A stretch of DNA of 64,000 nt, taken from Jiangella alba (GTDB taxonomy: Bacteria > Actinomycetota > Actinomycetes > Jiangellales > Jiangellaceae). The stretch covers positions 2,845,501 through 2,909,500 of the forward strand of contig NZ_FNUC01000003.1 in assembly GCF_900106035.1 (NCBI RefSeq). The letters run 5' to 3'. This document shows positions 1-64,000 of this stretch, piece by piece. A program made the position numbers and the translations under genes. Numbering within the stretch: the stretch's first letter is position 1; each line of letters opens with the position of its first letter. The notes beneath the pieces are model-generated. The model worked only from the letters and a program-made list of their open reading frames with translations. It did not search any database and was not told the DNA's origin.

Positions 1-2
1 AG

Positions 3-263
3 ATCAACGCCAGCTTCCACGACGCGATCCGCGACCTCTCCGGCAACCGCGTCATCGTCCAGTTCCTCGGCACGCTGCTCGGCGTCGACGCCGCGGTGCG
101 CAAGCGCGCGTTGCAGGACCCGGACGAGCTGCAGCGCGGCAACGCCGAGCACATCGACGTCGGCGACGCGATCCTCGACGGCGACCCGGACCGCGCCGAG
201 GCGCTGATGCGCAGCCACGTGCTGCGCTCCGGCGACCACACGCTGCACGCCCGGACGTCATGA
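3..263 (+). CDS. GntR-family regulator, FCD effector domain (5' truncated by window edge)
   Basis: Only the last 86 residues are present. They match the C-terminal half of the FadR-type FCD effector domain: a 'SFHDAI..LSGNRV' segment at the start, then 'EHIDVGDAILDGDPDRAEALM' with the conserved EH and the final 'RSHV'. In the family these histidines and acidic residues bind a metal and a small carboxylate effector. The DNA-binding winged helix lies outside the window. The stop overlaps the start of the creatininase-family gene (ATGA), so the two are co-transcribed and the regulator probably controls that operon. The family call is firm; the effector cannot be read from this fragment. Confidence 0.85.
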   Translation: MNASFHDAIRDLSGNRVIVQFLGTLLGVDAAVRKRALQDPDELQRGNAEHIDVGDAILDGDPDRAEALMRSHVLRSGDHTLHARTS

Positions 264-1015
264 CGGCGCTGCTGGCCGAGCTGACCCGCGCCGCGGTCGC
301 GCGCCGTGCGCCCGACGCCGTCGCCGTCGTGCCGGTCGGGGCGTGCGAGCAGCACGGGCCGCACCTGCCGCTGGGCACCGACCTCATGGTGGCCGAGCAC
401 CTGGCCGCCGCGGCCGCGGACCGGCTGGCCGGGTCGGTGGACGTCGTCGTCGCGCCGGGCGTCGCCGTCGGGTACTCCCCGCACCACGTGCCGATCGGCG
501 CGACGCTGACCGCCGGGGTGGGCACGCTGCTGGCCCAGCTGCGCGACGCCTGCGCCGGGCTGGCCGCGGCCGGGTTCGGCCGGATCTTCCTGCTCAACGG
601 GCACGGCGGCAACGCCGAGCTGATCGTCGTCGCCGCCCGGGAGGCCGGGCAGGCGCTGCGGGTGCAGGTCGGCGCCGGATCGTACTGGGTCATGGCGTGG
701 GACGAGCTGGTCGCGGCCGGCGCGCAGGACCGCGGCCGGCTGCCCGGGCACGCGGGCGCGTTCGAGACGTCGCTGGTGCTGGCGCTGCGCCCGGACCTCG
801 TCGACGCCCCGCCGCACCGGCCGGGCGCCCCGTTCGCGCGCAACCCGGCCGGCTACTGGGGCCGCTACCACGTGGAACGGCCGGACGCGATGGCCCAGGG
901 CGACGGCTACTCCGACGACCCCTCGGCCGGCACCGCCGACGACGGCCGCCGCTACCTCGACGCCGCCACCGGCGCCGTCGCCGCGGCGCTGCGCGAGTTC
1001 GCAGGACAAGTCTGA
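260..1015 (+). CDS. Creatininase-family amidohydrolase
   Basis: This 251-residue protein has the usual length and motifs of the creatininase/MftE superfamily, cytosolic metal-dependent amidohydrolases that open creatinine-type rings or act on small amides. Visible motifs are 'GACEQHGPHLPLGTD' at 27-41 (Glu30, His32 and Asp41 are likely metal ligands), 'NGHGGN' at 113-118 and 'GHAGAFE' at 163-169. Its ATG overlaps the stop of the GntR regulator by 4 bp. No creatinase, hydantoinase or mycofactocin gene is nearby, so the substrate is unknown; the name creatininase refers to the fold only. Confidence 0.88.
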   Translation: MTALLAELTRAAVARRAPDAVAVVPVGACEQHGPHLPLGTDLMVAEHLAAAAADRLAGSVDVVVAPGVAVGYSPHHVPIGATLTAGVGTLLAQLRDACAGLAAAGFGRIFLLNGHGGNAELIVVAAREAGQALRVQVGAGSYWVMAWDELVAAGAQDRGRLPGHAGAFETSLVLALRPDLVDAPPHRPGAPFARNPAGYWGRYHVERPDAMAQGDGYSDDPSAGTADDGRRYLDAATGAVAAALREFAGQV

Positions 1016-1082
1016 GCCTGTCGCGGCCGCACCCCGTTCCGTAGCCTCGATCTCGACCGGACACCGCCCGATGGAGGACGCC

Positions 1083-2471
1083 GTGCAGGAGCACCCCGAC
1101 TACCGCACGCTGGAGGAACGGCTCGCCGAGTGGCGCACCGAGATCCTCACCCGCATGGACCGCGAGGACGAGCTGTCCGTGCTGCCGTCCTACCCGCGGG
1201 TGAACCTCGCCCGCGAGGCCGGCGCCACGGTGCGCGTCGACAGCTACCTCGGCTCCGCCAATCCGGCCTCCGCCGACGCCGTCTACTACGACGTCACCGC
1301 GCCCGCCCCGGCCGGCGCCGTCCCGTTCGCGTCCGAGGACCCGGACCACCCGGTGCTGGCCGAGCTGCGCCGCCGCTTCCCGCTGGCCGACGTGGCCGGC
1401 GACGGCACCGACGTCGAGAAGGCGGTGCGGCTGCGCGACTGGATCAAGTCGCTGTTCCCGCACCACATCCCGTACCGCATGCCGGAGTGGAACGCGCTGC
1501 TCATCCTCGACCGCGGCTCCCGCGGCGTCGAGCACTTCATCTGCGTGCACTACTCGGTGGCGCTGGTGCAGAGCTGCCTCGCGCTGGGCATCCCGGCCCG
1601 GATGATCAACCTGCACCGCGGCATCTCCGACAGTTACCGCATCGGCGACGAGGCGGTCGCCGACCCGCCGGTCGACGAGCACGTCGTGGCCGAGATCTTC
1701 TCGTCCGAGCAGGGCGGCTGGGTCATGATGGACACCGACTTCGACGTCCACTACGAGCGCGACGGCCAGGCGCTGTCGGCGTGGGAGATCCACCAGGCCT
1801 TTGCCGACGACGAGCTGGCCAAGATCGAGCCCCGGCGCGGCCCGCACTCGCTGTCCTTCAACGCCTACGGCGAGCGGCTGCCCGACGAGGACGAGTTCTT
1901 CGCGACGAAGCTGCCGGCCTACTACGCGCACATCACCGTGCTGATGCGCAACGACTTCCTCAGCGACACCGACGGCCCGGTCACCATGGCGCACCCCGTC
2001 GACGGCACCGCCACCCCGATCCTGTGGCACCGCGGCTCGGACAACCGGCTGCAGCCGCACCTCATGGGCCCGGTCGTCGTCGCGCAGCCGTACACCGAGG
2101 TCACGCCGGTGCTCACCGACGGCAACCGGCGCACCGGCTGGGCCTCGGCCGACGCCGCTGAGCCGCACACCGTCGAGGTCGCGCTGGCCGGGCCGCGGCT
2201 GCTCGGGCGCGCCGTCCTGCACTGGCCGGAGTACCGGCTGCGCTACCACAGCAGCGCGGTCTACCGGCTGGAGACCCGCGACGGCGACGACGGCGCCTGG
2301 GAGCCCTGGATCGACGTCACCGACGGCGCCGAGACACCGTACTCGGTGCACGACGCCCCCACCCGGCGGGCGACGCACGTCCGGCTGGCACAGCCGGCCG
2401 GCGGCGGCTCGGCGGACTTCCCGGACCGGCTCTGGCTCACCCAGCTCGAGCTCTACGCTCCCTCGGCTTGA
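1083..2471 (+). CDS. Transglutaminase-like cysteine hydrolase
   Basis: The 462-residue product has a transglutaminase-like core. A catalytic Cys-His-Asp set is visible as Cys154 in 'HFICVHYS', His200 in 'VDEHVVAEIF' and Asp217 or Asp219 in 'MMDTDFDVHY'. The C-terminal third looks like a beta-rich galactose-binding-like domain (about residues 330-460). There is no signal peptide, so it is probably cytosolic. I chose the GTG at 1083 because a GGAGG ribosome site sits 5 nt before it; the ATG at 1071 lies on top of that site and has no good site of its own. A TAGCCT -10-like box lies at 1042-1047. Substrate unknown; it could be a peptidase or an amidase. Confidence 0.75.
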   Translation: MQEHPDYRTLEERLAEWRTEILTRMDREDELSVLPSYPRVNLAREAGATVRVDSYLGSANPASADAVYYDVTAPAPAGAVPFASEDPDHPVLAELRRRFPLADVAGDGTDVEKAVRLRDWIKSLFPHHIPYRMPEWNALLILDRGSRGVEHFICVHYSVALVQSCLALGIPARMINLHRGISDSYRIGDEAVADPPVDEHVVAEIFSSEQGGWVMMDTDFDVHYERDGQALSAWEIHQAFADDELAKIEPRRGPHSLSFNAYGERLPDEDEFFATKLPAYYAHITVLMRNDFLSDTDGPVTMAHPVDGTATPILWHRGSDNRLQPHLMGPVVVAQPYTEVTPVLTDGNRRTGWASADAAEPHTVEVALAGPRLLGRAVLHWPEYRLRYHSSAVYRLETRDGDDGAWEPWIDVTDGAETPYSVHDAPTRRATHVRLAQPAGGGSADFPDRLWLTQLELYAPSA

Positions 2472-2498
2472 CCCTCACGCAACGTCAGGCGCCAGCAT
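2468..2498 (+). promoter_or_regulatory. MerR-type promoter with operator in an overlong spacer
   Basis: TTGACC at 2468-2473 and CAGCAT at 2493-2498 are separated by 19 bp, the long spacing typical of promoters activated by MerR proteins. Inside the spacer lies an inverted repeat, CCTCACG (2473-2479), CAA, CGTCAGG (2483-2489), with one mismatch. It stands just before the VOC gene and its MerR/TipAS partner, so autoregulation of that pair is the natural reading. The -35 overlaps the stop codon of the preceding gene. Confidence 0.72.
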
Positions 2499-2505
2499 CG
2501 GAGGC

Positions 2506-3012
2506 ATGACCGACTACTACAACGCGTTCGAGATCAGCCCGGTCCCGGAACCGGCCGACGACGCCGTCGTGCCGGAGATCTACCGGGGCATCTACGGGAT
2601 GCCGATGTTCCTCACCGTACCGACGGCCGACCTGGCCGCCTCGGTGGACTTCTGGACCCGCGGGCTCGGTTTCGTCGACCTCTTCACCGTCCCCGGCCAG
2701 GTCACCCACCTGCGCCGGTGGGCGTTCCAGGACGTCCTGCTGATGCCCGGCGAGCCGGCGACCGGCGCGCCGGCGGCGACGGTGAGCTTCTCGTGCGTCC
2801 TCAGCCAGCTCGACGGCATCGCGCGCGACTGCGCCGCCGCGCTGCCGGGCAGCACCGGCGATCCGGCGCCGACGCCGTGGAACACGGTCGACCTGCACGT
2901 CGTGACGCCCGAGCGCACCCACGTCGTGATGACCGCGGCCCGGCCGTGGGACCCGGAGTCGGCCGAGGCGGAGCTCCTGCGGGCCGTCGGCATCGAGCAT
3001 CCGTCGGCGTGA
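2506..3012 (+). CDS. VOC-family (glyoxalase/bleomycin-resistance fold) protein
   Basis: The 168-residue protein carries one vicinal-oxygen-chelate module from about residue 33 ('MPMFLTVPTADLAASVDFWTR') to 147 ('HVVMTAARPWD'). The family includes lyases, dioxygenases and proteins that sequester antibiotics. The start has a good ribosome site (GGAGG, then c, ATG). It is followed at once by a TipAS-type MerR regulator, the pair shares the MerR-type promoter at 2468-2498, and the regulator gene begins near or within its stop codon. A role in drug or electrophile protection is likely by context, but the ligand is not known. Metal ligands are not obvious, so it may be a binding protein and not an enzyme. 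Confidence 0.85.
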   Translation: MTDYYNAFEISPVPEPADDAVVPEIYRGIYGMPMFLTVPTADLAASVDFWTRGLGFVDLFTVPGQVTHLRRWAFQDVLLMPGEPATGAPAATVSFSCVLSQLDGIARDCAAALPGSTGDPAPTPWNTVDLHVVTPERTHVVMTAARPWDPESAEAELLRAVGIEHPSA

Positions 3013-3025
3013 CGGCGTCGCCTGC

Positions 3026-3031
3026 CAGACT
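3026..3031 (+). promoter_or_regulatory. Candidate -10 box of a leaderless MerR transcript
   Basis: CAGACT ends 7 nt before the GTG at 3039. The same box and spacing recur before several other genes here, including the PucR gene on the other strand. It would let the regulator be transcribed apart from the VOC gene. Confidence 0.35.
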
Positions 3032-3038
3032 GGACGGC

Positions 3039-3848
3039 GTGACCGGCCCGGCCCCCGACCCCGACGACGGCCGCACCGTCGCCGCCACGGCGGCGCTGAC
3101 CGGCGTCACGGTGCGCACCCTGCACCACTGGGACGCCGTCGGGCTGGTCTCGCCGTCGGGGCGCACGACGCGCGGCTACCGGCTGTACTCCGCGGCCGCC
3201 GTCGCCCGCATCCACCGGGTGCTGATGTACCGCGAGCTCGGCCTCCGCCTCGACCGCATCGCCGAGCTCCTGGACGGGCCGGCGCCCGACCCCGCCGCGC
3301 CGCTGCGGGAGCAGCGTGAGCAGTTGCTCGCCCGCATCGACCGGCTGCGCGGCATGGTCGGCGCCGTCGACCGGCTGATCGAGGCCACCGAGGCGGGCAT
3401 CCTGCTCTCCGCCGAGCAGCAGGTGGAGGTGTTCGGCGCCGGCTGGCGCCCGGAACGGGTGGCGGTGGCCCGCGACCGGTGGGGCGACACCCCGCAGTGG
3501 CGCCAGTTCGCCGAGCGGTCGGCCGGCCGCACCGGCGACGACTGGCGCGAGCTCGCCGACGGCGCCACGGCCCTGTACGAGGAGCTCGCCGCCGCCCAGC
3601 GCGCCGGCGTGGTTCCGGGCAGCGCGGCCGCCGGCGAGCTGGCCGAACGGCACCGGGCGAGCATCGGCGCCTACTTCGACTGCACCCACGCCATGCACGT
3701 GTGCCTGGTCCGCCAGCAGGCCGGCGACCCGGAGTTCGTCGCCTACTACGACCGGTTCGGCCCCGGCCTGGCCGCCTGGCTGCGCGACGTGGTCGACGCC
3801 AACGCCGCCGCCCATGGCGTCGACCCTGCCACCGCGACCTGGACTTGA
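3039..3848 (+). CDS. MerR-family regulator with TipAS antibiotic-recognition domain
   Basis: The 269-residue protein begins with a MerR winged helix ('TVAATAALTGVTVRTLHHWDAVGL', then 'RTTRGYRLYS'), continues with the coiled dimer helix (about 85-120), and ends in a TipAS-like alpha-helical domain ('YYDRFGPGLAAWLRDVVDANA'). In Streptomyces TipA this domain binds thiopeptides and multidrug ligands and turns the protein into an activator. The start is uncertain: GTG 3039 follows a -10-like box, while GTG 3009 overlaps the VOC stop and would add 10 residues. It most likely acts on the promoter at 2468-2498. Ligand unknown. Confidence 0.87.
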   Translation: MTGPAPDPDDGRTVAATAALTGVTVRTLHHWDAVGLVSPSGRTTRGYRLYSAAAVARIHRVLMYRELGLRLDRIAELLDGPAPDPAAPLREQREQLLARIDRLRGMVGAVDRLIEATEAGILLSAEQQVEVFGAGWRPERVAVARDRWGDTPQWRQFAERSAGRTGDDWRELADGATALYEELAAAQRAGVVPGSAAAGELAERHRASIGAYFDCTHAMHVCLVRQQAGDPEFVAYYDRFGPGLAAWLRDVVDANAAAHGVDPATATWT

Positions 3849-3919
3849 GGGTTGTCCGGTACCGGGCAGGCACGTCTGCGGCAGAGTCTCAAGAAGCACT
3901 TCAATGAGACGATGGAAGC

Positions 3920-4096
3920 ATGAAGTTCGTGTTCGAGGTCGACCTCGACGACATCGGCGACACCGCCAAGGAACTGGGTCGCATCCTGCGCTACTGGGGC
4001 GGCAACCTGCACCACTACGACCTCGTGCCCGGCGACGGCTCGGTCGTCTACGACTCCGCCTACCGCGAGACCGGCCGCTGGAGCATCACCGGCTAG
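3920..4096 (+). CDS. Small hypothetical protein, 58 residues
   Basis: A short reading frame starting 'MKFVFEVDLDD' and ending 'RETGRWSITG'. It is acidic, has no membrane segment and no cysteines, and its codons end mostly in G or C, as expected of a real gene in this genome. The phrase 'LGRILRYWGGNLHHYDLVPGDG' suggests a small alpha-beta domain. The stretch GGAAGC before the ATG is a weak ribosome site. I do not recognise a family. It stands alone between the MerR gene and the 3' end of the convergent PucR gene. Confidence 0.6.
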   Translation: MKFVFEVDLDDIGDTAKELGRILRYWGGNLHHYDLVPGDGSVVYDSAYRETGRWSITG

Positions 4097-4244
4097 CTGA
4101 GCCGGCCTTCGCACGCTGCAGCGCGTTTCGCGGCCGTTGGCCGTCGGCCGGTCTTCGAGAGCGGGAGCCGCGTTTCGGGCGTCGTTTCGGGCTGTGCGCA
4201 TGGTTCTGGCTATTCACGTCGACCCGGGTCGTCGTGTGGCGAAC

Positions 4245-5882
4245 CTAGGACTCGTCGCCGCCGAGAACGGACCAGCCGCGGACCGCGACGTGCAGGTTGA
4301 GGCGGATGTCGGGGTCGCCGAGGTCGAAACCGGTGAGGTCGCGGATGCGCTGCAGCCGGTAGCGCAGCGTGCTGCGGTGGATGATCAGCGCGGCCGCGGT
4401 CTCGTCGTAGTTGCCGCCGTGGTCGAGGTAGGTGCGCAGCGTCCGGGTCAGCTCGCTGTGGCTCTCGGCGTCGTAGCGCAGCAGCGCGCCCAGCCACTCG
4501 TCGACGTAGCGTTCGAGGTCGCCGCTGCCGGCGCCGGTGCCGAGGATGCGGTAGAGACCCAGTTCGTCGTCGACGGTGACGCCGTCGCGCTGGCGGCCGC
4601 CGGCCCGCACGGCGTAGGCCCGCTGCGCGTCGCGCCACGACTGCGCGAGGCCGGCCGGGCCGTCGGCCGGGCGCCCCACCCCGACGGCCACCTCGGCGGT
4701 GCCGAGCCGGTCCGAGATCGCCGCGTGCAGCCGCTCCCACGTCGCCGCGGCGGCCGCGCGCGGCGGGTCGGGCGTCAGCAGCACGACGTGGTCGGCGCGG
4801 CGTCCGAGCAGGCCGGGCAGCCCGAGCCCGGCGACGGCCCGCTCGACGGCGGCCGTCAGCGCGTCGCCGGCCGGCGCCACCGGCGAGCCGACGACGACGG
4901 CGCGGTGCGGCGGGGCGAGGTCGTAGCCCACCGCCTCGGCCCGGGCGGTCGCGCTGGCCTCGTCGACGCCGTCGAGGAGGTCCTCGACGAGGTCGCGCCG
5001 CTGCTTCCCCTCCACCTCGGCCACCGCCTGGACGTGTGCCAGCTCGCCGGAGAGCACCAGCGCGGCGTGCGCCAGCGCGAACTGGTCCCGCTCGCCGGCC
5101 ATGCGGCCCGGGTCGACCAGCGCGATGGTGCCGAGCACCTCGTGCCGCGGCTGCGCCGCCGCGACCAGGCGGTCGCCGTCGCGGACCGGGAGCGGGCCGT
5201 GCGGGTCCGGCGCGCCGGTCCCGGCGGCGGGCGCCTCGGCCAGGCCGGGCCACGCGCGGGGGTGCCCGGACGCGTCCTCGATGATCACCGGCAGGCCGGT
5301 GATCGCGTGCAGCGCCTCGGCGATGGCGCCGATGCGGTCGTCGGCGGGGTCGGCGGCGGCGCGGGCCAGCGTCTCCTGAACGGCGACCTGCTCGCGCAGT
5401 TGCGCCTCGGCCCGGTGGAGGTCGCCGGTGGTCCTGCGCAGCCGGCGGCGCAGCGCGTCCTGACCGAGCGCGACGGCGGTGTAGCGGGCCAGGCTGGCGA
5501 GCAGGAACCGCTCGTCGGTGCTCGGCGGCCGGCCGCCGCCGACGACGAGGTGGCCCTGCGGGCCGTTCGCGGCGTGCATGGCGTACGCCCAGGCCCAGCC
5601 GTACCCCTCGGCGGCGACCCGGCCGCCGGCCGCGCGCAGGCCGCCGATCCCGGCGGCGGCAGCGTCGCCCGTCTTGCGCGGGACGGCCACCACCTCGCAC
5701 GCGGTCCAGGACCGGACGGCGCCGCGGGCCAGCTCGACGATCTGTGCCGCCGGCCGCCCGTCGGCCATCAGCAACGACAGCGCCAGCAGCTCACGCAGCC
5801 GCGCTGGTCCACGCCGCGCCGCCGGTGGTCCCACGACAGGCGGCTGCGGCGCCCCACCCCGAGCGCTGCCGCTGTGCGACAT
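4245..5882 (-). CDS. PucR-family transcriptional regulator (GAF-like sensor plus HTH_30)
   Basis: About 545 residues. The C-terminus has the PucR signature helix-turn-helix, 'LRTYLDHGGNYDETAAALIIHRSTLRYRL', followed by 'LTGFDLGDPDIRLNLHVAVRGW'. The middle has a GGDEF-like CdaR domain, and the N-terminal 300 residues resemble GAF-type sensing modules. In this family such proteins control purine, proline or sugar-acid catabolism. No obvious target enzyme is adjacent. I prefer the ATG at 5882, since CAGACT stands 6 nt before it, over the ATG at 5903. It is divergent from the GAF-ANTAR gene with a 210-bp gap. Confidence 0.85.
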   Translation of the reverse strand: MSHSGSARGGAPQPPVVGPPAARRGPARLRELLALSLLMADGRPAAQIVELARGAVRSWTACEVVAVPRKTGDAAAAGIGGLRAAGGRVAAEGYGWAWAYAMHAANGPQGHLVVGGGRPPSTDERFLLASLARYTAVALGQDALRRRLRRTTGDLHRAEAQLREQVAVQETLARAAADPADDRIGAIAEALHAITGLPVIIEDASGHPRAWPGLAEAPAAGTGAPDPHGPLPVRDGDRLVAAAQPRHEVLGTIALVDPGRMAGERDQFALAHAALVLSGELAHVQAVAEVEGKQRRDLVEDLLDGVDEASATARAEAVGYDLAPPHRAVVVGSPVAPAGDALTAAVERAVAGLGLPGLLGRRADHVVLLTPDPPRAAAAATWERLHAAISDRLGTAEVAVGVGRPADGPAGLAQSWRDAQRAYAVRAGGRQRDGVTVDDELGLYRILGTGAGSGDLERYVDEWLGALLRYDAESHSELTRTLRTYLDHGGNYDETAAALIIHRSTLRYRLQRIRDLTGFDLGDPDIRLNLHVAVRGWSVLGGDES

Positions 5883-5888
5883 CGTCCC

Positions 5889-5894
5889 AGTCTG
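5889..5894 (-). promoter_or_regulatory. Candidate -10 box of a leaderless pucR-type transcript
   Basis: On the minus strand CAGACT is followed by 6 nt and then the ATG at 5882. It is the same box and spacing as in front of the MerR gene at 3039. Confidence 0.35.
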
Positions 5895-6092
5895 CCCCGT
5901 CACGCGTCACATGTCAGTCCATTCGGCGGGGACACGCCGGGCAGACTGGTCCGTCCACCCCTCTCGACCTGCCAGGACGGTCCGTGCGGGCCCCTCTCGT
6001 CCCGTCAGGCCGAAGCCGTTTCCGCTGGTCGGTGACATCGTCGACAGCAGGACCAGCCGATTTTCAGGTACAAGGCGACGGGGGCGGAGCCG

Positions 6093-6827
6093 ATGACCAC
6101 GGACCAAGCCATGACCACGGGGCCCAAGACGGCCTGTGCCCTGCTCACCAGCAGCGGCACGTTGCACGACTTCCTGACCGGCCTGGCCGGCAGCATCGCG
6201 CACGAACTGGGCGGCGGGGTGGCCTGCTCGGTGACGGTGCGGCGCGGGCCGCGCGTGCCGGTGACCTCGGGCAGCAGCGACGCCGTCGCCGCGGCCCTGG
6301 AGGAGACGCAGTACATCACCCAGGAGGGGCCGACGTTGCAGGCCGTGCAGACCGGCGAACCGGTGCGGGTCGAGTACCTGCCGGCCGACCTGCGCTGGCC
6401 GGAGCTGGCCCTGCGCGGAACCGCAGACGGCGTGGCGACGGTGTTCGCGGTGCCGGTCGACGGCGACCTCGCGCCGCTCGGCGCCGTCACCGTCTACGCA
6501 CCGCGGGCGGAGGCGCTGGACGCCGCGGCCCGGGCCCGGACGGCGGAACTGGCCGGCCAGCACGCCGTCGCCCTGCCCATCGCGCTGCGCATGTTCGAGT
6601 ACGCGGCACACGCCGAGCACCTGCGCGTCGCGCTGACCTCGCGCTACGTCATCGACCAGGCGCTCGGGGTGCTGATGAGCCGGCACAGCTGCAACGCCCG
6701 CACGGCGTTCGAGGTGCTGCGGCGCCGCTCGCAGCGCGACAACGTCAAGCTGCGCAAGATCGCCGCCGACATCATCGTCTCGACGACGGGTGAGGCGCCG
6801 CTCCCGCCGGGGCCCATCCCGCACTAA
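6093..6827 (+). CDS. GAF and ANTAR domain RNA-binding antiterminator
   Basis: The 244-residue protein has a GAF domain (about 20-150; 'EGPTLQAVQTGEPVRVEYL' is typical of actinobacterial members) and a C-terminal ANTAR module (about 170-230, 'YVIDQALGVLMSRHSCNARTAFEVLRRRS'). ANTAR helices bind paired hairpins in nascent RNA and prevent termination, and the GAF domain senses a ligand or redox state. The start is supported by GGGGCGGA about 4 nt before the ATG. Mycobacterial and Streptomyces genomes have several such genes; the target RNA cannot be read from this window. Confidence 0.88.
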   Translation: MTTDQAMTTGPKTACALLTSSGTLHDFLTGLAGSIAHELGGGVACSVTVRRGPRVPVTSGSSDAVAAALEETQYITQEGPTLQAVQTGEPVRVEYLPADLRWPELALRGTADGVATVFAVPVDGDLAPLGAVTVYAPRAEALDAAARARTAELAGQHAVALPIALRMFEYAAHAEHLRVALTSRYVIDQALGVLMSRHSCNARTAFEVLRRRSQRDNVKLRKIAADIIVSTTGEAPLPPGPIPH

Positions 6828-6830
6828 GAT
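6825..6830 (+). promoter_or_regulatory. Candidate -10 box (leaderless) for the phosphodiesterase gene
   Basis: TAAGAT overlaps the TAA stop of the preceding gene and is followed by 8 nt and the ATG at 6839. No ribosome site is visible in between. Confidence 0.4.
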
Positions 6831-6838
6831 CGCGGGCG

Positions 6839-7591
6839 ATGATCCTCGCCCACGCCAGTGACCCCCACGTCGGCAGCGTGCACGACACCGCGCTCGCCGC
6901 GGCCTTCGCGGCGCTGCCCGCCGCCCTCGGCTCGGTCCGCCCCGCACCCGCCCTGCTGCTGCTCACCGGCGACCTCACCGACCACGGCGACGCCGTCGAG
7001 TACCGGCGGCTGGGCGCGCTGCTCGAGCCGCTCGGCGTGCGCTGCCTGGTGGTCGCCGGCAACCACGACGACCCCGCCGTGCTGCGCGCCGAGCTGCCGC
7101 AGCTGCTGGGTCCCCCCGCCGACGCCGCCGGGTCGCCGGCCGCCTGGACCGAGACCGTCGGCGGTGTGCTGCTGGTCGGGCTGGACAGTTCGTCCGGCAC
7201 CCTCGGCGACGTCCAGCTGGGCTGGCTCGACGGCGTGCTGGCGGCGGCCACCGGGCCCGCGCTGGTCGTCCTGCACCACCCGCCGTTCCCTACCGGGCTG
7301 GCCCAGCTCGACACCGAGTGGCCGCTCACCGACGCGGCCGCCCTGCGTGCCGTCGTGGCCCGGCACCCGTCCGTCGCCGCCGTCCTGTGCGGCCACGACC
7401 ACCGGCACATCGCGACCCGCCTCGACGGCGCGGTGCCGATGGTCTCGGCGCCGGCGCTGTCGTGGCGGCCGGAGCTCGACCTGCGCGCGGACGTCGACCT
7501 GACCCCGTCCGCCGAGCCCGCCGCCCTCCTCGTCCACGTCGTCGACGAGCTGGGGCTGCGCACCCACCACCTCGCGCTAGGGGCTGGCTGA
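6839..7591 (+). CDS. Metallophosphoesterase of the CpdA (class III cyclic nucleotide phosphodiesterase) type
   Basis: The 250-residue protein has all calcineurin-like motifs in order: 'DPHVGS' (8-13), 'TGDLTDHGD' (about 43-51), 'GNHDD' (about 75-79), 'HHPPF' (about 144-148) and 'GHDHRH' (about 184-189). These ligate a binuclear metal centre. Close relatives hydrolyse cAMP or other phosphodiesters in the cytosol. There is no signal peptide. Its last 15 bp overlap the 3' end of the convergent PPK2 gene. The DPH form of the first motif, in place of DxH with another spacing, is normal for the family. Confidence 0.87.
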   Translation: MILAHASDPHVGSVHDTALAAAFAALPAALGSVRPAPALLLLTGDLTDHGDAVEYRRLGALLEPLGVRCLVVAGNHDDPAVLRAELPQLLGPPADAAGSPAAWTETVGGVLLVGLDSSSGTLGDVQLGWLDGVLAAATGPALVVLHHPPFPTGLAQLDTEWPLTDAAALRAVVARHPSVAAVLCGHDHRHIATRLDGAVPMVSAPALSWRPELDLRADVDLTPSAEPAALLVHVVDELGLRTHHLALGAG

Positions 7592-8500
7592 CGACACCCG
7601 CTCGGCCTCCAGCACCTCGCGTGCGCGGGCGTTCGACTCCCGCGCCGCGGCGGAGACCACCGGCCACTGCAGGTCGAGGCCCTCGATGGTTTCGAGCAGC
7701 ACCGCCGCGACCAGCGCCTGGGTGACGCTCTTCTGGTCGGCCGGCACCACGTACCAGGGCGCCCACGCCGTCGAGGTCGCGGACAGCGCGGCCTCGTAGG
7801 CGGCCTGGTAGTCCTCCCACAGCGCCCGCTCCGCGACGTCGGCGGCGTTGAACTTCCACTGCTTGTCCGGGTTGTCGAGGCGGGCCATGAACCGCCGGTG
7901 CTGCTCGTCCTTGGAGACGTGCAGGAAGAACTTGACGATCCGGGTGCCGTTGCGGTCGAGATGCCGCTCGAAGGCGTTGATGTCCTCGTAGCGCGCGGCC
8001 CAGAAGGCCGGCCCGCGGTCGCCGTCGGGCAGCTTCTGCGCGTCCAGCCACTCCGGGTGCACGCGCAGCGCGATGACCTCCTCGTAGTGCGACCGGTTGA
8101 AGATGCCGATCCGGCCGCGCTCGGGCACGGCCTTCGCGATGCGCCAGAGGTAGGTGTGGTCCAGTTCCTCAGCGGACGGCTTGCGGAAGCCGACGACGTC
8201 CACGCCCTGCGGGTTGACGCCGGACATGACGTGCTCGATCGCCGAGTCCTTGCCGGCGGCGTCCATCGCCTGGAAGACGACCAGCAGGGCGTACCGGTCG
8301 CTGGCCCAGAGCAGCTCCTGCGCGTCGGACAGCGCGGACACCCCCTCCCTCAGCAGCTCCCGCGCGGTCGCGTCGAGCTGTGTCGCCGCCAGCGACCCCA
8401 GCTCGCCGCCGGCCGACCAGCGGGGGTCCCGCCCGGCCAGGTCCGCCGGCTGGCCCGGCCGCACGCGTAACCCGTCGACGATCCGGCTGCGTCTGTCCAT
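7577..8500 (-). CDS. ppk2: Polyphosphate kinase 2 (PPK2) family protein
   Basis: This single-domain PPK2 of 307 residues uses polyphosphate to phosphorylate nucleoside mono- or diphosphates. It shows the Walker A 'FQAMDAAGKDS' (76-86), then 'GFRKPSAEELDHTYLWR' and the lid-region 'FNRSHYEEV'. The absence of a duplicated domain places it with class I or III enzymes, though class cannot be settled from motifs alone. It follows the P-type ATPase gene by only 4 nt on the same strand, so it is likely the last gene of a three-gene operon that begins with the membrane protein at 11623. Confidence 0.93.
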   Translation of the reverse strand: MDRRSRIVDGLRVRPGQPADLAGRDPRWSAGGELGSLAATQLDATARELLREGVSALSDAQELLWASDRYALLVVFQAMDAAGKDSAIEHVMSGVNPQGVDVVGFRKPSAEELDHTYLWRIAKAVPERGRIGIFNRSHYEEVIALRVHPEWLDAQKLPDGDRGPAFWAARYEDINAFERHLDRNGTRIVKFFLHVSKDEQHRRFMARLDNPDKQWKFNAADVAERALWEDYQAAYEAALSATSTAWAPWYVVPADQKSVTQALVAAVLLETIEGLDLQWPVVSAAARESNARAREVLEAERVSSASP

Positions 8501-8504
8501 GTCC

Positions 8505-11216
8505 TCACCTCTTGACGACGAGCTTCTCGATCTCCGCCAGCACCAGGTAGCCCAGCGGAGCCAGCAGGCAGATCCCCCACTGCGTGGAGGTCAGTTCGAC
8601 GGTGTCGAAGATCCGCTGCAGGGCCCCGATCGCGGTGACGACGAAGGTCAGCGCCCCGGCGACGAGCATCAGCCGGACGAACCGCCCGTTGGCGAGCGTG
8701 TCGCGGGTGAAGATCGTCCGCAGCGGGTCGCGCCACTCCACCGCCGCCACGATGTGCAGCAGCGACGTCGCGACCAGACCCATGGTGGTCGCGACCGCCA
8801 GGTCGTACTGGTTCTCCCCCACCGCGACGATCACGAGGACGCCGACCGCGATCAGCAGGCCGTCCAGCGCCAGCCGGACGCCCAGCGCCGGGCGGATCAC
8901 CGGCTCGTCCGGTGGCCGCGGCCGGCGCTCCATCAGTCCCGGCGTCGGCTGGTCGAACCCGAGCCCGACCGCCAGCAGCACGTCGATGGCGAAGTTGATC
9001 CACAGGATCTGCAGCGGCAGCAGCGGCGTGCCGTTCGCGATGGTGAAGATGCCGGCGCCGAGGAAGGTCAGGATGAACCCGGCCAGCATGATCATCTGGA
9101 CGCGCACGTACTTCATCAGGTTGTCGTAGAGCCCGCGCCCGCCCTCGACGGCGGCGACGATCGTCGCGAAGTTGTCGTCGGTGAGGATCATCTCCGCCGC
9201 GTCCTTGGTCACTTCCGTCCCGGTGATGCCCATCGCGACGCCGATGTCGGCCCGGGTGAGCGCCGGCGCGTCGTTGACGCCGTCGCCGGTCATCGCGACC
9301 ACGTTGCCCTGCTCCTTCAGCACGCCGACCAGCCGCACCTTGTCCTCCGGCGCGACCCGGGCGACGACACCGATGCCGTCGACCTCGCGATGCAGCTGCT
9401 CGTCGGAGAGCGCGGCGAACTCGGTGCCGGTGAGCGCCCGGCCCTCGATGCCCAGCTGGCCGGCGATCGCCGCCGCCGTCGTCGCGTGGTCGCCGGTGAT
9501 CATGCGGACGCGGATGCCGGCCCGGCGGCACTCGGTGATCGCGTCCCTCGCCTCCTTGCGCGGCGGGTCGACGATGCCGACGAGCGCGAGGAACTCCAGG
9601 TCGGCCACCACGCCGAGCAGGTCCGAGGTCTCGTCGAAGTCGATCCGCTCCAGGTCGCGCCGCGCCACGGCCAGCACGCGCATGCCCTCGCCGGCCAGCC
9701 GGTCGTTCTCGGCCAGCACCTTGGCCGTGCCGGCCGCGCCCTCGGCCAGCGGCCGCGACGTCCCGTCGGGGGCCAGGTACCGCGACGACCGCGCCAGCAG
9801 CACGTCCGGCGCGCCCTTCACCAGGCACCGGACCACCCGGCGGCCGTCCTCGTGCAGCTCGTGGAAGGTCGCCATCAGCTTGTACTCGGCGTCGAACGGG
9901 ACCTCGGCCAGCCGCGGGATCGTGCGCCGGGTCTCGTCGACGTCCAGCCCGCCCTTCTCGGCCAGCACCACCAGCGCGCCCTCCGTCGGGTCGCCGATGC
10001 AGGCGCCGTCGCGGATCACCGCGTCGTTGGCCAGCGCCATCGGCAGCAGGAACGGCTCCAGCGACCCGTCGCCGGACCCGGCGACGCGCATGATCCGCCC
10101 CTGCGTGGAGTAGCCCTCGCCGTCGACGTCGAACCGGCGGCCGGCCACGACCAGCGCCCGCGCCGTCATCTGGTTCAACGTCAGCGTGCCGGTCTTGTCC
10201 GAGCAGATCGCCGACGTCGACCCGAGCGTCTCGACCGACCGCAGCCGCTTCACGATGGCGCCCTTGTCCGCCAGTTGCTGCGTGCCCATCGACAACAGCA
10301 TCGTGACGACCGCCGGCAGCCCGGTCGGGATCGCGGCGATGGCGAGGCTGATGCCGACCAGGAACAGCGAGTCGAAGTCCTCGCCGCGGGCCAGCCCGAG
10401 CAGGACGATCGCGATCAGCGCGCCGGCCGCCATGACGGTGATGAGGACGGTCAGCTGGTCCAGCTGCTTGGTGAGCGGCGTCTTCTCCTGCTCGACGCCG
10501 CCGAGCATGCCGGAGATGTGCCCGACCTCGGTGGCCATGCCGGTGGCGGTGACGACCATCTCGCCGCGCCCGCGGGTGACCTGGGAGTTCATGTACGCCA
10601 TGTCGATGCGGTCGCCCAGCGGCACGTCGGCGCCGTCGACGGAGTCGACCGTCTTCAGGACCGGCGTGCTCTCCCCCGTCAGCCCCGCCTCCTCGATCTC
10701 CAGCGTCGCCGCCACCAGGAGCCGGCCGTCGGCGGGCACCTTGTCGCCGGCCTCGAAGCTGACGACGTCGCCCGGCACCAGCTCCTCGGCCGGCACCTCG
10801 CTCACCTGGCCGTCGCGGCGCACGTGCGCCGTCATGATCAGCATCTTGCTCAGCGCGGCGACGCTCTGCGCGGCCTTGCCCTCCTGGTGCAGCCCCATGA
10901 CCGCGTTGATCACCGTGAGCGCCAGCACCACCAGCCCGGTCGAGACGTCCTGCAGGGCGACGATGCTGACGACCGCGGCGCCGACCAGCACCAGCTGCAT
11001 GAGGTCGCGGTACTGACGCAGGAACGCCTTCCAGCCGGGTTCCTTCGCCGCCTGCGCCAGCCGGTTCGGGCCGTACTTCGCCCGCCGCTCGGTGACGTCC
11101 GCCGTCGTCAGCCCGGCGCCGGGCTCCACGCCCAGCCGGTGGCAGGCGTCGACCGCGGAGAGCCGGTACCACTCGGTGCGGTCCTCGGCCGGCGTCGTCG
11201 CCGTGACGGTGCTCAT
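8505..11216 (-). CDS. P2-type cation-transporting ATPase
   Basis: The 903-residue pump has the cation-ATPase N-terminal domain (10-75), the actuator 'TGES' (180-183), the phosphorylation motif 'DKTGTLTLNQMT' with Asp340, the hinge 'TGDGVNDAPAL', and about ten membrane helices, ending in 'LVVKR'. The overall match is to SERCA/PMR1-like P2A pumps. However, the M4 motif is 'AIPTGLPAV' where calcium pumps have PEGLPAV, and the M5 ligands are also absent, while M6 keeps Asn and Asp ('INFAIDV'). The transported ion is therefore uncertain. The start overlaps the stop of the upstream membrane-protein gene (ATGA), and ppk2 follows by 4 nt. Confidence 0.9.
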   Translation of the reverse strand: MSTVTATTPAEDRTEWYRLSAVDACHRLGVEPGAGLTTADVTERRAKYGPNRLAQAAKEPGWKAFLRQYRDLMQLVLVGAAVVSIVALQDVSTGLVVLALTVINAVMGLHQEGKAAQSVAALSKMLIMTAHVRRDGQVSEVPAEELVPGDVVSFEAGDKVPADGRLLVAATLEIEEAGLTGESTPVLKTVDSVDGADVPLGDRIDMAYMNSQVTRGRGEMVVTATGMATEVGHISGMLGGVEQEKTPLTKQLDQLTVLITVMAAGALIAIVLLGLARGEDFDSLFLVGISLAIAAIPTGLPAVVTMLLSMGTQQLADKGAIVKRLRSVETLGSTSAICSDKTGTLTLNQMTARALVVAGRRFDVDGEGYSTQGRIMRVAGSGDGSLEPFLLPMALANDAVIRDGACIGDPTEGALVVLAEKGGLDVDETRRTIPRLAEVPFDAEYKLMATFHELHEDGRRVVRCLVKGAPDVLLARSSRYLAPDGTSRPLAEGAAGTAKVLAENDRLAGEGMRVLAVARRDLERIDFDETSDLLGVVADLEFLALVGIVDPPRKEARDAITECRRAGIRVRMITGDHATTAAAIAGQLGIEGRALTGTEFAALSDEQLHREVDGIGVVARVAPEDKVRLVGVLKEQGNVVAMTGDGVNDAPALTRADIGVAMGITGTEVTKDAAEMILTDDNFATIVAAVEGGRGLYDNLMKYVRVQMIMLAGFILTFLGAGIFTIANGTPLLPLQILWINFAIDVLLAVGLGFDQPTPGLMERRPRPPDEPVIRPALGVRLALDGLLIAVGVLVIVAVGENQYDLAVATTMGLVATSLLHIVAAVEWRDPLRTIFTRDTLANGRFVRLMLVAGALTFVVTAIGALQRIFDTVELTSTQWGICLLAPLGYLVLAEIEKLVVKR

Positions 11217-11623
11217 CGGACGAAGATGCCGGAGCGGGCGATGGCCCAGATCGAGAACACGCACAGCGCGATGACGATCAGCGACCAGACCGGATAGTGC
11301 GGCAGGAAGAGGAAGTTCGAGATCGCCGACAGCGCGGCCAGCGCCAGCGCCACCCCCGCCGCGACCCGGCTGCCGCCGAACAGCGCGAACCCCGCGATCA
11401 TGAGCAGGAGCGCGAGGATCAGGTGGATCCAGGCCCACGCGCCGACGCTGATGTCGTAGGCGTACGCCGGCACGTCGGCGTAGAAGTTCTCGTCGATGAG
11501 CGCGGTCAGCCCTTCCAGCGCCTGGAACACGCCGAGCAGGATCATCATCGTCGCGGCGAACATCACCCCGGTCTCGGCCCACGAGTCGGCGCGCGTGCTC
11601 CGCGTCTCGAACATGCTGGTCAT
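11213..11623 (-). CDS. Four-helix membrane protein, DUF7144-like
   Basis: The 136-residue protein has four predicted membrane segments (about 18-40, 60-82, 88-106 and 112-130), with 'MMILLGVFQALEGLTALID' in the first, as in the DUF7144 family of actinobacterial membrane proteins. Function unknown. GGAGGG lies 5 nt before the ATG at 11623. Translation is coupled to the ATPase gene by a 4-bp overlap, so it may be an accessory subunit or may merely share its control. The DUF number is from memory. Confidence 0.75.
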   Translation of the reverse strand: MTSMFETRSTRADSWAETGVMFAATMMILLGVFQALEGLTALIDENFYADVPAYAYDISVGAWAWIHLILALLLMIAGFALFGGSRVAAGVALALAALSAISNFLFLPHYPVWSLIVIALCVFSIWAIARSGIFVR

Positions 11624-11708
11624 GAGGCCCTCCCCCCGAGTCGGACGGGCTCATGGTCCACCCGCGGCGGGTGCAGGACCTCACCCGCGCGGGGTGAGCC
11701 GCGCGGTC

Positions 11709-11714
11709 TAGCGT
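11709..11714 (+). promoter_or_regulatory. Candidate -10 box before the decayed YcaQ-type gene
   Basis: TAGCGT is followed by 7 nt and GTG 11722, matching the leaderless arrangement seen elsewhere in the window. The promoter seems to have survived although the gene has not. Confidence 0.35.
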
Positions 11715-11721
11715 GGGCGCC

Positions 11722-12660
11722 GTGACGGTGCACGAGCTGACCCGGGCCGAGGCCCGGCGCATCGCCGTCCGCGCGCAGCTCCTCGACGCGCACCGGCCGG
11801 GCGATCTGGACGACGTCGTGCGCGGGCTGACGGCGCTCGTCCACGACCCCGCGTCGGCCGTGGCGCCGGCCGCCGACCTCGTCGTGTGGAGCCGCCTGGG
11901 ACCGGCCGGAGCCGGGTGAGCCGGCCTGGCGGAAGCGGCAGCGCGACTGGGTCCACGACAACGACGGGTTCCGCCTCGACCTCCTCGAGCGGCTGCGCGC
12001 CGACGGGCCGCTGCGCTCGCGCGACCTCCCGGACACGTCGGTGCGGCCGTGGCGGTCGTCCGGCTGGACGAACAGCCGCAACGTGCGGCAGCTGCTGGCG
12101 TTCCTGGTGCAGCGCGGCGAGGTGGCCCTGCACGGCCGCGAGAACGGCGACCCGCTCTGGGACCTCGCCGAACGCGTCTACCCCGACGACGTCGTCCTGG
12201 CGGCGCAGGCGCTGCGGCTGCGCGACGAGCGGCGGCTGCGCTCGCTCGGGCTGGTCCGGCCGGCGGCGCTGGAGTCACCGGGCGAACCGGCCGGCGAGCC
12301 CGCCGTCGTCGACGGCGTCCGGGGCTCCTGGCGGGTCGATCCCGCCCAGCTCGGCCGGCCGTTCGCCGGGCGGACGGCGCTGCTGTCGCCGTTCGACCGC
12401 CTCGTCCACGACCGCAGGCGCATGGCCGAGCTGTTCGAGTTCGACTACCAGCTGGAGATGTTCAAGCCGGTCGCGCAGCGCCGCTGGGGCTACTTCGCGC
12501 TGCCCGTCCTGCACGGCGACCGGCTGGTCGGCAAGGTCGACGCGACGGCGGACCGCCGGGCCGGCGCCCTGCGCGTCGACGCCGTCCACGAGGACGTCCC
12601 CTTCACCCCGGCCATGGGCGAGGCCGCCGACCGTGTGGCCGACCCGCGGTGGTGGTTGGC
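11722..12660 (+). pseudogene. Decayed YcaQ-type winged-helix / crosslink-repair glycosylase gene
   Basis: The N-terminal piece starting at GTG 11722 ('ELTRAEARRIAVRAQLLDA', '...DLVVWSRLG') runs into a TGA at 11917-11919. Homology resumes in another frame at about 11909, 'EPAWRKRQRDWVHDNDGF', and continues through 'PWRSSGWTNSRNVRQLL', 'WDLAERVYPDDVV' and 'LLSPFDRLVHDRRR' to about 12650. The frame changes between the two parts, and the stretch that intact relatives have between WSRLG and the WR..RDWV motif (roughly 40-60 residues, from memory) is missing. The tail then runs through 'VADPRWWLAV' without a stop into the opposite gene. Relatives unhook DNA interstrand crosslinks. This copy cannot make a full protein. 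Confidence 0.85.
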
Positions 12661-12698
12661 GGTTTGCTGGTGTCCTGGCCCCAGCAAACCGCCGACCA
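12653..12698. terminator. Long hairpin between convergent genes (bidirectional terminator)
   Basis: Arms 12653-12670 and 12681-12698 pair over 18 bp with one G-U pair and a 10-nt loop; the perfect core is GGCGGTTTGCTGG. It lies 18 bp beyond the stop of the minus-strand glycosidase-like gene and at the tail of the decayed gene. There is no T-run, which is usual in actinomycetes. Confidence 0.7.
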
Positions 12699-12715
12699 TC
12701 GATCTCACTCGGCCG

Positions 12716-14728
12716 TCACGAGACCCAGTACGAGTACAGGTCGACGTTGACGAGGTGGAAGCGGAGCTTCACCTCCTGCCCGGCGAGGGTCGCCAGCCGG
12801 GCCCGGCCGCGCCAGTTCACCGAGGCGTCCAGCCGGTCGCCCTTGATCGGGATCATGTCCGCGCCCGTGAACCCGGGGATCGGCGTCCCGTCGGCCGCCA
12901 GGACCTCGACCAGGAGGCTGCCGCCGTCGTGCACCGCGGCGTTGACGTGCAGCTGCGAGCCGTCGAAGACCACCGGCTCGGTCGTGATCTCGCCGGCGTC
13001 GCCGAGGCCGGGCAGCGAGGCGTTCGACATCGACACGAAGCCGTCGCGCCGCCAGGTCGCCAGGCCCACCTGCCCGAAGTGCTGGTCGCGGTTCGGGTCG
13101 TCGGTGTCGGCGCCGCCGTGGCCGTTCTGGAAGCCGGCGTAGTACATCGAGATCGTGTCGTCGTCGACGAGGATGTTCGAGGCCGTGTAGAGCGCGCCGT
13201 CGTCCCAGGCGCCGCCGCGCGACGGCTCGAGCAGCGGGTCGCGCACCGGCCGCTCCCAGCGCAGCAGGTCGCGCGACGACGCCAGCTGCGGCAGCACCGG
13301 GCCGTCGGCCGCCGTCGCGTACTCGCCGGACGTGTAGTCGGTGGTGAGGAACACCCACGGGACGCCGATGTAGGTGCTCTCGTACGGCAGCACCGGCATG
13401 CCGTAGATCTGGCCCTCCAGGCCGCCGATCGCCTCCGCGGCGCCGTCGTCGGCGGAGTCGCCCATGACGGCCAGCTGCGGCGTCGTCCAGGTCTCGAGGT
13501 CGGGACTGGTCGAGATGAACGCGGCGCGCTCGTAGATGCCCGGCGTGCGCGAGGTGAACATGCGCTTCTTGACGGTCGCGATGTACAGCCGCTGCTTCGG
13601 GTCCCACGCGGTCTGCACGACGTCGCCGTCGTTGAGCAGGTGCTCGGCCCGTAGCGGGGTCCAGTTGTAGCCGTCGGCGGACTTCCAGCCGTAGTAGCCA
13701 TTGCCGCCCGGCACGCCCGGCGCCGGTTGGGTCTTCATGAGGAAGTAGCGGCGGTCGGCCGGCGCCTCGGGGTTGTAGACGACGTGTGCGCCGCTGCCGG
13801 CCATGACGATGTTGGTCTCCGACGCCGGGATGTCGCCGTAGCCGACGCCGGACACCGTCGAGCGGCCCACCGGCTTGTCCCAGGTCAGGCCGTCGGCGCT
13901 CTCGGCGTAGCAGAGGTGGTAATGCGGCGCCTGGTCGTTGTAGCACGTGTACCACATGCGGTAGAGGCCGTCGATCACGTACACCGAGCCGTAGGTGTAG
14001 CTGCTGTCCTCCCACGGCCGGTCCGGCCGCAGCACCGGCCGCTCCCGCTTCTCCCCCGGGTGGACCACGCGCTCGACGTCGTGGGCGGACTCGATGCGGT
14101 AGTCGTCGAGGAAGAGCTCGCGCTCGGTCCCCAGGGCCGGGTCGTATGACGGCGGCGCCGTGGTGAGGACGGCCTCGTCCCAGTAGGAGACGCCGGCCGC
14201 CGCCTGCGAGCCGTAGACGTGCGCCGTCACGTGCGCGGTGTTCGGCGGCGCGACGCCGGTGACGGTGACCTCCTGCCACTCCGTGCTGAACGACGGCTCG
14301 ACGTGCGTCTCGCCGACGCGGTTGCGGTCGAAGTCCCAGAACTCCAGGTACAGCCAGGCGGGCGTGCCGCTGCGGCCCTTGAGGTTGACGGTCAGGGTGT
14401 ACTCGTCGCCGGCGGTGGCGACGACGCGCTCGCTGCGCACCGACACCGCCGTGCCGGCCACGTCGTTGATCTCCAGCGAGCCGAGCCCCGCGGTGCGGTA
14501 GGCCTGCAGGTTGACGATGTTCGCGCCGTCGGCGTTGCCCTCGACGCCCCAGCCGATCGGGTGGCCGCTGCGGTTGCCGGCGTCGAACGCGCCGTTCTGC
14601 AGCAGCAGGCCGGGCGTGCCGACGACGGGCTGCGGCAGCGGCTGCGCCGACACCAGCAGCGTGGACGACAGTGCGGCGGCGGCAGCGACGGCGCCCGCCG
14701 TCGCGACCGCGCGGGTCCATCGAGACAT
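12716..14728 (-). CDS. Secreted beta-propeller glycoside-hydrolase-like protein
   Basis: The product is 670 residues. A Sec signal peptide is clear (MSRWTR, then an alanine-rich core, cleaved near 'VSAQP'). A carbohydrate-binding-like jelly roll follows (about 38-180, 'LQNGAFDAGNRSGHPIGWG'). The rest begins with 'ELFLDDYRIESAHDVERVVHP' and has repeated blade-like strands ('RPDRPWEDSSYTYGSVY', 'YRMWYTCYND', 'SMYYAGFQN'), as in five-bladed GH32/43/68-like propellers. I cannot assign a substrate. ATG 14728 has GGGAG 5 nt upstream; ATG 14740 is an alternative. It is divergent from the sialidase-like gene, so the two probably act on the same extracellular glycan. Confidence 0.65.
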   Translation of the reverse strand: MSRWTRAVATAGAVAAAAALSSTLLVSAQPLPQPVVGTPGLLLQNGAFDAGNRSGHPIGWGVEGNADGANIVNLQAYRTAGLGSLEINDVAGTAVSVRSERVVATAGDEYTLTVNLKGRSGTPAWLYLEFWDFDRNRVGETHVEPSFSTEWQEVTVTGVAPPNTAHVTAHVYGSQAAAGVSYWDEAVLTTAPPSYDPALGTERELFLDDYRIESAHDVERVVHPGEKRERPVLRPDRPWEDSSYTYGSVYVIDGLYRMWYTCYNDQAPHYHLCYAESADGLTWDKPVGRSTVSGVGYGDIPASETNIVMAGSGAHVVYNPEAPADRRYFLMKTQPAPGVPGGNGYYGWKSADGYNWTPLRAEHLLNDGDVVQTAWDPKQRLYIATVKKRMFTSRTPGIYERAAFISTSPDLETWTTPQLAVMGDSADDGAAEAIGGLEGQIYGMPVLPYESTYIGVPWVFLTTDYTSGEYATAADGPVLPQLASSRDLLRWERPVRDPLLEPSRGGAWDDGALYTASNILVDDDTISMYYAGFQNGHGGADTDDPNRDQHFGQVGLATWRRDGFVSMSNASLPGLGDAGEITTEPVVFDGSQLHVNAAVHDGGSLLVEVLAADGTPIPGFTGADMIPIKGDRLDASVNWRGRARLATLAGQEVKLRFHLVNVDLYSYWVS

Positions 14729-14832
14729 GACGACTCCCATGCTCCGGGGGGACGGGGACGACATTCCGGTGCCACCGCAGCGAACACGGGCCACCGTTTC
14801 ATGTCAATAGACAATCCGTGATGAACGTGGTC

Positions 14833-14892
14833 TTGACCGCCGACGCCGGACGGATCTACCGTCACCGGCCATAGGTATGGAATGACATTCCA
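14833..14892 (+). promoter_or_regulatory. Promoter and 7-1-7 palindromic operator of the sialidase-like gene
   Basis: TTGACC (14833-14838) and TACCGT (14857-14862) form a -35/-10 pair with an 18-bp spacer. Just beyond the expected transcription start lies TGGAATG-A-CATTCCA (14878-14892), a perfect 7-1-7 palindrome well placed for repression. A half-site, ACATTCC, occurs near 14761 on the side of the divergent gene. The regulator is not in the window. Confidence 0.5.
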
Positions 14893-14919
14893 CTCACGTC
14901 GAGTGTTGGGAGTCCCCTC

Positions 14920-17157
14920 ATGCCCACCCGCTTCTCCGGCCTCGTCGGCGGTCTGGTCGGCTTCGGCGCCGCGGTCGTCCTGCTCAGCACGACCCTCGGC
15001 GGACCAGCACCGCTCGACGACGCCGCCGAGACACCCGAGGCCGCGATCAACCCGCTGCCCGAGGGCGACGGCCCGGCCTCCGGCACGCCGGTCATCGGCG
15101 TCGGCCCGGAGTGGAACGTGCTGAACTGGGGGCCCGGCCCACGCGCCGCCGTGCCCGCCTCGTTCGGCTACGACACCGTCGTCGACGGGCGGACCGAGCA
15201 GCGGATCTTCGTGTCGACGCAGGCCAACGACGACGTCGCGGCCGCCGACTCGATCGTCAACATGTCGGTGTCCGACGACTCCGGCCTGTCGTTCCTGACC
15301 ACCCAGCGCAACTACCCCACGACGGCCCTGAACATGACCCGGCTCCCCGACGGCTCGTTGTTCGCCGTCGACTTCATCCCCGAGTGGGCCGACGCGACCC
15401 GCACCTCGGTGAACCTGCTGTCGTGGCGCTCGGCCGACGGCGGGCAGACCTGGGAGCGGATCAAGGGGAGGTTCACCCCGCCCGCCGGCGACCAGTTCGC
15501 CGGCACCGATCGCGGCCTGCGCGTGCATCGGGTGCCGCGGGTCCTCGCCGACGGCGCCATCGTGGTGCCGGTCTACACCGTGTACCGCTCGGCGCCGCGC
15601 CGCGTCAGCGCGTTCCTCCAGTCCACCGATGGCGGCCTGACCTGGACGCAGCGCTCGGTCGTGCCCTCGAGCATCGGCACCAACGAGGTCGGCTGGGGCT
15701 ACGCGAAGGACGGCCGCCTGATCGCCGTCATGCGCACCGAGGGTGAGACGCCGGCCCGCCTGCGGGTCAGCTGGTCCGGCGACGACGGCCGCACCTGGAG
15801 CCCGTCGCAGCCGCTGCTCGACCCCGCCGGCCAGCAGGTCGTCGGCATCTACCCCGACGTCGTCCTGCAGCCCAACGGCATCATGCTGCTGAGCACCGGC
15901 CGGCCGGACAACCGCGTCTACGTCGACTACGACGGCACCGGCGAGACCTGGGACGAGTTCCGCGACGTCTTCACCCTCTACCCGTCGGACACCGGCAACG
16001 GCCGCTACGACGGATCCAGTGGCAACCAGTCGATGACCAGCGTCGGCTCCAGCCGGACGCTGTTCTTCGGCGACAAGTGCCACGTCTGGGGCTGCAAGGC
16101 CTACAACGAGCAGTACGGCGTGGTCACGGTGCTGCTGAACGCGGTGACCGGCGGCGTCGGCCGGATCGATGTCGCGTCCCAGCTGGCCGCCGGGGTGGCG
16201 ACCGTGACGGGCGACTTCGCGCCGGCCGATCCGCGCTTCCCCGAGCAGCGGCCCGAGGGCGCCTTCGACGGCAGCTCGCGGCCCCACTCCGCCGCGGTGC
16301 TGGCCGGCTCCGCCAACCCGGCGATGACGCTGCGGCTGGACCGTCCGTACGCGATCGACCGCATCGGCCTCATGCTCGGCAGCGGCCAGCCGCTCGACGC
16401 GAGCGTGCAGCTCTCGCTCGACGGCCGGCGCTGGAGCAGGCCGGTGGTGCGCACGACCGGCACCCGCGACCACTCGATGCGCTACACCGAGTTCGCGGCG
16501 CAGCAGGCGCAGTACGTGCGGGTCATGGCCCCGGCGGGCACCACGCCGGTCACCGAGCTGGAGATCCATGCCGCCGACCTGCAGACCTTCGAGAACGACC
16601 CCGGCTACGGGATCCCGCGCGGCTTCGTCGACGCCAGGAACGCCACCGTCACCGACCAGGAGGTGAAGGGCTGGAACAGCAGCTCGTCATTGCGGCTGTT
16701 CGACAAGTTCCTCGACGACAACGCGACGGCCACCAAGCCGGCCGACCCGGTGGCGCACCAGCGGGCGACGTTCGCGTGGAGCACGAACGATTTCCGCGGC
16801 CCGTTCACCTTCGCGGCCGAGGGCCACGCCGGTGACGACGCCGTCACCCCGTGGCGGTTCCGGCTGGTGCCCGGCGCCACCGCGTCGACGCCGCCGTCGC
16901 TCGAGGTGTCCGACGGCTCGGCCTGGGCCTCGCTCGGGCAGCTGTCCGCCGTCGTCCCCGTCAGCACCTGGGTGCCGATCACCGTGGACACCACGACGTC
17001 GCGGGCGACCGTGACGATCGGCGCGCAGGAGTTCACCACCGACGTCACCGCCGAACCGGCCGACCGGCTCGCCGGACTGACCTTCACCACCGGTGACCCG
17101 ATCGGCTACGGCATGTCGTTCTTCATCGACGATCTGAGCATCGGGGAGATCTCGTGA
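14920..17157 (+). CDS. Secreted exo-sialidase-like (BNR/Asp-box) protein
   Basis: The 745-residue protein has a signal peptide or N-terminal anchor (about 7-27) and a six-bladed propeller with Asp boxes 'SADGGQTW', 'STDGGLTW' and 'SGDDGRTW'. It continues with an F5/8-type (discoidin) domain at about 430-560 and a C-terminal jelly-roll-like segment. The Asp-box fold is shared by sialidases and several non-sialidase glycosidases and lyases. A catalytic Arg triad is not convincing from inspection alone, so sialidase activity is unproven. GGGAG lies 8 nt before the ATG. A palindromic operator lies at 14878-14892. Confidence 0.75.
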   Translation: MPTRFSGLVGGLVGFGAAVVLLSTTLGGPAPLDDAAETPEAAINPLPEGDGPASGTPVIGVGPEWNVLNWGPGPRAAVPASFGYDTVVDGRTEQRIFVSTQANDDVAAADSIVNMSVSDDSGLSFLTTQRNYPTTALNMTRLPDGSLFAVDFIPEWADATRTSVNLLSWRSADGGQTWERIKGRFTPPAGDQFAGTDRGLRVHRVPRVLADGAIVVPVYTVYRSAPRRVSAFLQSTDGGLTWTQRSVVPSSIGTNEVGWGYAKDGRLIAVMRTEGETPARLRVSWSGDDGRTWSPSQPLLDPAGQQVVGIYPDVVLQPNGIMLLSTGRPDNRVYVDYDGTGETWDEFRDVFTLYPSDTGNGRYDGSSGNQSMTSVGSSRTLFFGDKCHVWGCKAYNEQYGVVTVLLNAVTGGVGRIDVASQLAAGVATVTGDFAPADPRFPEQRPEGAFDGSSRPHSAAVLAGSANPAMTLRLDRPYAIDRIGLMLGSGQPLDASVQLSLDGRRWSRPVVRTTGTRDHSMRYTEFAAQQAQYVRVMAPAGTTPVTELEIHAADLQTFENDPGYGIPRGFVDARNATVTDQEVKGWNSSSSLRLFDKFLDDNATATKPADPVAHQRATFAWSTNDFRGPFTFAAEGHAGDDAVTPWRFRLVPGATASTPPSLEVSDGSAWASLGQLSAVVPVSTWVPITVDTTTSRATVTIGAQEFTTDVTAEPADRLAGLTFTTGDPIGYGMSFFIDDLSIGEIS

Positions 17158-17217
17158 TCGGCGGCTGGCGCCGTCGGGCTGCGGGGGGACGGCGAACAGG
17201 CCGGCGGCGGACCGCTG

Positions 17218-17610
17218 TCAGGACCGGTTGCGCTGGCCGTCGCCGGCGCCCCCGGCGGCAGTGGGCGGGGCGTCGGCAAGCTCGGCGGCCCACCGCCGCG
17301 ACCACTCGATGACCGGACCGATGGCCTCGCGGGCGTCCTGGCCGAGCGGGGTCAGGGCGTAACTGCCGTCGCGCAGCACCTCGGCGAGCCGAGCCTCTTG
17401 GAGCTCTGTGAGCCGTTGCCGCAGGACGCTGGACGACATGCCGTCGCAGCGCCGTTGCAGGGGCCGGAAGCCGAGCGGCTCGTTCCCCAGCTCCCAGATG
17501 ATGCGCAGAGTCCAGCGGCGCCCGAACAGGTCCAGCGCCGCCATCAACGATCGGCCCGTGGTGGAACCGCGGACCGGCCGGCCCGGCAGGGGCGTCGGCG
17601 ACGCGTTCAT
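17218..17610 (-). CDS. HxlR-family transcriptional regulator
   Basis: The 130-residue winged-helix protein shows the HxlR pattern 'LFGRRWTLRIIWELGNEPLGFRPLQRRCDGMSSSVL' and 'LTPLGQDAREAIGPVIEWSRRW'. Many relatives sense aldehydes, quinones or redox state through cysteines; here the single Cys ('RRCDG') could serve. ATG 17610 is chosen because GGAGAG lies 2-3 nt upstream; a longer frame to 17661 would read into the operator region. It is divergent from the DUF1330 gene, and two operator palindromes lie between them. Confidence 0.85.
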   Translation of the reverse strand: MNASPTPLPGRPVRGSTTGRSLMAALDLFGRRWTLRIIWELGNEPLGFRPLQRRCDGMSSSVLRQRLTELQEARLAEVLRDGSYALTPLGQDAREAIGPVIEWSRRWAAELADAPPTAAGGAGDGQRNRS

Positions 17611-17630
17611 GGCTCTCCGTCGACTCTTGT

Positions 17631-17647
17631 GCTTCGGATTCCGAAGC
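17631..17647. promoter_or_regulatory. HxlR operator 1
   Basis: GCTTCGGATTCCGAAGC is a perfect 8-1-8 palindrome. It lies 20 bp upstream of the HxlR start codon and exactly 40 bp from a second near-identical copy. Confidence 0.75.
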
Positions 17648-17670
17648 AGTAGTTTACACATCGCAGCAGT

Positions 17671-17687
17671 GCTTCGGAATTCGAAGC
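17671..17687. promoter_or_regulatory. HxlR operator 2
   Basis: GCTTCGGAATTCGAAGC repeats operator 1 with one mismatched pair. It ends 24 bp before the start of the DUF1330 gene. Centres 40 bp apart put both sites on roughly the same face of the helix. Confidence 0.72.
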
Positions 17688-17711
17688 ACTCATCCCACCA
17701 CTGGAGATTCC

Positions 17712-18014
17712 ATGCCCAAGGGCTACTGGGTCAGCGTCTACCCCACCATCGAAGACCCCGAGAAGCTTGATGCCTACAACGAACTGGCAGGTCTCGCCGT
17801 CGCGGCCGCGGACGGGCGGGTGCTCGCCAGCATCGGCAGCCGGGTCGACGCACACGAAGCCGGAATCGCCGAGCGCGTCGTCCTGATCGAGTTCGACAGC
17901 TTCGAACAGGCGGTCACCGCACGCGCGAGCGCGGCCTACCAGAAGGCGCTGGCCGAACTCCCCGACGGCTTCGAGCGCGACTTCCGCATCATCGAAGGCC
18001 TCGACCGATCATGA
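17712..18014 (+). CDS. DUF1330-family protein
   Basis: The 100-residue protein begins 'MPKGYWVSVYPTIEDPEKLDAY' and contains 'ERVVLIEFDSFEQAVTARASAAYQ', the pattern of DUF1330 ferredoxin-like (dimeric alpha-beta barrel) proteins. It is the likely target of the divergent HxlR regulator through the palindromes at 17631 and 17671. Catalytic role unknown; relatives are often linked to stress or aldehyde response. A ribosome site is present (CTGGAG about 8 nt upstream). A hairpin terminator follows. Confidence 0.88.
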   Translation: MPKGYWVSVYPTIEDPEKLDAYNELAGLAVAAADGRVLASIGSRVDAHEAGIAERVVLIEFDSFEQAVTARASAAYQKALAELPDGFERDFRIIEGLDRS

Positions 18015-18039
18015 GAAACCTGGCAGTTCTCCAGCGCTG

Positions 18040-18068
18040 ACCTCTCGCGCCTGCCTGCGCCGAGAGGT
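18040..18068 (+). terminator. Hairpin after the DUF1330 gene
   Basis: ACCTCTCG (18040-18047) and CGAGAGGT (18061-18068) pair perfectly around a 13-nt loop, 25 bp after the stop. The rest of the gap up to 18273 shows no gene. Confidence 0.5.
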
Positions 18069-18273
18069 GCATCAGCGAGGCGCCGAGTTGGATCGGCGAA
18101 CTGGCAACGCGGCCACATTTGCGGCGGCGCCGGATCGTGGCCAGAGCCGATGGGCGTCGCGAAGTCGTTCACCAACCTCGGTGCGTCGACCTGTCAGAAG
18201 CGTCAGCGAGCGGGTCGCTCATCACGCGTTGTTGGGACGGCTGGAGTCGCGGGGTCCGCGCGTGGTAGCGCCG

Positions 18274-19014
18274 TCAGCCGCCCAGCGGGAGCTGGGCGGG
18301 CACGGCCTCGGCCAGCAGACCGGCGTGGTTGTTGCGGACGTTCCCGACCTCGGGCCCGACCGGCCGGGCGGTCAGCTCGGCGCCGGCCCGGGCAGCCGCC
18401 GAGCGGGCGAGGTCGAGCAGGGCGTCCGCCTCCTCGTTGCGCCGGTCCAGCCAGTCCGGGAGCTCCGCCGCCGTCAGCAGCACCGGCATGCGGTCGTGGA
18501 TGTGCGCCAGGCCCGGCACCGGCGTGGTGGTCAGGACGCTGGCCGACAGCACCCAGCGGTCCGGGTGGTCGTCGGGGACGGACGGGTCGCGCCACCATTC
18601 GAACACGCCGGCCATCGCGAGCGGGCCGCCGTCGCCGTGGATGAAGTAGGGCTGCTTCGCGCGGCCGGGGCCCCGCCGCCACTCGTAGTAGCCGCGGGCC
18701 GGGAGCACGCAGCGGCGCCGCGCGACGGGGCCGCGGAAGGCCGGCTTCTGCGCGGCGGTCTCGATGCGGGCGTTGATCATCGGCGGGCCGCCGCCGGGCT
18801 CCTTGGCCCAGGACGGGATCAGTCCCCAGCGCGCGGCGTGCAGCTGGCGGGCGCGCCCCGGCGGTTCGTCGGTGCGTTCCAGCACCACCGGGACGCGGTC
18901 GGTGGGCGCGACGTTGTACGACGCCATCAGCTCGAGCACCGCACCCGACGCGATGGCGTCGAACTCGGCCGCGAGATCGTCCATCGACGCGTCAGCCACG
19001 TACCGTCCGCACAC
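18274..19014 (-). CDS. SRAP (SOS-response-associated peptidase / HMCES-YedK) abasic-site protein
   Basis: These proteins crosslink through Cys2 to abasic sites in single-stranded DNA. The catalytic cysteine must follow the initiator Met, and here the only codon directly before 'CGRYVAD' is a GTG at 19014-19012; the earlier ATG at 19032 would bury the Cys at position 8. I therefore start at GTG 19014, giving 246 residues. Other signature parts are 'SYNVAPTDRVPVV', 'RWGLIPSWAKE', 'INARIET', 'RRCVLPARGYYEWRR' and 'HDRMPVLL' with the catalytic His. The gene overlaps the 3' end of secDF by 23 bp on the same strand, so it may be read from the same message. Confidence 0.93.
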   Translation of the reverse strand: MCGRYVADASMDDLAAEFDAIASGAVLELMASYNVAPTDRVPVVLERTDEPPGRARQLHAARWGLIPSWAKEPGGGPPMINARIETAAQKPAFRGPVARRRCVLPARGYYEWRRGPGRAKQPYFIHGDGGPLAMAGVFEWWRDPSVPDDHPDRWVLSASVLTTTPVPGLAHIHDRMPVLLTAAELPDWLDRRNEEADALLDLARSAAARAGAELTARPVGPEVGNVRNNHAGLLAEAVPAQLPLGG

Positions 19015-21415
19015 GCCCCGATTCTCTCCCACCGCTCCCGGCGGCGGCCACGGACCCGCCGGCCCGCCGCCGCTCCCAGCGCACCAGCAGCGGCACCGCG
19101 ATGAAGATGGACGAGTAGGTGCCGGCGAGGATGCCGACGAACAGCGCCAGCGCGAGGTCCTCCAGCGTCTGCGCCCCGACGGTGACGACGCCGGCGATCA
19201 GCATCCCGGCCACCGGGAGCAGCGCGATCAGCGACGTCGACACCGATCGGAGCAGCGTCTGGTCGACGGCCCGGCCGGCCGCCTGCGCGTACGTGACGCC
19301 GCGGGCACGGTGCCCGGTGTTCTCGCGCACCTTGTCGAACACGACGACGGTGTCGTACAGCGAGTAGCCGAGGATGGTCAGCACGCCGACCACCGTCGCC
19401 GGGGTGACGGTCAGCCCGGCCAGGGCGTACACGCCGACGGTGATGGCGAGGTCGTGCAGCAGCGCGGCGAACGCGGCCAGCGCCATCAGCGGGGCGAACG
19501 CGATCGACAGGTAGCCGACGATCAGCACGGCGAACACCGCCAGCGCCACGACCGCCTTGCGGGTGACGTCGTGGCCCCAGCTCGGCCCGATGACGTCGGT
19601 GGTGACGTCGTCGGCGGACACCCCGGCGGTCTGCGCGACGGTGTCCTGCAGCTCGGCCGCACGGTCCGCGTCGGACTTCCCGACCTCGACGACGATGCTT
19701 CCGTCGCCCAGCTGCCGCACGGACGCGCCGGACACGCCGTCGGCGGCCAGCGCGTCCTCCACCTGGCCGACGGTGGCCGAGCCGCCGTGCGTCTGGATGA
19801 TCGCGCCGCCCTCGAACTCGACGCCGAGCTGCAGCCCGCGGACGGCCAGGCCGCCCACGGCGAGGACGAGCACCACGCCGCTGAGGGCGAACCAGCGGCG
19901 GGTGTGCCCCACGACGTCGATGCTCGCGTCGCCGCGGTGCAGCCGGGCGCCGAGCGTGTCGTGGCCGGCGTCGAGACCGGACCAGCGCCCGCGCAGCCAC
20001 CAGCCGCGCACCGCGTACGCGACCACCGGCCGGGTGAACAGGAACACCACCACCAGGTCGATCAGCGTCGCCAGGCCGAGCGCGAAGGCGAAGCCGCGCA
20101 CCTGGTCCGCCGACAGCAGGTACAGCACCGCCGCGGATAGGAACGAGACGGTGTCGGCGACGAGGATGGTGCGCCGCGCCCGCCGCCAGCCGTACTCGAC
20201 CGCCGACCGGGTGGTGCGGCCGTCGCGGACCTCGTCGCGGACCCGTTCGAAGAACACCACGAACGAGTCGGCCGTGATGCCGACGGCGACGATCAGCCCG
20301 GCGATCCCGGCCAGCGACAACCGGTAGTTGACCTGCGCGCCGAGCAGCGACACCGCAGCGTACGAGCAGCCGGCCGCGAGCACCAGGCTGGCGGCGGCGA
20401 TGACGCCGAGCCGCCGGTAGTAGGCCAGGCAGTACAGCGCGACCAGCCCGAGCCCGATCGCCCCGGCCACCAGCCCGGCGTGCAGCTGGGTGGCGCCCAG
20501 CGTCGGCGAGATCGTGCTGACCTGGCTCTTCTCGAACGCCAGCGGCAGCGAGCCGTAGCTGAGCACGTGCGCGAGGTCGGTCGCCTCCTGCTTGGTGAAG
20601 GTGCCGGTGATCTGCGCCCGGCCGCCGCTGATGACGTCGACGATCCGCGGCGACGACACCACCAGGCCGTCGAGCACGATGGCGATCTGGTTCTTCGGCG
20701 CCGGCAGGTTCACGACCGCCTTGGTGGCGTCGGCGAACTGCTGCTGCCCGGCGTGGTCGAACTCGAGGTCGACCTCCCAGCCGCCGGCGCCGCCGGCCGG
20801 GACACCGGCCTGGGCCGCGGACAGGTCGGTGCCCTCGACGACGGCCGGGCCGAGGACGTACTTGGCGGTGCCGTCGCGGTCGCAGGCCACGACGGTGTCG
20901 CCGGCGGCCGCGGTGTCGCCGCCCTGCCGGGACGCCGGCGCGGTGCAGTCCAGCGCGTCGAACGCGGCGGCGACGTCGGCCGGCACCTCGGTGGTCGCGG
21001 CGGTCGTCCCGGCCGGCTGGGCCTGCGGCGGCCCGGTGGCCAGCGTCGGGCGGAACCGCAGCAGCGCCGTCTGCCCGATGAGGTCGACCAGCGAACGGTC
21101 GTTGCGGCCCGGAACGGTGACGACGATCTGGTCCGAGCCGCGCACGGCCACCTCGGCCTCGGCGACACCGGTCGCGTTGACCCGCTGCCGGATGATCGAC
21201 ACCGCCTCGTCCATCGCGGTGCGCGTGACCTTGCCGGAGTCGGTGGTCGGCGACGCCGCCAGGGTCACGCTGGTGCCGCCCGCGAGGTCGACGGCCAGCC
21301 GGGGCTTCACGGCGCCGGAGACCAACATGCCGGTGACGACCAGCACCAACAGCACGGCCAGCGCGATCAGCGGCCGGCCGGGCTTCGGGATGCCGGGTGG
21401 ACGGGTTCCGGGCAC
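18992..21415 (-). CDS. secDF: SecDF fusion, Sec translocase accessory subunit
   Basis: The 807-residue protein has a SecD part (about 1-450: first helix at 17-38, P1 domain with 'IIRQRVNATGVAEAEV', then a helix bundle with 'AGIAGLIVAVGITADSFVVFFERVRDE') and a SecF part (about 500-780: 'GVEFEGGAIIQTHGG', 'GYSLYDTVVVFDKVREN'). It uses the proton gradient to pull translocated chains. Actinomycetes usually encode secD and secF as separate neighbours of yajC, so a fused copy here may be a second set. It starts with GTG, with GGAGG 4 nt before it, only 11 nt after the last permease gene of the peptide transporter, an unexpected operon partner. Confidence 0.9.
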   Translation of the reverse strand: MPGTRPPGIPKPGRPLIALAVLLVLVVTGMLVSGAVKPRLAVDLAGGTSVTLAASPTTDSGKVTRTAMDEAVSIIRQRVNATGVAEAEVAVRGSDQIVVTVPGRNDRSLVDLIGQTALLRFRPTLATGPPQAQPAGTTAATTEVPADVAAAFDALDCTAPASRQGGDTAAAGDTVVACDRDGTAKYVLGPAVVEGTDLSAAQAGVPAGGAGGWEVDLEFDHAGQQQFADATKAVVNLPAPKNQIAIVLDGLVVSSPRIVDVISGGRAQITGTFTKQEATDLAHVLSYGSLPLAFEKSQVSTISPTLGATQLHAGLVAGAIGLGLVALYCLAYYRRLGVIAAASLVLAAGCSYAAVSLLGAQVNYRLSLAGIAGLIVAVGITADSFVVFFERVRDEVRDGRTTRSAVEYGWRRARRTILVADTVSFLSAAVLYLLSADQVRGFAFALGLATLIDLVVVFLFTRPVVAYAVRGWWLRGRWSGLDAGHDTLGARLHRGDASIDVVGHTRRWFALSGVVLVLAVGGLAVRGLQLGVEFEGGAIIQTHGGSATVGQVEDALAADGVSGASVRQLGDGSIVVEVGKSDADRAAELQDTVAQTAGVSADDVTTDVIGPSWGHDVTRKAVVALAVFAVLIVGYLSIAFAPLMALAAFAALLHDLAITVGVYALAGLTVTPATVVGVLTILGYSLYDTVVVFDKVRENTGHRARGVTYAQAAGRAVDQTLLRSVSTSLIALLPVAGMLIAGVVTVGAQTLEDLALALFVGILAGTYSSIFIAVPLLVRWERRRAGGSVAAAGSGGRESGRVRTVRG

Positions 21416-21426
21416 GGGTCCTCCGA

Positions 21427-22386
21427 TCAGTGCAGCCGCACGCGCGGGTCCAGCCCGGCGTAGGCGACGTCGACGACGATGTTGGCGATGACCACCGCGG
21501 CCGACGCGACGAGCACGATCCCGATGATCACCGGCAGGTCCTGCCGGGTGATCGCGTCGACCGCGGTGTTGCCGAGGCCGGGCAGGCTGAACACCGTCTC
21601 GGTGACGACCGCGCCGCCGACCAGCTGGCCGAGGTCGATGCCGAACTGCGTCACCACCGGCGTCAGCGCCGCGCGCAGCCCGTGCCGGTAGATGACGCGC
21701 TGCTCGCTGATCCCCTTCGACCGGGCGGTGCGGATGTAGTCCTCACCCAGCACGTCGAGCATGGACGCGCGGGTGAGCCGGGTGTATGTCGCCGCCAGCA
21801 GCAGCGCCAGCGTGATCCACGGCAGCACCATGTGCTGGAACCACGCCACCGGGTCCTGCGCGAACGGGACGTAGCCGCCGGCCGGGAACCACGTCACGCC
21901 GCGCAGGGTCAGTTGGTAGTAGAAGACGTACAGCAGCAGGATGCCGAGCAGGAACGGCGGCATCGAGTAGAAGAACAGCGAGAACGCGGTCAGCCCGCGG
22001 TCCTCCAGCGAGCGCGGATGGGTCGCCGACAGCACCCCGTTGAACACGCCCAGCACCAGCCAGATGATCGACGCCCCGATCGCCAGCGACAGCGTGATCG
22101 GCAGCGCCTGCGCGATGATGTGCGTCACCGGCACCTGGTGGTAGTAGTCGTACCCGAGGTCGCCGTGCAGCGCACGCCAGACGAAGTCGAGGTACTGCTT
22201 CCAGACCGGCTGGTCCAGCCCGAGCCGGTGCTGGATCAGCGCGATCGTCTCCGGCGTCGCCTGCCGGCCGGCCAGCGTGCGGGCCACGTCGTTGGGCACC
22301 ACGAAGAACAGCGCGAACACCGCGACGGTGATGAGCCAGAGCACCACGAGGCCCTGGAGGATCCGGCGGATCAGGAACCGGGTCAC
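21427..22386 (-). CDS. Peptide/nickel-type ABC transporter permease (DppB/OppB type)
   Basis: This 319-residue inner-membrane permease begins 'RFLIRRILQGLVVLWLITV', as DppB proteins do, with the N-terminal 'RTLAGRQATPETIALIQHRLGLDQP' extracytoplasmic segment. It has six helices and the EAA-like loop 'EDYIRTARSKGISEQRVIYRHGLRAAL'. It starts with GTG, 10 nt after the DppC-type gene. It is part of the operon SBP, ATPase D, ATPase F, permease C, permease B, followed by secDF. Confidence 0.93.
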   Translation of the reverse strand: MTRFLIRRILQGLVVLWLITVAVFALFFVVPNDVARTLAGRQATPETIALIQHRLGLDQPVWKQYLDFVWRALHGDLGYDYYHQVPVTHIIAQALPITLSLAIGASIIWLVLGVFNGVLSATHPRSLEDRGLTAFSLFFYSMPPFLLGILLLYVFYYQLTLRGVTWFPAGGYVPFAQDPVAWFQHMVLPWITLALLLAATYTRLTRASMLDVLGEDYIRTARSKGISEQRVIYRHGLRAALTPVVTQFGIDLGQLVGGAVVTETVFSLPGLGNTAVDAITRQDLPVIIGIVLVASAAVVIANIVVDVAYAGLDPRVRLH

Positions 22387-22396
22387 GACAACCCCC

Positions 22397-23338
22397 TCAC
22401 CGGCGCAGTTGCTGCGAGAAGCGCGGGTCGAACGCGTCGCGCACGCCGTCGCCGAACAGGTTGAACGCCAGCGTCGTGATCAGCAGCGCGGCGCCGGGGA
22501 AGACGACGAACCACCAGGCCGTCGTGTAGTAGTTCTGCGCGGAGCTGATCATGCCGCCCCAGTCGGCGGTGGGCGGCGGCAGCCCGAGGCCCAGGAACGA
22601 CAGCGTCGCCTGGGTGACGATCACCACCGGCACCAGCAGCGTCGTGTAGACGATCACCGGCGCGAGCACGTTCGGCAGCACGTCGACGAACATGATCCGG
22701 ATCGACCCGGCGCCCAGCGAGCGGGCCGCCTCGACGTACTCGCGCTCCCGGATCGACAGCACCTGGCCGCGCACGATGCGGGCCACCGACGCCCAGCTGA
22801 AGAACCCGATCACCAGCACCGTCACCGTCATGCTCGGCCCGGTGACCGATACCAGCGCGATCGCGACCAGCAGGAACGGCACCGACAGCACGACGTCGAC
22901 GATGCGGGCCAGGACGGTGTCGAGCCAGCCGCCGACGTAGCCGGCGGCCAGCCCGACCAGCACGCCGATGACGACGGTCAGCCCCGTGGCGACGACGCCG
23001 ACCAGCAGCGACACGCGGGCGCCGTAGGCGATGCGGACCAGGATGTCGCGGCCGAGGTCGTCGGTGCCGAGCCAGAACGTGCTGTTCGGCGCCCGCGGCA
23101 GCCCCTCCGGCGACAGCCCGATGTCGCGGTACTGCTCGTTCGGCGGGTGCCCGGTGACGTGCGCGACCAGCGGCGCGGCGATCGCGACGACGACGATCAG
23201 CAGGATCACGACCAGCGAGATCATCGCCACCCGGTCGTGCCGCAGCCGCGACCACGCCAGCGCCCAGGTGCCGCGGCCCTCGATCGGCTTCGCCGTCGCG
23301 GCGGACGCCGTGACCGTCGCGACCGGCTGGGCGTTCAT
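22397..23338 (-). CDS. Peptide-type ABC transporter permease (DppC/OppC type)
   Basis: This 313-residue permease has a cytosolic N-terminus, then '[22 protein letters not shown]', the substrate-facing '[27 protein letters not shown]' motif typical of DppC, and the coupling loop '[26 protein letters not shown]'. It pairs with the DppB-type gene downstream. Its start overlaps the stop of the upstream ATPase gene by 4 bp. Confidence 0.93.
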
Positions 23339-24378
23339 CGCACGCCTCCCGGCACCGGCGCGGGCACCGCCGCGAGGTCCTCGCCGGCCCGCAGCGGGTG
23401 CCAGCAGGCGGCCCGGTGCTCGTCCGGGTCGCCGAGCACCGGCACGAGCGGCGGCTCGGCCAGCGCGCAGTCCTCGCGCGCCTTCGGGCAGCGCGGGTGG
23501 AACCGGCAGCCCGGCGGGGGCGCCACGGGCGACGGCACGTCACCGCCCAGGATCACCCGGCGGCGGCTGTCGGCGGCGTCGGGGTCGGCCACCGGCGCCG
23601 CCGACAGCAACGCCCGCGTGTACGGGTGCCGCGGGCGCTCGAACAGCACCTCCGAGGGCGCCAGTTCGACGATCTTGCCGAGGTACATGACGGCGATCCG
23701 GTCGCTGACGTGCCGCACGACGGACAGGTCGTGCGAGATGAACACGTAGGTCAGGCCGAGCTCCTGCCGCAGGTCGGCGAGCAGGTTGATGATCTGGCCC
23801 TGGATCGACACGTCCAGCGCCGACACCGGCTCGTCGCATACCAGCAGCCGCGGCCGCAGCGCCAGCGCCCGCGCGATGCCGATGCGCTGGCGCTGGCCGC
23901 CGGAGAACTCGGCCGGGAACCGGTTGTAGTGCTCCGGGTTCAGCCCGACCAGCTCCATCAGCTCCTGCACCCGGCGCTTGCGCTCGTGGCGTCCGGCCAG
24001 CCCGTGGATCGCGAACGGGTCGCCGATGATCGCGCCGACGCGGCGGCGCGGGTTCAGCGAGCCGAACGGGTCCTGGAAGATCATCTGCAGGTTCCGGCGC
24101 AGCGGCCGCATCCGCGCGCCGGACAGATGGGTGATGTCGGCGCCCTCGAAGAAGACCCGGCCGCCGGTCGGTTCCAGCAGCCGGGCCATGCAACGGGCCA
24201 GCGTCGACTTGCCGCAGCCGGTCTCGCCCACCAGCCCCAGCGTCTCGCCGGGCGCGACGTCGAGGCTGACCCCGTCCACGGCGTGCACCACCCCGCCCGG
24301 GCGGCCGGTGAGCGCGGACGCCCCGGCAGGGAACTCCTTGACCAGCCCCTCCACCCGAAGCAGCGGCTCGGTGTCCAT
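23335..24378 (-). CDS. Peptide ABC transporter ATP-binding protein (DppF/OppF type)
   Basis: The 347-residue ATPase has Walker A 'GETGCGKST', signature '[15 protein letters not shown]', Walker B '[12 protein letters not shown]' and the H-loop '[13 protein letters not shown]'. The C-terminal oligopeptide extension carries four conserved cysteines ('[17 protein letters not shown]', '...RAACWHPL'), which in relatives bind an iron-sulfur cluster. Its start overlaps the stop of the other ATPase gene by 1 nt. Confidence 0.93.
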
Positions 24379-25370
24379 CAGGCCGCCTCCTCCGCGCTCT
24401 GCTGCCGCGGCCGGTCCGCCGGCAGCCAGCAGGCCGACTGGTGCCGCGGGTCGGCCAGCACGCCGGCCAGCGGCGGGGTGATCGAGCAGCGCTCGAACGC
24501 GTACCGGCAGCGCGGCGCGAACGGGCAGCCCGGCGGCACCGCGATCAGGCTCGGCGGGCTGCCCGGGATCGGCCGCAGCCGCCCCGACACCTCGCCGCGC
24601 AGCGGCAGCGACGTCAGCAGTCCCTCGGTGTACGGGTGGTGGTAGCGGTAGAACAGCTCGCGCCGCGGCGCCCGCTCCATGGCCGCGCCGGCGTACATGA
24701 CGACGACGTCGTCGGCCAGCTCCGCGATCACGCCGAGGTCGTGCGTCACCATGATGATCGCGGTGCCGAACTCCTCCTGCAGCCGCCGCATCACGTCCAG
24801 CACCTGCGCCTGGACGGTGACGTCGAGCGCCGTCGTCGGCTCGTCCGCGATCAGCACCTCCGGCGAGAGCGCCATCGCCATCGCGATCATCACCCGCTGC
24901 CGCATGCCGCCGGAGAACTGGTGCGGGTAGTCGTCCACCCGGGTCTCCGGCCGCGGGATGCCGACCAGCCCGAGCAGGTCGGCGGCCCGCGTCCGCGCCT
25001 CCGCCCGCCCGACGTCCTCGTGCGCCCGGATGATCTCCTCGATCTGCCAGCCGATCCGGTGGTACGGATGCAGGCTGGACAGCGGATCCTGGAAGATCAT
25101 CCCGATCCGCGCGCCGCGCACCTCGCGCAGCTCCTCCTCGCTCGCCGTCAGCAGGTCCACCCCGTCCAGGCGGACGCTGCCCTCGACGTCGGCGCCGCGG
25201 GTGAGCCGGGTGATGGTCTGCACGGCCACCGACTTTCCCGACCCCGACTCCCCCACCAGGCCCAGCGTGGACCCCGCGGCCAGCGTGAACGACAGTCCCC
25301 GGACGGCGCGGACCACGCCGTCCGGGGTGTCGAACGAGACCCGGAGATCCTCGACCTCCAGCAGCGCCAT
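24378..25370 (-). CDS. Peptide ABC transporter ATP-binding protein (DppD/OppD type)
   Basis: The 330-residue partner ATPase has Walker A 'GESGSGKSV', signature '[15 protein letters not shown]', Walker B '[15 protein letters not shown]', and the C-terminal cysteine motif '[18 protein letters not shown]...SACWL'. Together with the DppF-type protein it forms the heterodimeric motor. The stop of the substrate-binding gene and this start are separated by 1 nt. Confidence 0.93.
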
Positions 25371-25371
25371 G

Positions 25372-27168
25372 TCAGCCGCCCTGCTCGCCCTTGGTCAGCC
25401 ACACGTTCGCCGGGTCGAAGTTCTGGAACGCCGGGATGTAGACGGCGTTGTTGACCTGCGACGCGTGGTAGTTCGCGTTGAGCGGATCGGTGATCGGGAA
25501 GAACACGGCGTCCTTCATGACCTGCTGGTCGGCCTGGTCCCACAGCTTGGCGGCGTCGTCCTTCGTCGCCGCCTGGGACGCCTGCTGGATCAGCGAGTCC
25601 AGGTCCGGGTTCTCGTAGAGGCCGAAGTTGCTGCCGGCCGGCGGGAACGACGGCGGGCCGGAGAACAGCGGCTTGAAGAACGACAGCGCCGCGTCGCCGT
25701 ACCAGTCCGGGCCCCACCCGGCCAGCGCCAGGTCCCACGTCCCGGCCTGCGCGACCGACGGCACCTGCAGGTACTTCGTGTAGAAGTCCGCGTTCGGCGA
25801 CGGCACGCCGGTGACGGTGATGCCGGCCTTCTGCAGGTCCTGCTGGGCCGTCTGGAACGCCTTGCTGCTGCCCTCGGACGCGTTGCGGTACAGGAACTTC
25901 AGCGTCAGCCCGTCCGGGTAGCCGGCGTCGGCGAGCAGCTGCTTCGCCTTGTCGACGTCGTACGGGTACAGGTCGGAGTCCTTGGACCCGTTGACCTCCT
26001 TCGGCAGCACGTGAGTCAGCGGCGGCGTCACCTTCGGCCCGCCCAGCACCTGGATGATGTCGTCCCGGTTGAGCGCGTACTCCAGCGCCTGCCGCACCTG
26101 CGGCTTGCTCAGCGCCGACGCGTTGTTCGGCGACGCCGTGTTGAACACGATGTACGGGTTGGTCGACGACGTGTCGCCCAGATTCAGGTTGGGGTCGTCA
26201 GCGCTCATCAGCCCGGCCAGCTGCGACGGCGGCACCTGCACGTCGAACTGCATGTCCGCCGACGGCGTGCCGGTCTGCAACTGCTGCTGGATGGAGTCCT
26301 GGCTGACCGTCTCGTCCACGACGATCTTGTCGACGTAGGCCTTGCGGATCGGGTCGGTGGACGAGTCCCACGACGGGTTGCGGGTGTAGGTGATCGACTT
26401 CGTCGGCTCCCACGACTCCACCTGGTACGGCCCGTCGGAGATCTCGTGCTGGCCCAGCTCGGTGCTGCCCGGCAGGTAGGCCATGACCTCCTCCGGCGCC
26501 GGCGAGAAGGCCGGCAGCGTCAGCATGTCGACGAAATACGTCGCCGGGTGCGTCAGCGTGAAGGTCACCGTCGTGTCGTCGGTCGCCGTGACTCCGGGCA
26601 GGTCGGTGGCGTCGATGTAGTTCGCGATCGACTTGGCGTCCTGCGGCACCTGCGCGAACCCGTCGCAGAAGTCCTGGTAGCCGACGATGAGGTCGGCGAA
26701 GTCCGGCGTGCCGCCGAACGGCTGCACCGGGTTGCAGGTGCGCTTGACGCCGCGGACGACGTCGGCGGCGGTCACCGCGCGGGCCGGGCTGGTGTTCCAG
26801 TTCACGCCGTCGCGCAGCGTGATCGTGTACGTCTTGCCGTCGGAGCTGATGCCGCCGTTGTCCTGCGTCGGCATGTCCTTGGCGAGGTCCGGGACGGCGG
26901 TGGTGGTCTTGCCGTCCTCGGCCGGGTAGGTGAACAGCTGCCGGCTCCACAGCCGCAGGTTCAGGTACCCGACGGAGTAGTAGCTGACGTTCGGGTCCAT
27001 GTAGTCCACGTCGCCCGCGCCCAGCATGTTGAGCGTGCCGCCGGTGACGGCTTCGCCCGTGGAGTTGCTTCCGGCGGCGCTGCCGCCGTTGCCCCCGCAC
27101 CCGGCGAGGGCCAGCAGGCCGGCCACGCCGATGACGGCGGCGGCCCATCGTGCTCTGGCGTGCCTCAT
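25372..27168 (-). CDS. Peptide-type ABC transporter substrate-binding lipoprotein (SBP_bac_5)
   Basis: The 598-residue lipoprotein has a signal peptide with lipobox 'LAGC' (Cys24) and a Gly/Ser-rich tether, then the family-5 binding-protein core ('ITLRDGVNWNTSPARAVTAADV' near residue 120, 'QALEYALNRDDIIQVL'). It would capture oligopeptides or similar solutes outside the cell. It is the promoter-proximal gene of the five-gene importer and is divergent from the response-regulator gene across a region with phased direct repeats. The substrate cannot be told from sequence; family members also carry nickel, heme or sugars. Confidence 0.92.
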   Translation of the reverse strand: MRHARARWAAAVIGVAGLLALAGCGGNGGSAAGSNSTGEAVTGGTLNMLGAGDVDYMDPNVSYYSVGYLNLRLWSRQLFTYPAEDGKTTTAVPDLAKDMPTQDNGGISSDGKTYTITLRDGVNWNTSPARAVTAADVVRGVKRTCNPVQPFGGTPDFADLIVGYQDFCDGFAQVPQDAKSIANYIDATDLPGVTATDDTTVTFTLTHPATYFVDMLTLPAFSPAPEEVMAYLPGSTELGQHEISDGPYQVESWEPTKSITYTRNPSWDSSTDPIRKAYVDKIVVDETVSQDSIQQQLQTGTPSADMQFDVQVPPSQLAGLMSADDPNLNLGDTSSTNPYIVFNTASPNNASALSKPQVRQALEYALNRDDIIQVLGGPKVTPPLTHVLPKEVNGSKDSDLYPYDVDKAKQLLADAGYPDGLTLKFLYRNASEGSSKAFQTAQQDLQKAGITVTGVPSPNADFYTKYLQVPSVAQAGTWDLALAGWGPDWYGDAALSFFKPLFSGPPSFPPAGSNFGLYENPDLDSLIQQASQAATKDDAAKLWDQADQQVMKDAVFFPITDPLNANYHASQVNNAVYIPAFQNFDPANVWLTKGEQGG

Positions 27169-27215
27169 GCCGCCATTCGACGCCCGGCGCCGGGGCGTGT
27201 CGCCGCCGCGCCGGT

Positions 27216-27288
27216 GGTTGTCACGGGTTCGCCATCTGCGCGGGCCGGTTCGTGACGCTGCGATGAAGGTTCGTCATGGTCGTCACGA
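27216..27288 (+). promoter_or_regulatory. Phased direct repeats, likely response-regulator binding sites, and RR promoter
   Basis: Five related 10-mers begin at 27216 (GGTTGTCACG), 27226 (GGTTCGCCAT), 27247 (GGTTCGTGAC), 27268 (GGTTCGTCAT) and 27278 (GGTCGTCACG). The spacings are 10, 21, 21 and 10 bp, that is one or two helical turns. OmpR-family regulators bind such head-to-tail repeats. The last two copies cover the -35 area of the regulator gene, whose likely -10 (CATACT, 27295-27300) is 6 nt before its ATG. Confidence 0.55.
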
Positions 27289-27306
27289 GAGCGTCATACT
27301 CGAGAC

Positions 27307-27990
27307 ATGACGCGCAGTGTGCTGCTCGTCGAGGACGACCAGCGGGTGCGGCGAGCCCTGCGGCTGGCGCTCGAGGACGAGGGCTACCAGGTCCGCGAGG
27401 CCGGCTCCGGCCGCGACGGGCTGGCCGAACTCACCCGCGACCCACCCGACGTCGTGCTGCTCGACCTCATGCTGCCCGACACCGACGGCTTCGCCGTGTG
27501 CCACCAGATCAGGCACACCAGCGCCGTCCCCGTCATCATGGTCACCGCCCGCACCGACAGCCACGACATCGTCGCCGGGCTCGAGGCGGGCGCCGACGAC
27601 TACGTCACCAAGCCGCTGGTCGCGAAGGAGCTGTCGGCCCGCATCCGGGCGCTGCTGCGGCGCACCGACAACGCGCCGGGCGGGGCGCCGCGGCGGCTGA
27701 CGTCCGGCGACCTCTCGATCGGCGTCGACGAAGGGGTCGTGACGCGCGACGGCTCGGCCCTGCCGCTCACCCAGACGGAGTTCAAGCTACTGGCCGAGCT
27801 GGCCCTGGCCGGCGGCAAGGTGCGCAGCCGGGAACAGCTGCTGGAGCGGGTCTGGGGGTACGGCTACTTCGGCGACAGCCGCATCGTCGACGTCCACGTC
27901 CGGCGGCTGCGCACGAAGGTCGAGCGCGACCCCGCGAGTCCGGCCCACGTGGTGACGGTGCGCGGCCAGGGCTACCGTCTGGTGCCGTGA
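27307..27990 (+). CDS. OmpR-family response regulator
   Basis: The 227-residue regulator has a receiver domain with Asp10-Asp11, phospho-acceptor Asp53 in 'VVLLDLMLPD', a conserved Thr in 'VTART' and Lys in 'VTKPL'. A winged helix follows (130-225, 'LPLTQTEFKLLAELALAGGKVRSREQLLERVWGYGYFGDSRIVDVHVRRLR'). Its stop overlaps the start of the kinase gene. It is probably leaderless. Likely targets are its own operon and the divergent peptide importer. Confidence 0.93.
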   Translation: MTRSVLLVEDDQRVRRALRLALEDEGYQVREAGSGRDGLAELTRDPPDVVLLDLMLPDTDGFAVCHQIRHTSAVPVIMVTARTDSHDIVAGLEAGADDYVTKPLVAKELSARIRALLRRTDNAPGGAPRRLTSGDLSIGVDEGVVTRDGSALPLTQTEFKLLAELALAGGKVRSREQLLERVWGYGYFGDSRIVDVHVRRLRTKVERDPASPAHVVTVRGQGYRLVP

Positions 27991-29390
27991 TGGCCTGGCG
28001 GCCGAGGCTGCGGCCGGGACTGCGCCACCGGGTCGTCCTGTGGTTCGGGCTGCTCGGCTTCGGGCTGTCGCTGCTGCTGGCGGTCACGGTGTGGGTGCTG
28101 CTGAGCCGGTTCCTCGTCACCGAGCAGGAGTCGACGGCGCTGACGGAGACGTCGGCGAACGCGACGGCGATCCAGCGCGGACTGTCGGCCAGCCAGAGCG
28201 ACATCGACGGCCTGCTCGCCGGCCTGCCCGCGGCGGACGGCCGGACGGCGGCGATGCTGCGGTGGGACGGGACGTGGCACGTGACGCCCGCGGGGACGTC
28301 GCCGGACGAGCTGCCCGCGGCGCTGCTGGCGACGGCCGAGGGCGGCCGGCCGGCGCAGGAGCGGGTCTCCGTCGACGGGACGACGCAGCTGGCGGTCGCG
28401 CTGCCGCTGAGCAACCCCGGCGACGTGTACGTCGAGCTCTACTCGCTGTCGTCACTGAACCGGGTGCTGCTGATCCTCGCCATCAGCCTCGTGGCCGGTG
28501 TCGTGCTGGCGACGGGGTTGGGGCTGGCGGTGGGGCGGGCGGCGGGCCGGCGGGCGCTGCGTCCGCTCGACGCCGTCAGCCGGACGGCGGCCCGGCTGGC
28601 CGCCGGTGACCTGCGCGTGCGTCTCGACGCCGGCGACGACCCCGACCTCGTCGAGCCGGCCGCGTCGTTCAACCGCACGGCCGAGGCGCTTCAGCAGCGG
28701 GTCGAGGCCGACACCCGGTTCGCCGCCGACGTCAGCCACGAACTGCGCACACCGCTCACGACGATGCTGAACTCGATGCAGCTGCTGCAGGCGCGGCAGG
28801 CGGATCTGCCGCCGGCGCTGCGCGAGCCGCTCGAGCTGCTGGCCGCCGAACTGGACCGGTTCCGCCAGCTGGTCGTCGACCTCCTCGAGATCTCCCGCGA
28901 CTCCGCCGCCGACGACCCCGGCGCCCGCGAGACCGTCGTCCTCGGCGACCTCGTCCGCCACTCCGCCGACTCCGCCGCCGGCCGCCCCGTCACCTCCGTC
29001 GACCCCGACGTCGCCGACGCGCTCGTGCTGGCCGACAAGCGGCGGCTGTCGCGGGTGGTGGCGAACCTCGTCGACAACGCCGAACTGCACGGCGGCGGCT
29101 GCCTGGCCGTCCGGGTCCTCGCGCACGACGGCCGGGTCCGCTTCGAGGTGGACGACGCCGGGCCGGGCGTGCCGGAGGACCGGCGCACGCGCGTCTTCGA
29201 CCGCTTCGCCCGCGACGGTGTCAGCGGCGGACGGGGTGGGCGCGGGGTGGGTCTCGGGCTGGCGATCGTGGCCCAGCACGTGCGCTGGCACGGCGGCGCC
29301 GTGACCGTCCTCGACCGCCCCGGCGGCGGCGCCCGCTTCGTCGTCGACCTCCCCGTCGTCCGCTCGTCCTCGGCCGGCTGGCGGACCTGA
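27990..29390 (+). CDS. Sensor histidine kinase
   Basis: The 466-residue membrane kinase has helix 1 (about 14-38), an extracytoplasmic sensor of about 115 residues, helix 2 (about 158-180), and HAMP (180-235). The HisKA box 'FAADVSHELRTPLTTM' carries His250, followed by an HATPase domain with 'NLVDNAELHGGG' (N box), 'DDAGPGVP' (G1) and 'GRGVGLGLAIV' (G2). It starts at ATG 27990, overlapping the response-regulator stop by 1 nt. The sensor region has no recognisable fold, so the signal is unknown. Confidence 0.92.
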   Translation: MAWRPRLRPGLRHRVVLWFGLLGFGLSLLLAVTVWVLLSRFLVTEQESTALTETSANATAIQRGLSASQSDIDGLLAGLPAADGRTAAMLRWDGTWHVTPAGTSPDELPAALLATAEGGRPAQERVSVDGTTQLAVALPLSNPGDVYVELYSLSSLNRVLLILAISLVAGVVLATGLGLAVGRAAGRRALRPLDAVSRTAARLAAGDLRVRLDAGDDPDLVEPAASFNRTAEALQQRVEADTRFAADVSHELRTPLTTMLNSMQLLQARQADLPPALREPLELLAAELDRFRQLVVDLLEISRDSAADDPGARETVVLGDLVRHSADSAAGRPVTSVDPDVADALVLADKRRLSRVVANLVDNAELHGGGCLAVRVLAHDGRVRFEVDDAGPGVPEDRRTRVFDRFARDGVSGGRGGRGVGLGLAIVAQHVRWHGGAVTVLDRPGGGARFVVDLPVVRSSSAGWRT

Positions 29391-29444
29391 CCCGACCGCT
29401 CAGCGGCTGCGCTCGGCCATCCGAGAGGTGATGGTGAGCACCGT

Positions 29445-29481
29445 GTTGACGCCAGCGCCAACCGTTGGCACCGTCGTCAAC
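29445..29481. terminator. Imperfect hairpin between convergent kinase and arabinofuranosidase genes
   Basis: Outer arms GTTGACG (29445-29451) and CGTCAAC (29475-29481) enclose inner arms GCCAAC and GTTGGC, with a 5-nt internal bulge on each side. It lies 55 bp beyond the kinase stop and 47 bp beyond the stop of the convergent gene. A bidirectional terminator is likely; nothing else is visible in this gap. Confidence 0.4.
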
Positions 29482-29527
29482 CCGTCGGAGAGGGTGCCAG
29501 CAGCCGGGGCCGTCAGATCGCACGCTC

Positions 29528-31030
29528 TCAGCGTAGTGAGACCGCCGTCCACGAGACGGGCGGGAGCTCCAGCCGCAGCGTCCCGCCGTCCAGCACCGCC
29601 GACGGCGTCGGGCGCAGGCCGACGCGGGTGGGGTGGTCGAGGGTGTTGCGGGCGTGGACGTCGTCGTCCCAGAGGGTGACGGCCTCGGCGATCGACGTGG
29701 CGGCGACGTCGACCGAGACGGTCGCGGGTGCGTCGACCGACCGGTTGACCAGGAAGACCGACGTCGAGCCGGTGGCGGCGTCGTGCGTCGCCACCGCGTC
29801 GACCACCGGCACCTCACCGAGGGCGGACGTCGAGTACAGGGGCGACGACACGTCCACCGCCAGCGTCACGCCGCGGGCCAGCCGCGACGTCACCGCGAAC
29901 GGGAAGAACGTCGTCTGCCGCCACGCCGGCCCGCCCGGCTCGGTCATGATCGGCGCGATGACGTTCACCAGCTGCGCGAGGCTGGCCGCCGTCACGCGGT
30001 CGGCGTGGCGCAGCAGCGACATCAGCAGCCCGCCCACCACGACGGCGTCGGCGACGGTGTACGAGTCCTCCAGGATCCGCGGCGCCACGGGCCACACCTG
30101 CGGGTCCGTGACCTTGTCCTCGTCGTGGTAGCGGTCGACGTACCAGACGTTCCACTCGTCGAAGGAGATGTCGACGCGGCGCCGGCCCGGCCGCAGGGCA
30201 CGGACGTGGTCGATGGTGGCGACGACGGACTCGATGAAGCGGTCCATGTCGACCGGCGACGCGAGGAAGCCGGGCAGGTCGCCGGGCGTCTCGTGGTAGT
30301 ACGCGTGGCAGGAGAGGTAGTCGATCTCGTCGTACGTGTGCTCCAGGACGGTCCGCTCCCACGCGCCGAACGTCGGCATCTGCCGGTTCGAGCTGCCGCA
30401 CGCGACCAGCCGCACGCCGGGGTCCAGCTGCCGCATGGCCCGTGCGGTCTGGGCGGCCAGCTTGCCGTAGTCGTCGGCGCTGCGGTGGCCCAGCTGCCAC
30501 GGCCCGTCCATCTCGTTGCCCAGGCACCAGAGCACGACGCCGTGCGGGTCGGGCGTGCCGTTGGCGACCCGCAGATCGGCGAGCGTCGATCCGGACCGGA
30601 CGTTCGCGTACTCCAGCAGGTCCAGCGCCTCCTGCACGCCCCGGGTGCCGAGGTTGACGGCCAGCATCAGCTCGGTGCCGGCCTTCGCCGACCAGCGGGC
30701 GAACTCGTCCAGCCCGATCTCGTTCGTCTCCAGCGAGTGCCAGGCGAGGTCCAGCCGCCGCGGCCGGTCGGCGACCGGGCCGACGCCGTCCTCCCACCGG
30801 TAGCCCGAGACGAAGTTGCCGCCCGGGTAGCGGACGGTCGACACCCCCAGCTCGCGGACCAGCTCGATGACGTCCTTGCGGAAGCCGTCCTCGTCGGCGG
30901 TGGCGTGGCCGGGCTCGTAGACACCGTCGTACACCGCGCGGCCCAGGTGCTCGACGAACGAGCCGAACAGGCGCCGGTCGACGGCCCCGACGACGAACGA
31001 CGGATCGACGGTCAGCGATGCGTGCGGCAC
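29528..31030 (-). CDS. arfA: GH51 alpha-L-arabinofuranosidase
   Basis: The 500-residue cytosolic enzyme removes terminal alpha-L-arabinofuranosyl groups from arabino-oligosaccharides. It has the GH51 features 'RRLFGSFVEHLGRAVYDGVYEP', 'VSTVRYPGGNFVSGYRWEDGVG', acid/base Glu173 in 'WCLGNEMDGPW' and nucleophile Glu292 in 'SFDEWNVWYVDR', with a C-terminal beta-sandwich from about 390. There is no signal peptide, so it works on imported substrate. It is the last gene of the LacI-controlled sugar operon, directly after the GH1 gene. Confidence 0.96.
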   Translation of the reverse strand: MPHASLTVDPSFVVGAVDRRLFGSFVEHLGRAVYDGVYEPGHATADEDGFRKDVIELVRELGVSTVRYPGGNFVSGYRWEDGVGPVADRPRRLDLAWHSLETNEIGLDEFARWSAKAGTELMLAVNLGTRGVQEALDLLEYANVRSGSTLADLRVANGTPDPHGVVLWCLGNEMDGPWQLGHRSADDYGKLAAQTARAMRQLDPGVRLVACGSSNRQMPTFGAWERTVLEHTYDEIDYLSCHAYYHETPGDLPGFLASPVDMDRFIESVVATIDHVRALRPGRRRVDISFDEWNVWYVDRYHDEDKVTDPQVWPVAPRILEDSYTVADAVVVGGLLMSLLRHADRVTAASLAQLVNVIAPIMTEPGGPAWRQTTFFPFAVTSRLARGVTLAVDVSSPLYSTSALGEVPVVDAVATHDAATGSTSVFLVNRSVDAPATVSVDVAATSIAEAVTLWDDDVHARNTLDHPTRVGLRPTPSAVLDGGTLRLELPPVSWTAVSLR

Positions 31031-32248
31031 TCAGTTCTCCTTGGTCGTGGTGCGGGGATCGTGGGCGTGCGCCCGGAACCGGTCGACGAGCGGGGTGGGG
31101 ACGCGATACAGGACGCCGTCGCGCTCGGACAGCTCCCACAGGCCCATCGTCAGCCGGTGCGCCTCGCGCGGCTCGGTGGAATGCCGGTACGTCCACTCGT
31201 ACATGTCGAACACGGGCCACCAGGTGTAGGCGACGACGGGCACGCCGGACGCCCGCAGCCCGTGGACGGCCTCGACGGACGCGTCCAGCCAGGCCGCCCG
31301 CTCGGCGACGCTCCCCGTCACGCAGGTCTCGGTCAGCGCGACCGGCACCCCGTACCGCTCCCAGGCGTTGCGCAGCAGCTCCTCCAGGCCGAGCACGCCG
31401 TCGTCGCGGGTCGGACGGGGGTCGGCGAAGCCGCCGCCATGCGGGTCGGCCGCCGTGACGATCTCGGTGGAGTGCCGCGGGTAGTAGTTGACGCCCATGA
31501 CGTCGGGCTGGACGGCATGGTCGGCGAACCAGGCCAGTTCCGCGTCGGAGAAGCCGTCGGTGACCCGGCCGGTCACCAGGTCCTCCACCAGGTGCACCTG
31601 CCGGCGCAGCCGCGAGATCAGGGCCGCGTCGTCGCCGTCGTAGCGCATGCCGGCGTCGACGTGCACGAACACGCCGCGCTCCCCCAGCACGTCGCGCATC
31701 GCCCGCTGCGCGAGCACGAACCCGCGGGCCAGCTGCCGCACCATCGTCCGCAGGCCGGACGGCCCGGAGAGGTACGGCGGCCAGTACGCGTACTCGCCGG
31801 AGAACAGCGCGTGGATCATCGGCTCGTTCACCGGCGTGTAGTCGGTGACGCGGTCGGCATAGCGCTCGGCGACCCGGGCCGAGTACTCCGCCACGTGCGA
31901 CGGGTAGTCGGGGTGGGCGAACTGGCCGTCCAGCCACAGCGGCGTGCCGTAGTGCAGCAGGTCGACGACCGGCCGCAGCCCCAGCTCGGCGAACCGGTCC
32001 ATGACGCGGTCCAGCCACGACCAGTCCCACGCGCCCTCGGCCGGGTTGACGCGGTGCCACGGCACGCCCCAGCGCAGCAGCTCCGCGCCGGCCGACGAGG
32101 CCAGCCCGAGGTCGGACGACCAGAACTCGTAGTGCTGGGTCAGCTCGTACTCGTCGATGGCCCGCTCCCCCGGCCGCTGCTGCGGCACGAAGGTGTCCTC
32201 GACACCCAGCGCGAAGTGGAGCCGGCCGTCCAGATGCCACGCCGTCAT
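31031..32248 (-). CDS. GH1-family glycosidase
   Basis: The 405-residue protein has the GH1 barrel with acid/base Glu142 in 'YTPVNEPMIHA' and the nucleophile Glu307 in 'VPVALTETCVTG', where the usual ITENG is modified. It is shorter than typical GH1 enzymes (440-480) and begins late, lacking the usual FPxGFxWG start, which here reads 'LHFALGVEDTF'. It may be specific for an unusual beta-glycoside. ATG 32248 overlaps the permease stop by 4 bp. The 3' end abuts the GH51 gene. Cytosolic, acting on the sugar imported by the neighbouring ABC system. Confidence 0.8.
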   Translation of the reverse strand: MTAWHLDGRLHFALGVEDTFVPQQRPGERAIDEYELTQHYEFWSSDLGLASSAGAELLRWGVPWHRVNPAEGAWDWSWLDRVMDRFAELGLRPVVDLLHYGTPLWLDGQFAHPDYPSHVAEYSARVAERYADRVTDYTPVNEPMIHALFSGEYAYWPPYLSGPSGLRTMVRQLARGFVLAQRAMRDVLGERGVFVHVDAGMRYDGDDAALISRLRRQVHLVEDLVTGRVTDGFSDAELAWFADHAVQPDVMGVNYYPRHSTEIVTAADPHGGGFADPRPTRDDGVLGLEELLRNAWERYGVPVALTETCVTGSVAERAAWLDASVEAVHGLRASGVPVVAYTWWPVFDMYEWTYRHSTEPREAHRLTMGLWELSERDGVLYRVPTPLVDRFRAHAHDPRTTTKEN

Positions 32249-33075
32249 TTGATCCCCGTCGTCGCGATGCTCTCGATGAACCGCCGCTGCACCAGCAGGA
32301 ACGCGATCACCAGGGGCAGGATCGCCACCAGCGCGCCGGCCATCATGACGCCGTACGGGACGATGCCGCCCGGCCCGGTCAGCAGCGTCAGCCCGGACGT
32401 GATGGTGCCCATCTCGCGCTCGGTCGTGAAGATCAGCGGCCACAGCAGGTCGTTCCAGTTGTTGACGAACGTGAAGATCGCCAGCGTCAGCAGCGCGGGG
32501 ACGGCGTTCGGCAGCACGATGCTGCGGAAGATCCGCAGCTCCGACGCGCCGTCGATGCGGGCGGCGTTGTCGAGGTCGCGCGGCAGCGCCAGGAAGAACT
32601 GGCGCAGGAAGAAGATGCCGAACGCGTCGGCCGCCCGCGGCGCGATCAGCCCGGCGAACGTGTTGACCCAGCCGAGGTCGCTGACCAGCTGGTACACCGG
32701 CACCAGCGTCGCCTGGAACGGGATCATCAGCGTCGCGATGATCGCGATCAGCAGCGTCCGCCGCCCGGTGAAGTCGATGCGGGCCAGCGCGTACGCCGCC
32801 AGCGAGTCGAAGACCAGCGCGAACGCCGTCACGCCACCGGCGAACAGGAAGCTGTTCAGCACCAGCCGGGTGAACGGCAGCTCGTCGACGATGCGGCGCA
32901 GGTTGTCCAGCGTCCAGTCCTGCGGCAGCAGCGTGGGCGGGTACGCGTTGACCTCGGACACCGGCTTGAACGCCGTCAGCACGATGATGGCCAGCGGCAG
33001 CAGCACGGCGGCGGTGACGGCGAGCATGGCCACCGTGCCGAGGACGGTGCCCGGCCGGATGCGCGCGGCGTTCAC
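32245..33075 (-). CDS. Carbohydrate ABC transporter permease (MalG type)
   Basis: The 276-residue permease has six helices and the coupling motif 'DNAARIDGASELRIFRSIVLPNAVPAL', typical of MalG-like subunits of oligosaccharide importers. GTG 33075 overlaps the stop of the MalF-type gene (GTGA), and its own stop overlaps the GH1 start. Longer frames upstream lie inside the MalF-type gene. No ATPase gene is in this operon, so a shared MsiK-type ATPase elsewhere is expected. Confidence 0.93.
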   Translation of the reverse strand: MNAARIRPGTVLGTVAMLAVTAAVLLPLAIIVLTAFKPVSEVNAYPPTLLPQDWTLDNLRRIVDELPFTRLVLNSFLFAGGVTAFALVFDSLAAYALARIDFTGRRTLLIAIIATLMIPFQATLVPVYQLVSDLGWVNTFAGLIAPRAADAFGIFFLRQFFLALPRDLDNAARIDGASELRIFRSIVLPNAVPALLTLAIFTFVNNWNDLLWPLIFTTEREMGTITSGLTLLTGPGGIVPYGVMMAGALVAILPLVIAFLLVQRRFIESIATTGIK

Positions 33076-34025
33076 TGGGCGTCCTTCTCTCGGCGGCCGA
33101 AGAACACGAACTGGACGACGCTGAGCAGCAGCGTCGCGATCAGCAACACGTACGACAGCGCCGACGCGAAGCCCAGCTCCAGCTTGCGGAAGCCGGACTC
33201 GTAGATCTCCATGACGATGGTCTGGGTGTTGCCGTACGGCCCGCCGCCGGTCATGACGTAGATCTGGTCGAACGCCTGCAGCGCCGCGATCATCGCGAAC
33301 ACCAGCACGAACGCGAACGTGTTGGACAGCAGCGGCATGGTCACGTGCTGGAACCGCCGCCACGGCCCGGCGCCGTCGACGCGGGCCGCCTCGTATAGCG
33401 AGCCCGGGATGTCCTGCAGCCCGGCGAGGAAGATCACCAGGTAGAAGCCGAAGTTCTTCCACACCGCGACCAGCGCGACCGCCGGCATCGCCAGCTGCGG
33501 GTCCTCCAGCACGTTGCCCAGTTGCAGCCCGAGCCCGCCCAGCCAGTGGTTGAGCAGCCCGACCTGCGGGTCGATCAGGTACGTCCACGCGTACGCGGCC
33601 ACCGCCAGCGACACCACGAACGGCAGGAACAGCGCGGTGCGGAACAGGCCGCGGAACGGCAGCGCCGGGCTGTTCAGCACCAGCGCGAGACCCAGCGCGA
33701 CGATCACCGCCGTCGGCGTGAACAGCACCGTGTACCAGAGCGTGTTCGTGACCGCGTCGAACAGGTCGGGGTCGGTGAACACCTGGACGTAGTTGTCGAA
33801 CCCGACCCACTCGGCCTCGCCGAAGCCGCTGGCGTCGGTGAACGACGTGCGCAGCGCCGACACCATCGGCCAGCCGACGAAGACGGTGAGGATGAGCAGG
33901 GCCGGGCCGAGGAAGGCCAGCGCGGTGGCGCCGCGCCGGCCGCCGCGCCGGGCCCCGGGCGCCACCCGCCGCCCGCCCAGTGGCGCGGGCGGCCGGTAGC
34001 GCCGTCGTGGTGCGGTGAGGGACAC
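33072..34025 (-). CDS. Carbohydrate ABC transporter permease (MalF type)
   Basis: The 317-residue partner permease starts at GTG 34025, 5 nt downstream of the binding-protein stop. A basic, proline-rich N-terminus (2-35) precedes six helices. The EAA motif is 'LYEAARVDGAGPWRRFQHVTMPLL', and 'QIYVMTGGGPYGNTQTIVMEIYESGF' is typical of the family. It forms the channel with the MalG-type protein. Confidence 0.92.
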   Translation of the reverse strand: MSLTAPRRRYRPPAPLGGRRVAPGARRGGRRGATALAFLGPALLILTVFVGWPMVSALRTSFTDASGFGEAEWVGFDNYVQVFTDPDLFDAVTNTLWYTVLFTPTAVIVALGLALVLNSPALPFRGLFRTALFLPFVVSLAVAAYAWTYLIDPQVGLLNHWLGGLGLQLGNVLEDPQLAMPAVALVAVWKNFGFYLVIFLAGLQDIPGSLYEAARVDGAGPWRRFQHVTMPLLSNTFAFVLVFAMIAALQAFDQIYVMTGGGPYGNTQTIVMEIYESGFRKLELGFASALSYVLLIATLLLSVVQFVFFGRREKDAQ

Positions 34026-34030
34026 CGGGC

Positions 34031-35299
34031 CTACCCGAGCGCCGATTCGATCTCGGCCTGCGCCTCGGACAGCAGCGTCGCGACGTCCTCGCCGGCCATC
34101 GCCCGCTGGGTCAGCTCGTCGACCGCCGTCAGCACGTCGACGCTGTTCACGACGCCGGGCAGCAGCGGCCGGCCGAACTCGGCCTGCTCGGTGAGCGCGG
34201 CCACCACCGGGTTCTCGGCGACGGCGTCGGCGGGGACGTCGGTGCGCAGCGGCGGCCAGCCGGAGCCGAGCGACCACGTCACCGCGTTCTCCTGGTCGAG
34301 GAAGAAGCTGAAGAACCGCTCCGCCGCCTCGACGGCGTCGTCGCCGGCCTGCTCGGTGATGGCCATCGAGACGCCGATGGCCGACGCCGCCTGCGCCTGC
34401 GGCCCGGCCGGCACCGGCGCGATGCCGTAGTCGATGCCGTTCTCCTCCGAGATCGACGCCATCCACGGCCCGCCGAGGTACATGGCGGCCTTGCCACTGC
34501 TGAACAGCCCGTCGCCGGCGATGCCGTCGACACCCGTCGGCGAGATCTGGTCCACCGCGATGGCCTGGTACCAGTACTCCAGCGTCGCGCGGTTCTCCGG
34601 CGAGTCGATGACGACGTCGGTGCCGCCGTCGACGATGTCGCCGCCACCACCGTAGAAAAGGCTGGGCCAGACGCCGTTCGCGACCGTCGCGTGGTCCGGG
34701 ATGGCGGCGCCGTACTGCTCGGGCGTGCCGTCGCCGTTCTGGTCGACGGTGAGCGCCTTGGCCGTCTCGACCCAGTCGTCCCAGGTGGCCGGCGGCTCGG
34801 TGATGCCGGCGGCGGCGAACAGCGCCTTGTTGTAGAACATCGCCAGCGGGACGAACCCGGTCGGCACGCCGTAGCGGGTGCCCTCGACCGTCACCATCTC
34901 GACGGCGCCGGCGTTGAGCTCCGCGGTGTTGCTCTCGGGGTCGTCGTAGAAGTCGTCCAGCTCGACGAACGCGCCGCGGTCGGCGTAGACGGGCAGCCGC
35001 TCGGCCGGCATCGCGACGATGTCCGGGCCGTTCCCGGCCGACAGCGCCGGCAGCAGCGTGTCGTCGATGACGTCCCACGGGTTGATCTCGGTGCTGACCA
35101 CGACCTCGTCCTGCGAGGCGTTGAAGTCGTCCACGAGCTGCTCGAGCACGTCGCCGTCGGCCTCGGTGTACCCGTGCCAGAAGGTGAGCTCGACGGGGCC
35201 GCCGGCGGAGTCGCCGCCGGAGTCGTCGCCGTCGCCGCAGGCCGTGAGACCGGCCGCGAGCGCGAGGACGAGCCCCATCGTGAGGCGGTTGCGTGTCAT
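34031..35299 (-). CDS. Sugar ABC transporter substrate-binding lipoprotein (family 1)
   Basis: The 422-residue lipoprotein has a lipobox 'LTAC' (Cys21) and the MalE-like core ('VELTFWHGYTEADGDVLEQLVDDFNAS', 'PPATWDDWVETAKAL', 'KAAMYLGGPWMAS'). It is the first gene of the operon: binding protein, two permeases, GH1, GH51. The GH content suggests arabinose-containing oligosaccharides as substrate. Ribosome site AAGGA stands about 8 nt before the ATG. Transcription starts inside the LacI operator upstream. Confidence 0.93.
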   Translation of the reverse strand: MTRNRLTMGLVLALAAGLTACGDGDDSGGDSAGGPVELTFWHGYTEADGDVLEQLVDDFNASQDEVVVSTEINPWDVIDDTLLPALSAGNGPDIVAMPAERLPVYADRGAFVELDDFYDDPESNTAELNAGAVEMVTVEGTRYGVPTGFVPLAMFYNKALFAAAGITEPPATWDDWVETAKALTVDQNGDGTPEQYGAAIPDHATVANGVWPSLFYGGGGDIVDGGTDVVIDSPENRATLEYWYQAIAVDQISPTGVDGIAGDGLFSSGKAAMYLGGPWMASISEENGIDYGIAPVPAGPQAQAASAIGVSMAITEQAGDDAVEAAERFFSFFLDQENAVTWSLGSGWPPLRTDVPADAVAENPVVAALTEQAEFGRPLLPGVVNSVDVLTAVDELTQRAMAGEDVATLLSEAQAEIESALG

Positions 35300-35332
35300 G
35301 GTGCATTCCTTCTCGACAGTGAGATGATCATG

Positions 35333-35352
35333 ACCTTACAACGTTGTAAGGT
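35333..35352. promoter_or_regulatory. LacI-family operator of the arabino-oligosaccharide operon
   Basis: ACCTTACAACGTTGTAAGGT is a perfect 20-bp palindrome with the central CG step common to LacI-family sites. It lies 34 bp before the binding-protein gene and overlaps the expected transcription start. Confidence 0.88.
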
Positions 35353-35354
35353 TC

Positions 35355-35383
35355 AGGATGAGGAAGACCGCAGGAGATGTCAA
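35355..35383 (-). promoter_or_regulatory. Promoter of the arabino-oligosaccharide operon
   Basis: On the minus strand a consensus TTGACA (35383-35378) is followed by a 17-bp spacer and CATCCT (35360-35355). Initiation is expected near 35348, inside the operator, so a bound repressor would block it. Confidence 0.7.
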
Positions 35384-35391
35384 GCCCGGAC

Positions 35392-36408
35392 TCAGCCCGC
35401 CTGCGTCGACTCGCGCTCGACGATGCGATAGCCCGAGCGCAGCTCCCGCCGCGGCTCGTCGGGGCCCTTCTCGACGCGGTCGAGCAGCACCTCGACGGCG
35501 AGCCGGGCGATCTCGCGCCGGCCGGGGTCGACGGTGCTGAGGCTGGGCAGCGAGTACTTGCCCTCGTCGACGTCGTCGAAGCCGATGATCGCGACGTCGG
35601 CCGGCACCTTGACGCCCTGCTCCTGCATGACCCGCAGCGCGCCGAGCGCCAGCTCGTCGTTGAGCGCGAACACCGCGTCGAACTCGACGCCGCGCTCGAG
35701 CAGCGCCCGCATGGCCTCGGCGCCGTTGATGCGGTGCCACGGCCCGGCGTCGACGACCAGCGCGTCGTCGTAGCCGACGCCGCGCGCCTCGAGCGCCGCC
35801 CGGTAGCCGCGCAGCCGCAGCCCGGCCGAGCCGATGACCTCGCCCTCGTGCGCGCCGATGACGGCGATGCGCCGCCGGCCGAGGTCGAGCAGGTGGTCGG
35901 TCGCGGCGCGGGCGGCGTCGACGTTCTCCATGGTGACGTGGTCGACCGGGCCGTCGAAGATGCGCTCGCCCAGCAGCACCAGCGGGAAGTCGACGGCGAG
36001 CAGCCCGCCGTCGTCGTTGCCCAGGCCGAGCGGGCTGAACAGCAGGCCGTCGGTGAGCTGGCGCCGCGATCCGGCCAGGACGTCCAGCTCGCGGCGGCGG
36101 TCGCCGCCGGTCTGCTCGATGACGACGACGACGTCGCGCTGCTCGGCGGCGGTGATGACCTCGTCGGCGAGCTGGGCGAAGTAGGCCAGGCTCAGTTCCG
36201 GCACGGCCAGCCCGATGGCGCCGGTGCGGCCCGACCGCAGACTGCGCGCCTGCCGGTTCGGCCGGTACCCCAGCTCGTCGATGGCCGCCTGCACCTTGGC
36301 CCGGGTGGTGTCGGAGACGTACGGATGGTCGTTGACGACGTTCGACACGGTCTTGAACGACACGCCCGCGAGCCGGGCGACATCACGCAGTGTCGCTGTC
36401 ATGGACAC
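35392..36408 (-). CDS. LacI-family transcriptional repressor of the sugar operon
   Basis: The 338-residue repressor has the N-terminal HTH 'TLRDVARLAGVSFKTVSNVVNDHPYVSDTTR', the hinge helix 'RPNRQARSLRSGRTGAIGL' and a periplasmic-binding-like core with 'DAVFALNDELALGALRVMQEQG' and 'AIIGFDDVD'. Its gene stands directly upstream of the operon whose promoter carries the palindrome at 35333, the obvious target. The inducer is probably an arabino-sugar (inference). ATG 36402 is an alternative start. Confidence 0.95.
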   Translation of the reverse strand: MSMTATLRDVARLAGVSFKTVSNVVNDHPYVSDTTRAKVQAAIDELGYRPNRQARSLRSGRTGAIGLAVPELSLAYFAQLADEVITAAEQRDVVVVIEQTGGDRRRELDVLAGSRRQLTDGLLFSPLGLGNDDGGLLAVDFPLVLLGERIFDGPVDHVTMENVDAARAATDHLLDLGRRRIAVIGAHEGEVIGSAGLRLRGYRAALEARGVGYDDALVVDAGPWHRINGAEAMRALLERGVEFDAVFALNDELALGALRVMQEQGVKVPADVAIIGFDDVDEGKYSLPSLSTVDPGRREIARLAVEVLLDRVEKGPDEPRRELRSGYRIVERESTQAG

Positions 36409-36430
36409 ACCGTACCCAAGCCACCAACCC

Positions 36431-36486
36431 CCATGATCATCAACCTTTTGCGCTGCCGGGCCGACACAGAAGGTTGATGATCATGG
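36431..36486. repeat. Palindromic repeat hairpin, copy A
   Basis: CCATGATCATCAACCTT (36431-36447) and its exact complement (36470-36486) form a 17-bp stem around a 22-nt loop. It overlaps the stop codon of the adjoining minus-strand gene, so it probably acts as its terminator. A copy with the same stem and a related loop is at 37496-37551. Confidence 0.85.
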
Positions 36487-37416
36487 GACGCCGCAGGCTG
36501 GCCCGCAGGATCGCGGGCGGCCGGGCCAGCCGCGGGCGCGCAGGACGCGGGCCTGTTCCGCGGCGACGCCGCAGGGGTCGCCGAAGACGTCGGCGTGGCC
36601 GTAGCGCAGGGTGGCGTGGCCGTCGACGGTCGCGCTGTTGTCGCGACGGCGGTCACGGAATCGCCCCTCATCGGCGTGCCCAATGCGGCCGTCCAGCTCG
36701 ACCCTCAGGTGATGGTCTGGGTAGTCGACGTCGATCCAGATCACCCGGTTCCCCGCGACGCGGCGTTGGCGGCAGCCGGCCGGAAGGCCGTGGGCGCGTT
36801 CGACCCGGCGCAGATGACGCAGCTCCAGCGGTGACTGGGCACCGTCGGCGACGTCGGCGAGCATGGCCTCGACCATCGGGCGCCAGCGGATCTTCTTGCG
36901 GCGGGCGAGTGCATCGGCGAGGCGTTCCGGCGTGGTCAGGCGACGTTGGCAGGCCGCCGTCACCCAGCCCTCCACGTCGCTCGGATGCGGTGCGACGTCG
37001 ACGAGATCCAGCACGGTGTCGTCGACCCGCGTGCGCGGTGGCATCGCGACCGGATGCCGCGTCAACGGCAGCCGGTGCGCGTAGTGCACCCGCACGCCGT
37101 CGATCTTGCCGCGAACGTGCCGGCTGACCGGCGCGGTGACGTGGATGACCGGCCCGGGATCGTCGCAGAGTCCGCCGAGGTGGGCGGCGGTGCGGTGGCT
37201 CGCCGCGGCGCCGTCGCCGACGCGCAGGATCGCCGCCCACACCTGCGCCGCGAACGGCAGCGGCCCGGTGAACGTCGCGAAGGTGTGGGCATGCACCCGC
37301 TGCCAGCGTCCCGACGCGACCAGCCACCGAAGCCTGGACGGCGTCAGCCCGGCCGCCAGCGCCTGGGCGCGGCTGACCACGCCGTGCTGGACGGCGACGA
37401 GCTCTTCGAGATCCAC
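36481..37416 (-). CDS. AbiEi-antitoxin-like N-terminal domain with C-terminal DUF559-like nuclease fold
   Basis: About 311 residues. The N-terminus, 'VAVQHGVVSRAQALAAGLTPSRLRWLVASGRWQRVHAHTFATF', matches the winged-helix domain found in AbiEi-type antitoxins. The C-terminus, 'WIDVDYPDHHLRVELDGRIGHADEGRFRDRRRDNSATVDGHATLRYGHADV', has the spaced acidic D..E.D and H/R pattern of DUF559/Vsr-like nuclease folds. Such two-domain proteins are common orphans in actinomycetes. No cognate AbiEii toxin is next to it. GTG 37416 has GAAGG 9 nt upstream. The gene is bracketed by two copies of one palindromic repeat. Confidence 0.65.
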   Translation of the reverse strand: MDLEELVAVQHGVVSRAQALAAGLTPSRLRWLVASGRWQRVHAHTFATFTGPLPFAAQVWAAILRVGDGAAASHRTAAHLGGLCDDPGPVIHVTAPVSRHVRGKIDGVRVHYAHRLPLTRHPVAMPPRTRVDDTVLDLVDVAPHPSDVEGWVTAACQRRLTTPERLADALARRKKIRWRPMVEAMLADVADGAQSPLELRHLRRVERAHGLPAGCRQRRVAGNRVIWIDVDYPDHHLRVELDGRIGHADEGRFRDRRRDNSATVDGHATLRYGHADVFGDPCGVAAEQARVLRARGWPGRPRSCGPACGVP

Positions 37417-37495
37417 ATGCGCAAGCCTTCGTCCGCGACCGCCGCCGCGCCAGGCCCCGTTGTGCATCTGTGGACAGCCATGCATGTGTCCACAG

Positions 37496-37551
37496 CCATG
37501 ATCATCAACCTTCTGCGCTGGTATGACGACACACAAGGTTGATGATCATGG
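37496..37551. repeat. Palindromic repeat hairpin, copy B
   Basis: It has the same 17-bp stem as copy A (37496-37512 with 37535-37551) and a 22-nt loop that also contains TGCGCTG and GACACA. It overlaps the stop codon of the gguB-type permease and probably terminates that operon. Confidence 0.85.
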
Positions 37552-38792
37552 GGAGGATCGGCCGCGCCGCTTGTTCCAGATGTCGAACGCGACCGCCAGC
37601 ATGAGGACCAGACCTTTGACCACCGACTGGACTGACTGGTCGACGCCCATGAGCTGCATGCCGTTGCTCATCACCGCCATGATGAGGCCGCCGACCATCG
37701 CGCCGACGACGGTGCCGACGCCGCCTGTGACCGCCGCTCCCCCGATGAACGCCGCCGCGATCGCGTCCAGCTCGAACATCGTCCCCGCCGCCGGCTGGGC
37801 GCCGTTGGACCGGGACGAGTAGATGACGCCGGCGACGGCGGACAGGAAGCCCATGTTGACGAAGATCCAGAAGTTCACCGTGCGCACCCGCACGCCGGAC
37901 AGCAGTGCCGCCGGCAGGTTGCCGCCGATCGCGTAGACCTGCCGGCCGAACACCGTCCGCTTGGTGACGACCGCGTACACGATCACCAGCACGCCGAGGA
38001 TGATCAGCACGATCGGCAGGCCGCGCGCGTGCGCCAGCTGCCAGGCGAAATACATGACGACGACGCCGACGGCCAGCACCCGGGTCACGAACAGCGGGAA
38101 CGACTCCACCGGCTGGCGGTAGCGGATCCGCGCGACCCGGGTCCGGAACCCGCTGACGGCGTACCCGGCCACCGCGAACGCGCCGATGAACAGCGTGAAC
38201 GCGTCGTAGCCCTGCCCGCCGAACAGGCCGTTGAGGAAGCCGCTGGCCACCCGCTGGTACTCCGACGGGAACGGCGACAGCGAGATGTTGTCCAGCACCT
38301 GCAGCGTCAGCCCGCGGAACAGCAGCATGCCGGCCAGCGTCACGATGAACGCCGGGATGCCGACGTAGGCGACCCAGAACCCGTGCCACGCGCCGACCGC
38401 GACGCCGACCAGCAGCGCCGCCACGATGCCGACCCACCAGGCGTAGCCCTGCTGGATCACCAGCACCGCCGACACCGCGCCCGTCAACGCGACGACGGAA
38501 CCCACGGACAGGTCGATGTGCCCGGCGATGATGACGATCACCATGCCGATGGCCAGCACCAGGATGTAGGAGTACTGCAGGACGATGTTGGTGATGTTGC
38601 CGGGACTCAGCAGCACCCCGTCGGTCAGGATCGCGAACAGCGCCACGATCACCACGAAGGCCACGTAGATGCCGCTCTGCCGCACGTTGCGGGTCACCAG
38701 CGTGCGCAGGTTGCTGGTGCCGGTGTGCAGGGCGGCGGCCTGGGCGCTCTCCGCCTCGGCGCGGTCCTCGGCCGGCGGTCGCTGCGTGCTGG

Positions 38793-38796
<4 letters not shown>
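37546..38796 (-). CDS. gguB: Multiple-monosaccharide ABC transporter permease (GguB/MmsB type)
   Basis: The 416-residue permease of the ribose/xylose class shows 'GMVIVIIAGHIDLSVGSVVALTGAVSAVL' and, near the end, 'ELDAIAAAFIGGAAVTGGVGTVVGAMVGG', with about ten helices. Its length is that of the GguB/XylH subgroup. ATG 38796 overlaps the stop of the ATPase gene and has a GGAGGG ribosome site. It imports pentoses or galactose together with GguA and ChvE. Confidence 0.93.
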
Positions 38797-40328
<1,532 letters not shown>

Positions 40329-40337
40329 GGCGGGGTC

Positions 40338-41474
40338 TCAGTCGGTCTGGCCGGCGGCGACCTCCTCGGCCGTGTAGTAGCCGGAGTCGACGAGCAGCGG
40401 GGCGATGTCGTCGGCGTAGACGGTTTCGACCGGCAGCAGGTACGACGGCACCACCTTGACGCCGTTCTCGTAGGTCTCGGTGTCGTTGGCCTCCGGCTCG
40501 TCGCCGGCGAGGAACGCCTCGGCCGCCGCGACGGCCTGCTCGGCCAGCAGCCGGGTGTCCTTGAAGATGGTGGAGTTCTGCACGCCGTCGTCGATCAGCT
40601 TCACCGACGCGATCTCCGCGTCCTGCCCGGTCACCACAGACATCGGACTGGCGACCGCGCCGTAGCCGGCGTTCTGCAGGGCCGTGATGATGCCGCGCGA
40701 CAGCCCGTCGTACGGCGACAGCACGCCGTCGACGCGCGAGCCGTCGTTGTAGCTGGACGTCAGCAGGTCCTCCATGCGCCGCTGCGCGGTCTCCTGCTGC
40801 CAGCGCAGGATCGCGACCTGCTCGATGCCGGTCTGGCCGGACTTCACCACCAGCGAGCCGTCGTCGATGAACGGCTGCAGCGTGTCCATCGCACCGTCGA
40901 AGAAGAAGTGCGCGTTGTTGTCGTCCAGCGACCCGGCGAACAGTTCGACGTTGAACGGCCCGGTCGCCTCGCCCGGCTGGCCGTCCGCCGTCCGCAGCCC
41001 GAGCCCGGTCAGCAGCGCCTCGGCCTGGGCGACGCCGACGCGGTAGTTGTCGAAGCTGACGTAGAAGTCGACGTTCTCGCTGTCGCGGATCAGCCGGTCG
41101 TAGGCGATGACGGGGATGTCGGCGTCGGCGGCCGCCTGCAGCTGGCTGCTCAGCGCCGTGCCGTCGATGGCGGCGATGATCAGGACGTCCGCGCCCTGCG
41201 TGATCATCTGGTCCACCTGCTGCGACTGCGTCGGGATGTCGTCACCGGCGTACTGCAGGTCGACCTGGTAGCCGAGCTCCTCGAGCTGCTCGCGCACCGA
41301 GTCGCCGTCGGCGATCCACCGTTCCGAGGTCTGGGTCGGCATCGAGACGCCGATCGTGCGGTCCTCGGGAGGGGCGGACTCCTCGGTGCCGCCGCCCGCG
41401 CCCTCGCCGCCGCAGGCCGCCATCGTCAGGGCCAGCAGCGCACCGCTGACCAGGGCTTTGACTCGTAGGTTCAC
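40338..41474 (-). CDS. chvE: Multiple-monosaccharide ABC transporter binding lipoprotein (ChvE type)
   Basis: The 378-residue lipoprotein has a lipobox 'MAAC' (Cys21) and a ribose-binding-type core: 'IGVSMPTQTSERWIADGDSVREQLEELG', 'YDRLIRDSENVDFYVSFDNYRVG', 'LSPYDGLSRGIITALQNAG' and 'VKVVPSYLLPVETV'. The ChvE group binds arabinose, xylose, galactose and glucose. It is the first gene of the operon and starts at GTG 41474 with GGAGGGG upstream. Next to the arabino-oligosaccharide operon it likely takes up the released or free pentoses. Confidence 0.93.
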   Translation of the reverse strand: MNLRVKALVSGALLALTMAACGGEGAGGGTEESAPPEDRTIGVSMPTQTSERWIADGDSVREQLEELGYQVDLQYAGDDIPTQSQQVDQMITQGADVLIIAAIDGTALSSQLQAAADADIPVIAYDRLIRDSENVDFYVSFDNYRVGVAQAEALLTGLGLRTADGQPGEATGPFNVELFAGSLDDNNAHFFFDGAMDTLQPFIDDGSLVVKSGQTGIEQVAILRWQQETAQRRMEDLLTSSYNDGSRVDGVLSPYDGLSRGIITALQNAGYGAVASPMSVVTGQDAEIASVKLIDDGVQNSTIFKDTRLLAEQAVAAAEAFLAGDEPEANDTETYENGVKVVPSYLLPVETVYADDIAPLLVDSGYYTAEEVAAGQTD

Positions 41475-41540
41475 AAGGCCCCTCCCTCGCAGAAACGGGC
41501 CATTTGACCCGTCACTGGATCACGTCCGGAATGTGCTGGT

Positions 41541-41554
41541 TGTGAACGTTAACA
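41541..41554. promoter_or_regulatory. Candidate LacI-family operator for the ggu/chvE operon
   Basis: TGTGAACGTTAACA is a near-perfect palindrome (one mismatched pair) centred on AACGTT, 67 bp before the chvE-type start. Such sites are usual for LacI-family control of pentose operons. It differs outside the centre from the site at 35333, so a different repressor is expected. Confidence 0.55.
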
Positions 41555-41599
41555 GCAGTTCCGCGACAGGGCAGTCACGATCCGGTAACGGGCCTGTCG

Positions 41600-42994
41600 T
41601 CACCGTCGGCGCCGGAGGACGAACGCCCCGGCCAGCAGGCCCAGGACGGCGAAGGCGGCGGCGGTGCCGAAGGCGGCCCGCAGGCCGTCGACGGTCCCGT
41701 GCCGGCCGGCCGCGACGGCGACCGAGGTGACGATGGCGATGCCCAGCGCGCTGCCGACGTTGAACAGGGTGTCGACGAGCCCGGCGGCCAGCCCCGACTC
41801 CTCCTCGGGCACGCCGGCGAGCGCGGCGATCTGCGCCGCGACGAAGCAGGCGCCCATGCCCGGGCCGAAGACCAGCAACCCCGCGAGCAGGTCGGCGGCG
41901 AACGAGCCGCCGGCCGAGACCGGCGTCAGCAGCAGCGCGCCACCCAGCACGAGCAGCATCCCGCCGATGGCGATCGGCCGCACGCCGAGCCGCGTCACCA
42001 GCGCCTGCCCGGCGAACGCGCCGGCGATCGACATGCCGGTCATGACGGCGCTCATCAGGCCGAACTGCAGGGCCGAGTAGCCGAGCACCTGCTGGGCGTA
42101 GATCGTCAGCGGGAACAGCATGCCGTCGACGGCCAGGCCGACCGCGAGCATCAGCAGGTTGCCGCCGACCAGCGTGCGGTTGCGGAAGATCCGCAACGGC
42201 ACCAGCGGCGCCGCCGTGCGCGCCTCCACCACCACGAACAGTGCCAGCACCGCGGCCGCGGCGGCGAACAGGCCGAGCGACGCCGCGCTGAGCCAGCCGT
42301 GCTCGGGCGCCTTGATCACCGCGTACGCCAGCAGCAGCGGCCCGGCGGTGATCGTCGCCGCGCCGGCGAGGTCGAACCGGTGCTCGCCGGCGCGGTCCCG
42401 GCTCTCCCGGACCAGCACCGGGCACAGCGCCAGGATGACCAGCCCAATGGGCACGTTGATGAAGAACACCCACTCCCAGCCGAGCAGCGATGTGATGACG
42501 CCGCCGATCAGCAGCCCGGCCGTCGCGCCGAACCCGCCGAGGCCGCCCCACACGCCGAGCGCGCGGTTGCGCTCGGCGCCGTCGGGGAAGGTGGCGACGA
42601 CGATCGACAGCGCGGTCGGCGCCATGATCGCGGCCGACACGCCCTGCACGGCCCGGGCCGCGACCAGCACCTCGCCGGACCACGCGATGCCGCAGAACAG
42701 CGACGACGCGACGAACAGCACCAGACCCGCCATGAACACCCGGCGCCGCCCGAACAGGTCGGCCATCCGGCCGGAGAACAGCATCAGCCCGGCGAACGTG
42801 AGCGCGTACGCGGTCAGCACCCACTGCACGCCCGAGAGCGTGAAGCCCAGCTCCCGCCGCATCGTCGGAATGGCCGTCAGCACGATCGTCGCGTCCAAGA
42901 TGACCATGAAGAAGGCCAGGCCGAGCAGGCCCAGAGCCTGCCAGCGGCGCGGGTCGGCGGTTGCCGCCACGACGGGCGGCGTCCGGGTGTCCAT
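41600..42994 (-). CDS. MFS drug-efflux transporter of the DHA2 (EmrB/QacA) family
   Basis: The 464-residue membrane protein has the family's motif C region, 'WVLTAYALTFAGLMLFSGRMADLFGRRRVFMAGLVLF', and the long N-terminal 'ALGLLGLAFFMVILDATIVLTAIPTMRRELGF' typical of DHA2 exporters with 14 helices. It uses the proton gradient to expel drugs or metabolites. GAGGAGG precedes the ATG. It is divergent from an HxlR-type regulator over an unusually AT-rich 101-bp gap, which probably controls it. Confidence 0.92.
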   Translation of the reverse strand: MDTRTPPVVAATADPRRWQALGLLGLAFFMVILDATIVLTAIPTMRRELGFTLSGVQWVLTAYALTFAGLMLFSGRMADLFGRRRVFMAGLVLFVASSLFCGIAWSGEVLVAARAVQGVSAAIMAPTALSIVVATFPDGAERNRALGVWGGLGGFGATAGLLIGGVITSLLGWEWVFFINVPIGLVILALCPVLVRESRDRAGEHRFDLAGAATITAGPLLLAYAVIKAPEHGWLSAASLGLFAAAAAVLALFVVVEARTAAPLVPLRIFRNRTLVGGNLLMLAVGLAVDGMLFPLTIYAQQVLGYSALQFGLMSAVMTGMSIAGAFAGQALVTRLGVRPIAIGGMLLVLGGALLLTPVSAGGSFAADLLAGLLVFGPGMGACFVAAQIAALAGVPEEESGLAAGLVDTLFNVGSALGIAIVTSVAVAAGRHGTVDGLRAAFGTAAAFAVLGLLAGAFVLRRRR

Positions 42995-43083
42995 CGGATC
43001 CCTCCTCGTTCGGCGTTAGTTAGAAATTACAACCGACTAGATGTTATTCACAACCCATTGAGTGCAATTCGCTACTCAGCTGC

Positions 43084-43089
43084 TAGGCT
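43084..43089 (+). promoter_or_regulatory. Candidate -10 box (leaderless) for the HxlR gene
   Basis: TAGGCT is followed by 6 nt and the GTG at 43096, with no ribosome site between. Confidence 0.45.
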
Positions 43090-43095
43090 GAGGGC

Positions 43096-43770
43096 GTGTC
43101 GACCAAGCGCTCATACGCCGACGGCTGCGCTGCCGCGCACGCCCTCGACCTCGTCGGCGAGCGGTGGGCGCTGCTGGTGGTACGCGAGCTGCTGCTCGGC
43201 CCGAAACGCTTCAGCGGCCTGCGGCGAGGGCTGCCCGGCGCGGCGCCCAACGTCATCGCGCAACGGCTGCGCGACCTCGAGGCCGCCGGCGTGGTGCGCC
43301 GCCGCACGCTGCCGCCGCCGGTCGCGTCGCAGGTCTACGAGCTGACGGCGTGGGGCCTCGAGCTCGAGCCGGTGGTGCGCGCGCTCGGCCGCTGGGGCAG
43401 CCGGTCCCCCGGCATGGACCACGACGCCCCGCTCAGCGTCGACGCCCTGGTGCTGGCCATGCGCACCCTCTTCGCCCCCGGCCGCGCGGCCGGCCTCGAC
43501 GCCACGTACGCGCTGCGCGTCGACGACGACGCCTTCACCGCCACGGTGGGCGGGGGCGAGTTCCGCATCGTGCGCGGCACCGGACCGGCCGACGTCGCCG
43601 TCACCGCCGCCGGCACCGTCCTCAACGAGGTCATCTGGGGTGACCAGGACCTCGGCGCCGCCGTCGACGACGGGCTCGTGCGGCTCGACCCCGACACCGA
43701 GGCCGCCCGCCGGTTCTTCGACCTGTTCCCGCTGCCCGAGCCGGCCGCGCCCGCCGGCGCCGGCCGGTAA
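43096..43770 (+). CDS. HxlR-family regulator with SCP2-like C-terminal domain
   Basis: The 224-residue protein begins with an HxlR winged helix ('HALDLVGERWALLVVRELLLGPKRFSGLRRGLPG', 'YELTAWGLELEPVVRALGRWG'). Unlike simple HxlR proteins (about 120 residues), it has a further 100-residue domain ('ATYALRVDDDAFTATVGGGEFRIVRG', '...VIWGDQDLGAAVDDGLVRL') that resembles a sterol-carrier-2 fold, a plausible pocket for a lipophilic effector. It is divergent from the DHA2 exporter, so control of efflux is likely. GTG start, likely leaderless. Confidence 0.85.
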   Translation: MSTKRSYADGCAAAHALDLVGERWALLVVRELLLGPKRFSGLRRGLPGAAPNVIAQRLRDLEAAGVVRRRTLPPPVASQVYELTAWGLELEPVVRALGRWGSRSPGMDHDAPLSVDALVLAMRTLFAPGRAAGLDATYALRVDDDAFTATVGGGEFRIVRGTGPADVAVTAAGTVLNEVIWGDQDLGAAVDDGLVRLDPDTEAARRFFDLFPLPEPAAPAGAGR

Positions 43771-43773
43771 CCT
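43768..43773 (+). promoter_or_regulatory. Candidate -10 box (leaderless) for the SARP gene
   Basis: TAACCT overlaps the TAA stop of the HxlR gene and is followed by 7 nt and the GTG at 43781. Confidence 0.4.
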
Positions 43774-43780
43774 CGACGCC

Positions 43781-46660
43781 GTGCCCGAACCAGTCGTCTC
43801 CGTCCGGCTGCTGGGCCAGGTCGAGCTGCTCCGGGGCACGCAGCCCGTGCCGCTGGCCCGCCGTCCGGCCGCGCTGCTCGCCGCGCTCGCGCTGCGGCTG
43901 GGCACGCCGGTGTCGTACGCCGCGATCACCGAGCTGCTGTGGGTGCCGGAGGACCTGCCGGCCAACCCGCGGCGGGCCATCCAGACGTACGCGTCGCGGC
44001 TGCGCGACGTACTGGGACGCGACGCGGTCGTCGCGCACGGCGACGGCCTGCGCCTGGACCTCGACCCCGGCCAGGTCGACCTCCACCGCTTCCGCCGGCT
44101 CGCCGCGGCGGCCACCGACCCGGCGACGCTGACGGCGGCGCTGGAGCTGTGGACCGCGGAGCCGCTGTCCGGGCTCGCGGTCGGCCAGCTGACCGTCGTC
44201 GAAGGGCCGGCCCTGCTCGACGAGGTGCTCAGCGTGGCCGAGCGGCGCGACGAGCTGCGGCTGCGAGCCGGCGACCTCGACGACGCGTTCGTGGCGTCGC
44301 TGCGGCGGCTGACGTCGGAGCAGCCGTGGCGCGAGCGGTCCTGGTGCCACCTCATGCTGGCGCTGTACCGCACCGGCCAGCAGGGCGAGGCGCTGGCGAC
44401 GTTCACCCGCCTGGTCACGGTGCTGCGCGACGACCTCGGCATCGACCCCGGCGCCGAGGCCACCCAGCTGCACCAGCGCATGCTGGCCGGCGACCCCGGC
44501 CTCCTCGACGCCGCGCCGGCGGCGCCCACGGCCGCGGCGGCCGAGCCGCCCGCCCAGCTGCCGGCCGGGTCGCCCGCGTTCGTGGGCCGCCCGCACGAGC
44601 TGGCGGCGCTGGCCCGGCTGCTGGAACGCCCCGCCGACCGCGTCCGCGTCGCCGTCGTGTCCGGTCCGGCCGGCGTCGGCAAGACGACCACGACGGTCGA
44701 GGCGGCGCACCGGGCCCGGTCCCGGTTCCCCGACGGCCAGCTCTTCGCCGAGGGCACCCGCGGCGGCGCCGAGGTCCCGGCGCGTGACATCCTCGGGGCG
44801 TTCCTGAGCGACCTCGGCGTCGCGCCCGACGATCTCCCGTCCTCGCAGGCCGGCCGCGCGGCGCTGTTCCGGTCGATGTGCGCGCGCCGCCGGCTGCTCG
44901 TCGTCATCGACGACGCCTACTCGGTCGAGCAGGTCACCGCGCTGCTCCCGGGCGCCGGTGAGTGCGCCGTCCTCGTCACGGCGCGCCGGCGGCTGGCCGT
45001 CCCGGCCAACGTGTCGGTCGACCTCGACCCCATCTCGGCCACGGAGTCGCACGAGCTGCTGACGACGCTGATCAGCGCCGACCGGCTGGCCGCGGAGCCG
45101 GCGGCCGCCACCGCCATCGTCGAGGCGTGCGCCGGCTCGCCGCTGGCGCTGCTGATCGTCGGCGGACGGCTCGCCACCCGGCCGGCCTGGCCGCTGGCGC
45201 ACCTGCGCGACCGCCTCACCGGGCCCGGCCGCCTGGCCGAGCTGCGACTGGACGGCCGCTCCGTCGAGGCCGCCCTCGACGCCACCACCGGCACCCTCGC
45301 CGCTCCGGCCGCCGCCCGGTTCCGCGCCCTGGGCGCGCTGCCGGCCGACCTCGTCGACGTCGAGACCGCCGCGGCGCTGTGGGAGACCGGCCGGGCCGAG
45401 GCCCGCGAACTGCTGGAACAGCTCTGCGACCTCCGGCTGCTGGAGCCGGCCGCGCCCGAGTGCTACGCGTGGCACGGCCTCATCGGCAGCTACCTGCGCG
45501 ACCGGCCCGGGCGGCGCGACCCCGCCGGCCTGCGGCGGGCGCTGCAGCAGGCCATCGCGTCCGTCGCGCACGCCAACGAGCGGCTGCGGCCGGGCGACCG
45601 GCCGCCGCACCCGATCATCACCGGCGTCAACGCCGACGGCGTCGTGTTCGCCGGCCACGACGACGTTCACGCCTGGGTGCACCCGCGCAGCGCGCTCCTC
45701 GTCGGGCTGGCCCGCGACGCGCTGGCGTCGGGTCACACCGACAGCGCGGTCGAGGCCGCGGCCCTGGCCACGAGCCTCGACCTGCTGCTCGACGAATGCT
45801 GCGGTTCGTGGGACGGCACCGAGGACCTGCTGCGCGCCGTCACCGTCACGCCGCTGCCGCCGATCGCCGACCGCTTCGTGGGCAGCGCCTGGCACAACCT
45901 CGCCTCCGGCCTGTCCGACCAGGGCCGGCTGGCGGAGGCCGAGGACGCCGCGGAGCGGGCCATCGGGTTCTGGCGGCGGACCGGCGACCGGTACGGCGAG
46001 GCCGCGCTGCTGAACAACCTCGCCGTACTGCGTGGGCGATTCGGCGACGACGTCGCCGCGCTGGAGTACATGCACCAGTGCATGGAGGTGGCCGACGCGC
46101 TGCCGCTCTCGATGCGCGCGCGCTGCCATGCCACCTACGCCGAGCGCCTCGCCAGCCACGGCGACGCCGCCGAAGCGCAGGCCGCGCTGGCGGAGGCACG
46201 TCGGCTGCACACGCCCGAGCCGGGTTCGCACCCCGCCTACCAACTGCTGTCGGCCGAGGTCCGGGTGCACCTCGCCGCGGACCGGCCGGCCGACGCGGTC
46301 GACGCCGCCGAACGCGCCGTCGCGGCCGCCCGGGCGATGCGCTCACCCCGGCTGGTCGCCCGCGCGACCGTCGCGCTCGCGCGGGCCCGGCGGCTGGCCG
46401 GCCGCGAGAGCCTCGACACCGCGGCCGAGGCCTTGCAGCGGCTCGCCGCCCTCGACCAGCTCGACGTGCAGGCGACCAGCGAGGCGCTGGCCGAGCTGGC
46501 GCGCACCCACCGCGCCCGCGGCGACCTCGTCAGCGCCGACGCCTGCGCCGCCGAGGCCGCCCGCCTCGTCGAGGTCGGGGGGCTGCGCGGCACCCCCTGG
46601 GCCGCGACGCTGCTCGGCGGCCTCAGCCCGGTCGGCCCGGCCGGTGGCCAGGCCCGCTGA
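43781..46660 (+). CDS. SARP/AfsR-like regulator (DNA-binding, BTAD, NB-ARC and TPR domains)
   Basis: The 959-residue protein begins with an OmpR-type DNA-binding domain ('VSVRLLGQVELLRGTQPVPLARRPAALLAALAL', '..NPRRAIQTYASRLRDVLG'). A BTAD domain follows (about 100-245), then an NB-ARC ATPase with P-loop 'GPAGVGKTTTT' near residue 294 and 'RRRLLVVIDDAYSVEQV'. The C-terminal 350 residues are TPR-like. This is the AfsR layout; such proteins activate secondary-metabolite or morphological genes. No biosynthetic cluster is visible here, so its targets lie elsewhere. GTG start with a leaderless-type -10. Confidence 0.92.
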   Translation: MPEPVVSVRLLGQVELLRGTQPVPLARRPAALLAALALRLGTPVSYAAITELLWVPEDLPANPRRAIQTYASRLRDVLGRDAVVAHGDGLRLDLDPGQVDLHRFRRLAAAATDPATLTAALELWTAEPLSGLAVGQLTVVEGPALLDEVLSVAERRDELRLRAGDLDDAFVASLRRLTSEQPWRERSWCHLMLALYRTGQQGEALATFTRLVTVLRDDLGIDPGAEATQLHQRMLAGDPGLLDAAPAAPTAAAAEPPAQLPAGSPAFVGRPHELAALARLLERPADRVRVAVVSGPAGVGKTTTTVEAAHRARSRFPDGQLFAEGTRGGAEVPARDILGAFLSDLGVAPDDLPSSQAGRAALFRSMCARRRLLVVIDDAYSVEQVTALLPGAGECAVLVTARRRLAVPANVSVDLDPISATESHELLTTLISADRLAAEPAAATAIVEACAGSPLALLIVGGRLATRPAWPLAHLRDRLTGPGRLAELRLDGRSVEAALDATTGTLAAPAAARFRALGALPADLVDVETAAALWETGRAEARELLEQLCDLRLLEPAAPECYAWHGLIGSYLRDRPGRRDPAGLRRALQQAIASVAHANERLRPGDRPPHPIITGVNADGVVFAGHDDVHAWVHPRSALLVGLARDALASGHTDSAVEAAALATSLDLLLDECCGSWDGTEDLLRAVTVTPLPPIADRFVGSAWHNLASGLSDQGRLAEAEDAAERAIGFWRRTGDRYGEAALLNNLAVLRGRFGDDVAALEYMHQCMEVADALPLSMRARCHATYAERLASHGDAAEAQAALAEARRLHTPEPGSHPAYQLLSAEVRVHLAADRPADAVDAAERAVAAARAMRSPRLVARATVALARARRLAGRESLDTAAEALQRLAALDQLDVQATSEALAELARTHRARGDLVSADACAAEAARLVEVGGLRGTPWAATLLGGLSPVGPAGGQAR

Positions 46661-46746
46661 TCCCGCGACCGCAAGACCACCACGGCGAGCCTCGACGTCG
46701 GCCATCATGACCCGGGAGGGCTGGTAGCCCGCACCGGAGGTGGCCG

Positions 46747-47976
46747 ATGTCGAACGAGACGCTCTGGATGCTGACCGCGGTCTTCGGCGCCGCGCTGCTC
46801 GCGCCGTTCACCGCCGACCGGCTCGCCCGCTACGCCGCCGTGCCCCCGGTCGTCATCGAGATCGGGCTCGGCATCCTCATCGGGCCGGCCGTGCTGGGCT
46901 GGGTCCGCGACACCGACGTCGTCAGCGCTCTGTCCGACCTCGGGCTCGCCTTCCTCATGTTCCTGGCCGGCTACGAGATCGACTTCCGGCGCATCCGCGG
47001 CGGGCCGCTGCGCGCCGCCGCCTGGGGCTGGGCCGCCTCGCTCGTGCTCGGCATCGGCCTGGGCTTCCTGGTCGCGGGCACCGACGCCGGCCTCGTGGTC
47101 GGGCTGGCGCTGACCACGACCGCCCTGGGCACGTTGCTGCCGATGCTGCGCGACCACGGGCTGGCCGACACCGCACTCGGCACGAGGTTCCTGGCCATCG
47201 GGGCGGCCGGCGAGTTCCTGCCCATCCTCGCGATCGCGTTCGCCCTCAGCGGCGAGCGGCCGGCGCACACGACGATCGTCCTCGCGGCATTCGGGCTGGT
47301 GGCGGTGGGCGCGGCGATCATGGCCCGGCAGCCGCGCCATCCCCGGCTGGCCCGCATGGTCACCAGCACGCTCGGCACCAGCGCGCAGGTCGGGCTGCGG
47401 CTGTGCGTGTTCGTGGTCGTCGCGATGTTCGCCATCGCCGCGGGCCTGGGCCTGGACCCGGTGCTCGGCGCGTTCGCGGCGGGCATCGTCGTGCACCTGT
47501 TCCTCGACGCCGGCGACCCGCACGAGTCCGAGCAGGTGCTGTCGCGCCTGGAAGGCATCGGGTTCGGGTTCTTCATCCCGATCTTCTTCGTCATGAGCGG
47601 CGTCCGCTTCGACGTCGACGCCCTGCTGGCCGAGCCGTCGACGCTGCTCCTGCTGCCGGTGTTCCTGCTGTTCTTCCTGCTGGTGCGCGGCGGGCCGACG
47701 GTGCTGCTGCAGCGTGACGCGCTGGGCATGCGGCCGGCGGTGTCGCTCGGCCTGCTGGCCTCGACGGCGCTGCCGCTGGTCGTCGTGATCACCGGCATCG
47801 CGCAGGACGAGGGCGTGCTCGGCGCCGCCACCGCCAGCGCGCTCGTCGGCAGCGGCATGCTCTCGGTGCTGATCTTCCCGACCCTGGCGCTGCGCCTTCA
47901 GGCCGGTGCGGGGACGGCGGCCAGCCGCAGGCCGAGCACGGACTCGGAGCCGCGCAGCGACTCGTCCTCCAGGTAG
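46747..47976 (+). CDS. Cation/proton antiporter (CPA2 / KefB-like membrane domain)
   Basis: The 409-residue protein has about 12 helices of the Na+/H+ exchanger fold, with 'PVVIEIGLGILIGPAVLGW' and 'LAFLMFLAGYEIDF' near the start and 'LDPVLGAFAAGIVVHLFLD' in the middle. It lacks a TrkA-N domain. It exchanges Na+ or K+ for protons across the membrane. GGAGG stands 6 nt before the ATG. Its last 79 bp overlap the 3' end of the convergent methyltransferase gene, an unusually long overlap. Confidence 0.9.
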   Translation: MSNETLWMLTAVFGAALLAPFTADRLARYAAVPPVVIEIGLGILIGPAVLGWVRDTDVVSALSDLGLAFLMFLAGYEIDFRRIRGGPLRAAAWGWAASLVLGIGLGFLVAGTDAGLVVGLALTTTALGTLLPMLRDHGLADTALGTRFLAIGAAGEFLPILAIAFALSGERPAHTTIVLAAFGLVAVGAAIMARQPRHPRLARMVTSTLGTSAQVGLRLCVFVVVAMFAIAAGLGLDPVLGAFAAGIVVHLFLDAGDPHESEQVLSRLEGIGFGFFIPIFFVMSGVRFDVDALLAEPSTLLLLPVFLLFFLLVRGGPTVLLQRDALGMRPAVSLGLLASTALPLVVVITGIAQDEGVLGAATASALVGSGMLSVLIFPTLALRLQAGAGTAASRRPSTDSEPRSDSSSR

Positions 47977-48473
47977 CGGTACAGGTACGGGACGCTCTCC
48001 AGCAGCGTGATGCCGAACCGCGCGGCGACCGCGTCGACCATGGCCGTGCCCGTATGCAGTTCGCGGTGCTCGGCGCGCCAGCGCGCGAGCGAGCCGGGCG
48101 CGTCGTAGAAGCGGTCCGCGATGGCCGTGCCGGCGCGCTCGTGCGCGAACTCGTCGACCAGCAGCCGGCCGCCCGGCGCCAGCAGCGCGGCGGCCGCCTC
48201 TACGGCGCGGCCGAGGTCGTGCACGTGGTGCAGCGACAGCACGAACAGCACCGCGTCGTACGGGCCGCCGCGGAAGTCGCAGACGTCCGCGGTGAGCACG
48301 CCGGGCCGGGCCAGCGTGGGGTCGATGTCGATGGCCGTGACGTCGTAGCCGCGTCCGCGCAGCTCGTCGGCCAGGCGCCCGTCGCCGCACCCGGCGTCGA
48401 GGACGCGGGCGGGCACGGGTGGCAGGTGGGTGGCGAGGAAGTCCATGCTCCCACCGTGCGGCCGCGCGGCCAT
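47898..48473 (-). CDS. SAM-dependent class I methyltransferase
   Basis: About 191 residues. Motif I 'ARVLDAGCGDGRLADELRGRGYDVTAIDIDP', then 'DAVLFVLSLHHVHDL' and 'LLAPGGRLLVDEF' are clear marks of a class I methyltransferase. The target is unknown. The start could be ATG 48473 (preferred) or ATG 48446, which has GGGAG close upstream. It is divergent from the LysR gene by about 45 bp and its 3' end lies within the antiporter gene on the other strand. Confidence 0.87.
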   Translation of the reverse strand: MAARPHGGSMDFLATHLPPVPARVLDAGCGDGRLADELRGRGYDVTAIDIDPTLARPGVLTADVCDFRGGPYDAVLFVLSLHHVHDLGRAVEAAAALLAPGGRLLVDEFAHERAGTAIADRFYDAPGSLARWRAEHRELHTGTAMVDAVAARFGITLLESVPYLYRYLEDESLRGSESVLGLRLAAVPAPA

Positions 48474-48504
48474 GAGCACCACTGCGGGTCGGACAGGTCA
48501 GGTA

Positions 48505-48510
48505 TACGCT
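48505..48510 (+). promoter_or_regulatory. Candidate -10 box (leaderless) for the LysR gene
   Basis: TACGCT is followed by 6 nt and the ATG at 48517. It lies in the short divergent gap shared with the methyltransferase gene, so LysR binding here could control both. Confidence 0.4.
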
Positions 48511-48516
48511 CGGCGC

Positions 48517-49395
48517 ATGCTGGACACGTGGTCGCTGCGCGTGCTGGCCGAGGTGGCCGAGCACGGCTCGTTCTCCGCCGCGGCCGACGCCCTGACGATG
48601 ACCCAGCCGGCGGTCTCGCGGCAGATCGCCGCGCTTGAGCGCCGGGCCGGGGTCCGGCTGTTCCACCGGCACCCGCGCGGCGTCGTCCCGACGGCGGCCG
48701 GCGAGCTGGCCATCGGCGAGGCGCGCGAGATCCTCGGCCGGCTGGCCGCGCTGGAGGCCCGGCTGGGCGCGTACGCGCAGCTGCGCGGCGGGCAGGTCCG
48801 GCTGTCGGCGTTCCCGAGCGCGAACACCGCGTTCGTGCCGGCGGCGATCCGCCGGTTCAGCGCGGCGCACCCCGGCGTCGAGGTCGGGCTGGTCCGCGGC
48901 GGCCCCGGCGACGTCCGCTCCGGCGCCGTCGACGTCGCACTCGTCACCGACTGGGACCTCCCCGGCGACGGCGTCGAGCTGGTGCCGCTGCTGGACGAGG
49001 AGCACCGGGTGGCGCTGCCGACCGGGCACCGCCTCGCCGGGCGCACCACCGTCGCGCTGCGCGACCTGCGCGGCGAGACCTGGATCGAGGGCGGCCACCC
49101 CGACTGCCTCGGCCCGCTCACGGCGCTGACCCGCGCCCTCGGCGGGCCGCCGCGCGTCGGCTTCGTGTGCGACGACTGGACCGGCAAGCAGGCGCTGGTC
49201 GCGGCCGGCATGGGCGTCACCGTCGTCTCGACGCTGGCCGCCGCGGCCATCCGCCCCGACGTCGTCCTGCGGCCCACCTCCCCCGCCCTCCCGCGCCGCC
49301 GCCTGCTGGCCGCCGTCGCGCCGCGCGACCGGCGCACCCCGGCGGCGGCCGCGATGCTGACGGTGCTGACGTCACTCGCCGTCGGCTACCGCTGA
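48517..49395 (+). CDS. LysR-family transcriptional regulator
   Basis: The 292-residue protein has the N-terminal HTH 'SLRVLAEVAEHGSFSAAADALTMTQPAVSRQIAALERRAGVRLFHR' and a type 2 periplasmic-binding co-inducer domain ('SAFPSANTAFVPAAIRRF', 'GLVRGGPGDVRSGAVDVALV'). ATG 48517 gives the normal N-terminus; an earlier in-frame ATG would add 29 atypical residues inside the divergent gene. The methyltransferase gene is its probable target. A strong hairpin follows the stop. Confidence 0.93.
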   Translation: MLDTWSLRVLAEVAEHGSFSAAADALTMTQPAVSRQIAALERRAGVRLFHRHPRGVVPTAAGELAIGEAREILGRLAALEARLGAYAQLRGGQVRLSAFPSANTAFVPAAIRRFSAAHPGVEVGLVRGGPGDVRSGAVDVALVTDWDLPGDGVELVPLLDEEHRVALPTGHRLAGRTTVALRDLRGETWIEGGHPDCLGPLTALTRALGGPPRVGFVCDDWTGKQALVAAGMGVTVVSTLAAAAIRPDVVLRPTSPALPRRRLLAAVAPRDRRTPAAAAMLTVLTSLAVGYR

Positions 49396-49406
49396 GCTGG
49401 TGCGAC

Positions 49407-49440
49407 GACGGGGCCGCCGCGTGCGCGCGGCGGCCCCGTC
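49407..49440. terminator. GC-rich hairpin between convergent LysR and phosphoesterase genes
   Basis: A 15-bp perfect stem, starting GACGGGGCCG, with a 4-nt loop. It lies 12 bp after the LysR stop and 9 bp after the phosphoesterase stop, so it can serve both. Confidence 0.8.
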
Positions 49441-49448
49441 CCGGCGGG

Positions 49449-52400
49449 CTACTGCTCGAACGGCGCGAAGTACGGGTACAGCGGGGCGTCGGGGCCCCAC
49501 GCTCCCGGCCGGCCGCGGGTGTCGGCCGTCGTGAAGACGGCCGGCTGCGACGCGGTGACGCCGCCGCCCGGGCTGTGCGCGGTGACGATCCACGCGTAGG
49601 TGGTGGCGGGCGCCAGCCCGGCCCACTCGACCGAGGCCACCGAACCCGACGGCACCGTCACCTCGCCGACCGGCTCCGACGGCGTGTACAGCGCGATCGC
49701 GTCGGTCTGGAACGTCGTCGTCCGGGTCTGCAGGTCGACCGGCAGCACCATGTTGTCCTCGGTGCCGTTGTACCGGCCGTCCTGGTCGTACTCGGTGGCC
49801 CCGAACTCCGCCAGCAGCGGCGAGTACGTGTCGACGATCAGCTCCGACCGCTCGACGTCGAACTGCAGCAGCCGGAAGAAGCTGGCGCCGAACTGCAGCT
49901 GGTCGTCCGGCTGGTAGCCGCCGATCTCGGTGAGCCCGAGCCGGTCCGCGGACACCGTGTAGAACTGGTAGTCCGCGAGCAGCTCGACCACGCCGTGCCC
50001 GATCTCGCCCACCGGCGGGCGGACGTTCGTCCCGACGCCGTGCCGGTGGCCGGCCAGCACCAGGAACACGTTCGGGTTGGTCGCGACGACCCGGTTGTAG
50101 AGCACCGTGCCGTCGGGCGCGGCGAGGGCGGCGTCGCGGCCGTCGGGCAGCGTCGACGGCATCACGTAGTCGTGCGTGAGCAGGATGCCGTTGCGGTCCG
50201 GGAACCGCTGGAAGATGGAGTTGGCCCAGTCGACCTCCTCCTTGGTGACGCCGAACGAGAGGCCGACGACGACGAAGTCCAGGCCACCGGCCGAGAACAG
50301 GTCGTAGTGGTTCTGGTTGTCGCCCTCGCGCCACGGACCGCCGTACTCGGCCTGCTCCCATTGGTCGTCGGCGGCGGCGTAGCGGTCCGGCCCGTAGTAC
50401 TGGTTGTACAGCGACTCCGGGCCGGTCTCGCGGCCGCCCTGGTTGTCGTGGTTGCCGGCGACGACGCCGTTCGGGATGCCGGCGCCGTCGAGCACGCCCT
50501 GCTGCTCGGACGAGAACTCGAACTCGCCGATGACCTGCTGGCGCATCGGCTCGTCCAGCGGCGGCCGGGTGTTGTTCTCGATGATGTCGCCGGTGTGCGC
50601 CGCGTAGGCGACCTTGCGCTCCTCGGCGTTCTCGACCACCCAGTCGACGATGCCCTGGTAGGCCGACGCCCAGACGGCCCGCTCCTCCGGCGTCTCCTGC
50701 TCCACCGCGCCCTCGGACAGGTACTGGGTGTCGGTGAAGTGGACGATGGAGAACTCGTAGGTGTCCGGGTCGGCGAAGCCGTCCGGGTCGCCGTCGACGA
50801 TGTCGTCGGCGAACGGGTCCTCGCCGGTCACCAGCACGTTCACCCGGTTGCGGTCGACGTACTCCGCCGTCACCGTCGCGGACAGCACCGTGTTGCCCTC
50901 GGCGGCGCCGCGGGCGCTGGTCAGCGCGTCCCACGTCTGCGTCCGCGGGTTCCACGCGTGCAGCGTCACCAGCCGCTGCGGGTCGACGACGCCCTCCCAG
51001 CGCAGGAACGGCGCGTCGACGTTCTTGCGCACGCGGATGTCGAAGCGCTGGTAGCTGAGATCGCGGCTGGCCGGCGCGGCGACCGTGCGGCCGTCGAGCG
51101 GGGCGAGGTCCTTCGTCTGGACCGGCCGCTCCCCCGGCACCCGCAGCGTCGTCGGCATCGTCGTGGTGCTGCCCTGCCAGGCGGTGGTCGCGGTGGCCAC
51201 CTCGGCCTGCGCGAACGACGCCGTGACGTCGCCGCCGCCGGGCGTGGCCACCTCGGCGGACAGCGTGACGTCCGGGCCGAGGCCGGTGCTCCCGGACGCC
51301 GGGGCGAGCGCCGCCGGGACGTCCGGGATGCCGGCGCTGGTGAAGACGATCTCGCGGACCGCCGTGTTGCCGAGGACGTCGGTGCCGGTGACGGCGAGGG
51401 TGTGCTCGCCCGGGGCGAGGCCGGGGCCGATCGGGGCGCCGAGCGCGACGGCGGCGCCGTCCAGCGTGACGTCCGGGCCGGTCTGCACGCCGGAGGCGTC
51501 GGCCAGCTGGACGTCCAGCACCTCGGCCGATGTGATCGTCTCGCCCGCGGCGGGGGTGCTCGCCGTCACCTCGGGTGCGGTGTTGTCGGTGACCAGCAGC
51601 CGGGTCGCGACCTCGCCCGTGGTGGACGACGCGGAGACGGCGTGCTCGCCGTCGGCCAGCGCGGTGGTGTCGAGGTCGGCGCGCAGGCCGCGTGCCGGCG
51701 CGTCGACGAGGAAGTTCAGGTCGACCTCGCGCAGCGGGTTCACGGTGGAGCCGCAGTCGCCGTCGCCCATGCCGTAGCTGGGCAGCGGGCGCTGCTGCGT
51801 CGCCGTGCCCTCCGCCGGCGTGAGCACGACGTTGGTGACGGCGAAGTCGTCGCGGTTGTTCCCGCAGCCGGTCGCGAACGTGCCGGTCACGAGGTCGATG
51901 GTGTTCCAGCCCGGCTGCAGCCACTCGTTCGGGATGGTGACGTCGACGCGCTGGCTGACGTAGTCGCCGCCGAGCTCCACCTTCATGCCGTTGACCAGCA
52001 GGTAGTTGTGGTAGCGCGCCTCGATCGAGTTCGTGCCGACGTCAAAGCTGACGGTGGCGAGGCCGGACCCGAGGGTCTCGCGGACCGCCGCGCCGGGCGC
52101 GTCGACGACGTAGCGCAGCTCGACCTCGCGCAGCGCCGTCGTGCTGCTGCCGCAGTTCCCGTCGCCCATCGTGTAGGACGGCTCGACGCCCTGCCCGGCC
52201 GCGGTGCCGTCCGGGACGACCAGCTCGAGGTTCGCGACGGCGAAGTCGTCGCGGTTGACGCCGCAGGCCGCCTGCACGCCGCCGGTGACGAGCGTGATGA
52301 CGTTGTCGCCGGGGACGAGGAACTGGTTCGGCACGGCGACGTCGACGCGCTGGCTGACGTAGTCGCCGCCCAGCTCGATCCGCTTGCCGTTGACCAGCAG

Positions 52401-53411
52401 GTGGTTGTGGTAGCGCGCCTCGATGGAGTTGCCGCCGACGTCGAAGCTGAACGTCGACACGCCGGTGCCGAGCGTCGGCCGGGTGACCGGTTCGGCGCCG
52501 TCGACGGTGAGCGCCGGCACCGCGCCGGGCGTTCCGGCCGGGAACGACGCGAACACCGGCTGGGTGCCGGCGGCGAGGGTGCCGTCGGCCGGCGCGACGT
52601 GCGGCGCGCCGGTCGGTGCGTTGTTCACCGTGACGGTGTGCGTGGTGGCCGCGCCGGAGGCGGTCCGGGCGACGATCTCGTGCGGCCCGTTCGCCAGCGT
52701 CGTCGTGTCGACCTCGGCCGTGAGCCCGGTGGTGCGCTGCGGGTCGCCGTCGACGACGAACGTCAGCTCCGCGCTGAGCAGCAGCGACGTGTTCGAGCCG
52801 CAGCTGCCGTCGCCGAAGGCGTAGCTGTACTCGTTGGCGTCGCCGTCCGCCGGGCCGCCGAGCAGGTCGAGGGTGAAGTCCGACAACACGAAGTCGTCGT
52901 GGTTGACGCCGCAGCTCGTGGTGACGGTGCCGGCGAACACCTCGACGGTGTTCGTCCCGGCCACCAGCTGCTCGTTCGGGATCTCCAGGCTGACCCGCTC
53001 GTCGACGGCGTCGCCGAGGTCGATCCGGTGCGCGCCGTTGACCAGCACGTAGTTGCGGTAGCGGGCCTCGGTCGAGTTGCTGCCGACGTCGAAGCTCAGC
53101 GTCGACACGCCCAGGGTCGGGGTGCCCTGGATCGGCGTGCCGTCGATGGCCAGGACGGTGACGTCGTCGTCGGCGGTGACCGGCTCGGACGCGACCGTCA
53201 CGGCGCCCTCCAGGTACGCGCCGTCGGCCGGGGTCAGCGTCGGCGGCTCGGCCGGGGCGTCCCGCCTCTCCTCCTCGGCCGCGGCCTCCTCGGGCGCCGC
53301 CGTCACCGCGTACGAGGCGGGCCAGGTGGCGCCGGCGAGGACGGCGGCCAGCGCGGCCGCGGCCAGGCCGGCCCGTCTCTTCCGTCGGCCGGGACGTGGG
53401 GGCAGCGTCAT
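49449..53411 (-). CDS. Large secreted metallophosphoesterase with a triplicated N-terminal domain
   Basis: The 1320-residue protein has a basic signal peptide (cleaved near 'SYAVTA', about residue 38). Three copies of one domain follow at about 98-220, 312-436 and 446-570. Each has 'STxSFDVGxNSxEARYxN', 'VNG', a 'CGxNxDDF' cysteine and a 'GDGxCGS' cysteine. Ig-like modules (about 600-760) and a linker precede the calcineurin-like phosphoesterase at about 890-1190 ('FTDTQY', 'HTGDIIEN', 'GNHDN', 'THDY', 'GHRHG'), and a fibronectin-like end closes the protein. It is extracellular, possibly releasing phosphate from a polymer bound by the repeats (inference). There is no LPXTG anchor. GAGAGG lies upstream of the ATG. 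Confidence 0.88.
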   Translation of the reverse strand: MTLPPRPGRRKRRAGLAAAALAAVLAGATWPASYAVTAAPEEAAAEEERRDAPAEPPTLTPADGAYLEGAVTVASEPVTADDDVTVLAIDGTPIQGTPTLGVSTLSFDVGSNSTEARYRNYVLVNGAHRIDLGDAVDERVSLEIPNEQLVAGTNTVEVFAGTVTTSCGVNHDDFVLSDFTLDLLGGPADGDANEYSYAFGDGSCGSNTSLLLSAELTFVVDGDPQRTTGLTAEVDTTTLANGPHEIVARTASGAATTHTVTVNNAPTGAPHVAPADGTLAAGTQPVFASFPAGTPGAVPALTVDGAEPVTRPTLGTGVSTFSFDVGGNSIEARYHNHLLVNGKRIELGGDYVSQRVDVAVPNQFLVPGDNVITLVTGGVQAACGVNRDDFAVANLELVVPDGTAAGQGVEPSYTMGDGNCGSSTTALREVELRYVVDAPGAAVRETLGSGLATVSFDVGTNSIEARYHNYLLVNGMKVELGGDYVSQRVDVTIPNEWLQPGWNTIDLVTGTFATGCGNNRDDFAVTNVVLTPAEGTATQQRPLPSYGMGDGDCGSTVNPLREVDLNFLVDAPARGLRADLDTTALADGEHAVSASSTTGEVATRLLVTDNTAPEVTASTPAAGETITSAEVLDVQLADASGVQTGPDVTLDGAAVALGAPIGPGLAPGEHTLAVTGTDVLGNTAVREIVFTSAGIPDVPAALAPASGSTGLGPDVTLSAEVATPGGGDVTASFAQAEVATATTAWQGSTTTMPTTLRVPGERPVQTKDLAPLDGRTVAAPASRDLSYQRFDIRVRKNVDAPFLRWEGVVDPQRLVTLHAWNPRTQTWDALTSARGAAEGNTVLSATVTAEYVDRNRVNVLVTGEDPFADDIVDGDPDGFADPDTYEFSIVHFTDTQYLSEGAVEQETPEERAVWASAYQGIVDWVVENAEERKVAYAAHTGDIIENNTRPPLDEPMRQQVIGEFEFSSEQQGVLDGAGIPNGVVAGNHDNQGGRETGPESLYNQYYGPDRYAAADDQWEQAEYGGPWREGDNQNHYDLFSAGGLDFVVVGLSFGVTKEEVDWANSIFQRFPDRNGILLTHDYVMPSTLPDGRDAALAAPDGTVLYNRVVATNPNVFLVLAGHRHGVGTNVRPPVGEIGHGVVELLADYQFYTVSADRLGLTEIGGYQPDDQLQFGASFFRLLQFDVERSELIVDTYSPLLAEFGATEYDQDGRYNGTEDNMVLPVDLQTRTTTFQTDAIALYTPSEPVGEVTVPSGSVASVEWAGLAPATTYAWIVTAHSPGGGVTASQPAVFTTADTRGRPGAWGPDAPLYPYFAPFEQ

Positions 53412-53551
53412 CGACGAGACCTCTCTCTGGTGGCGGGGAGCGCCCTGAATCGTCCCGATCGCCGGGAACCTCCGCCGATCCGCTCGACGAAAGGGCGGTG
53501 ACCGTTACGTGAACGCTTGGCCGCCGCCCGCGTCGTGAAAAACTGTCCGTC

Positions 53552-53833
53552 ATGGACGGCGACCCGAAGACCGAGCCGCGGCCCCGTGGCCTGGGCGGGC
53601 CGGCATTGTTCACCGGAGTGCTCGCCCTCGTCTTCGCGTTCGTGCCGTTCGTCGGCGAGTTCGTCGCCGTGCCGGCCGCCGTCCTCGCGATCGTGCTGGG
53701 CCTGATCGGGTGGGACCGCGCCGAGAAGGGCCTCACCGACGACGGCGCCCGCGCGCTCACCGGCGGCGTCCTCGGCCTCGTCGCCGCCCTCGTCGTGCTG
53801 TTCGTCTATCTCGCCACCATGGGCCCGTCCTAA
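53552..53833 (+). CDS. Small two-helix membrane protein (DUF4190-like)
   Basis: The 93-residue protein has a charged N-terminus with 'KTEPRPRG', then two membrane helices (about 17-48, 'LFTGVLALVFAFVPFVGEFVAVPAAVLAIVLGLIGW', and 66-90) joined by a polar turn, 'DRAEKGLTDDGAR'. This matches DUF4190-type proteins of unknown role in actinomycetes. It stands alone and ends before a long hairpin. Confidence 0.75.
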   Translation: MDGDPKTEPRPRGLGGPALFTGVLALVFAFVPFVGEFVAVPAAVLAIVLGLIGWDRAEKGLTDDGARALTGGVLGLVAALVVLFVYLATMGPS

Positions 53834-53887
53834 CCGCACACCCACCCCGCTCGCCCCACCACCGCCGCTCGCCCCACCACCTTTCGA

Positions 53888-53949
53888 AGTTGATCATGGA
53901 GAAGGTCGGGCTCCGGGCGCCCGGGACCCGACCTTCTCCATGATCAACT
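53888..53949. terminator. Long hairpin after the DUF4190-like gene
   Basis: Arms 53888-53910 and 53927-53949 form a 23-bp perfect stem (begins AGTTGATCATGG). Its CCATGATCA core is shared with the repeats at 36431 and 37496. A GC-rich minor hairpin fills the loop. Confidence 0.8.
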
Positions 53950-53974
53950 CTGCCGGCAGCCGCGGCGTCGCGTG

Positions 53975-53993
53975 TTAGGTTAGCCTTTCCTCA
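53975..53993. promoter_or_regulatory. IdeR/DmdR1-type iron box 1
   Basis: TTAGGTTAGCCTTTCCTCA matches the 19-bp IdeR consensus TTAGGTTAGSCTAACCTAA at 16 positions, with a perfect left half. It lies 20 bp before the start of the DUF2470 gene. Confidence 0.85.
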
Positions 53994-54013
53994 TCGCTAG
54001 CCTGGAGGTGGAC

Positions 54014-54748
54014 ATGCGCTGCCCGACGCCGGCCGAGCGGGCCCGGACACTGCTGCGCGGGCGGCTGCCCGGCCTGCTGTTCCTCGACGACGTCACGGTG
54101 CCGCTGCCCGTGCGGCACGGCACCGACCGCGCCGGGCGGCCGCTGCTGCTGATCCCGGCCGACGGCGGGCTGCGCGCGGCGCTGCGCTCGCGCGGGCCGG
54201 CCGCTCCCGGCGGCGTGCTGCGGGTCGACGACGTGCCGCCGTCGGCCGACGCGCCCAGCCTCGGCCAGGGCCGGGCCAGCGGCCGGCTGCACCCCGTCGG
54301 CCCCGGCGCGAGCACCGCGGCGGCGCTGGAGTTCGCCGCGTCCAACCCGCTGCCCAGCCTGCTCGGCGTCGGCACCGACGCCGTCCTCTACCGGCTCGAG
54401 GTCACCGGCGTGCACCTGCTCACCGACGGAGGCGGCGGCCCGCTCGACCTCGCCGCGTACGCCGCCGCCGTCCCGGACCCGCTGCACGAGGCCGAGCGCG
54501 ACCTCCTGCTCGACCTCGCCGACCATCACCGCGACGAGCTGGAGCCGTGGTTCCGCGCCGCGCTGGCGTCGGCCGGCATCGACGCCGATCGGCCGCGGGC
54601 GGCCCGGCTGGACCGGTACGGGTTCACCGTCGACACCGGGCGGCCGCGGCGGCGGTGGGTGCGGCTGGACTTCGCCCGGCCGCTGGACACCGTCGAGGAG
54701 CTGGCCGAGCTGCTGCACCCGGTGCTGTTCCACCCGCACGTCAGCTGA
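54014..54748 (+). CDS. DUF2470 / HugZ-like protein in an iron-regulated locus
   Basis: The 244-residue protein ends in a DUF2470 module ('PDPLHEAERDLLLDLADHHRDELEPWFRA', 'DRYGFTVDTGR', 'RWVRLDFARPLDTVEELAELLHPVL'). The N-terminal part resembles the split-barrel (pyridoxamine oxidase-like) half of heme-utilisation proteins. Relatives of this combination degrade or bind heme, or release iron from it. ATG 54014 is chosen because GGAGG stands 5 nt before it. An IdeR box lies in its promoter, so it should be on when iron is short. Its last 8 bp overlap the convergent ABC gene. Confidence 0.8.
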   Translation: MRCPTPAERARTLLRGRLPGLLFLDDVTVPLPVRHGTDRAGRPLLLIPADGGLRAALRSRGPAAPGGVLRVDDVPPSADAPSLGQGRASGRLHPVGPGASTAAALEFAASNPLPSLLGVGTDAVLYRLEVTGVHLLTDGGGGPLDLAAYAAAVPDPLHEAERDLLLDLADHHRDELEPWFRAALASAGIDADRPRAARLDRYGFTVDTGRPRRRWVRLDFARPLDTVEELAELLHPVLFHPHVS

Positions 54749-56423
54749 CGCAGACCACCCCGTCGTCCACCCGGACGACGTCGGCGTGCCGGGCGATGGT
54801 CTCCGGCCGGTGCGCCACCAGGATCAGCGTCCGCCCGGCCCGGACCCGGTCGACGGCGGTCTCGATGCCGGCCGCGACCGCGGGGTCGAGGTCGGCCGTC
54901 GCCTCGTCGAGGATCAGCACCGCCGGGTCCACCAGCGCGGCCCGGACGATGCCGACCAGCTGCTGCTCCCCCGCCGACAGCGCCGACCCGTACGGCCCGA
55001 CGACGGTGTCCAGCCCGGCCGGCAGCCCGGCCAGCCACGCCGTCAGCCCGAGCCGCTCGACGGCGTCCAGCAGCTCGTCGCGGGTCGGCTCGTGCGGCAC
55101 CAGCGCGAGGTTGTCCGCGAGCGTGCCGCTGACCAGGTGCACCTGCTGCGGGACGAGGACGATGCGCCGGCGCACCTCCGCCTCCGTCGCCGACGCGAGG
55201 TCGACCCCGCCGAACGCGACCGTCCCCGCGTCCGGCCGGTACAGCCCGCTGGCCAGCTTCACCAGCGTGCTCTTGCCCGATCCCGTCGGGCCGGCGATCA
55301 CCACGTGCGCGCCGTGCGGGAACGTCACGTCGACGCCGGCCAGGACGTCGGTGCCGGCGCGGTAGGCGTAGTGGACGCCGCGCACCGTCAGGTCGCCGGA
55401 GGCGGGGAGCGCGGCGCCTTCGGACGGCGAGCGCTCCGCCGTCCGGTCCAGCAGGTCCAGCAGCCGGGCCAGGCTGACGGCGGTCGCCTGCAGCTCGCCG
55501 AAGACCTGCGACAGCCGCAGCACGCCCTCGAAGAGGTTCGCCGTCGCCAGCACGAACACCGCGACCGTGCCGATCGTCACCCGGTCCTGCCCCGCCAGCC
55601 AGGCGCCGGCCACCAGCAGCACCGCCACCGAGAGGCCCTCCAGGAAACCGATCAGCCGCAGCCGCAGCTCGACGTCGACGGTGTGGTCCTCGGCGGCGCG
55701 CAGCTCGGCGTTCTGGGCGGCGAACCGGCGCCGCCGCTCCGGCATGCCGCCCGTCAGGTGCAGTGTCTCGCGCGCGGCCAGCGTCTCGGTGAACGTCGCG
55801 GCGATGCCCGCCCGCCCCGCCGCCACCCGTCCGTACACGGTGGTCGCGTCGCGCCGGAACCAGCGGATCGCCAGCCACGTCGCCGGCAGCGTCACCGCCA
55901 GCGTGATCAGGGTCAGCAGCGGCGAGTACGACACCAGCACGGCCAGCGTCAGCAGCAACGACAGCGACAGGTTCACGACGTCGGGCAGCTGCTGGCGGAC
56001 GAAGTCTGTGACGGTGGCGACCTCGCCGGTGGTGCGCTGCAGCAGGTCGCCGACCCGGTGCGACTCGATGAACCGCAGCGGCGCCGTGGCGATCCGGGCC
56101 ACCGCGGTGTCGCGCAGGTCGCGCACGACCCGCTCGCCGGTCCGCGTCAGCAGCACCTCGGACGTGCGCAGCAGGAAGATCCGCGCGACGACCACCACCG
56201 CCAGCACCGCGACCGCCGTGAACAGCCCGGACCGCGACCGCTGCACCAGCTCGTCGATCGCCCGGCCGATGATCGGGGCCATCGACACCAGCGCGCCGGC
56301 GCTGAGCACGCTGACCGCGAGCGCCAGCAGCGCCTCCCGCCGGTACGGCCGGGCCACGGCGGCGAAGCGCCGGTACACGCCGCGGGTGGACGGCGCCTCC
56401 TCGAGGACGGGCGCGTCAGCCAT
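54741..56423 (-). CDS. ABC half-transporter, second subunit (iron-regulated, siderophore-type pair)
   Basis: The 560-residue protein has an exporter-fold membrane domain (six helices, about 28-310) fused to an ATPase domain with Walker A 'GPTGSGKST' (378-386), Walker B 'VLILDEATADLD' with the catalytic Glu, and H-loop 'VAHRPE'. The signature is 'LSAGEQQ' where LSGGQ is usual. It partners with the upstream gene, whose Walker B is defective; the two defects fall in the same composite site. ATG 56423 overlaps the upstream stop by 8 bp. By context it imports or exports ferric siderophores, as IrtB and YbtQ do. Confidence 0.85.
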   Translation of the reverse strand: MADAPVLEEAPSTRGVYRRFAAVARPYRREALLALAVSVLSAGALVSMAPIIGRAIDELVQRSRSGLFTAVAVLAVVVVARIFLLRTSEVLLTRTGERVVRDLRDTAVARIATAPLRFIESHRVGDLLQRTTGEVATVTDFVRQQLPDVVNLSLSLLLTLAVLVSYSPLLTLITLAVTLPATWLAIRWFRRDATTVYGRVAAGRAGIAATFTETLAARETLHLTGGMPERRRRFAAQNAELRAAEDHTVDVELRLRLIGFLEGLSVAVLLVAGAWLAGQDRVTIGTVAVFVLATANLFEGVLRLSQVFGELQATAVSLARLLDLLDRTAERSPSEGAALPASGDLTVRGVHYAYRAGTDVLAGVDVTFPHGAHVVIAGPTGSGKSTLVKLASGLYRPDAGTVAFGGVDLASATEAEVRRRIVLVPQQVHLVSGTLADNLALVPHEPTRDELLDAVERLGLTAWLAGLPAGLDTVVGPYGSALSAGEQQLVGIVRAALVDPAVLILDEATADLDPAVAAGIETAVDRVRAGRTLILVAHRPETIARHADVVRVDDGVVCVS

Positions 56424-58188
56424 CGATGCTCCCCGCCGTGACCGGGACCCGCAGGTCGATGACGCGGTCGGCGCGGTCGTGCAGCTGCGTCCGGTGCGAC
56501 ACGGCGACGATCGCGGTGTCGGGCAGTTCAGCCCGCAGCCGGTCCAGGATCGCCCGCTCCGTCCCGACGTCGATCGCCGACGTGACGTCGTCGAGCAGCA
56601 GCACGCGTGGCCGACCGAGCAGGGCGCGGGCCAGCGCCAGCCGCTGCACCTGCCCGCCCGACAGCGTCGTCCCCCGCTCGCCGACGGCGGTCTCGTATCC
56701 GGCCGGTAGCGCCCGGACGAACCCGTCGGCGCCCGCGATCCGCCCGGCCCACGCCACTTCCTCGCCGCTCGCGTCGCGGCCGAGCCTGATGTTGTCCGCG
56801 ACGGTGCCCGTGAGCACCAGCGGACGCTGCGGCACGTAGCCGATGCGGGCCCACCACTCGCCGCGGTCCGCCCGGCCCACGTCGACGCCGCCGTACCGGA
56901 CGACCCCCGCCGCGGGCTCGTCCAGCCGCGCGACCACCCGCAACAGCGACGACTTGCCGCTGCCCACCGGACCCCGCAGCACCACCAGCTCACCCGGCGC
57001 CGCGGTCAGTCGCAGCGGCGGGGTGGGTTCGCCGCCACCCCCGGTCCGCGCCGCCAGGTCGTCGAGCAGCAGGTCGCCCCGCTCCGGCAGCACGGCATCG
57101 CCCGTCGTCGGCGGAGTGTGTCGGTGCCCGCCCGTAGGGTGGGCACCCTCCCTAGAGGGGCGGGTCATACCTACCTCCGCCGAGCCGTTCGCGCCCCCGC
57201 CCGCCTCGCCGGCCGCCGCGCCCCCGCCCGTGCCGAGCACCTCGGCGATCCGCGTGCCCGACACCTCGGCCTCGCGGCGGTTCGAGACCAGCAGCACCAG
57301 GAAGCTCAACGCGATGGTGAGCATGGTCATCCACGACGTGTAGGCGATCAGCCCGCCGATGCTCAGCCCACCCGACAGCACCGCCAGCCCACCCGTCAGC
57401 AACCCGGCCGCGATCGCCAGCCGCGGCACCGACGGCGGCACCGACGCCCACCAGGCGGCGAGCCGGGCCAGGGCCAGCGTGTGCACCGTCACGTCGCCGC
57501 TGGCCGCCGCGTGCCGCCGCACCAGGCGGCCGGTGCCGCCCAGTCCGCGCACCGCTCCCGCGGCGGACAACAACTCCTCCACGGCGCCGGACCGGCGCGA
57601 GTGCGCCCCGGCCAGCCGTTCGGCCGCGGCGGCGTACCGCGGCGGGAAGATCAGCTGCGTGACGACGACGAGCGGCGCCATGACGGCCGTGACGATCAGC
57701 AGTCGCGGGTGCAGCGTCGCCACCGCGGGCACCACGACGACGATCGTGCTCAGGGCCAGCGTCCAGTAGGTGAGCTTGTCGACCCAGTCGGCCACGGCCA
57801 GCACGTCCCGCTCGGCCCGCGAGGCGAGGTCGCCGCGGTCGAAGCGGGCGGTCACGGCGCCGTCGACGTCACCGGCGCGAGCGAGCAGGCGCGTGCGCAG
57901 GTCCTGCGCCGTCGCGTTGGCCGCGCGCCGGGTCAGCCGCTCGCCCACCGCGCCGCCGGCCAGCACGACCAGCGCCAGCCCGGCGACGGCCAGGGCCCAG
58001 CCGGCGGTGCGGCCCGGCGCGCCGGCCTCCAGCCCGTCGTCGACGGCGCGCTGCACGAGCGCGGGCGTGGCCAGGTAGCCGAGCTGTCCCGCCAGAGCGG
58101 CGAGCAGGCCGGCGACGAGCACGCGCCGGCGCCGGCGGAACACCTCCCGCAGCAGCCGGCGGCCAGGGGCGCGGGTCCGATCCGCCAT
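56416..58188 (-). CDS. ABC half-transporter, first subunit (degenerate catalytic site)
   Basis: The 590-residue protein has an exporter-fold membrane domain (about 20-305) and an ATPase domain with Walker A 'GPVGSGKSS' (406-414) and signature 'LSGGQVQRLALARAL'. Walker B is 'VLLLDDVTSAID', with Asp for the catalytic Glu. A Gly/Ala-rich linker (320-390) contains a foreign-looking stretch, 'MTRPSREGAHPTGGHRH', encoded by a palindromic DNA segment. It is divergent from the AraC gene with an IdeR box between, and translationally coupled to the second subunit. Likely role: ferric-siderophore transport under iron starvation. Confidence 0.85.
   Translation of the reverse strand: MADRTRAPGRRLLREVFRRRRRVLVAGLLAALAGQLGYLATPALVQRAVDDGLEAGAPGRTAGWALAVAGLALVVLAGGAVGERLTRRAANATAQDLRTRLLARAGDVDGAVTARFDRGDLASRAERDVLAVADWVDKLTYWTLALSTIVVVVPAVATLHPRLLIVTAVMAPLVVVTQLIFPPRYAAAAERLAGAHSRRSGAVEELLSAAGAVRGLGGTGRLVRRHAAASGDVTVHTLALARLAAWWASVPPSVPRLAIAAGLLTGGLAVLSGGLSIGGLIAYTSWMTMLTIALSFLVLLVSNRREAEVSGTRIAEVLGTGGGAAAGEAGGGANGSAEVGMTRPSREGAHPTGGHRHTPPTTGDAVLPERGDLLLDDLAARTGGGGEPTPPLRLTAAPGELVVLRGPVGSGKSSLLRVVARLDEPAAGVVRYGGVDVGRADRGEWWARIGYVPQRPLVLTGTVADNIRLGRDASGEEVAWAGRIAGADGFVRALPAGYETAVGERGTTLSGGQVQRLALARALLGRPRVLLLDDVTSAIDVGTERAILDRLRAELPDTAIVAVSHRTQLHDRADRVIDLRVPVTAGSIDG
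57123..57159. repeat. Double-hairpin palindromic segment inside an ABC transporter linker
   Basis: GGTGCCCGCCC (57123-57133) pairs with GGGTGGGCACC (57137-57147) over 11 bp with one G-T pair. Next to it CCCTC (57146-57150) and GAGGG (57155-57159) form a second small stem around CCTA. Such nested palindromes look intergenic, yet here the frame is kept and translated in the linker. Confidence 0.6.
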
Positions 58189-58230
58189 ACCGGGAACGTC
58201 CTCTCGAGGGGTCGCAGCGTCACCGCCAGG

Positions 58231-58249
58231 TTAGGGTCGGCTAACCTGG
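58231..58249. promoter_or_regulatory. IdeR/DmdR1-type iron box 2
   Basis: TTAGGGTCGGCTAACCTGG matches the IdeR consensus at 15 of 19 positions. It lies between the divergent ABC operon (start 58188) and the AraC gene (start 58311) and can control both. Confidence 0.8.
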
Positions 58250-58310
58250 TGTGGTCCAACCCAGCGGTCACCTCACATCAGGCCGCGGACGTCCACGGTC
58301 GGGAGGTGCG

Positions 58311-59078
58311 GTGTTCGCGCGCGCGTTCGGTGGCGGGCTCGACGGCGCCGAGGAGTTCTGGCTCACCCGGTTCGAGCTGCCCCGGCTGAGCGGCTTCACC
58401 GTCCACGAGCACGCCGAGCACCAGCTGTCCTGGGTGGCGCACGGCCAGCTGGTGGTGGAGGCGGGCGGGACGTGGCTGCTGCCGCCGTCGCAGGCGGTGT
58501 GGATCCCGGCCGGCACCCCGCACGCGCTGCGCGCGACCCGCCCGACCCAGCTGTACTGCCTCTACCTGTGGCCGGCCGACTGCCCCATCGCGTGGACGAG
58601 CACCACCGTCGTCGCCGCCGACCCGATGCTGCGGCAGGTCATGCTCTACCTCGCCCGGCCGGACCTCCCCGACGACGCCGCCCAGCGGGCCCGCGCGCTG
58701 CTGGCCGATCTGCTGCGCCCCGATCTGCCGCAGCAGCCGCGGGACGTCCCGATGCCGGCCGGCGGGCCGGCGCGCGAGCTGGCCGTCGCGCTGGTCCGCG
58801 ACCCCGGCGACCCGCGCGGCCTGCGCGAGTGGGCCGCCGCTCTGCACGTCAGCGAGAAGACGCTGCGCCGCTCGTTCGTGGCCGGTACCGGCATGACGTT
58901 CACCGACTGGCGCACCCAGGTGCGGCTGCGGGCGGCGCTGCCGCTGCTGGCCGACCGGCTACCGGTCGCGGCCGTCGCGGCACGGGTGGGCTACCGCAGC
59001 GTGAACGGGTTCATCAACGCGTTCCGCCGTCACTTCGGGCGGACGCCGGGAAGCTACGCGGCGCTGCTCGGCGCGTGA
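58311..59078 (+). CDS. AraC-family regulator of the iron locus
   Basis: The 255-residue protein has an N-terminal cupin-like sensing domain ('FTVHEHAEHQLSWVAHGQLVVEAGGTWLLPPSQAVWIPAGTPHAL') and a C-terminal double HTH ('LREWAAALHVSEKTLRRSFVAGTGMTFTDWRTQVRLRAAL', 'VAAVAARVGYRSVNGFINAFRRHFGRTPGSY'). GTG 58311 is chosen, with GGAGG 4 nt upstream. The divergent placement to a pair of half-ABC transporters repeats the ybtA-ybtPQ plan, where the AraC protein activates on binding the ferric siderophore (inference by analogy). Confidence 0.9.
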   Translation: MFARAFGGGLDGAEEFWLTRFELPRLSGFTVHEHAEHQLSWVAHGQLVVEAGGTWLLPPSQAVWIPAGTPHALRATRPTQLYCLYLWPADCPIAWTSTTVVAADPMLRQVMLYLARPDLPDDAAQRARALLADLLRPDLPQQPRDVPMPAGGPARELAVALVRDPGDPRGLREWAAALHVSEKTLRRSFVAGTGMTFTDWRTQVRLRAALPLLADRLPVAAVAARVGYRSVNGFINAFRRHFGRTPGSYAALLGA

Positions 59079-59263
59079 TGCTCGTGTGCCAGGCCCATCC
59101 GCTCGGCCCGGCGCATCAGGTCCAGTCGCTCGTCCAGCCAGCCGTCCATCGCCGTCTGGATGCGCAGCAACTCACCCGGGTCGTCGCAGCGCCGGCGGTA
59201 GTCGGCCAGCCACCGCAGCGTCTCGTCGACATAGCGGAGCTTCGCCGCAATCGGCCACGTCAT
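59054..59263 (-). CDS. Small hypothetical protein, 69 residues
   Basis: It begins 'MTWPIAAKLRYVDETLRWLADYRRR' and is predicted to be almost wholly helical, with many Arg and Asp/Glu in a pattern that could form a helical hairpin. A strong GGGGGGAG ribosome site precedes the ATG at 59263, and codon use is normal for the genome. Its last 25 bp overlap the 3' end of the convergent AraC gene. I do not recognise a family. Confidence 0.6.
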   Translation of the reverse strand: MTWPIAAKLRYVDETLRWLADYRRRCDDPGELLRIQTAMDGWLDERLDLMRRAERMGLAHEHHAPSSAA

Positions 59264-59380
59264 CGGCTCCCCCCTCACCCTCTCTGGGGCCAGGTTCCCC
59301 GTTCCGCGCCGAACACACCTCCTCCGCGGCGGGTGAGATCGAGGCGGCGTCGGGTCGTCGCCGGAGCGGTGCCGGCGCAC

Positions 59381-59482
59381 CGAGAGCCCGGCCGTCGACG
59401 AGTCGCTGATCCGGCTCTCCGTCGGCATCGAGGACGTCGGCGACCTCTGGGCCGACCTCTCCGGCGCGCTCGCCACCATCTG
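59381..59482 (+). pseudogene. C-terminal remnant of a Cys/Met-metabolism PLP enzyme
   Basis: The last 33 codons before a TGA read 'DESLIRLSVGIEDVGDLWADL' and 'SGALATI'. This is the highly conserved C-terminal end of cystathionine gamma-synthase / methionine gamma-lyase-type enzymes (RLSVGIEDVEDLIADLEQAL in typical members). Nothing before it matches the rest of the roughly 380-residue enzyme, and there is no start, so this is a relic of a deleted gene. The surrounding 440-bp gap (59264-59705) otherwise holds only the repeats listed below. Confidence 0.7.
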
Positions 59483-59521
59483 ACCGCCACATCGCCGCAG
59501 GCCACGGGCTGTACCGCGGCG

Positions 59522-59586
59522 CCTTTGCAATGAGCACCTATACGCATCCCCGCCGGGGCGATGCGTATAGGTGCTCATTGCAAAGG
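59522..59586. repeat. Long palindrome, 27-bp arms (terminator-like)
   Basis: Arms 59522-59548 and 59560-59586 are perfect complements over 27 bp (left arm begins CCTTTGCAATGAGCAC), with an 11-nt GC-rich loop. It lies between the PLP-enzyme relic and the 3' end of the siderophore-interacting gene. Confidence 0.85.
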
Positions 59587-59613
59587 GGCGCGGCGCCCAC
59601 ACCCCACCGGGAT

Positions 59614-59640
59614 GATGCGTATCGGTGCTCATTGCAAAGG
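59614..59640. repeat. Third copy of the 27-mer arm
   Basis: Direct repeat of the right arm at 59560-59586 with one A-to-C change (ends GCTCATTGCAAAGG). It could pair with the left arm to give an alternative, larger hairpin. Confidence 0.85.
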
Positions 59641-59705
59641 GGCCCGGCGGGGCGCTGCCCGCCATGCCGAGGCGCAGGGCACCCGCGGGAACCGGACGCC
59701 GCGAC

Positions 59706-60575
59706 CTACAGGCCGAGCGTCTCCAGCCGGGCGATGTACTCGTCCTCCTGCTCCTCCTCATCGGCGTCGGTCTCCCAGGGGGCGAGCAGCCACGCCTGGG
59801 TGGCGTCGTCGAGGGCGGCCAGCCGGCGGTTGTACTCGTCGCCGTTGTCGGTCCAGTAGCCGACCACCTTGTACGCCGACGACGGCAGCTTCAGCTCGTG
59901 CCGCAGGTAGCGGCGGGCGTCGCGCAGCACGGCGGTCTCGCCGGCCACCCACACGTAGCCGGAGCCGGCCGGCAGCTCGGCCGCGCGCAGCGCATCGGAC
60001 AACCGGCTGGCGCCGTGCCCGTTGCCGCCGTACAGCCAGGCCACCTCGACGCCGTCGGGCAGCGCGACCCGGTGCGCCGGCGTGGGCACCTCGAGCACGG
60101 CGCGGGTGCGCACCCGCGCCGGTGTGGCCTCCAGCAGACGGACCGCGGCCGGCAGCCCCGCGGCGTCGGCCAGCAACAGCTGCCAGCGCAGGTCCGCGGG
60201 CGGGTCGTACATGCCGGTCGGTGTGTTGACGGTGACGACGTCGCCCGGCGCGGCCGCCCGCGCCCACGTGGCCGCGACCCCGCCGTCGTGCACGACGAAG
60301 TCGATCACCAGCTCGCCGCGGGCGCGGCGGAACTCCCGCACGGTGTAGGTCCGCATCGGCGACGGCTCGGCGCCGTCCGGGTACGTCCACCGGCCGCGCT
60401 CGTCGACGACCGGCAGCACCGGCTCGGCGCCCGGCGGCGGGAAGAAGATGCGCAGGTACTCGTCGCCGACGCCGGTGCTGGCGAACCCGGACAGGCCCGC
60501 GCCGCCGAACACCACCCGCACCATGTCGGCGCAGAGCGGCCGCGCGTCGATCACCTCCGCACGGAAGAACCGCAT
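59706..60575 (-). CDS. Siderophore-interacting protein (FAD/NADPH ferric-siderophore reductase)
   Basis: The 289-residue SIP-family flavoprotein has the FAD-binding 'MRTYTVREF' motif (about 74-82), 'ELVIDFVVHDGGVAATWARAAAPGDVVTV', the C-terminal NAD(P)-binding part with 'YVWVAGETAVLRDARRYLRHEL', and 'YKVVGYWTDNGDEYN'. It reduces ferric siderophores in the cytosol to free iron, the step that in mycobacterial IrtA is fused to the ABC subunit. An iron box stands 30 bp upstream. The C-terminal acidic tail 'DADEEEQEDEY' is unusual. Confidence 0.95.
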   Translation of the reverse strand: MRFFRAEVIDARPLCADMVRVVFGGAGLSGFASTGVGDEYLRIFFPPPGAEPVLPVVDERGRWTYPDGAEPSPMRTYTVREFRRARGELVIDFVVHDGGVAATWARAAAPGDVVTVNTPTGMYDPPADLRWQLLLADAAGLPAAVRLLEATPARVRTRAVLEVPTPAHRVALPDGVEVAWLYGGNGHGASRLSDALRAAELPAGSGYVWVAGETAVLRDARRYLRHELKLPSSAYKVVGYWTDNGDEYNRRLAALDDATQAWLLAPWETDADEEEQEDEYIARLETLGL

Positions 60576-60604
60576 CGGCGCTCCTCGAACCCGACGGACA
60601 AAGG

Positions 60605-60623
60605 TGAGGAAAGCCTAACCTGC
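60605..60623. promoter_or_regulatory. IdeR/DmdR1-type iron box 3
   Basis: On the minus strand the box reads GCAGGTTAGGCTTTCCTCA, about 14 of 19 positions of the consensus and close to box 1. It lies 30-48 bp upstream of the SIP start and overlaps the stop of the amidase gene. Confidence 0.75.
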
Positions 60624-62057
60624 CACCTCCTGGTACGCGATGCCCGCACCGAGGCACACGTCCTCGCGCCAGCACGGCGCCACCAGTTGCAGGCCCACCG
60701 GCAGGCCGGTGCCCGGCGCGCGTCCGCACGGCACCGTCAGCGCCGGGTGCCCGGACACGTTGAACACCGACGTGTTGCGCGCCACCACCGTGGCCAGCAC
60801 GCGGTCGCGCCCGCCCAGCGGCACCGCGTCGACGCCCTCGGGCGGTGCGACGATCGCCGACGTCGCGCAGGCCAGCAGGTCCACGTCGGCGAACAGCGCG
60901 TCGACGGCGCCGGCGAGGACGGTGCGGCAGCGCAGGGCGTGCAGGTAGTCGACGGCGGACAGCGACCGGCCGCCGGTGAGCAGCTGCGCGAACACCGCGC
61001 CGTAGCCGTCGAGGTCGTCGCCGGCGTCGTGCAGAGACGCCGTCTCCGCCGCGACCAGGATGCGCTTGATCGCGTCGGGGTCGATCTCCTCGATCACCGG
61101 CAGGTCGACCGGCACCAGCGTCGCGCCCAGCCCGGCCAGCACCTTCGCCGCGGCGTCGACCAGGGCCAGCACCTCGTCCGACGCGACCCGGAACCAGCCG
61201 CCGAGCACGCCGACCCGCAGCCCGGCCAGCGGCGCGTCGCCCGCCGCCGAAGCCGGCCTCCCCGCCATCGCCGTCGTGGCAGACGCCCCGGCCATCGCCG
61301 TCAGCGCGGCGCCGGCCAGCGCCACCGACGAGGCCAGCGGGCCGGTGTGGTCCATCGTCCAGGTCAGCGGCGGGATGCCGGCACGCGGGACGCGGCCGAG
61401 CGTCGGCTTCAGCCCCACGGCGCCGCACCAGGCGGCCGGCACCCTGATCGAGCCGCCGGTGTCGGTGCCGACGGCCAGCGGCAGCAGCCCGGCGCCGACG
61501 GCCGCGGCCGGGCCGGACGACGACCCGCCGGAGCGGCGGCCCGGGTCCCACGGGTTGCGGGTGCGGCTGTTCGGCCCGGACGCGAACTCGTACGTCGCCA
61601 GCTTGGCCACCAGCACGGCGCCGGCCGCCCGCAGGTTGCGCACCGCCTGCGCCGTCGTGGCCGGCCGGAAGCCCGCGTAGCGGCGCGAGCCGAACGTCGT
61701 CGGCGACCCCTCGACCTGCACGACGTCCTTGACGCCGAACGGCACGCCCTCCAGCGGGCGGGCCGCTCCGGCGGCGAGACGCCGCGCCGACTCCTCCGCC
61801 GCGGCCAGCGCCTCGTCGGCCAGCAGCACCTCGACGGCGCCCAGCTCACGGCCGCGCCCGTCGAGGTCGCCGAGCACCCGCTGGACGGCGCCGACCGGAT
61901 CCGGATCCACGGCCGCCGCCCCCGTGGGGACGAGAGGCGGCGGCGCGGCCCCGACGACGTCGCCGAACGGCACGACCGGGTCGGGAAACAGCGGCAGCCG
62001 GTACCGTCGCAGCGCGGCGACGTCGGACCGCACGTCGGGGTGCGACGGCGCGCTCAC
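60615..62057 (-). CDS. Amidase-signature-family hydrolase
   Basis: The 480-residue enzyme has the full Ser-cisSer-Lys triad: Lys110 in 'GVPFGVKDVV', Ser179 in 'RRSGGSSSGPAAAVGAG' and nucleophile Ser203 in 'TDTGGSIRVPAAWCG'. It hydrolyses a carboxylic amide in the cytosol; relatives include AtzF/allophanate-hydrolase-like and aryl-amide enzymes. GTG 62057 overlaps the stop of the aspartoacylase-like gene (GTGA). It is the last gene of a three-gene operon with two other hydrolases, which suggests stepwise breakdown of an N-acylated or peptide-like nutrient. Substrate unknown. Confidence 0.92.
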   Translation of the reverse strand: MSAPSHPDVRSDVAALRRYRLPLFPDPVVPFGDVVGAAPPPLVPTGAAAVDPDPVGAVQRVLGDLDGRGRELGAVEVLLADEALAAAEESARRLAAGAARPLEGVPFGVKDVVQVEGSPTTFGSRRYAGFRPATTAQAVRNLRAAGAVLVAKLATYEFASGPNSRTRNPWDPGRRSGGSSSGPAAAVGAGLLPLAVGTDTGGSIRVPAAWCGAVGLKPTLGRVPRAGIPPLTWTMDHTGPLASSVALAGAALTAMAGASATTAMAGRPASAAGDAPLAGLRVGVLGGWFRVASDEVLALVDAAAKVLAGLGATLVPVDLPVIEEIDPDAIKRILVAAETASLHDAGDDLDGYGAVFAQLLTGGRSLSAVDYLHALRCRTVLAGAVDALFADVDLLACATSAIVAPPEGVDAVPLGGRDRVLATVVARNTSVFNVSGHPALTVPCGRAPGTGLPVGLQLVAPCWREDVCLGAGIAYQEVAG

Positions 62058-63091
62058 ACCTCCATCCGCCAGTCCGACGGCGCCGCGACCCACTCGCCGG
62101 ACCCGGCGTCGGCGATGATGTACATGTACTCCCCCGGGTTCACCCGCGAGAAGCCCGGCCGCGTCTGCAGGATCGCCGACTTCTCGTACGGCGCCCTGAT
62201 CTCCTGCAGCGTGTCGCCGGTGTGCGCGTCGACGATCCGCGACAGCAGCGTGCCGCCGTCCACCACCGCCGACAGCCCCTCGATGCCGACCGACGGGTAG
62301 CAGAGGCCGCCGTGGTCGGCCCGGATCAGCACCCGCTCGCGCATCAGCAGCTGCTTCTCCGGCAGCTCCGGCTCGCCGTCGATGATGCCCAGCCCCTTGA
62401 GGAAGTTGTCGATGCGGGTCTGGGTGAGCGCGGCGAAGCCCTCGGGCATGACGTTGCCGCCCTGTTCGGCGACGATCGACAGCTTGCCGAGCGACTTCAC
62501 GTACTGGTCGATGGTGCCGGCGAACGGGTCGACGTCGTGGACGAAGACGAAGTCGGTGCCCATCAGGCGGGTGAAGTCGAAGATCCGCTTCTGCTCCGGC
62601 GTCCGGTCCGAGTTCACCAGCGTGTAGTTGATCGAGGTGTCGCCGGCGCAGTGGTAGTCGATCATCGCGTCGATGTGAGGGATGATCTCCTCGCTGATGA
62701 CGGCGGCCATCTTCTGCGTGATCCAGCCCTGCCGGGTGCCCGGGAACACCCGGTTCATGTTGTTCATGTCGGTGTTCCAGCCCTGGCCGGTGGCCCGGGT
62801 GCCGCTCTCGAACGCGACCGGGTTGGCCACCGGCACCCCGATGACGGTGCCGGCCAGCTGCTCCGGGTCCAGCCGGGCCAGCGCCGTGTTGACGGCCTCG
62901 GCGCCGAAGATCGCGTCGCCGTGCACGTTGGCGATCAGCAGCAGGGTCGCGCCGGGCGACCGGCCGCGCACCACCTGCCCGCTGATCCCCAGTTCCTCGC
63001 CGGAGCTGCGCCGGGCCACCGGCAGCCGGAACCGGGACCGGGAGCCGGGTGCGACGGCGGCGATCTCGTCGGATTGGGTCAGCGTGGTCAT
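62054..63091 (-). CDS. Succinylglutamate desuccinylase / aspartoacylase-family zinc hydrolase
   Basis: The 345-residue protein has the M14-like AstE/ASPA fold: zinc motif 'LLIANVHGDAIFGAEAV' (the NVHGDE motif with Ile for the usual Glu), 'NPVAFESGTR', 'DMNNMNRVFPGTRQG' and 'IDYHCAGD' with the second His ligand, then 'IVAEQGG'. Relatives remove acyl groups from N-acyl amino acids. The change from Glu to Ile in the first zinc motif is notable and may alter metal binding. ATG 63091 overlaps the carboxypeptidase stop; its own stop overlaps the amidase start. Confidence 0.87.
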   Translation of the reverse strand: MTTLTQSDEIAAVAPGSRSRFRLPVARRSSGEELGISGQVVRGRSPGATLLLIANVHGDAIFGAEAVNTALARLDPEQLAGTVIGVPVANPVAFESGTRATGQGWNTDMNNMNRVFPGTRQGWITQKMAAVISEEIIPHIDAMIDYHCAGDTSINYTLVNSDRTPEQKRIFDFTRLMGTDFVFVHDVDPFAGTIDQYVKSLGKLSIVAEQGGNVMPEGFAALTQTRIDNFLKGLGIIDGEPELPEKQLLMRERVLIRADHGGLCYPSVGIEGLSAVVDGGTLLSRIVDAHTGDTLQEIRAPYEKSAILQTRPGFSRVNPGEYMYIIADAGSGEWVAAPSDWRMEV

Positions 63092-64000
63092 CGGGTCTCC
63101 CCTTCGGTGTCGGGCGCGTAGCGCCGCTCGAGATGGGACAGGTAGGCCTCGGTGCCGAGGTCGGCGCCGGTGGCGCGCGGCACCAGCTCGGCGAGGGTGA
63201 ACGTGCGGCCGGGCGCGTGCACGTGGCGGCGCAGCCAGCCCAGCATCGGCGCGAAGTCGCCGGCCTCGGCGCCGGCCTCGAGGTCGACGCCGTCGCGGCG
63301 CATCGCGGCGGCCAGCTGGGCCGACACCAGGTTGCCGATGACGTAGCTGGTGAACAGCCCCATCCACCGGTGGCACCAGTGCGGGTCCTGCAGGGCGCCG
63401 TCGCGGTCGGACGCGGGCGCGGCGCCGAAGTACTCGGCGCTGCGCGCGTTCCACAGCTCCGGCACGTCGTCGACGTCGAGCGTGCCGGACAGCAGCGACG
63501 TCTCGATCTCCCAGCGCAGCAGGATGTGCAGGTTGAAGGTCAGCTCGTCGGTGGCGATGCGGATGACGCTGGTCGGGCGGGCCACCAGCGCCTCGTGCAG
63601 CGACTCCGGCGTCACCTCGCCGGGGTGGTCGCCCAGGTATGGCGCCAGCACCCCGTGCGCGAACCGGGCGAACTCGGGGGTGCGCCCGACGATGTTCTCC
63701 CAGAACTTCGCCTGCGACTCGTGCAGCCACGGCATGACGCCGCGCGCCGCCGACGTCCCCCACAGCTCCGGCGCGATGCCCTGCTCGTAGAGCGCGTGCC
63801 CGATCTCGTGGACGGCGCTGGTGAGGATCTCGTCGAACGGGACGTCGTCGCGCAGCGTGAAGCGGACGTCGTTGGCGCCGGACGGGCTGGTGAACGGGTG
63901 CGGCGACACCGCGAGGCCGCCGCGGTTCCAGTCGTAGCCGATGCGCTCGGTGAGGTCGCGGACGAACGCGAACGCCGTCTGCCGGTCGAGGTCGGGGAAG
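63088..64000 (-). CDS. M32 carboxypeptidase (Taq type), 5' part outside the window
   Basis: The C-terminal 303 residues are present, open to the window edge. The M32 zinc motif 'SAVHEIGHALYEQG' (HExxH) is followed by 'LHESQAKFWENIVGR' with the third ligand Glu, then 'FTSPSGANDVRFTLR' (upstream) and 'IRIATDELTFNLHILLRWEIE', all standard. It releases C-terminal amino acids from peptides in the cytosol. It is the promoter-proximal visible gene of the operon with the aspartoacylase-like and amidase genes. Confidence 0.93.
   Translation of the reverse strand, partial: FPDLDRQTAFAFVRDLTERIGYDWNRGGLAVSPHPFTSPSGANDVRFTLRDDVPFDEILTSAVHEIGHALYEQGIAPELWGTSAARGVMPWLHESQAKFWENIVGRTPEFARFAHGVLAPYLGDHPGEVTPESLHEALVARPTSVIRIATDELTFNLHILLRWEIETSLLSGTLDVDDVPELWNARSAEYFGAAPASDRDGALQDPHWCHRWMGLFTSYVIGNLVSAQLAAAMRRDGVDLEAGAEAGDFAPMLGWLRRHVHAPGRTFTLAELVPRATGADLGTEAYLSHLERRYAPDTEGETR

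Follow-up and report, generated by a model that had tools for sequence, protein, structure and literature searches.

The window (the whole 64-kb stretch of DNA that was analysed) contains a divergent intergenic gap of 138 bp (27169–27306), delimited by open reading frame boundaries, which holds the entire repeat array described below. To the right of the gap, on the forward strand, lies the gene for an OmpR/PhoB-type response regulator of 227 amino acids (27307–27990), composed of a REC domain and a Trans_reg_C domain (PF00072, 108.6 bits, and PF00486, 94.2 bits, both above the gathering score). It is followed on the same strand by the gene for a sensor histidine kinase of 466 amino acids (27990–29390), with HAMP, HisKA and HATPase_c domains. 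To the left, on the reverse strand, lie the genes of an ABC importer: a solute-binding lipoprotein of 598 amino acids (25372–27168; SBP_bac_5, PF00496), and then two ATPases with oligo_HPY domains and two permeases with BPD_transp_1 domains (21427–25370; Pfam assignments). This gene set is that of a peptide-type importer of the family-5 type. Beyond the two-component system, the region 29528–35299 holds apparent glycosidases and a sugar-type ABC importer, labels that come from a reading of the translations.

The curated NCBIfam model closest to the regulator is that of MtrA (NF040689). However, the regulator scores 258.7 bits, short of the cut-off of 300, and a separate, true MtrA gene elsewhere in the same genome reaches 385 bits; the identification of the regulator as MtrA was therefore rejected.

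The regulator and its importer in relatives

Orthologs of the regulator were sought by protein search and counted per taxon at fixed E thresholds. A near-identical regulator is present in 3 of the 12 genomes of the window's genus, its own included. At E ≤ 1e-90, orthologs were found in 6 of the 393 genomes of the class sample; at E ≤ 1e-88, in 5/341 genomes of one family, 2/17 of another, 34/38 of Kribbella and 17/186 of the family of Pedococcus; and at E ≤ 1e-80, in one of six genomes of the genus of Mumia. A solute-binding protein ortholog is divergent from the regulator in 65 loci, 54 of which have a distinct upstream sequence and all show the identical divergent layout. Three loci added later bring these to 57 importer loci, a set found through the regulator and rich in Kribbella. 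The solute-binding protein ortholog is 62–95% identical across the importer loci. The importer gene set as a whole adjoins the regulator in loci L001–L003 and L005, and likewise in L004 as far as the examined stretch reaches. Seen from the importer's side, co-occurrence rests on 25 genomes: an importer ortholog (E ≤ 1e-100) is absent from all nine congeners and all four Kribbella genomes that have no regulator. One locus (L187, G818:C93:57000-62500) joins a regulator of this type to a peptide importer in a different way: a regulator ortholog (67%) lies directly downstream of, and codirectional with, two peptide-importer ATPase genes (52% and 58% identical to those of the window), with neither an array nor a close solute-binding protein ortholog.

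Promoters were judged from a conserved hexamer and are predictions; a general sigma-70 promoter scan found no promoter for either gene. On the regulator side, a −10-like box, CATACT (27295–27300, forward strand), stands 6 nt before the ATG. A hexamer with at least five of the six consensus letters, 5–7 nt before the start, is found in 50 of 57 loci. Applied at seven shifted control places, the same search succeeded in 0, 2, 2, 4, 0, 25 and 2 of the 57 loci, the one high value being that at shift 35. With the box so placed, the regulator transcript would be leaderless. On the importer side, a possible −10-like box, TCGAAT (27175–27180, reverse strand), also lies 6 nt before the ATG; it is weak and was picked out by eye in the window sequence only.

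A conserved GTCA repeat with an 11-bp spacing

A sequence-only reading of the gap had described five phased direct repeats, 10-mers resembling GGTTSGTCA at 27216 (GGTTGTCACG), 27226 (GGTTCGCCAT), 27247 (GGTTCGTGAC), 27268 (GGTTCGTCAT) and 27278 (GGTCGTCACG). The words, their places and their spacings of 10, 21, 21 and 10 bp were all reproduced. The resemblance to GGTTSGTCA holds for the three middle copies (at most one mismatch) and fails for 27216 and 27278, which carry 4 and 5 mismatches and can be fitted only if a one-base gap is allowed. None of 5,000 dinucleotide shuffles of the intergenic gap reached three matches with at most one mismatch, although this comparison is post hoc, because the motif was derived from the same sequence. 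Five GTCA/TGAC words, as present in the gap, were reached in 0.36% of 5,000 such shuffles.

Comparison with relatives places the repeat in a different register. Counted on the same strand in the 54 distinct upstream regions (170 bp each), GTCA pairs number 96 at a spacing of 11 bp (shuffle mean 0.38, largest value 3 in 200 shuffles) and 31 at 22 bp (shuffle mean 0.52), versus 0 at 10 bp, 1 at 21 bp, 5 at 9 bp and 7 at 12 bp. After removal of similar regions, the 46 that are left still hold 73 pairs at 11 bp. The letters around 170 half-sites give the consensus YGTCAH, without GGTT. The GGTTSGTCA unit itself (at most one mismatch) occurs in the 54 regions only 12 times on the forward strand and twice on the reverse strand, and a search of the window's whole genome for two such units 10–12 bp apart gave no match. 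On the 10/21-bp counts and the rarity of the unit, the GGTTSGTCA register was rejected. The array is real and conserved in orthologous loci, where its half-sites run head to tail 11 bp apart in the manner of an OmpR-type tandem operator; what had been misread is the repeat. The supposed pattern of two pairs and one single site gives way to the 11-bp and 22-bp spacing of GTCA, and a placement of all copies on one face of the helix, as judged from the spacing, is roughly right in either register. A register taken from one sequence (10/21 bp, GGTT) can thus be corrected by relatives (11 bp, GTCA).

Two explanations of the original copies lose most of their ground here. Chance repeats in a GC-rich gap would fit the negative promoter scan and the abundance of GGTTSGTCA in the window (34 matches with at most one mismatch against 22.7 expected), but the 11-bp peak in relatives and the profile matches obtained from other genera (below) refute chance as far as sequence allows, and we give it practically no weight. 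We regard as very improbable a separate, genus-specific element made of the GGTTCG-centred repeats that lie 21 bp apart at 27226, 27247 and 27268. Its three matches stand out in the shuffles and its first two copies are identical across three congeners, but the third copy is not conserved in two congeners, the 54 regions contain no more than four GGTT pairs at 21 bp, and the motif was chosen after sight of the same sequence.

In the frame shared with relatives, the window begins with GTCA at 27220–27223 (forward strand, within TGTCAC), which is the same in both congeners, followed 11 bp on by the degenerate GCCA at 27231–27234 (forward strand), which aligns to a model half-site and is also the same in both. 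After a step of 22 bp comes a reverse-strand half-site, read as TGAC on the forward strand (27253–27256), recognized by congener comparison and a profile match. It is followed 11 bp on by the degenerate TGAA (27264–27267, reverse strand), which is TGAC in both congeners. Both opposed groups are retained in the window, with weak members: two of these four half-sites are degenerate. A third group, in forward orientation, consists of GTCA at 27273–27276 (inside the earlier copy at 27268 and present in all three congeners), 9 bp on at 27282–27285, and a further 11 bp on at 27293–27296, where sequence and congener comparison place it overlapping the −10-like box. This corrected list shows that the conserved site inside the 27247 copy has the opposite direction and that the sites at 27264 and 27293 had been overlooked.

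The third group is found in the window and two congeners with the same inner spacing (9 and 11 bp). Its offsets from the regulator start codon are −34/−25/−14 in the window and −47/−38/−27 and −62/−53/−42 in the congeners, that is, 13 and 28 bp further upstream. Because these offsets vary, the phase of the regulator-side group to the promoter is not kept. Comparison of the gap (27169–27306) with congener loci L082 and L083 reveals that the stretch at the −10-like box differs by 28 and 13 bp, and that in the window this length difference places the third group onto the regulator promoter. The shift would be explained most simply by the 28-bp length difference beside the box.

Across the 57 importer loci, strict 11-bp pairs run in both directions in 28; 11 loci have only a forward pair, 10 only a reverse pair and 8 neither. 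Where both groups are intact, the forward group is nearer the importer and the reverse group nearer the regulator, the two facing each other. Between the last forward and the first reverse half-site, the separation was measurable in 30 loci; it is 21–24 bp in 28 of these, and 34 and 42 bp in the others. Repeat unit, spacing, layout and conservation are all evident in these loci. At least one 11-bp pair is found in 46 of the 54 importer-linked regions. Among 105 regions taken from upstream of the regulator's other relatives, only 15 have such a pair, with 17 pairs in all (mean 0.5), and 6 of the 15 resemble one Nonomuraea-type promoter. Because such pairs also occur in these other regions, 11-bp GTCA-type repeats are a wider habit of related regulators, far denser at the importer locus.

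Profiles built from relatives identified the gap within the window. A hidden Markov model from 36 cores of other genera has its three best matches of the 64 kb there (E = 0.0025, 0.014 and 0.015). A second, ungapped model gives one clear match in the gap (E = 0.0061), and its second- and third-ranked matches fall elsewhere. A covariance model using sequence only (R1), made from 23 of these non-congener cores, has its four best matches within the gap (E = 2e-05, 1.8e-04, 1.3e-03 and 6.5e-03; next in the window, 0.065); its match at 27220–27266 (E = 2e-05) begins with the first GTCA, and that at 27276–27305 (E = 0.0013) contains the GTCA at 27282. Because the cores were chosen on the reverse pair, its constancy in the profiles is a product of selection; in the 23-core profile, conservation also reaches at least 90% for G, C, A, C and, further on, A, G, A of the forward group. 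In a whole-genome search, in which scoring covered the best 150 first-look candidates per genome, the locus ranks first in the window's genome (G000; 0.0023) and in the two congeners with the regulator, G001 (3.6e-06) and G007 (0.00126). The margin in the window's genome is small, since unrelated best matches in congeners without the regulator reach 0.003–0.018, and only G001 stands far above this background.

Importer losses and the two groups

Natural losses of the importer separate the importer-side from the regulator-side operator. In the regulator tree, three regulators (L144, L152 and L182) are nested in importer-bearing Kribbella clades and have no importer beside them; because of this nesting, the importer has probably been lost three times. 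Its absence holds genome-wide for G745 and G717 and, in G738 (L182), locally, over some 1.7 kb upstream. The forward group is missing from all three loci and the reverse group from two: L144 and L152, which retain regulator and kinase, have no 11-bp pair, and in L182 the reverse pair alone remains. All three retain the −10-like box of the regulator. This pattern points to a forward group that serves the importer and a reverse group that serves the regulator, the regulator-side group being dispensable.

A counter-example is L184 (G730), where the importer is broken and yet the forward pair is kept and the strict reverse pair gone, which does not fit the pattern of the three losses. What is left of the importer there (G730:C11:1442500-1446200) is residues 129–231 of the solute-binding protein, residues 275–306 of one permease and a piece of the other; the regulator and kinase beside these remnants look intact. 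L183, L170 and L122 also have no importer beside the regulator and no pair, but they do not represent nested losses comparable to the three above. In Blastococcus (L007 and L020), an 11-bp pair lies upstream of the regulator without an importer, which makes autoregulation in some lineages plausible; these two regulators may control themselves.

The sequence-only reading had predicted that the regulator controls both divergent operons and itself. Recast in the 11-bp register, with one integrated array needed in both directions, such equal control is favoured by the presence of both groups in 28 of 57 importer loci at a mostly constant distance of about two helical turns, by the reverse group that L182 keeps without an importer, and by the Blastococcus pairs. 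However, L144 and L152 keep regulator, kinase and −10-like box and have no pair, and in the three congeners the third group sits at distances from the start codon that differ by 13 and 28 bp. The differing fates of the two groups weaken the prediction, and we consider equal control unlikely. An OmpR-type regulator adjoining a conserved array in the divergent gap is borne out by the domains and by the conservation in orthologous loci, a check that the sequence-only reading had itself proposed. The original observation is partly confirmed and its interpretation partly supported.

A candidate operator and its known counterparts

The reading we favour, with a probability of roughly 0.6, is that the array is a local operator of its cognate regulator, chiefly for the importer, with autoregulation secondary. 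The gap would then be a shared operator of the local two-component system, and the phosphorylated regulator, the presumed binder, would occupy YGTCAH half-sites 11 bp apart as head-to-tail dimers. The ancestral layout would comprise two or three forward sites on the importer side and two reverse sites on the regulator side, the two groups being about 22 bp apart. Lying upstream of the importer core promoter, the forward group would most likely recruit RNA polymerase there and so activate transcription; because it disappears with the importer, the importer appears to be its main job. The reverse group, joined by the third forward group in the window's genus, would face the leaderless regulator promoter and adjust the level of the regulator. 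Precise geometry seems not to be needed on this side, because the distance of the third group changes among congeners. In this species, autorepression is weakly suggested, because the third group of the window covers the −35 to −10 stretch. Running counter to the favoured reading are the 8 of 57 importer loci without a strict 11-bp pair, the two degenerate half-sites of the window, the forward pair kept at L184, the small genome-wide margin and single clear match of the ungapped model, and the spread of triple GTCA repeats over other genomes (below).

A stronger version, which we hold only tentatively, is a two-component system dedicated to peptide sensing, with the adjacent importer as essentially its only target and with two opposed tandem operators, each of which can be lost without the other. 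If so, the importer-facing operator would vanish with the importer while the regulator-facing one could stay, and the natural losses in Kribbella would constitute a ready series of operator deletions. We found no paper on this two-component system in the open-licence literature; the result offers a testable candidate operator and a likely target for it. The arrangement is otherwise ordinary, direct repeats in the style of AfsQ1, MtrA and PhoP being already known.

The closest likeness is to AfsQ1/AfsQ2-sigQ of Streptomyces coelicolor. The AfsQ1 site is a GTnAC-n6-GTnAC direct repeat with an 11-bp period, and a review states that AfsQ1 raises the divergent sigQ and not its own operon (PMC6988585). 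An OmpR-family regulator, the 11-bp period and a target (here a likely one) divergent from the regulator operon are common to both, and action on sigQ first resembles the importer-first reading here. Relatives share the 11-bp period; in the window, GTCAC occurs at 27220 and 27282, with GCCAT and GTCAT as partners. Unlike in AfsQ1/AfsQ2, the neighbour here is a peptide importer (SBP_bac_5) and not a sigma factor, with no sigQ gene at the locus; the arrays comprise two opposed groups with as many as five sites; and several half-sites are GTCAT or GTCAA in place of GTnAC. The likeness drawn here is one of layout and repeat; identity with the AfsQ1/sigQ locus was rejected on gene content. The PHO boxes of PhoP, direct repeats of 11-nt units to which a dimer of the OmpR family binds (PMC6988585), share the unit length. 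However, no exact GTTCACC core is present on either strand of the 138-bp gap, the nearest words being GTTCGCC (27227), GTTCGTG (27248) and GTTCGTC (27269), 21 bp apart, and no phosphate genes are adjacent.

It is also conceivable that these sites serve MtrA, or a further regulator of the genome that binds GTCA, in place of the neighbour. The published MtrA sites of Streptomyces and Mycobacterium are GTnAC (GTCAC-like) direct repeats with 5–6 bp between them (PMC13189361), the genome has its own true MtrA gene, and 11-bp pairs resembling TGACACAACCATGACA stand upstream in six Nonomuraea-type relatives of the regulator, which may be mtrA genes. The loss pattern by itself does not tell MtrA from the neighbouring regulator. 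Nevertheless, the array is a local one, in contrast to the global regulon of MtrA; it belongs to a single locus that has a regulator of its own, where it disappears together with the importer, and the 300 bp upstream of mtrA in G000, G007 and G001 hold no 11-bp pair. We judge use by such a regulator instead of the neighbour improbable; cross-binding by MtrA- or AfsQ1-type regulators is possible, because these recognize similar repeats (PMC13189361, PMC6988585). The Nonomuraea-type pair is common to L059, L064, L067, L068, L073 and L093, where it lies about 100 bp upstream of a 54–55% regulator relative.

Triple GTCA repeats (9–11 bp, then 11 bp) are found in all 50 genomes searched, and among the matches listed the window's genome has four, one of them here; the GTCA half-site is therefore not private to the neighbouring regulator. 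Further triple GTCA(G) 11-bp repeats in the window's genome, at G000:C3:52362-52387 (L218) and G000:C4:2662097-2662122 (L220), are near-identical in several congeners without the regulator and are probably sites of another regulator.
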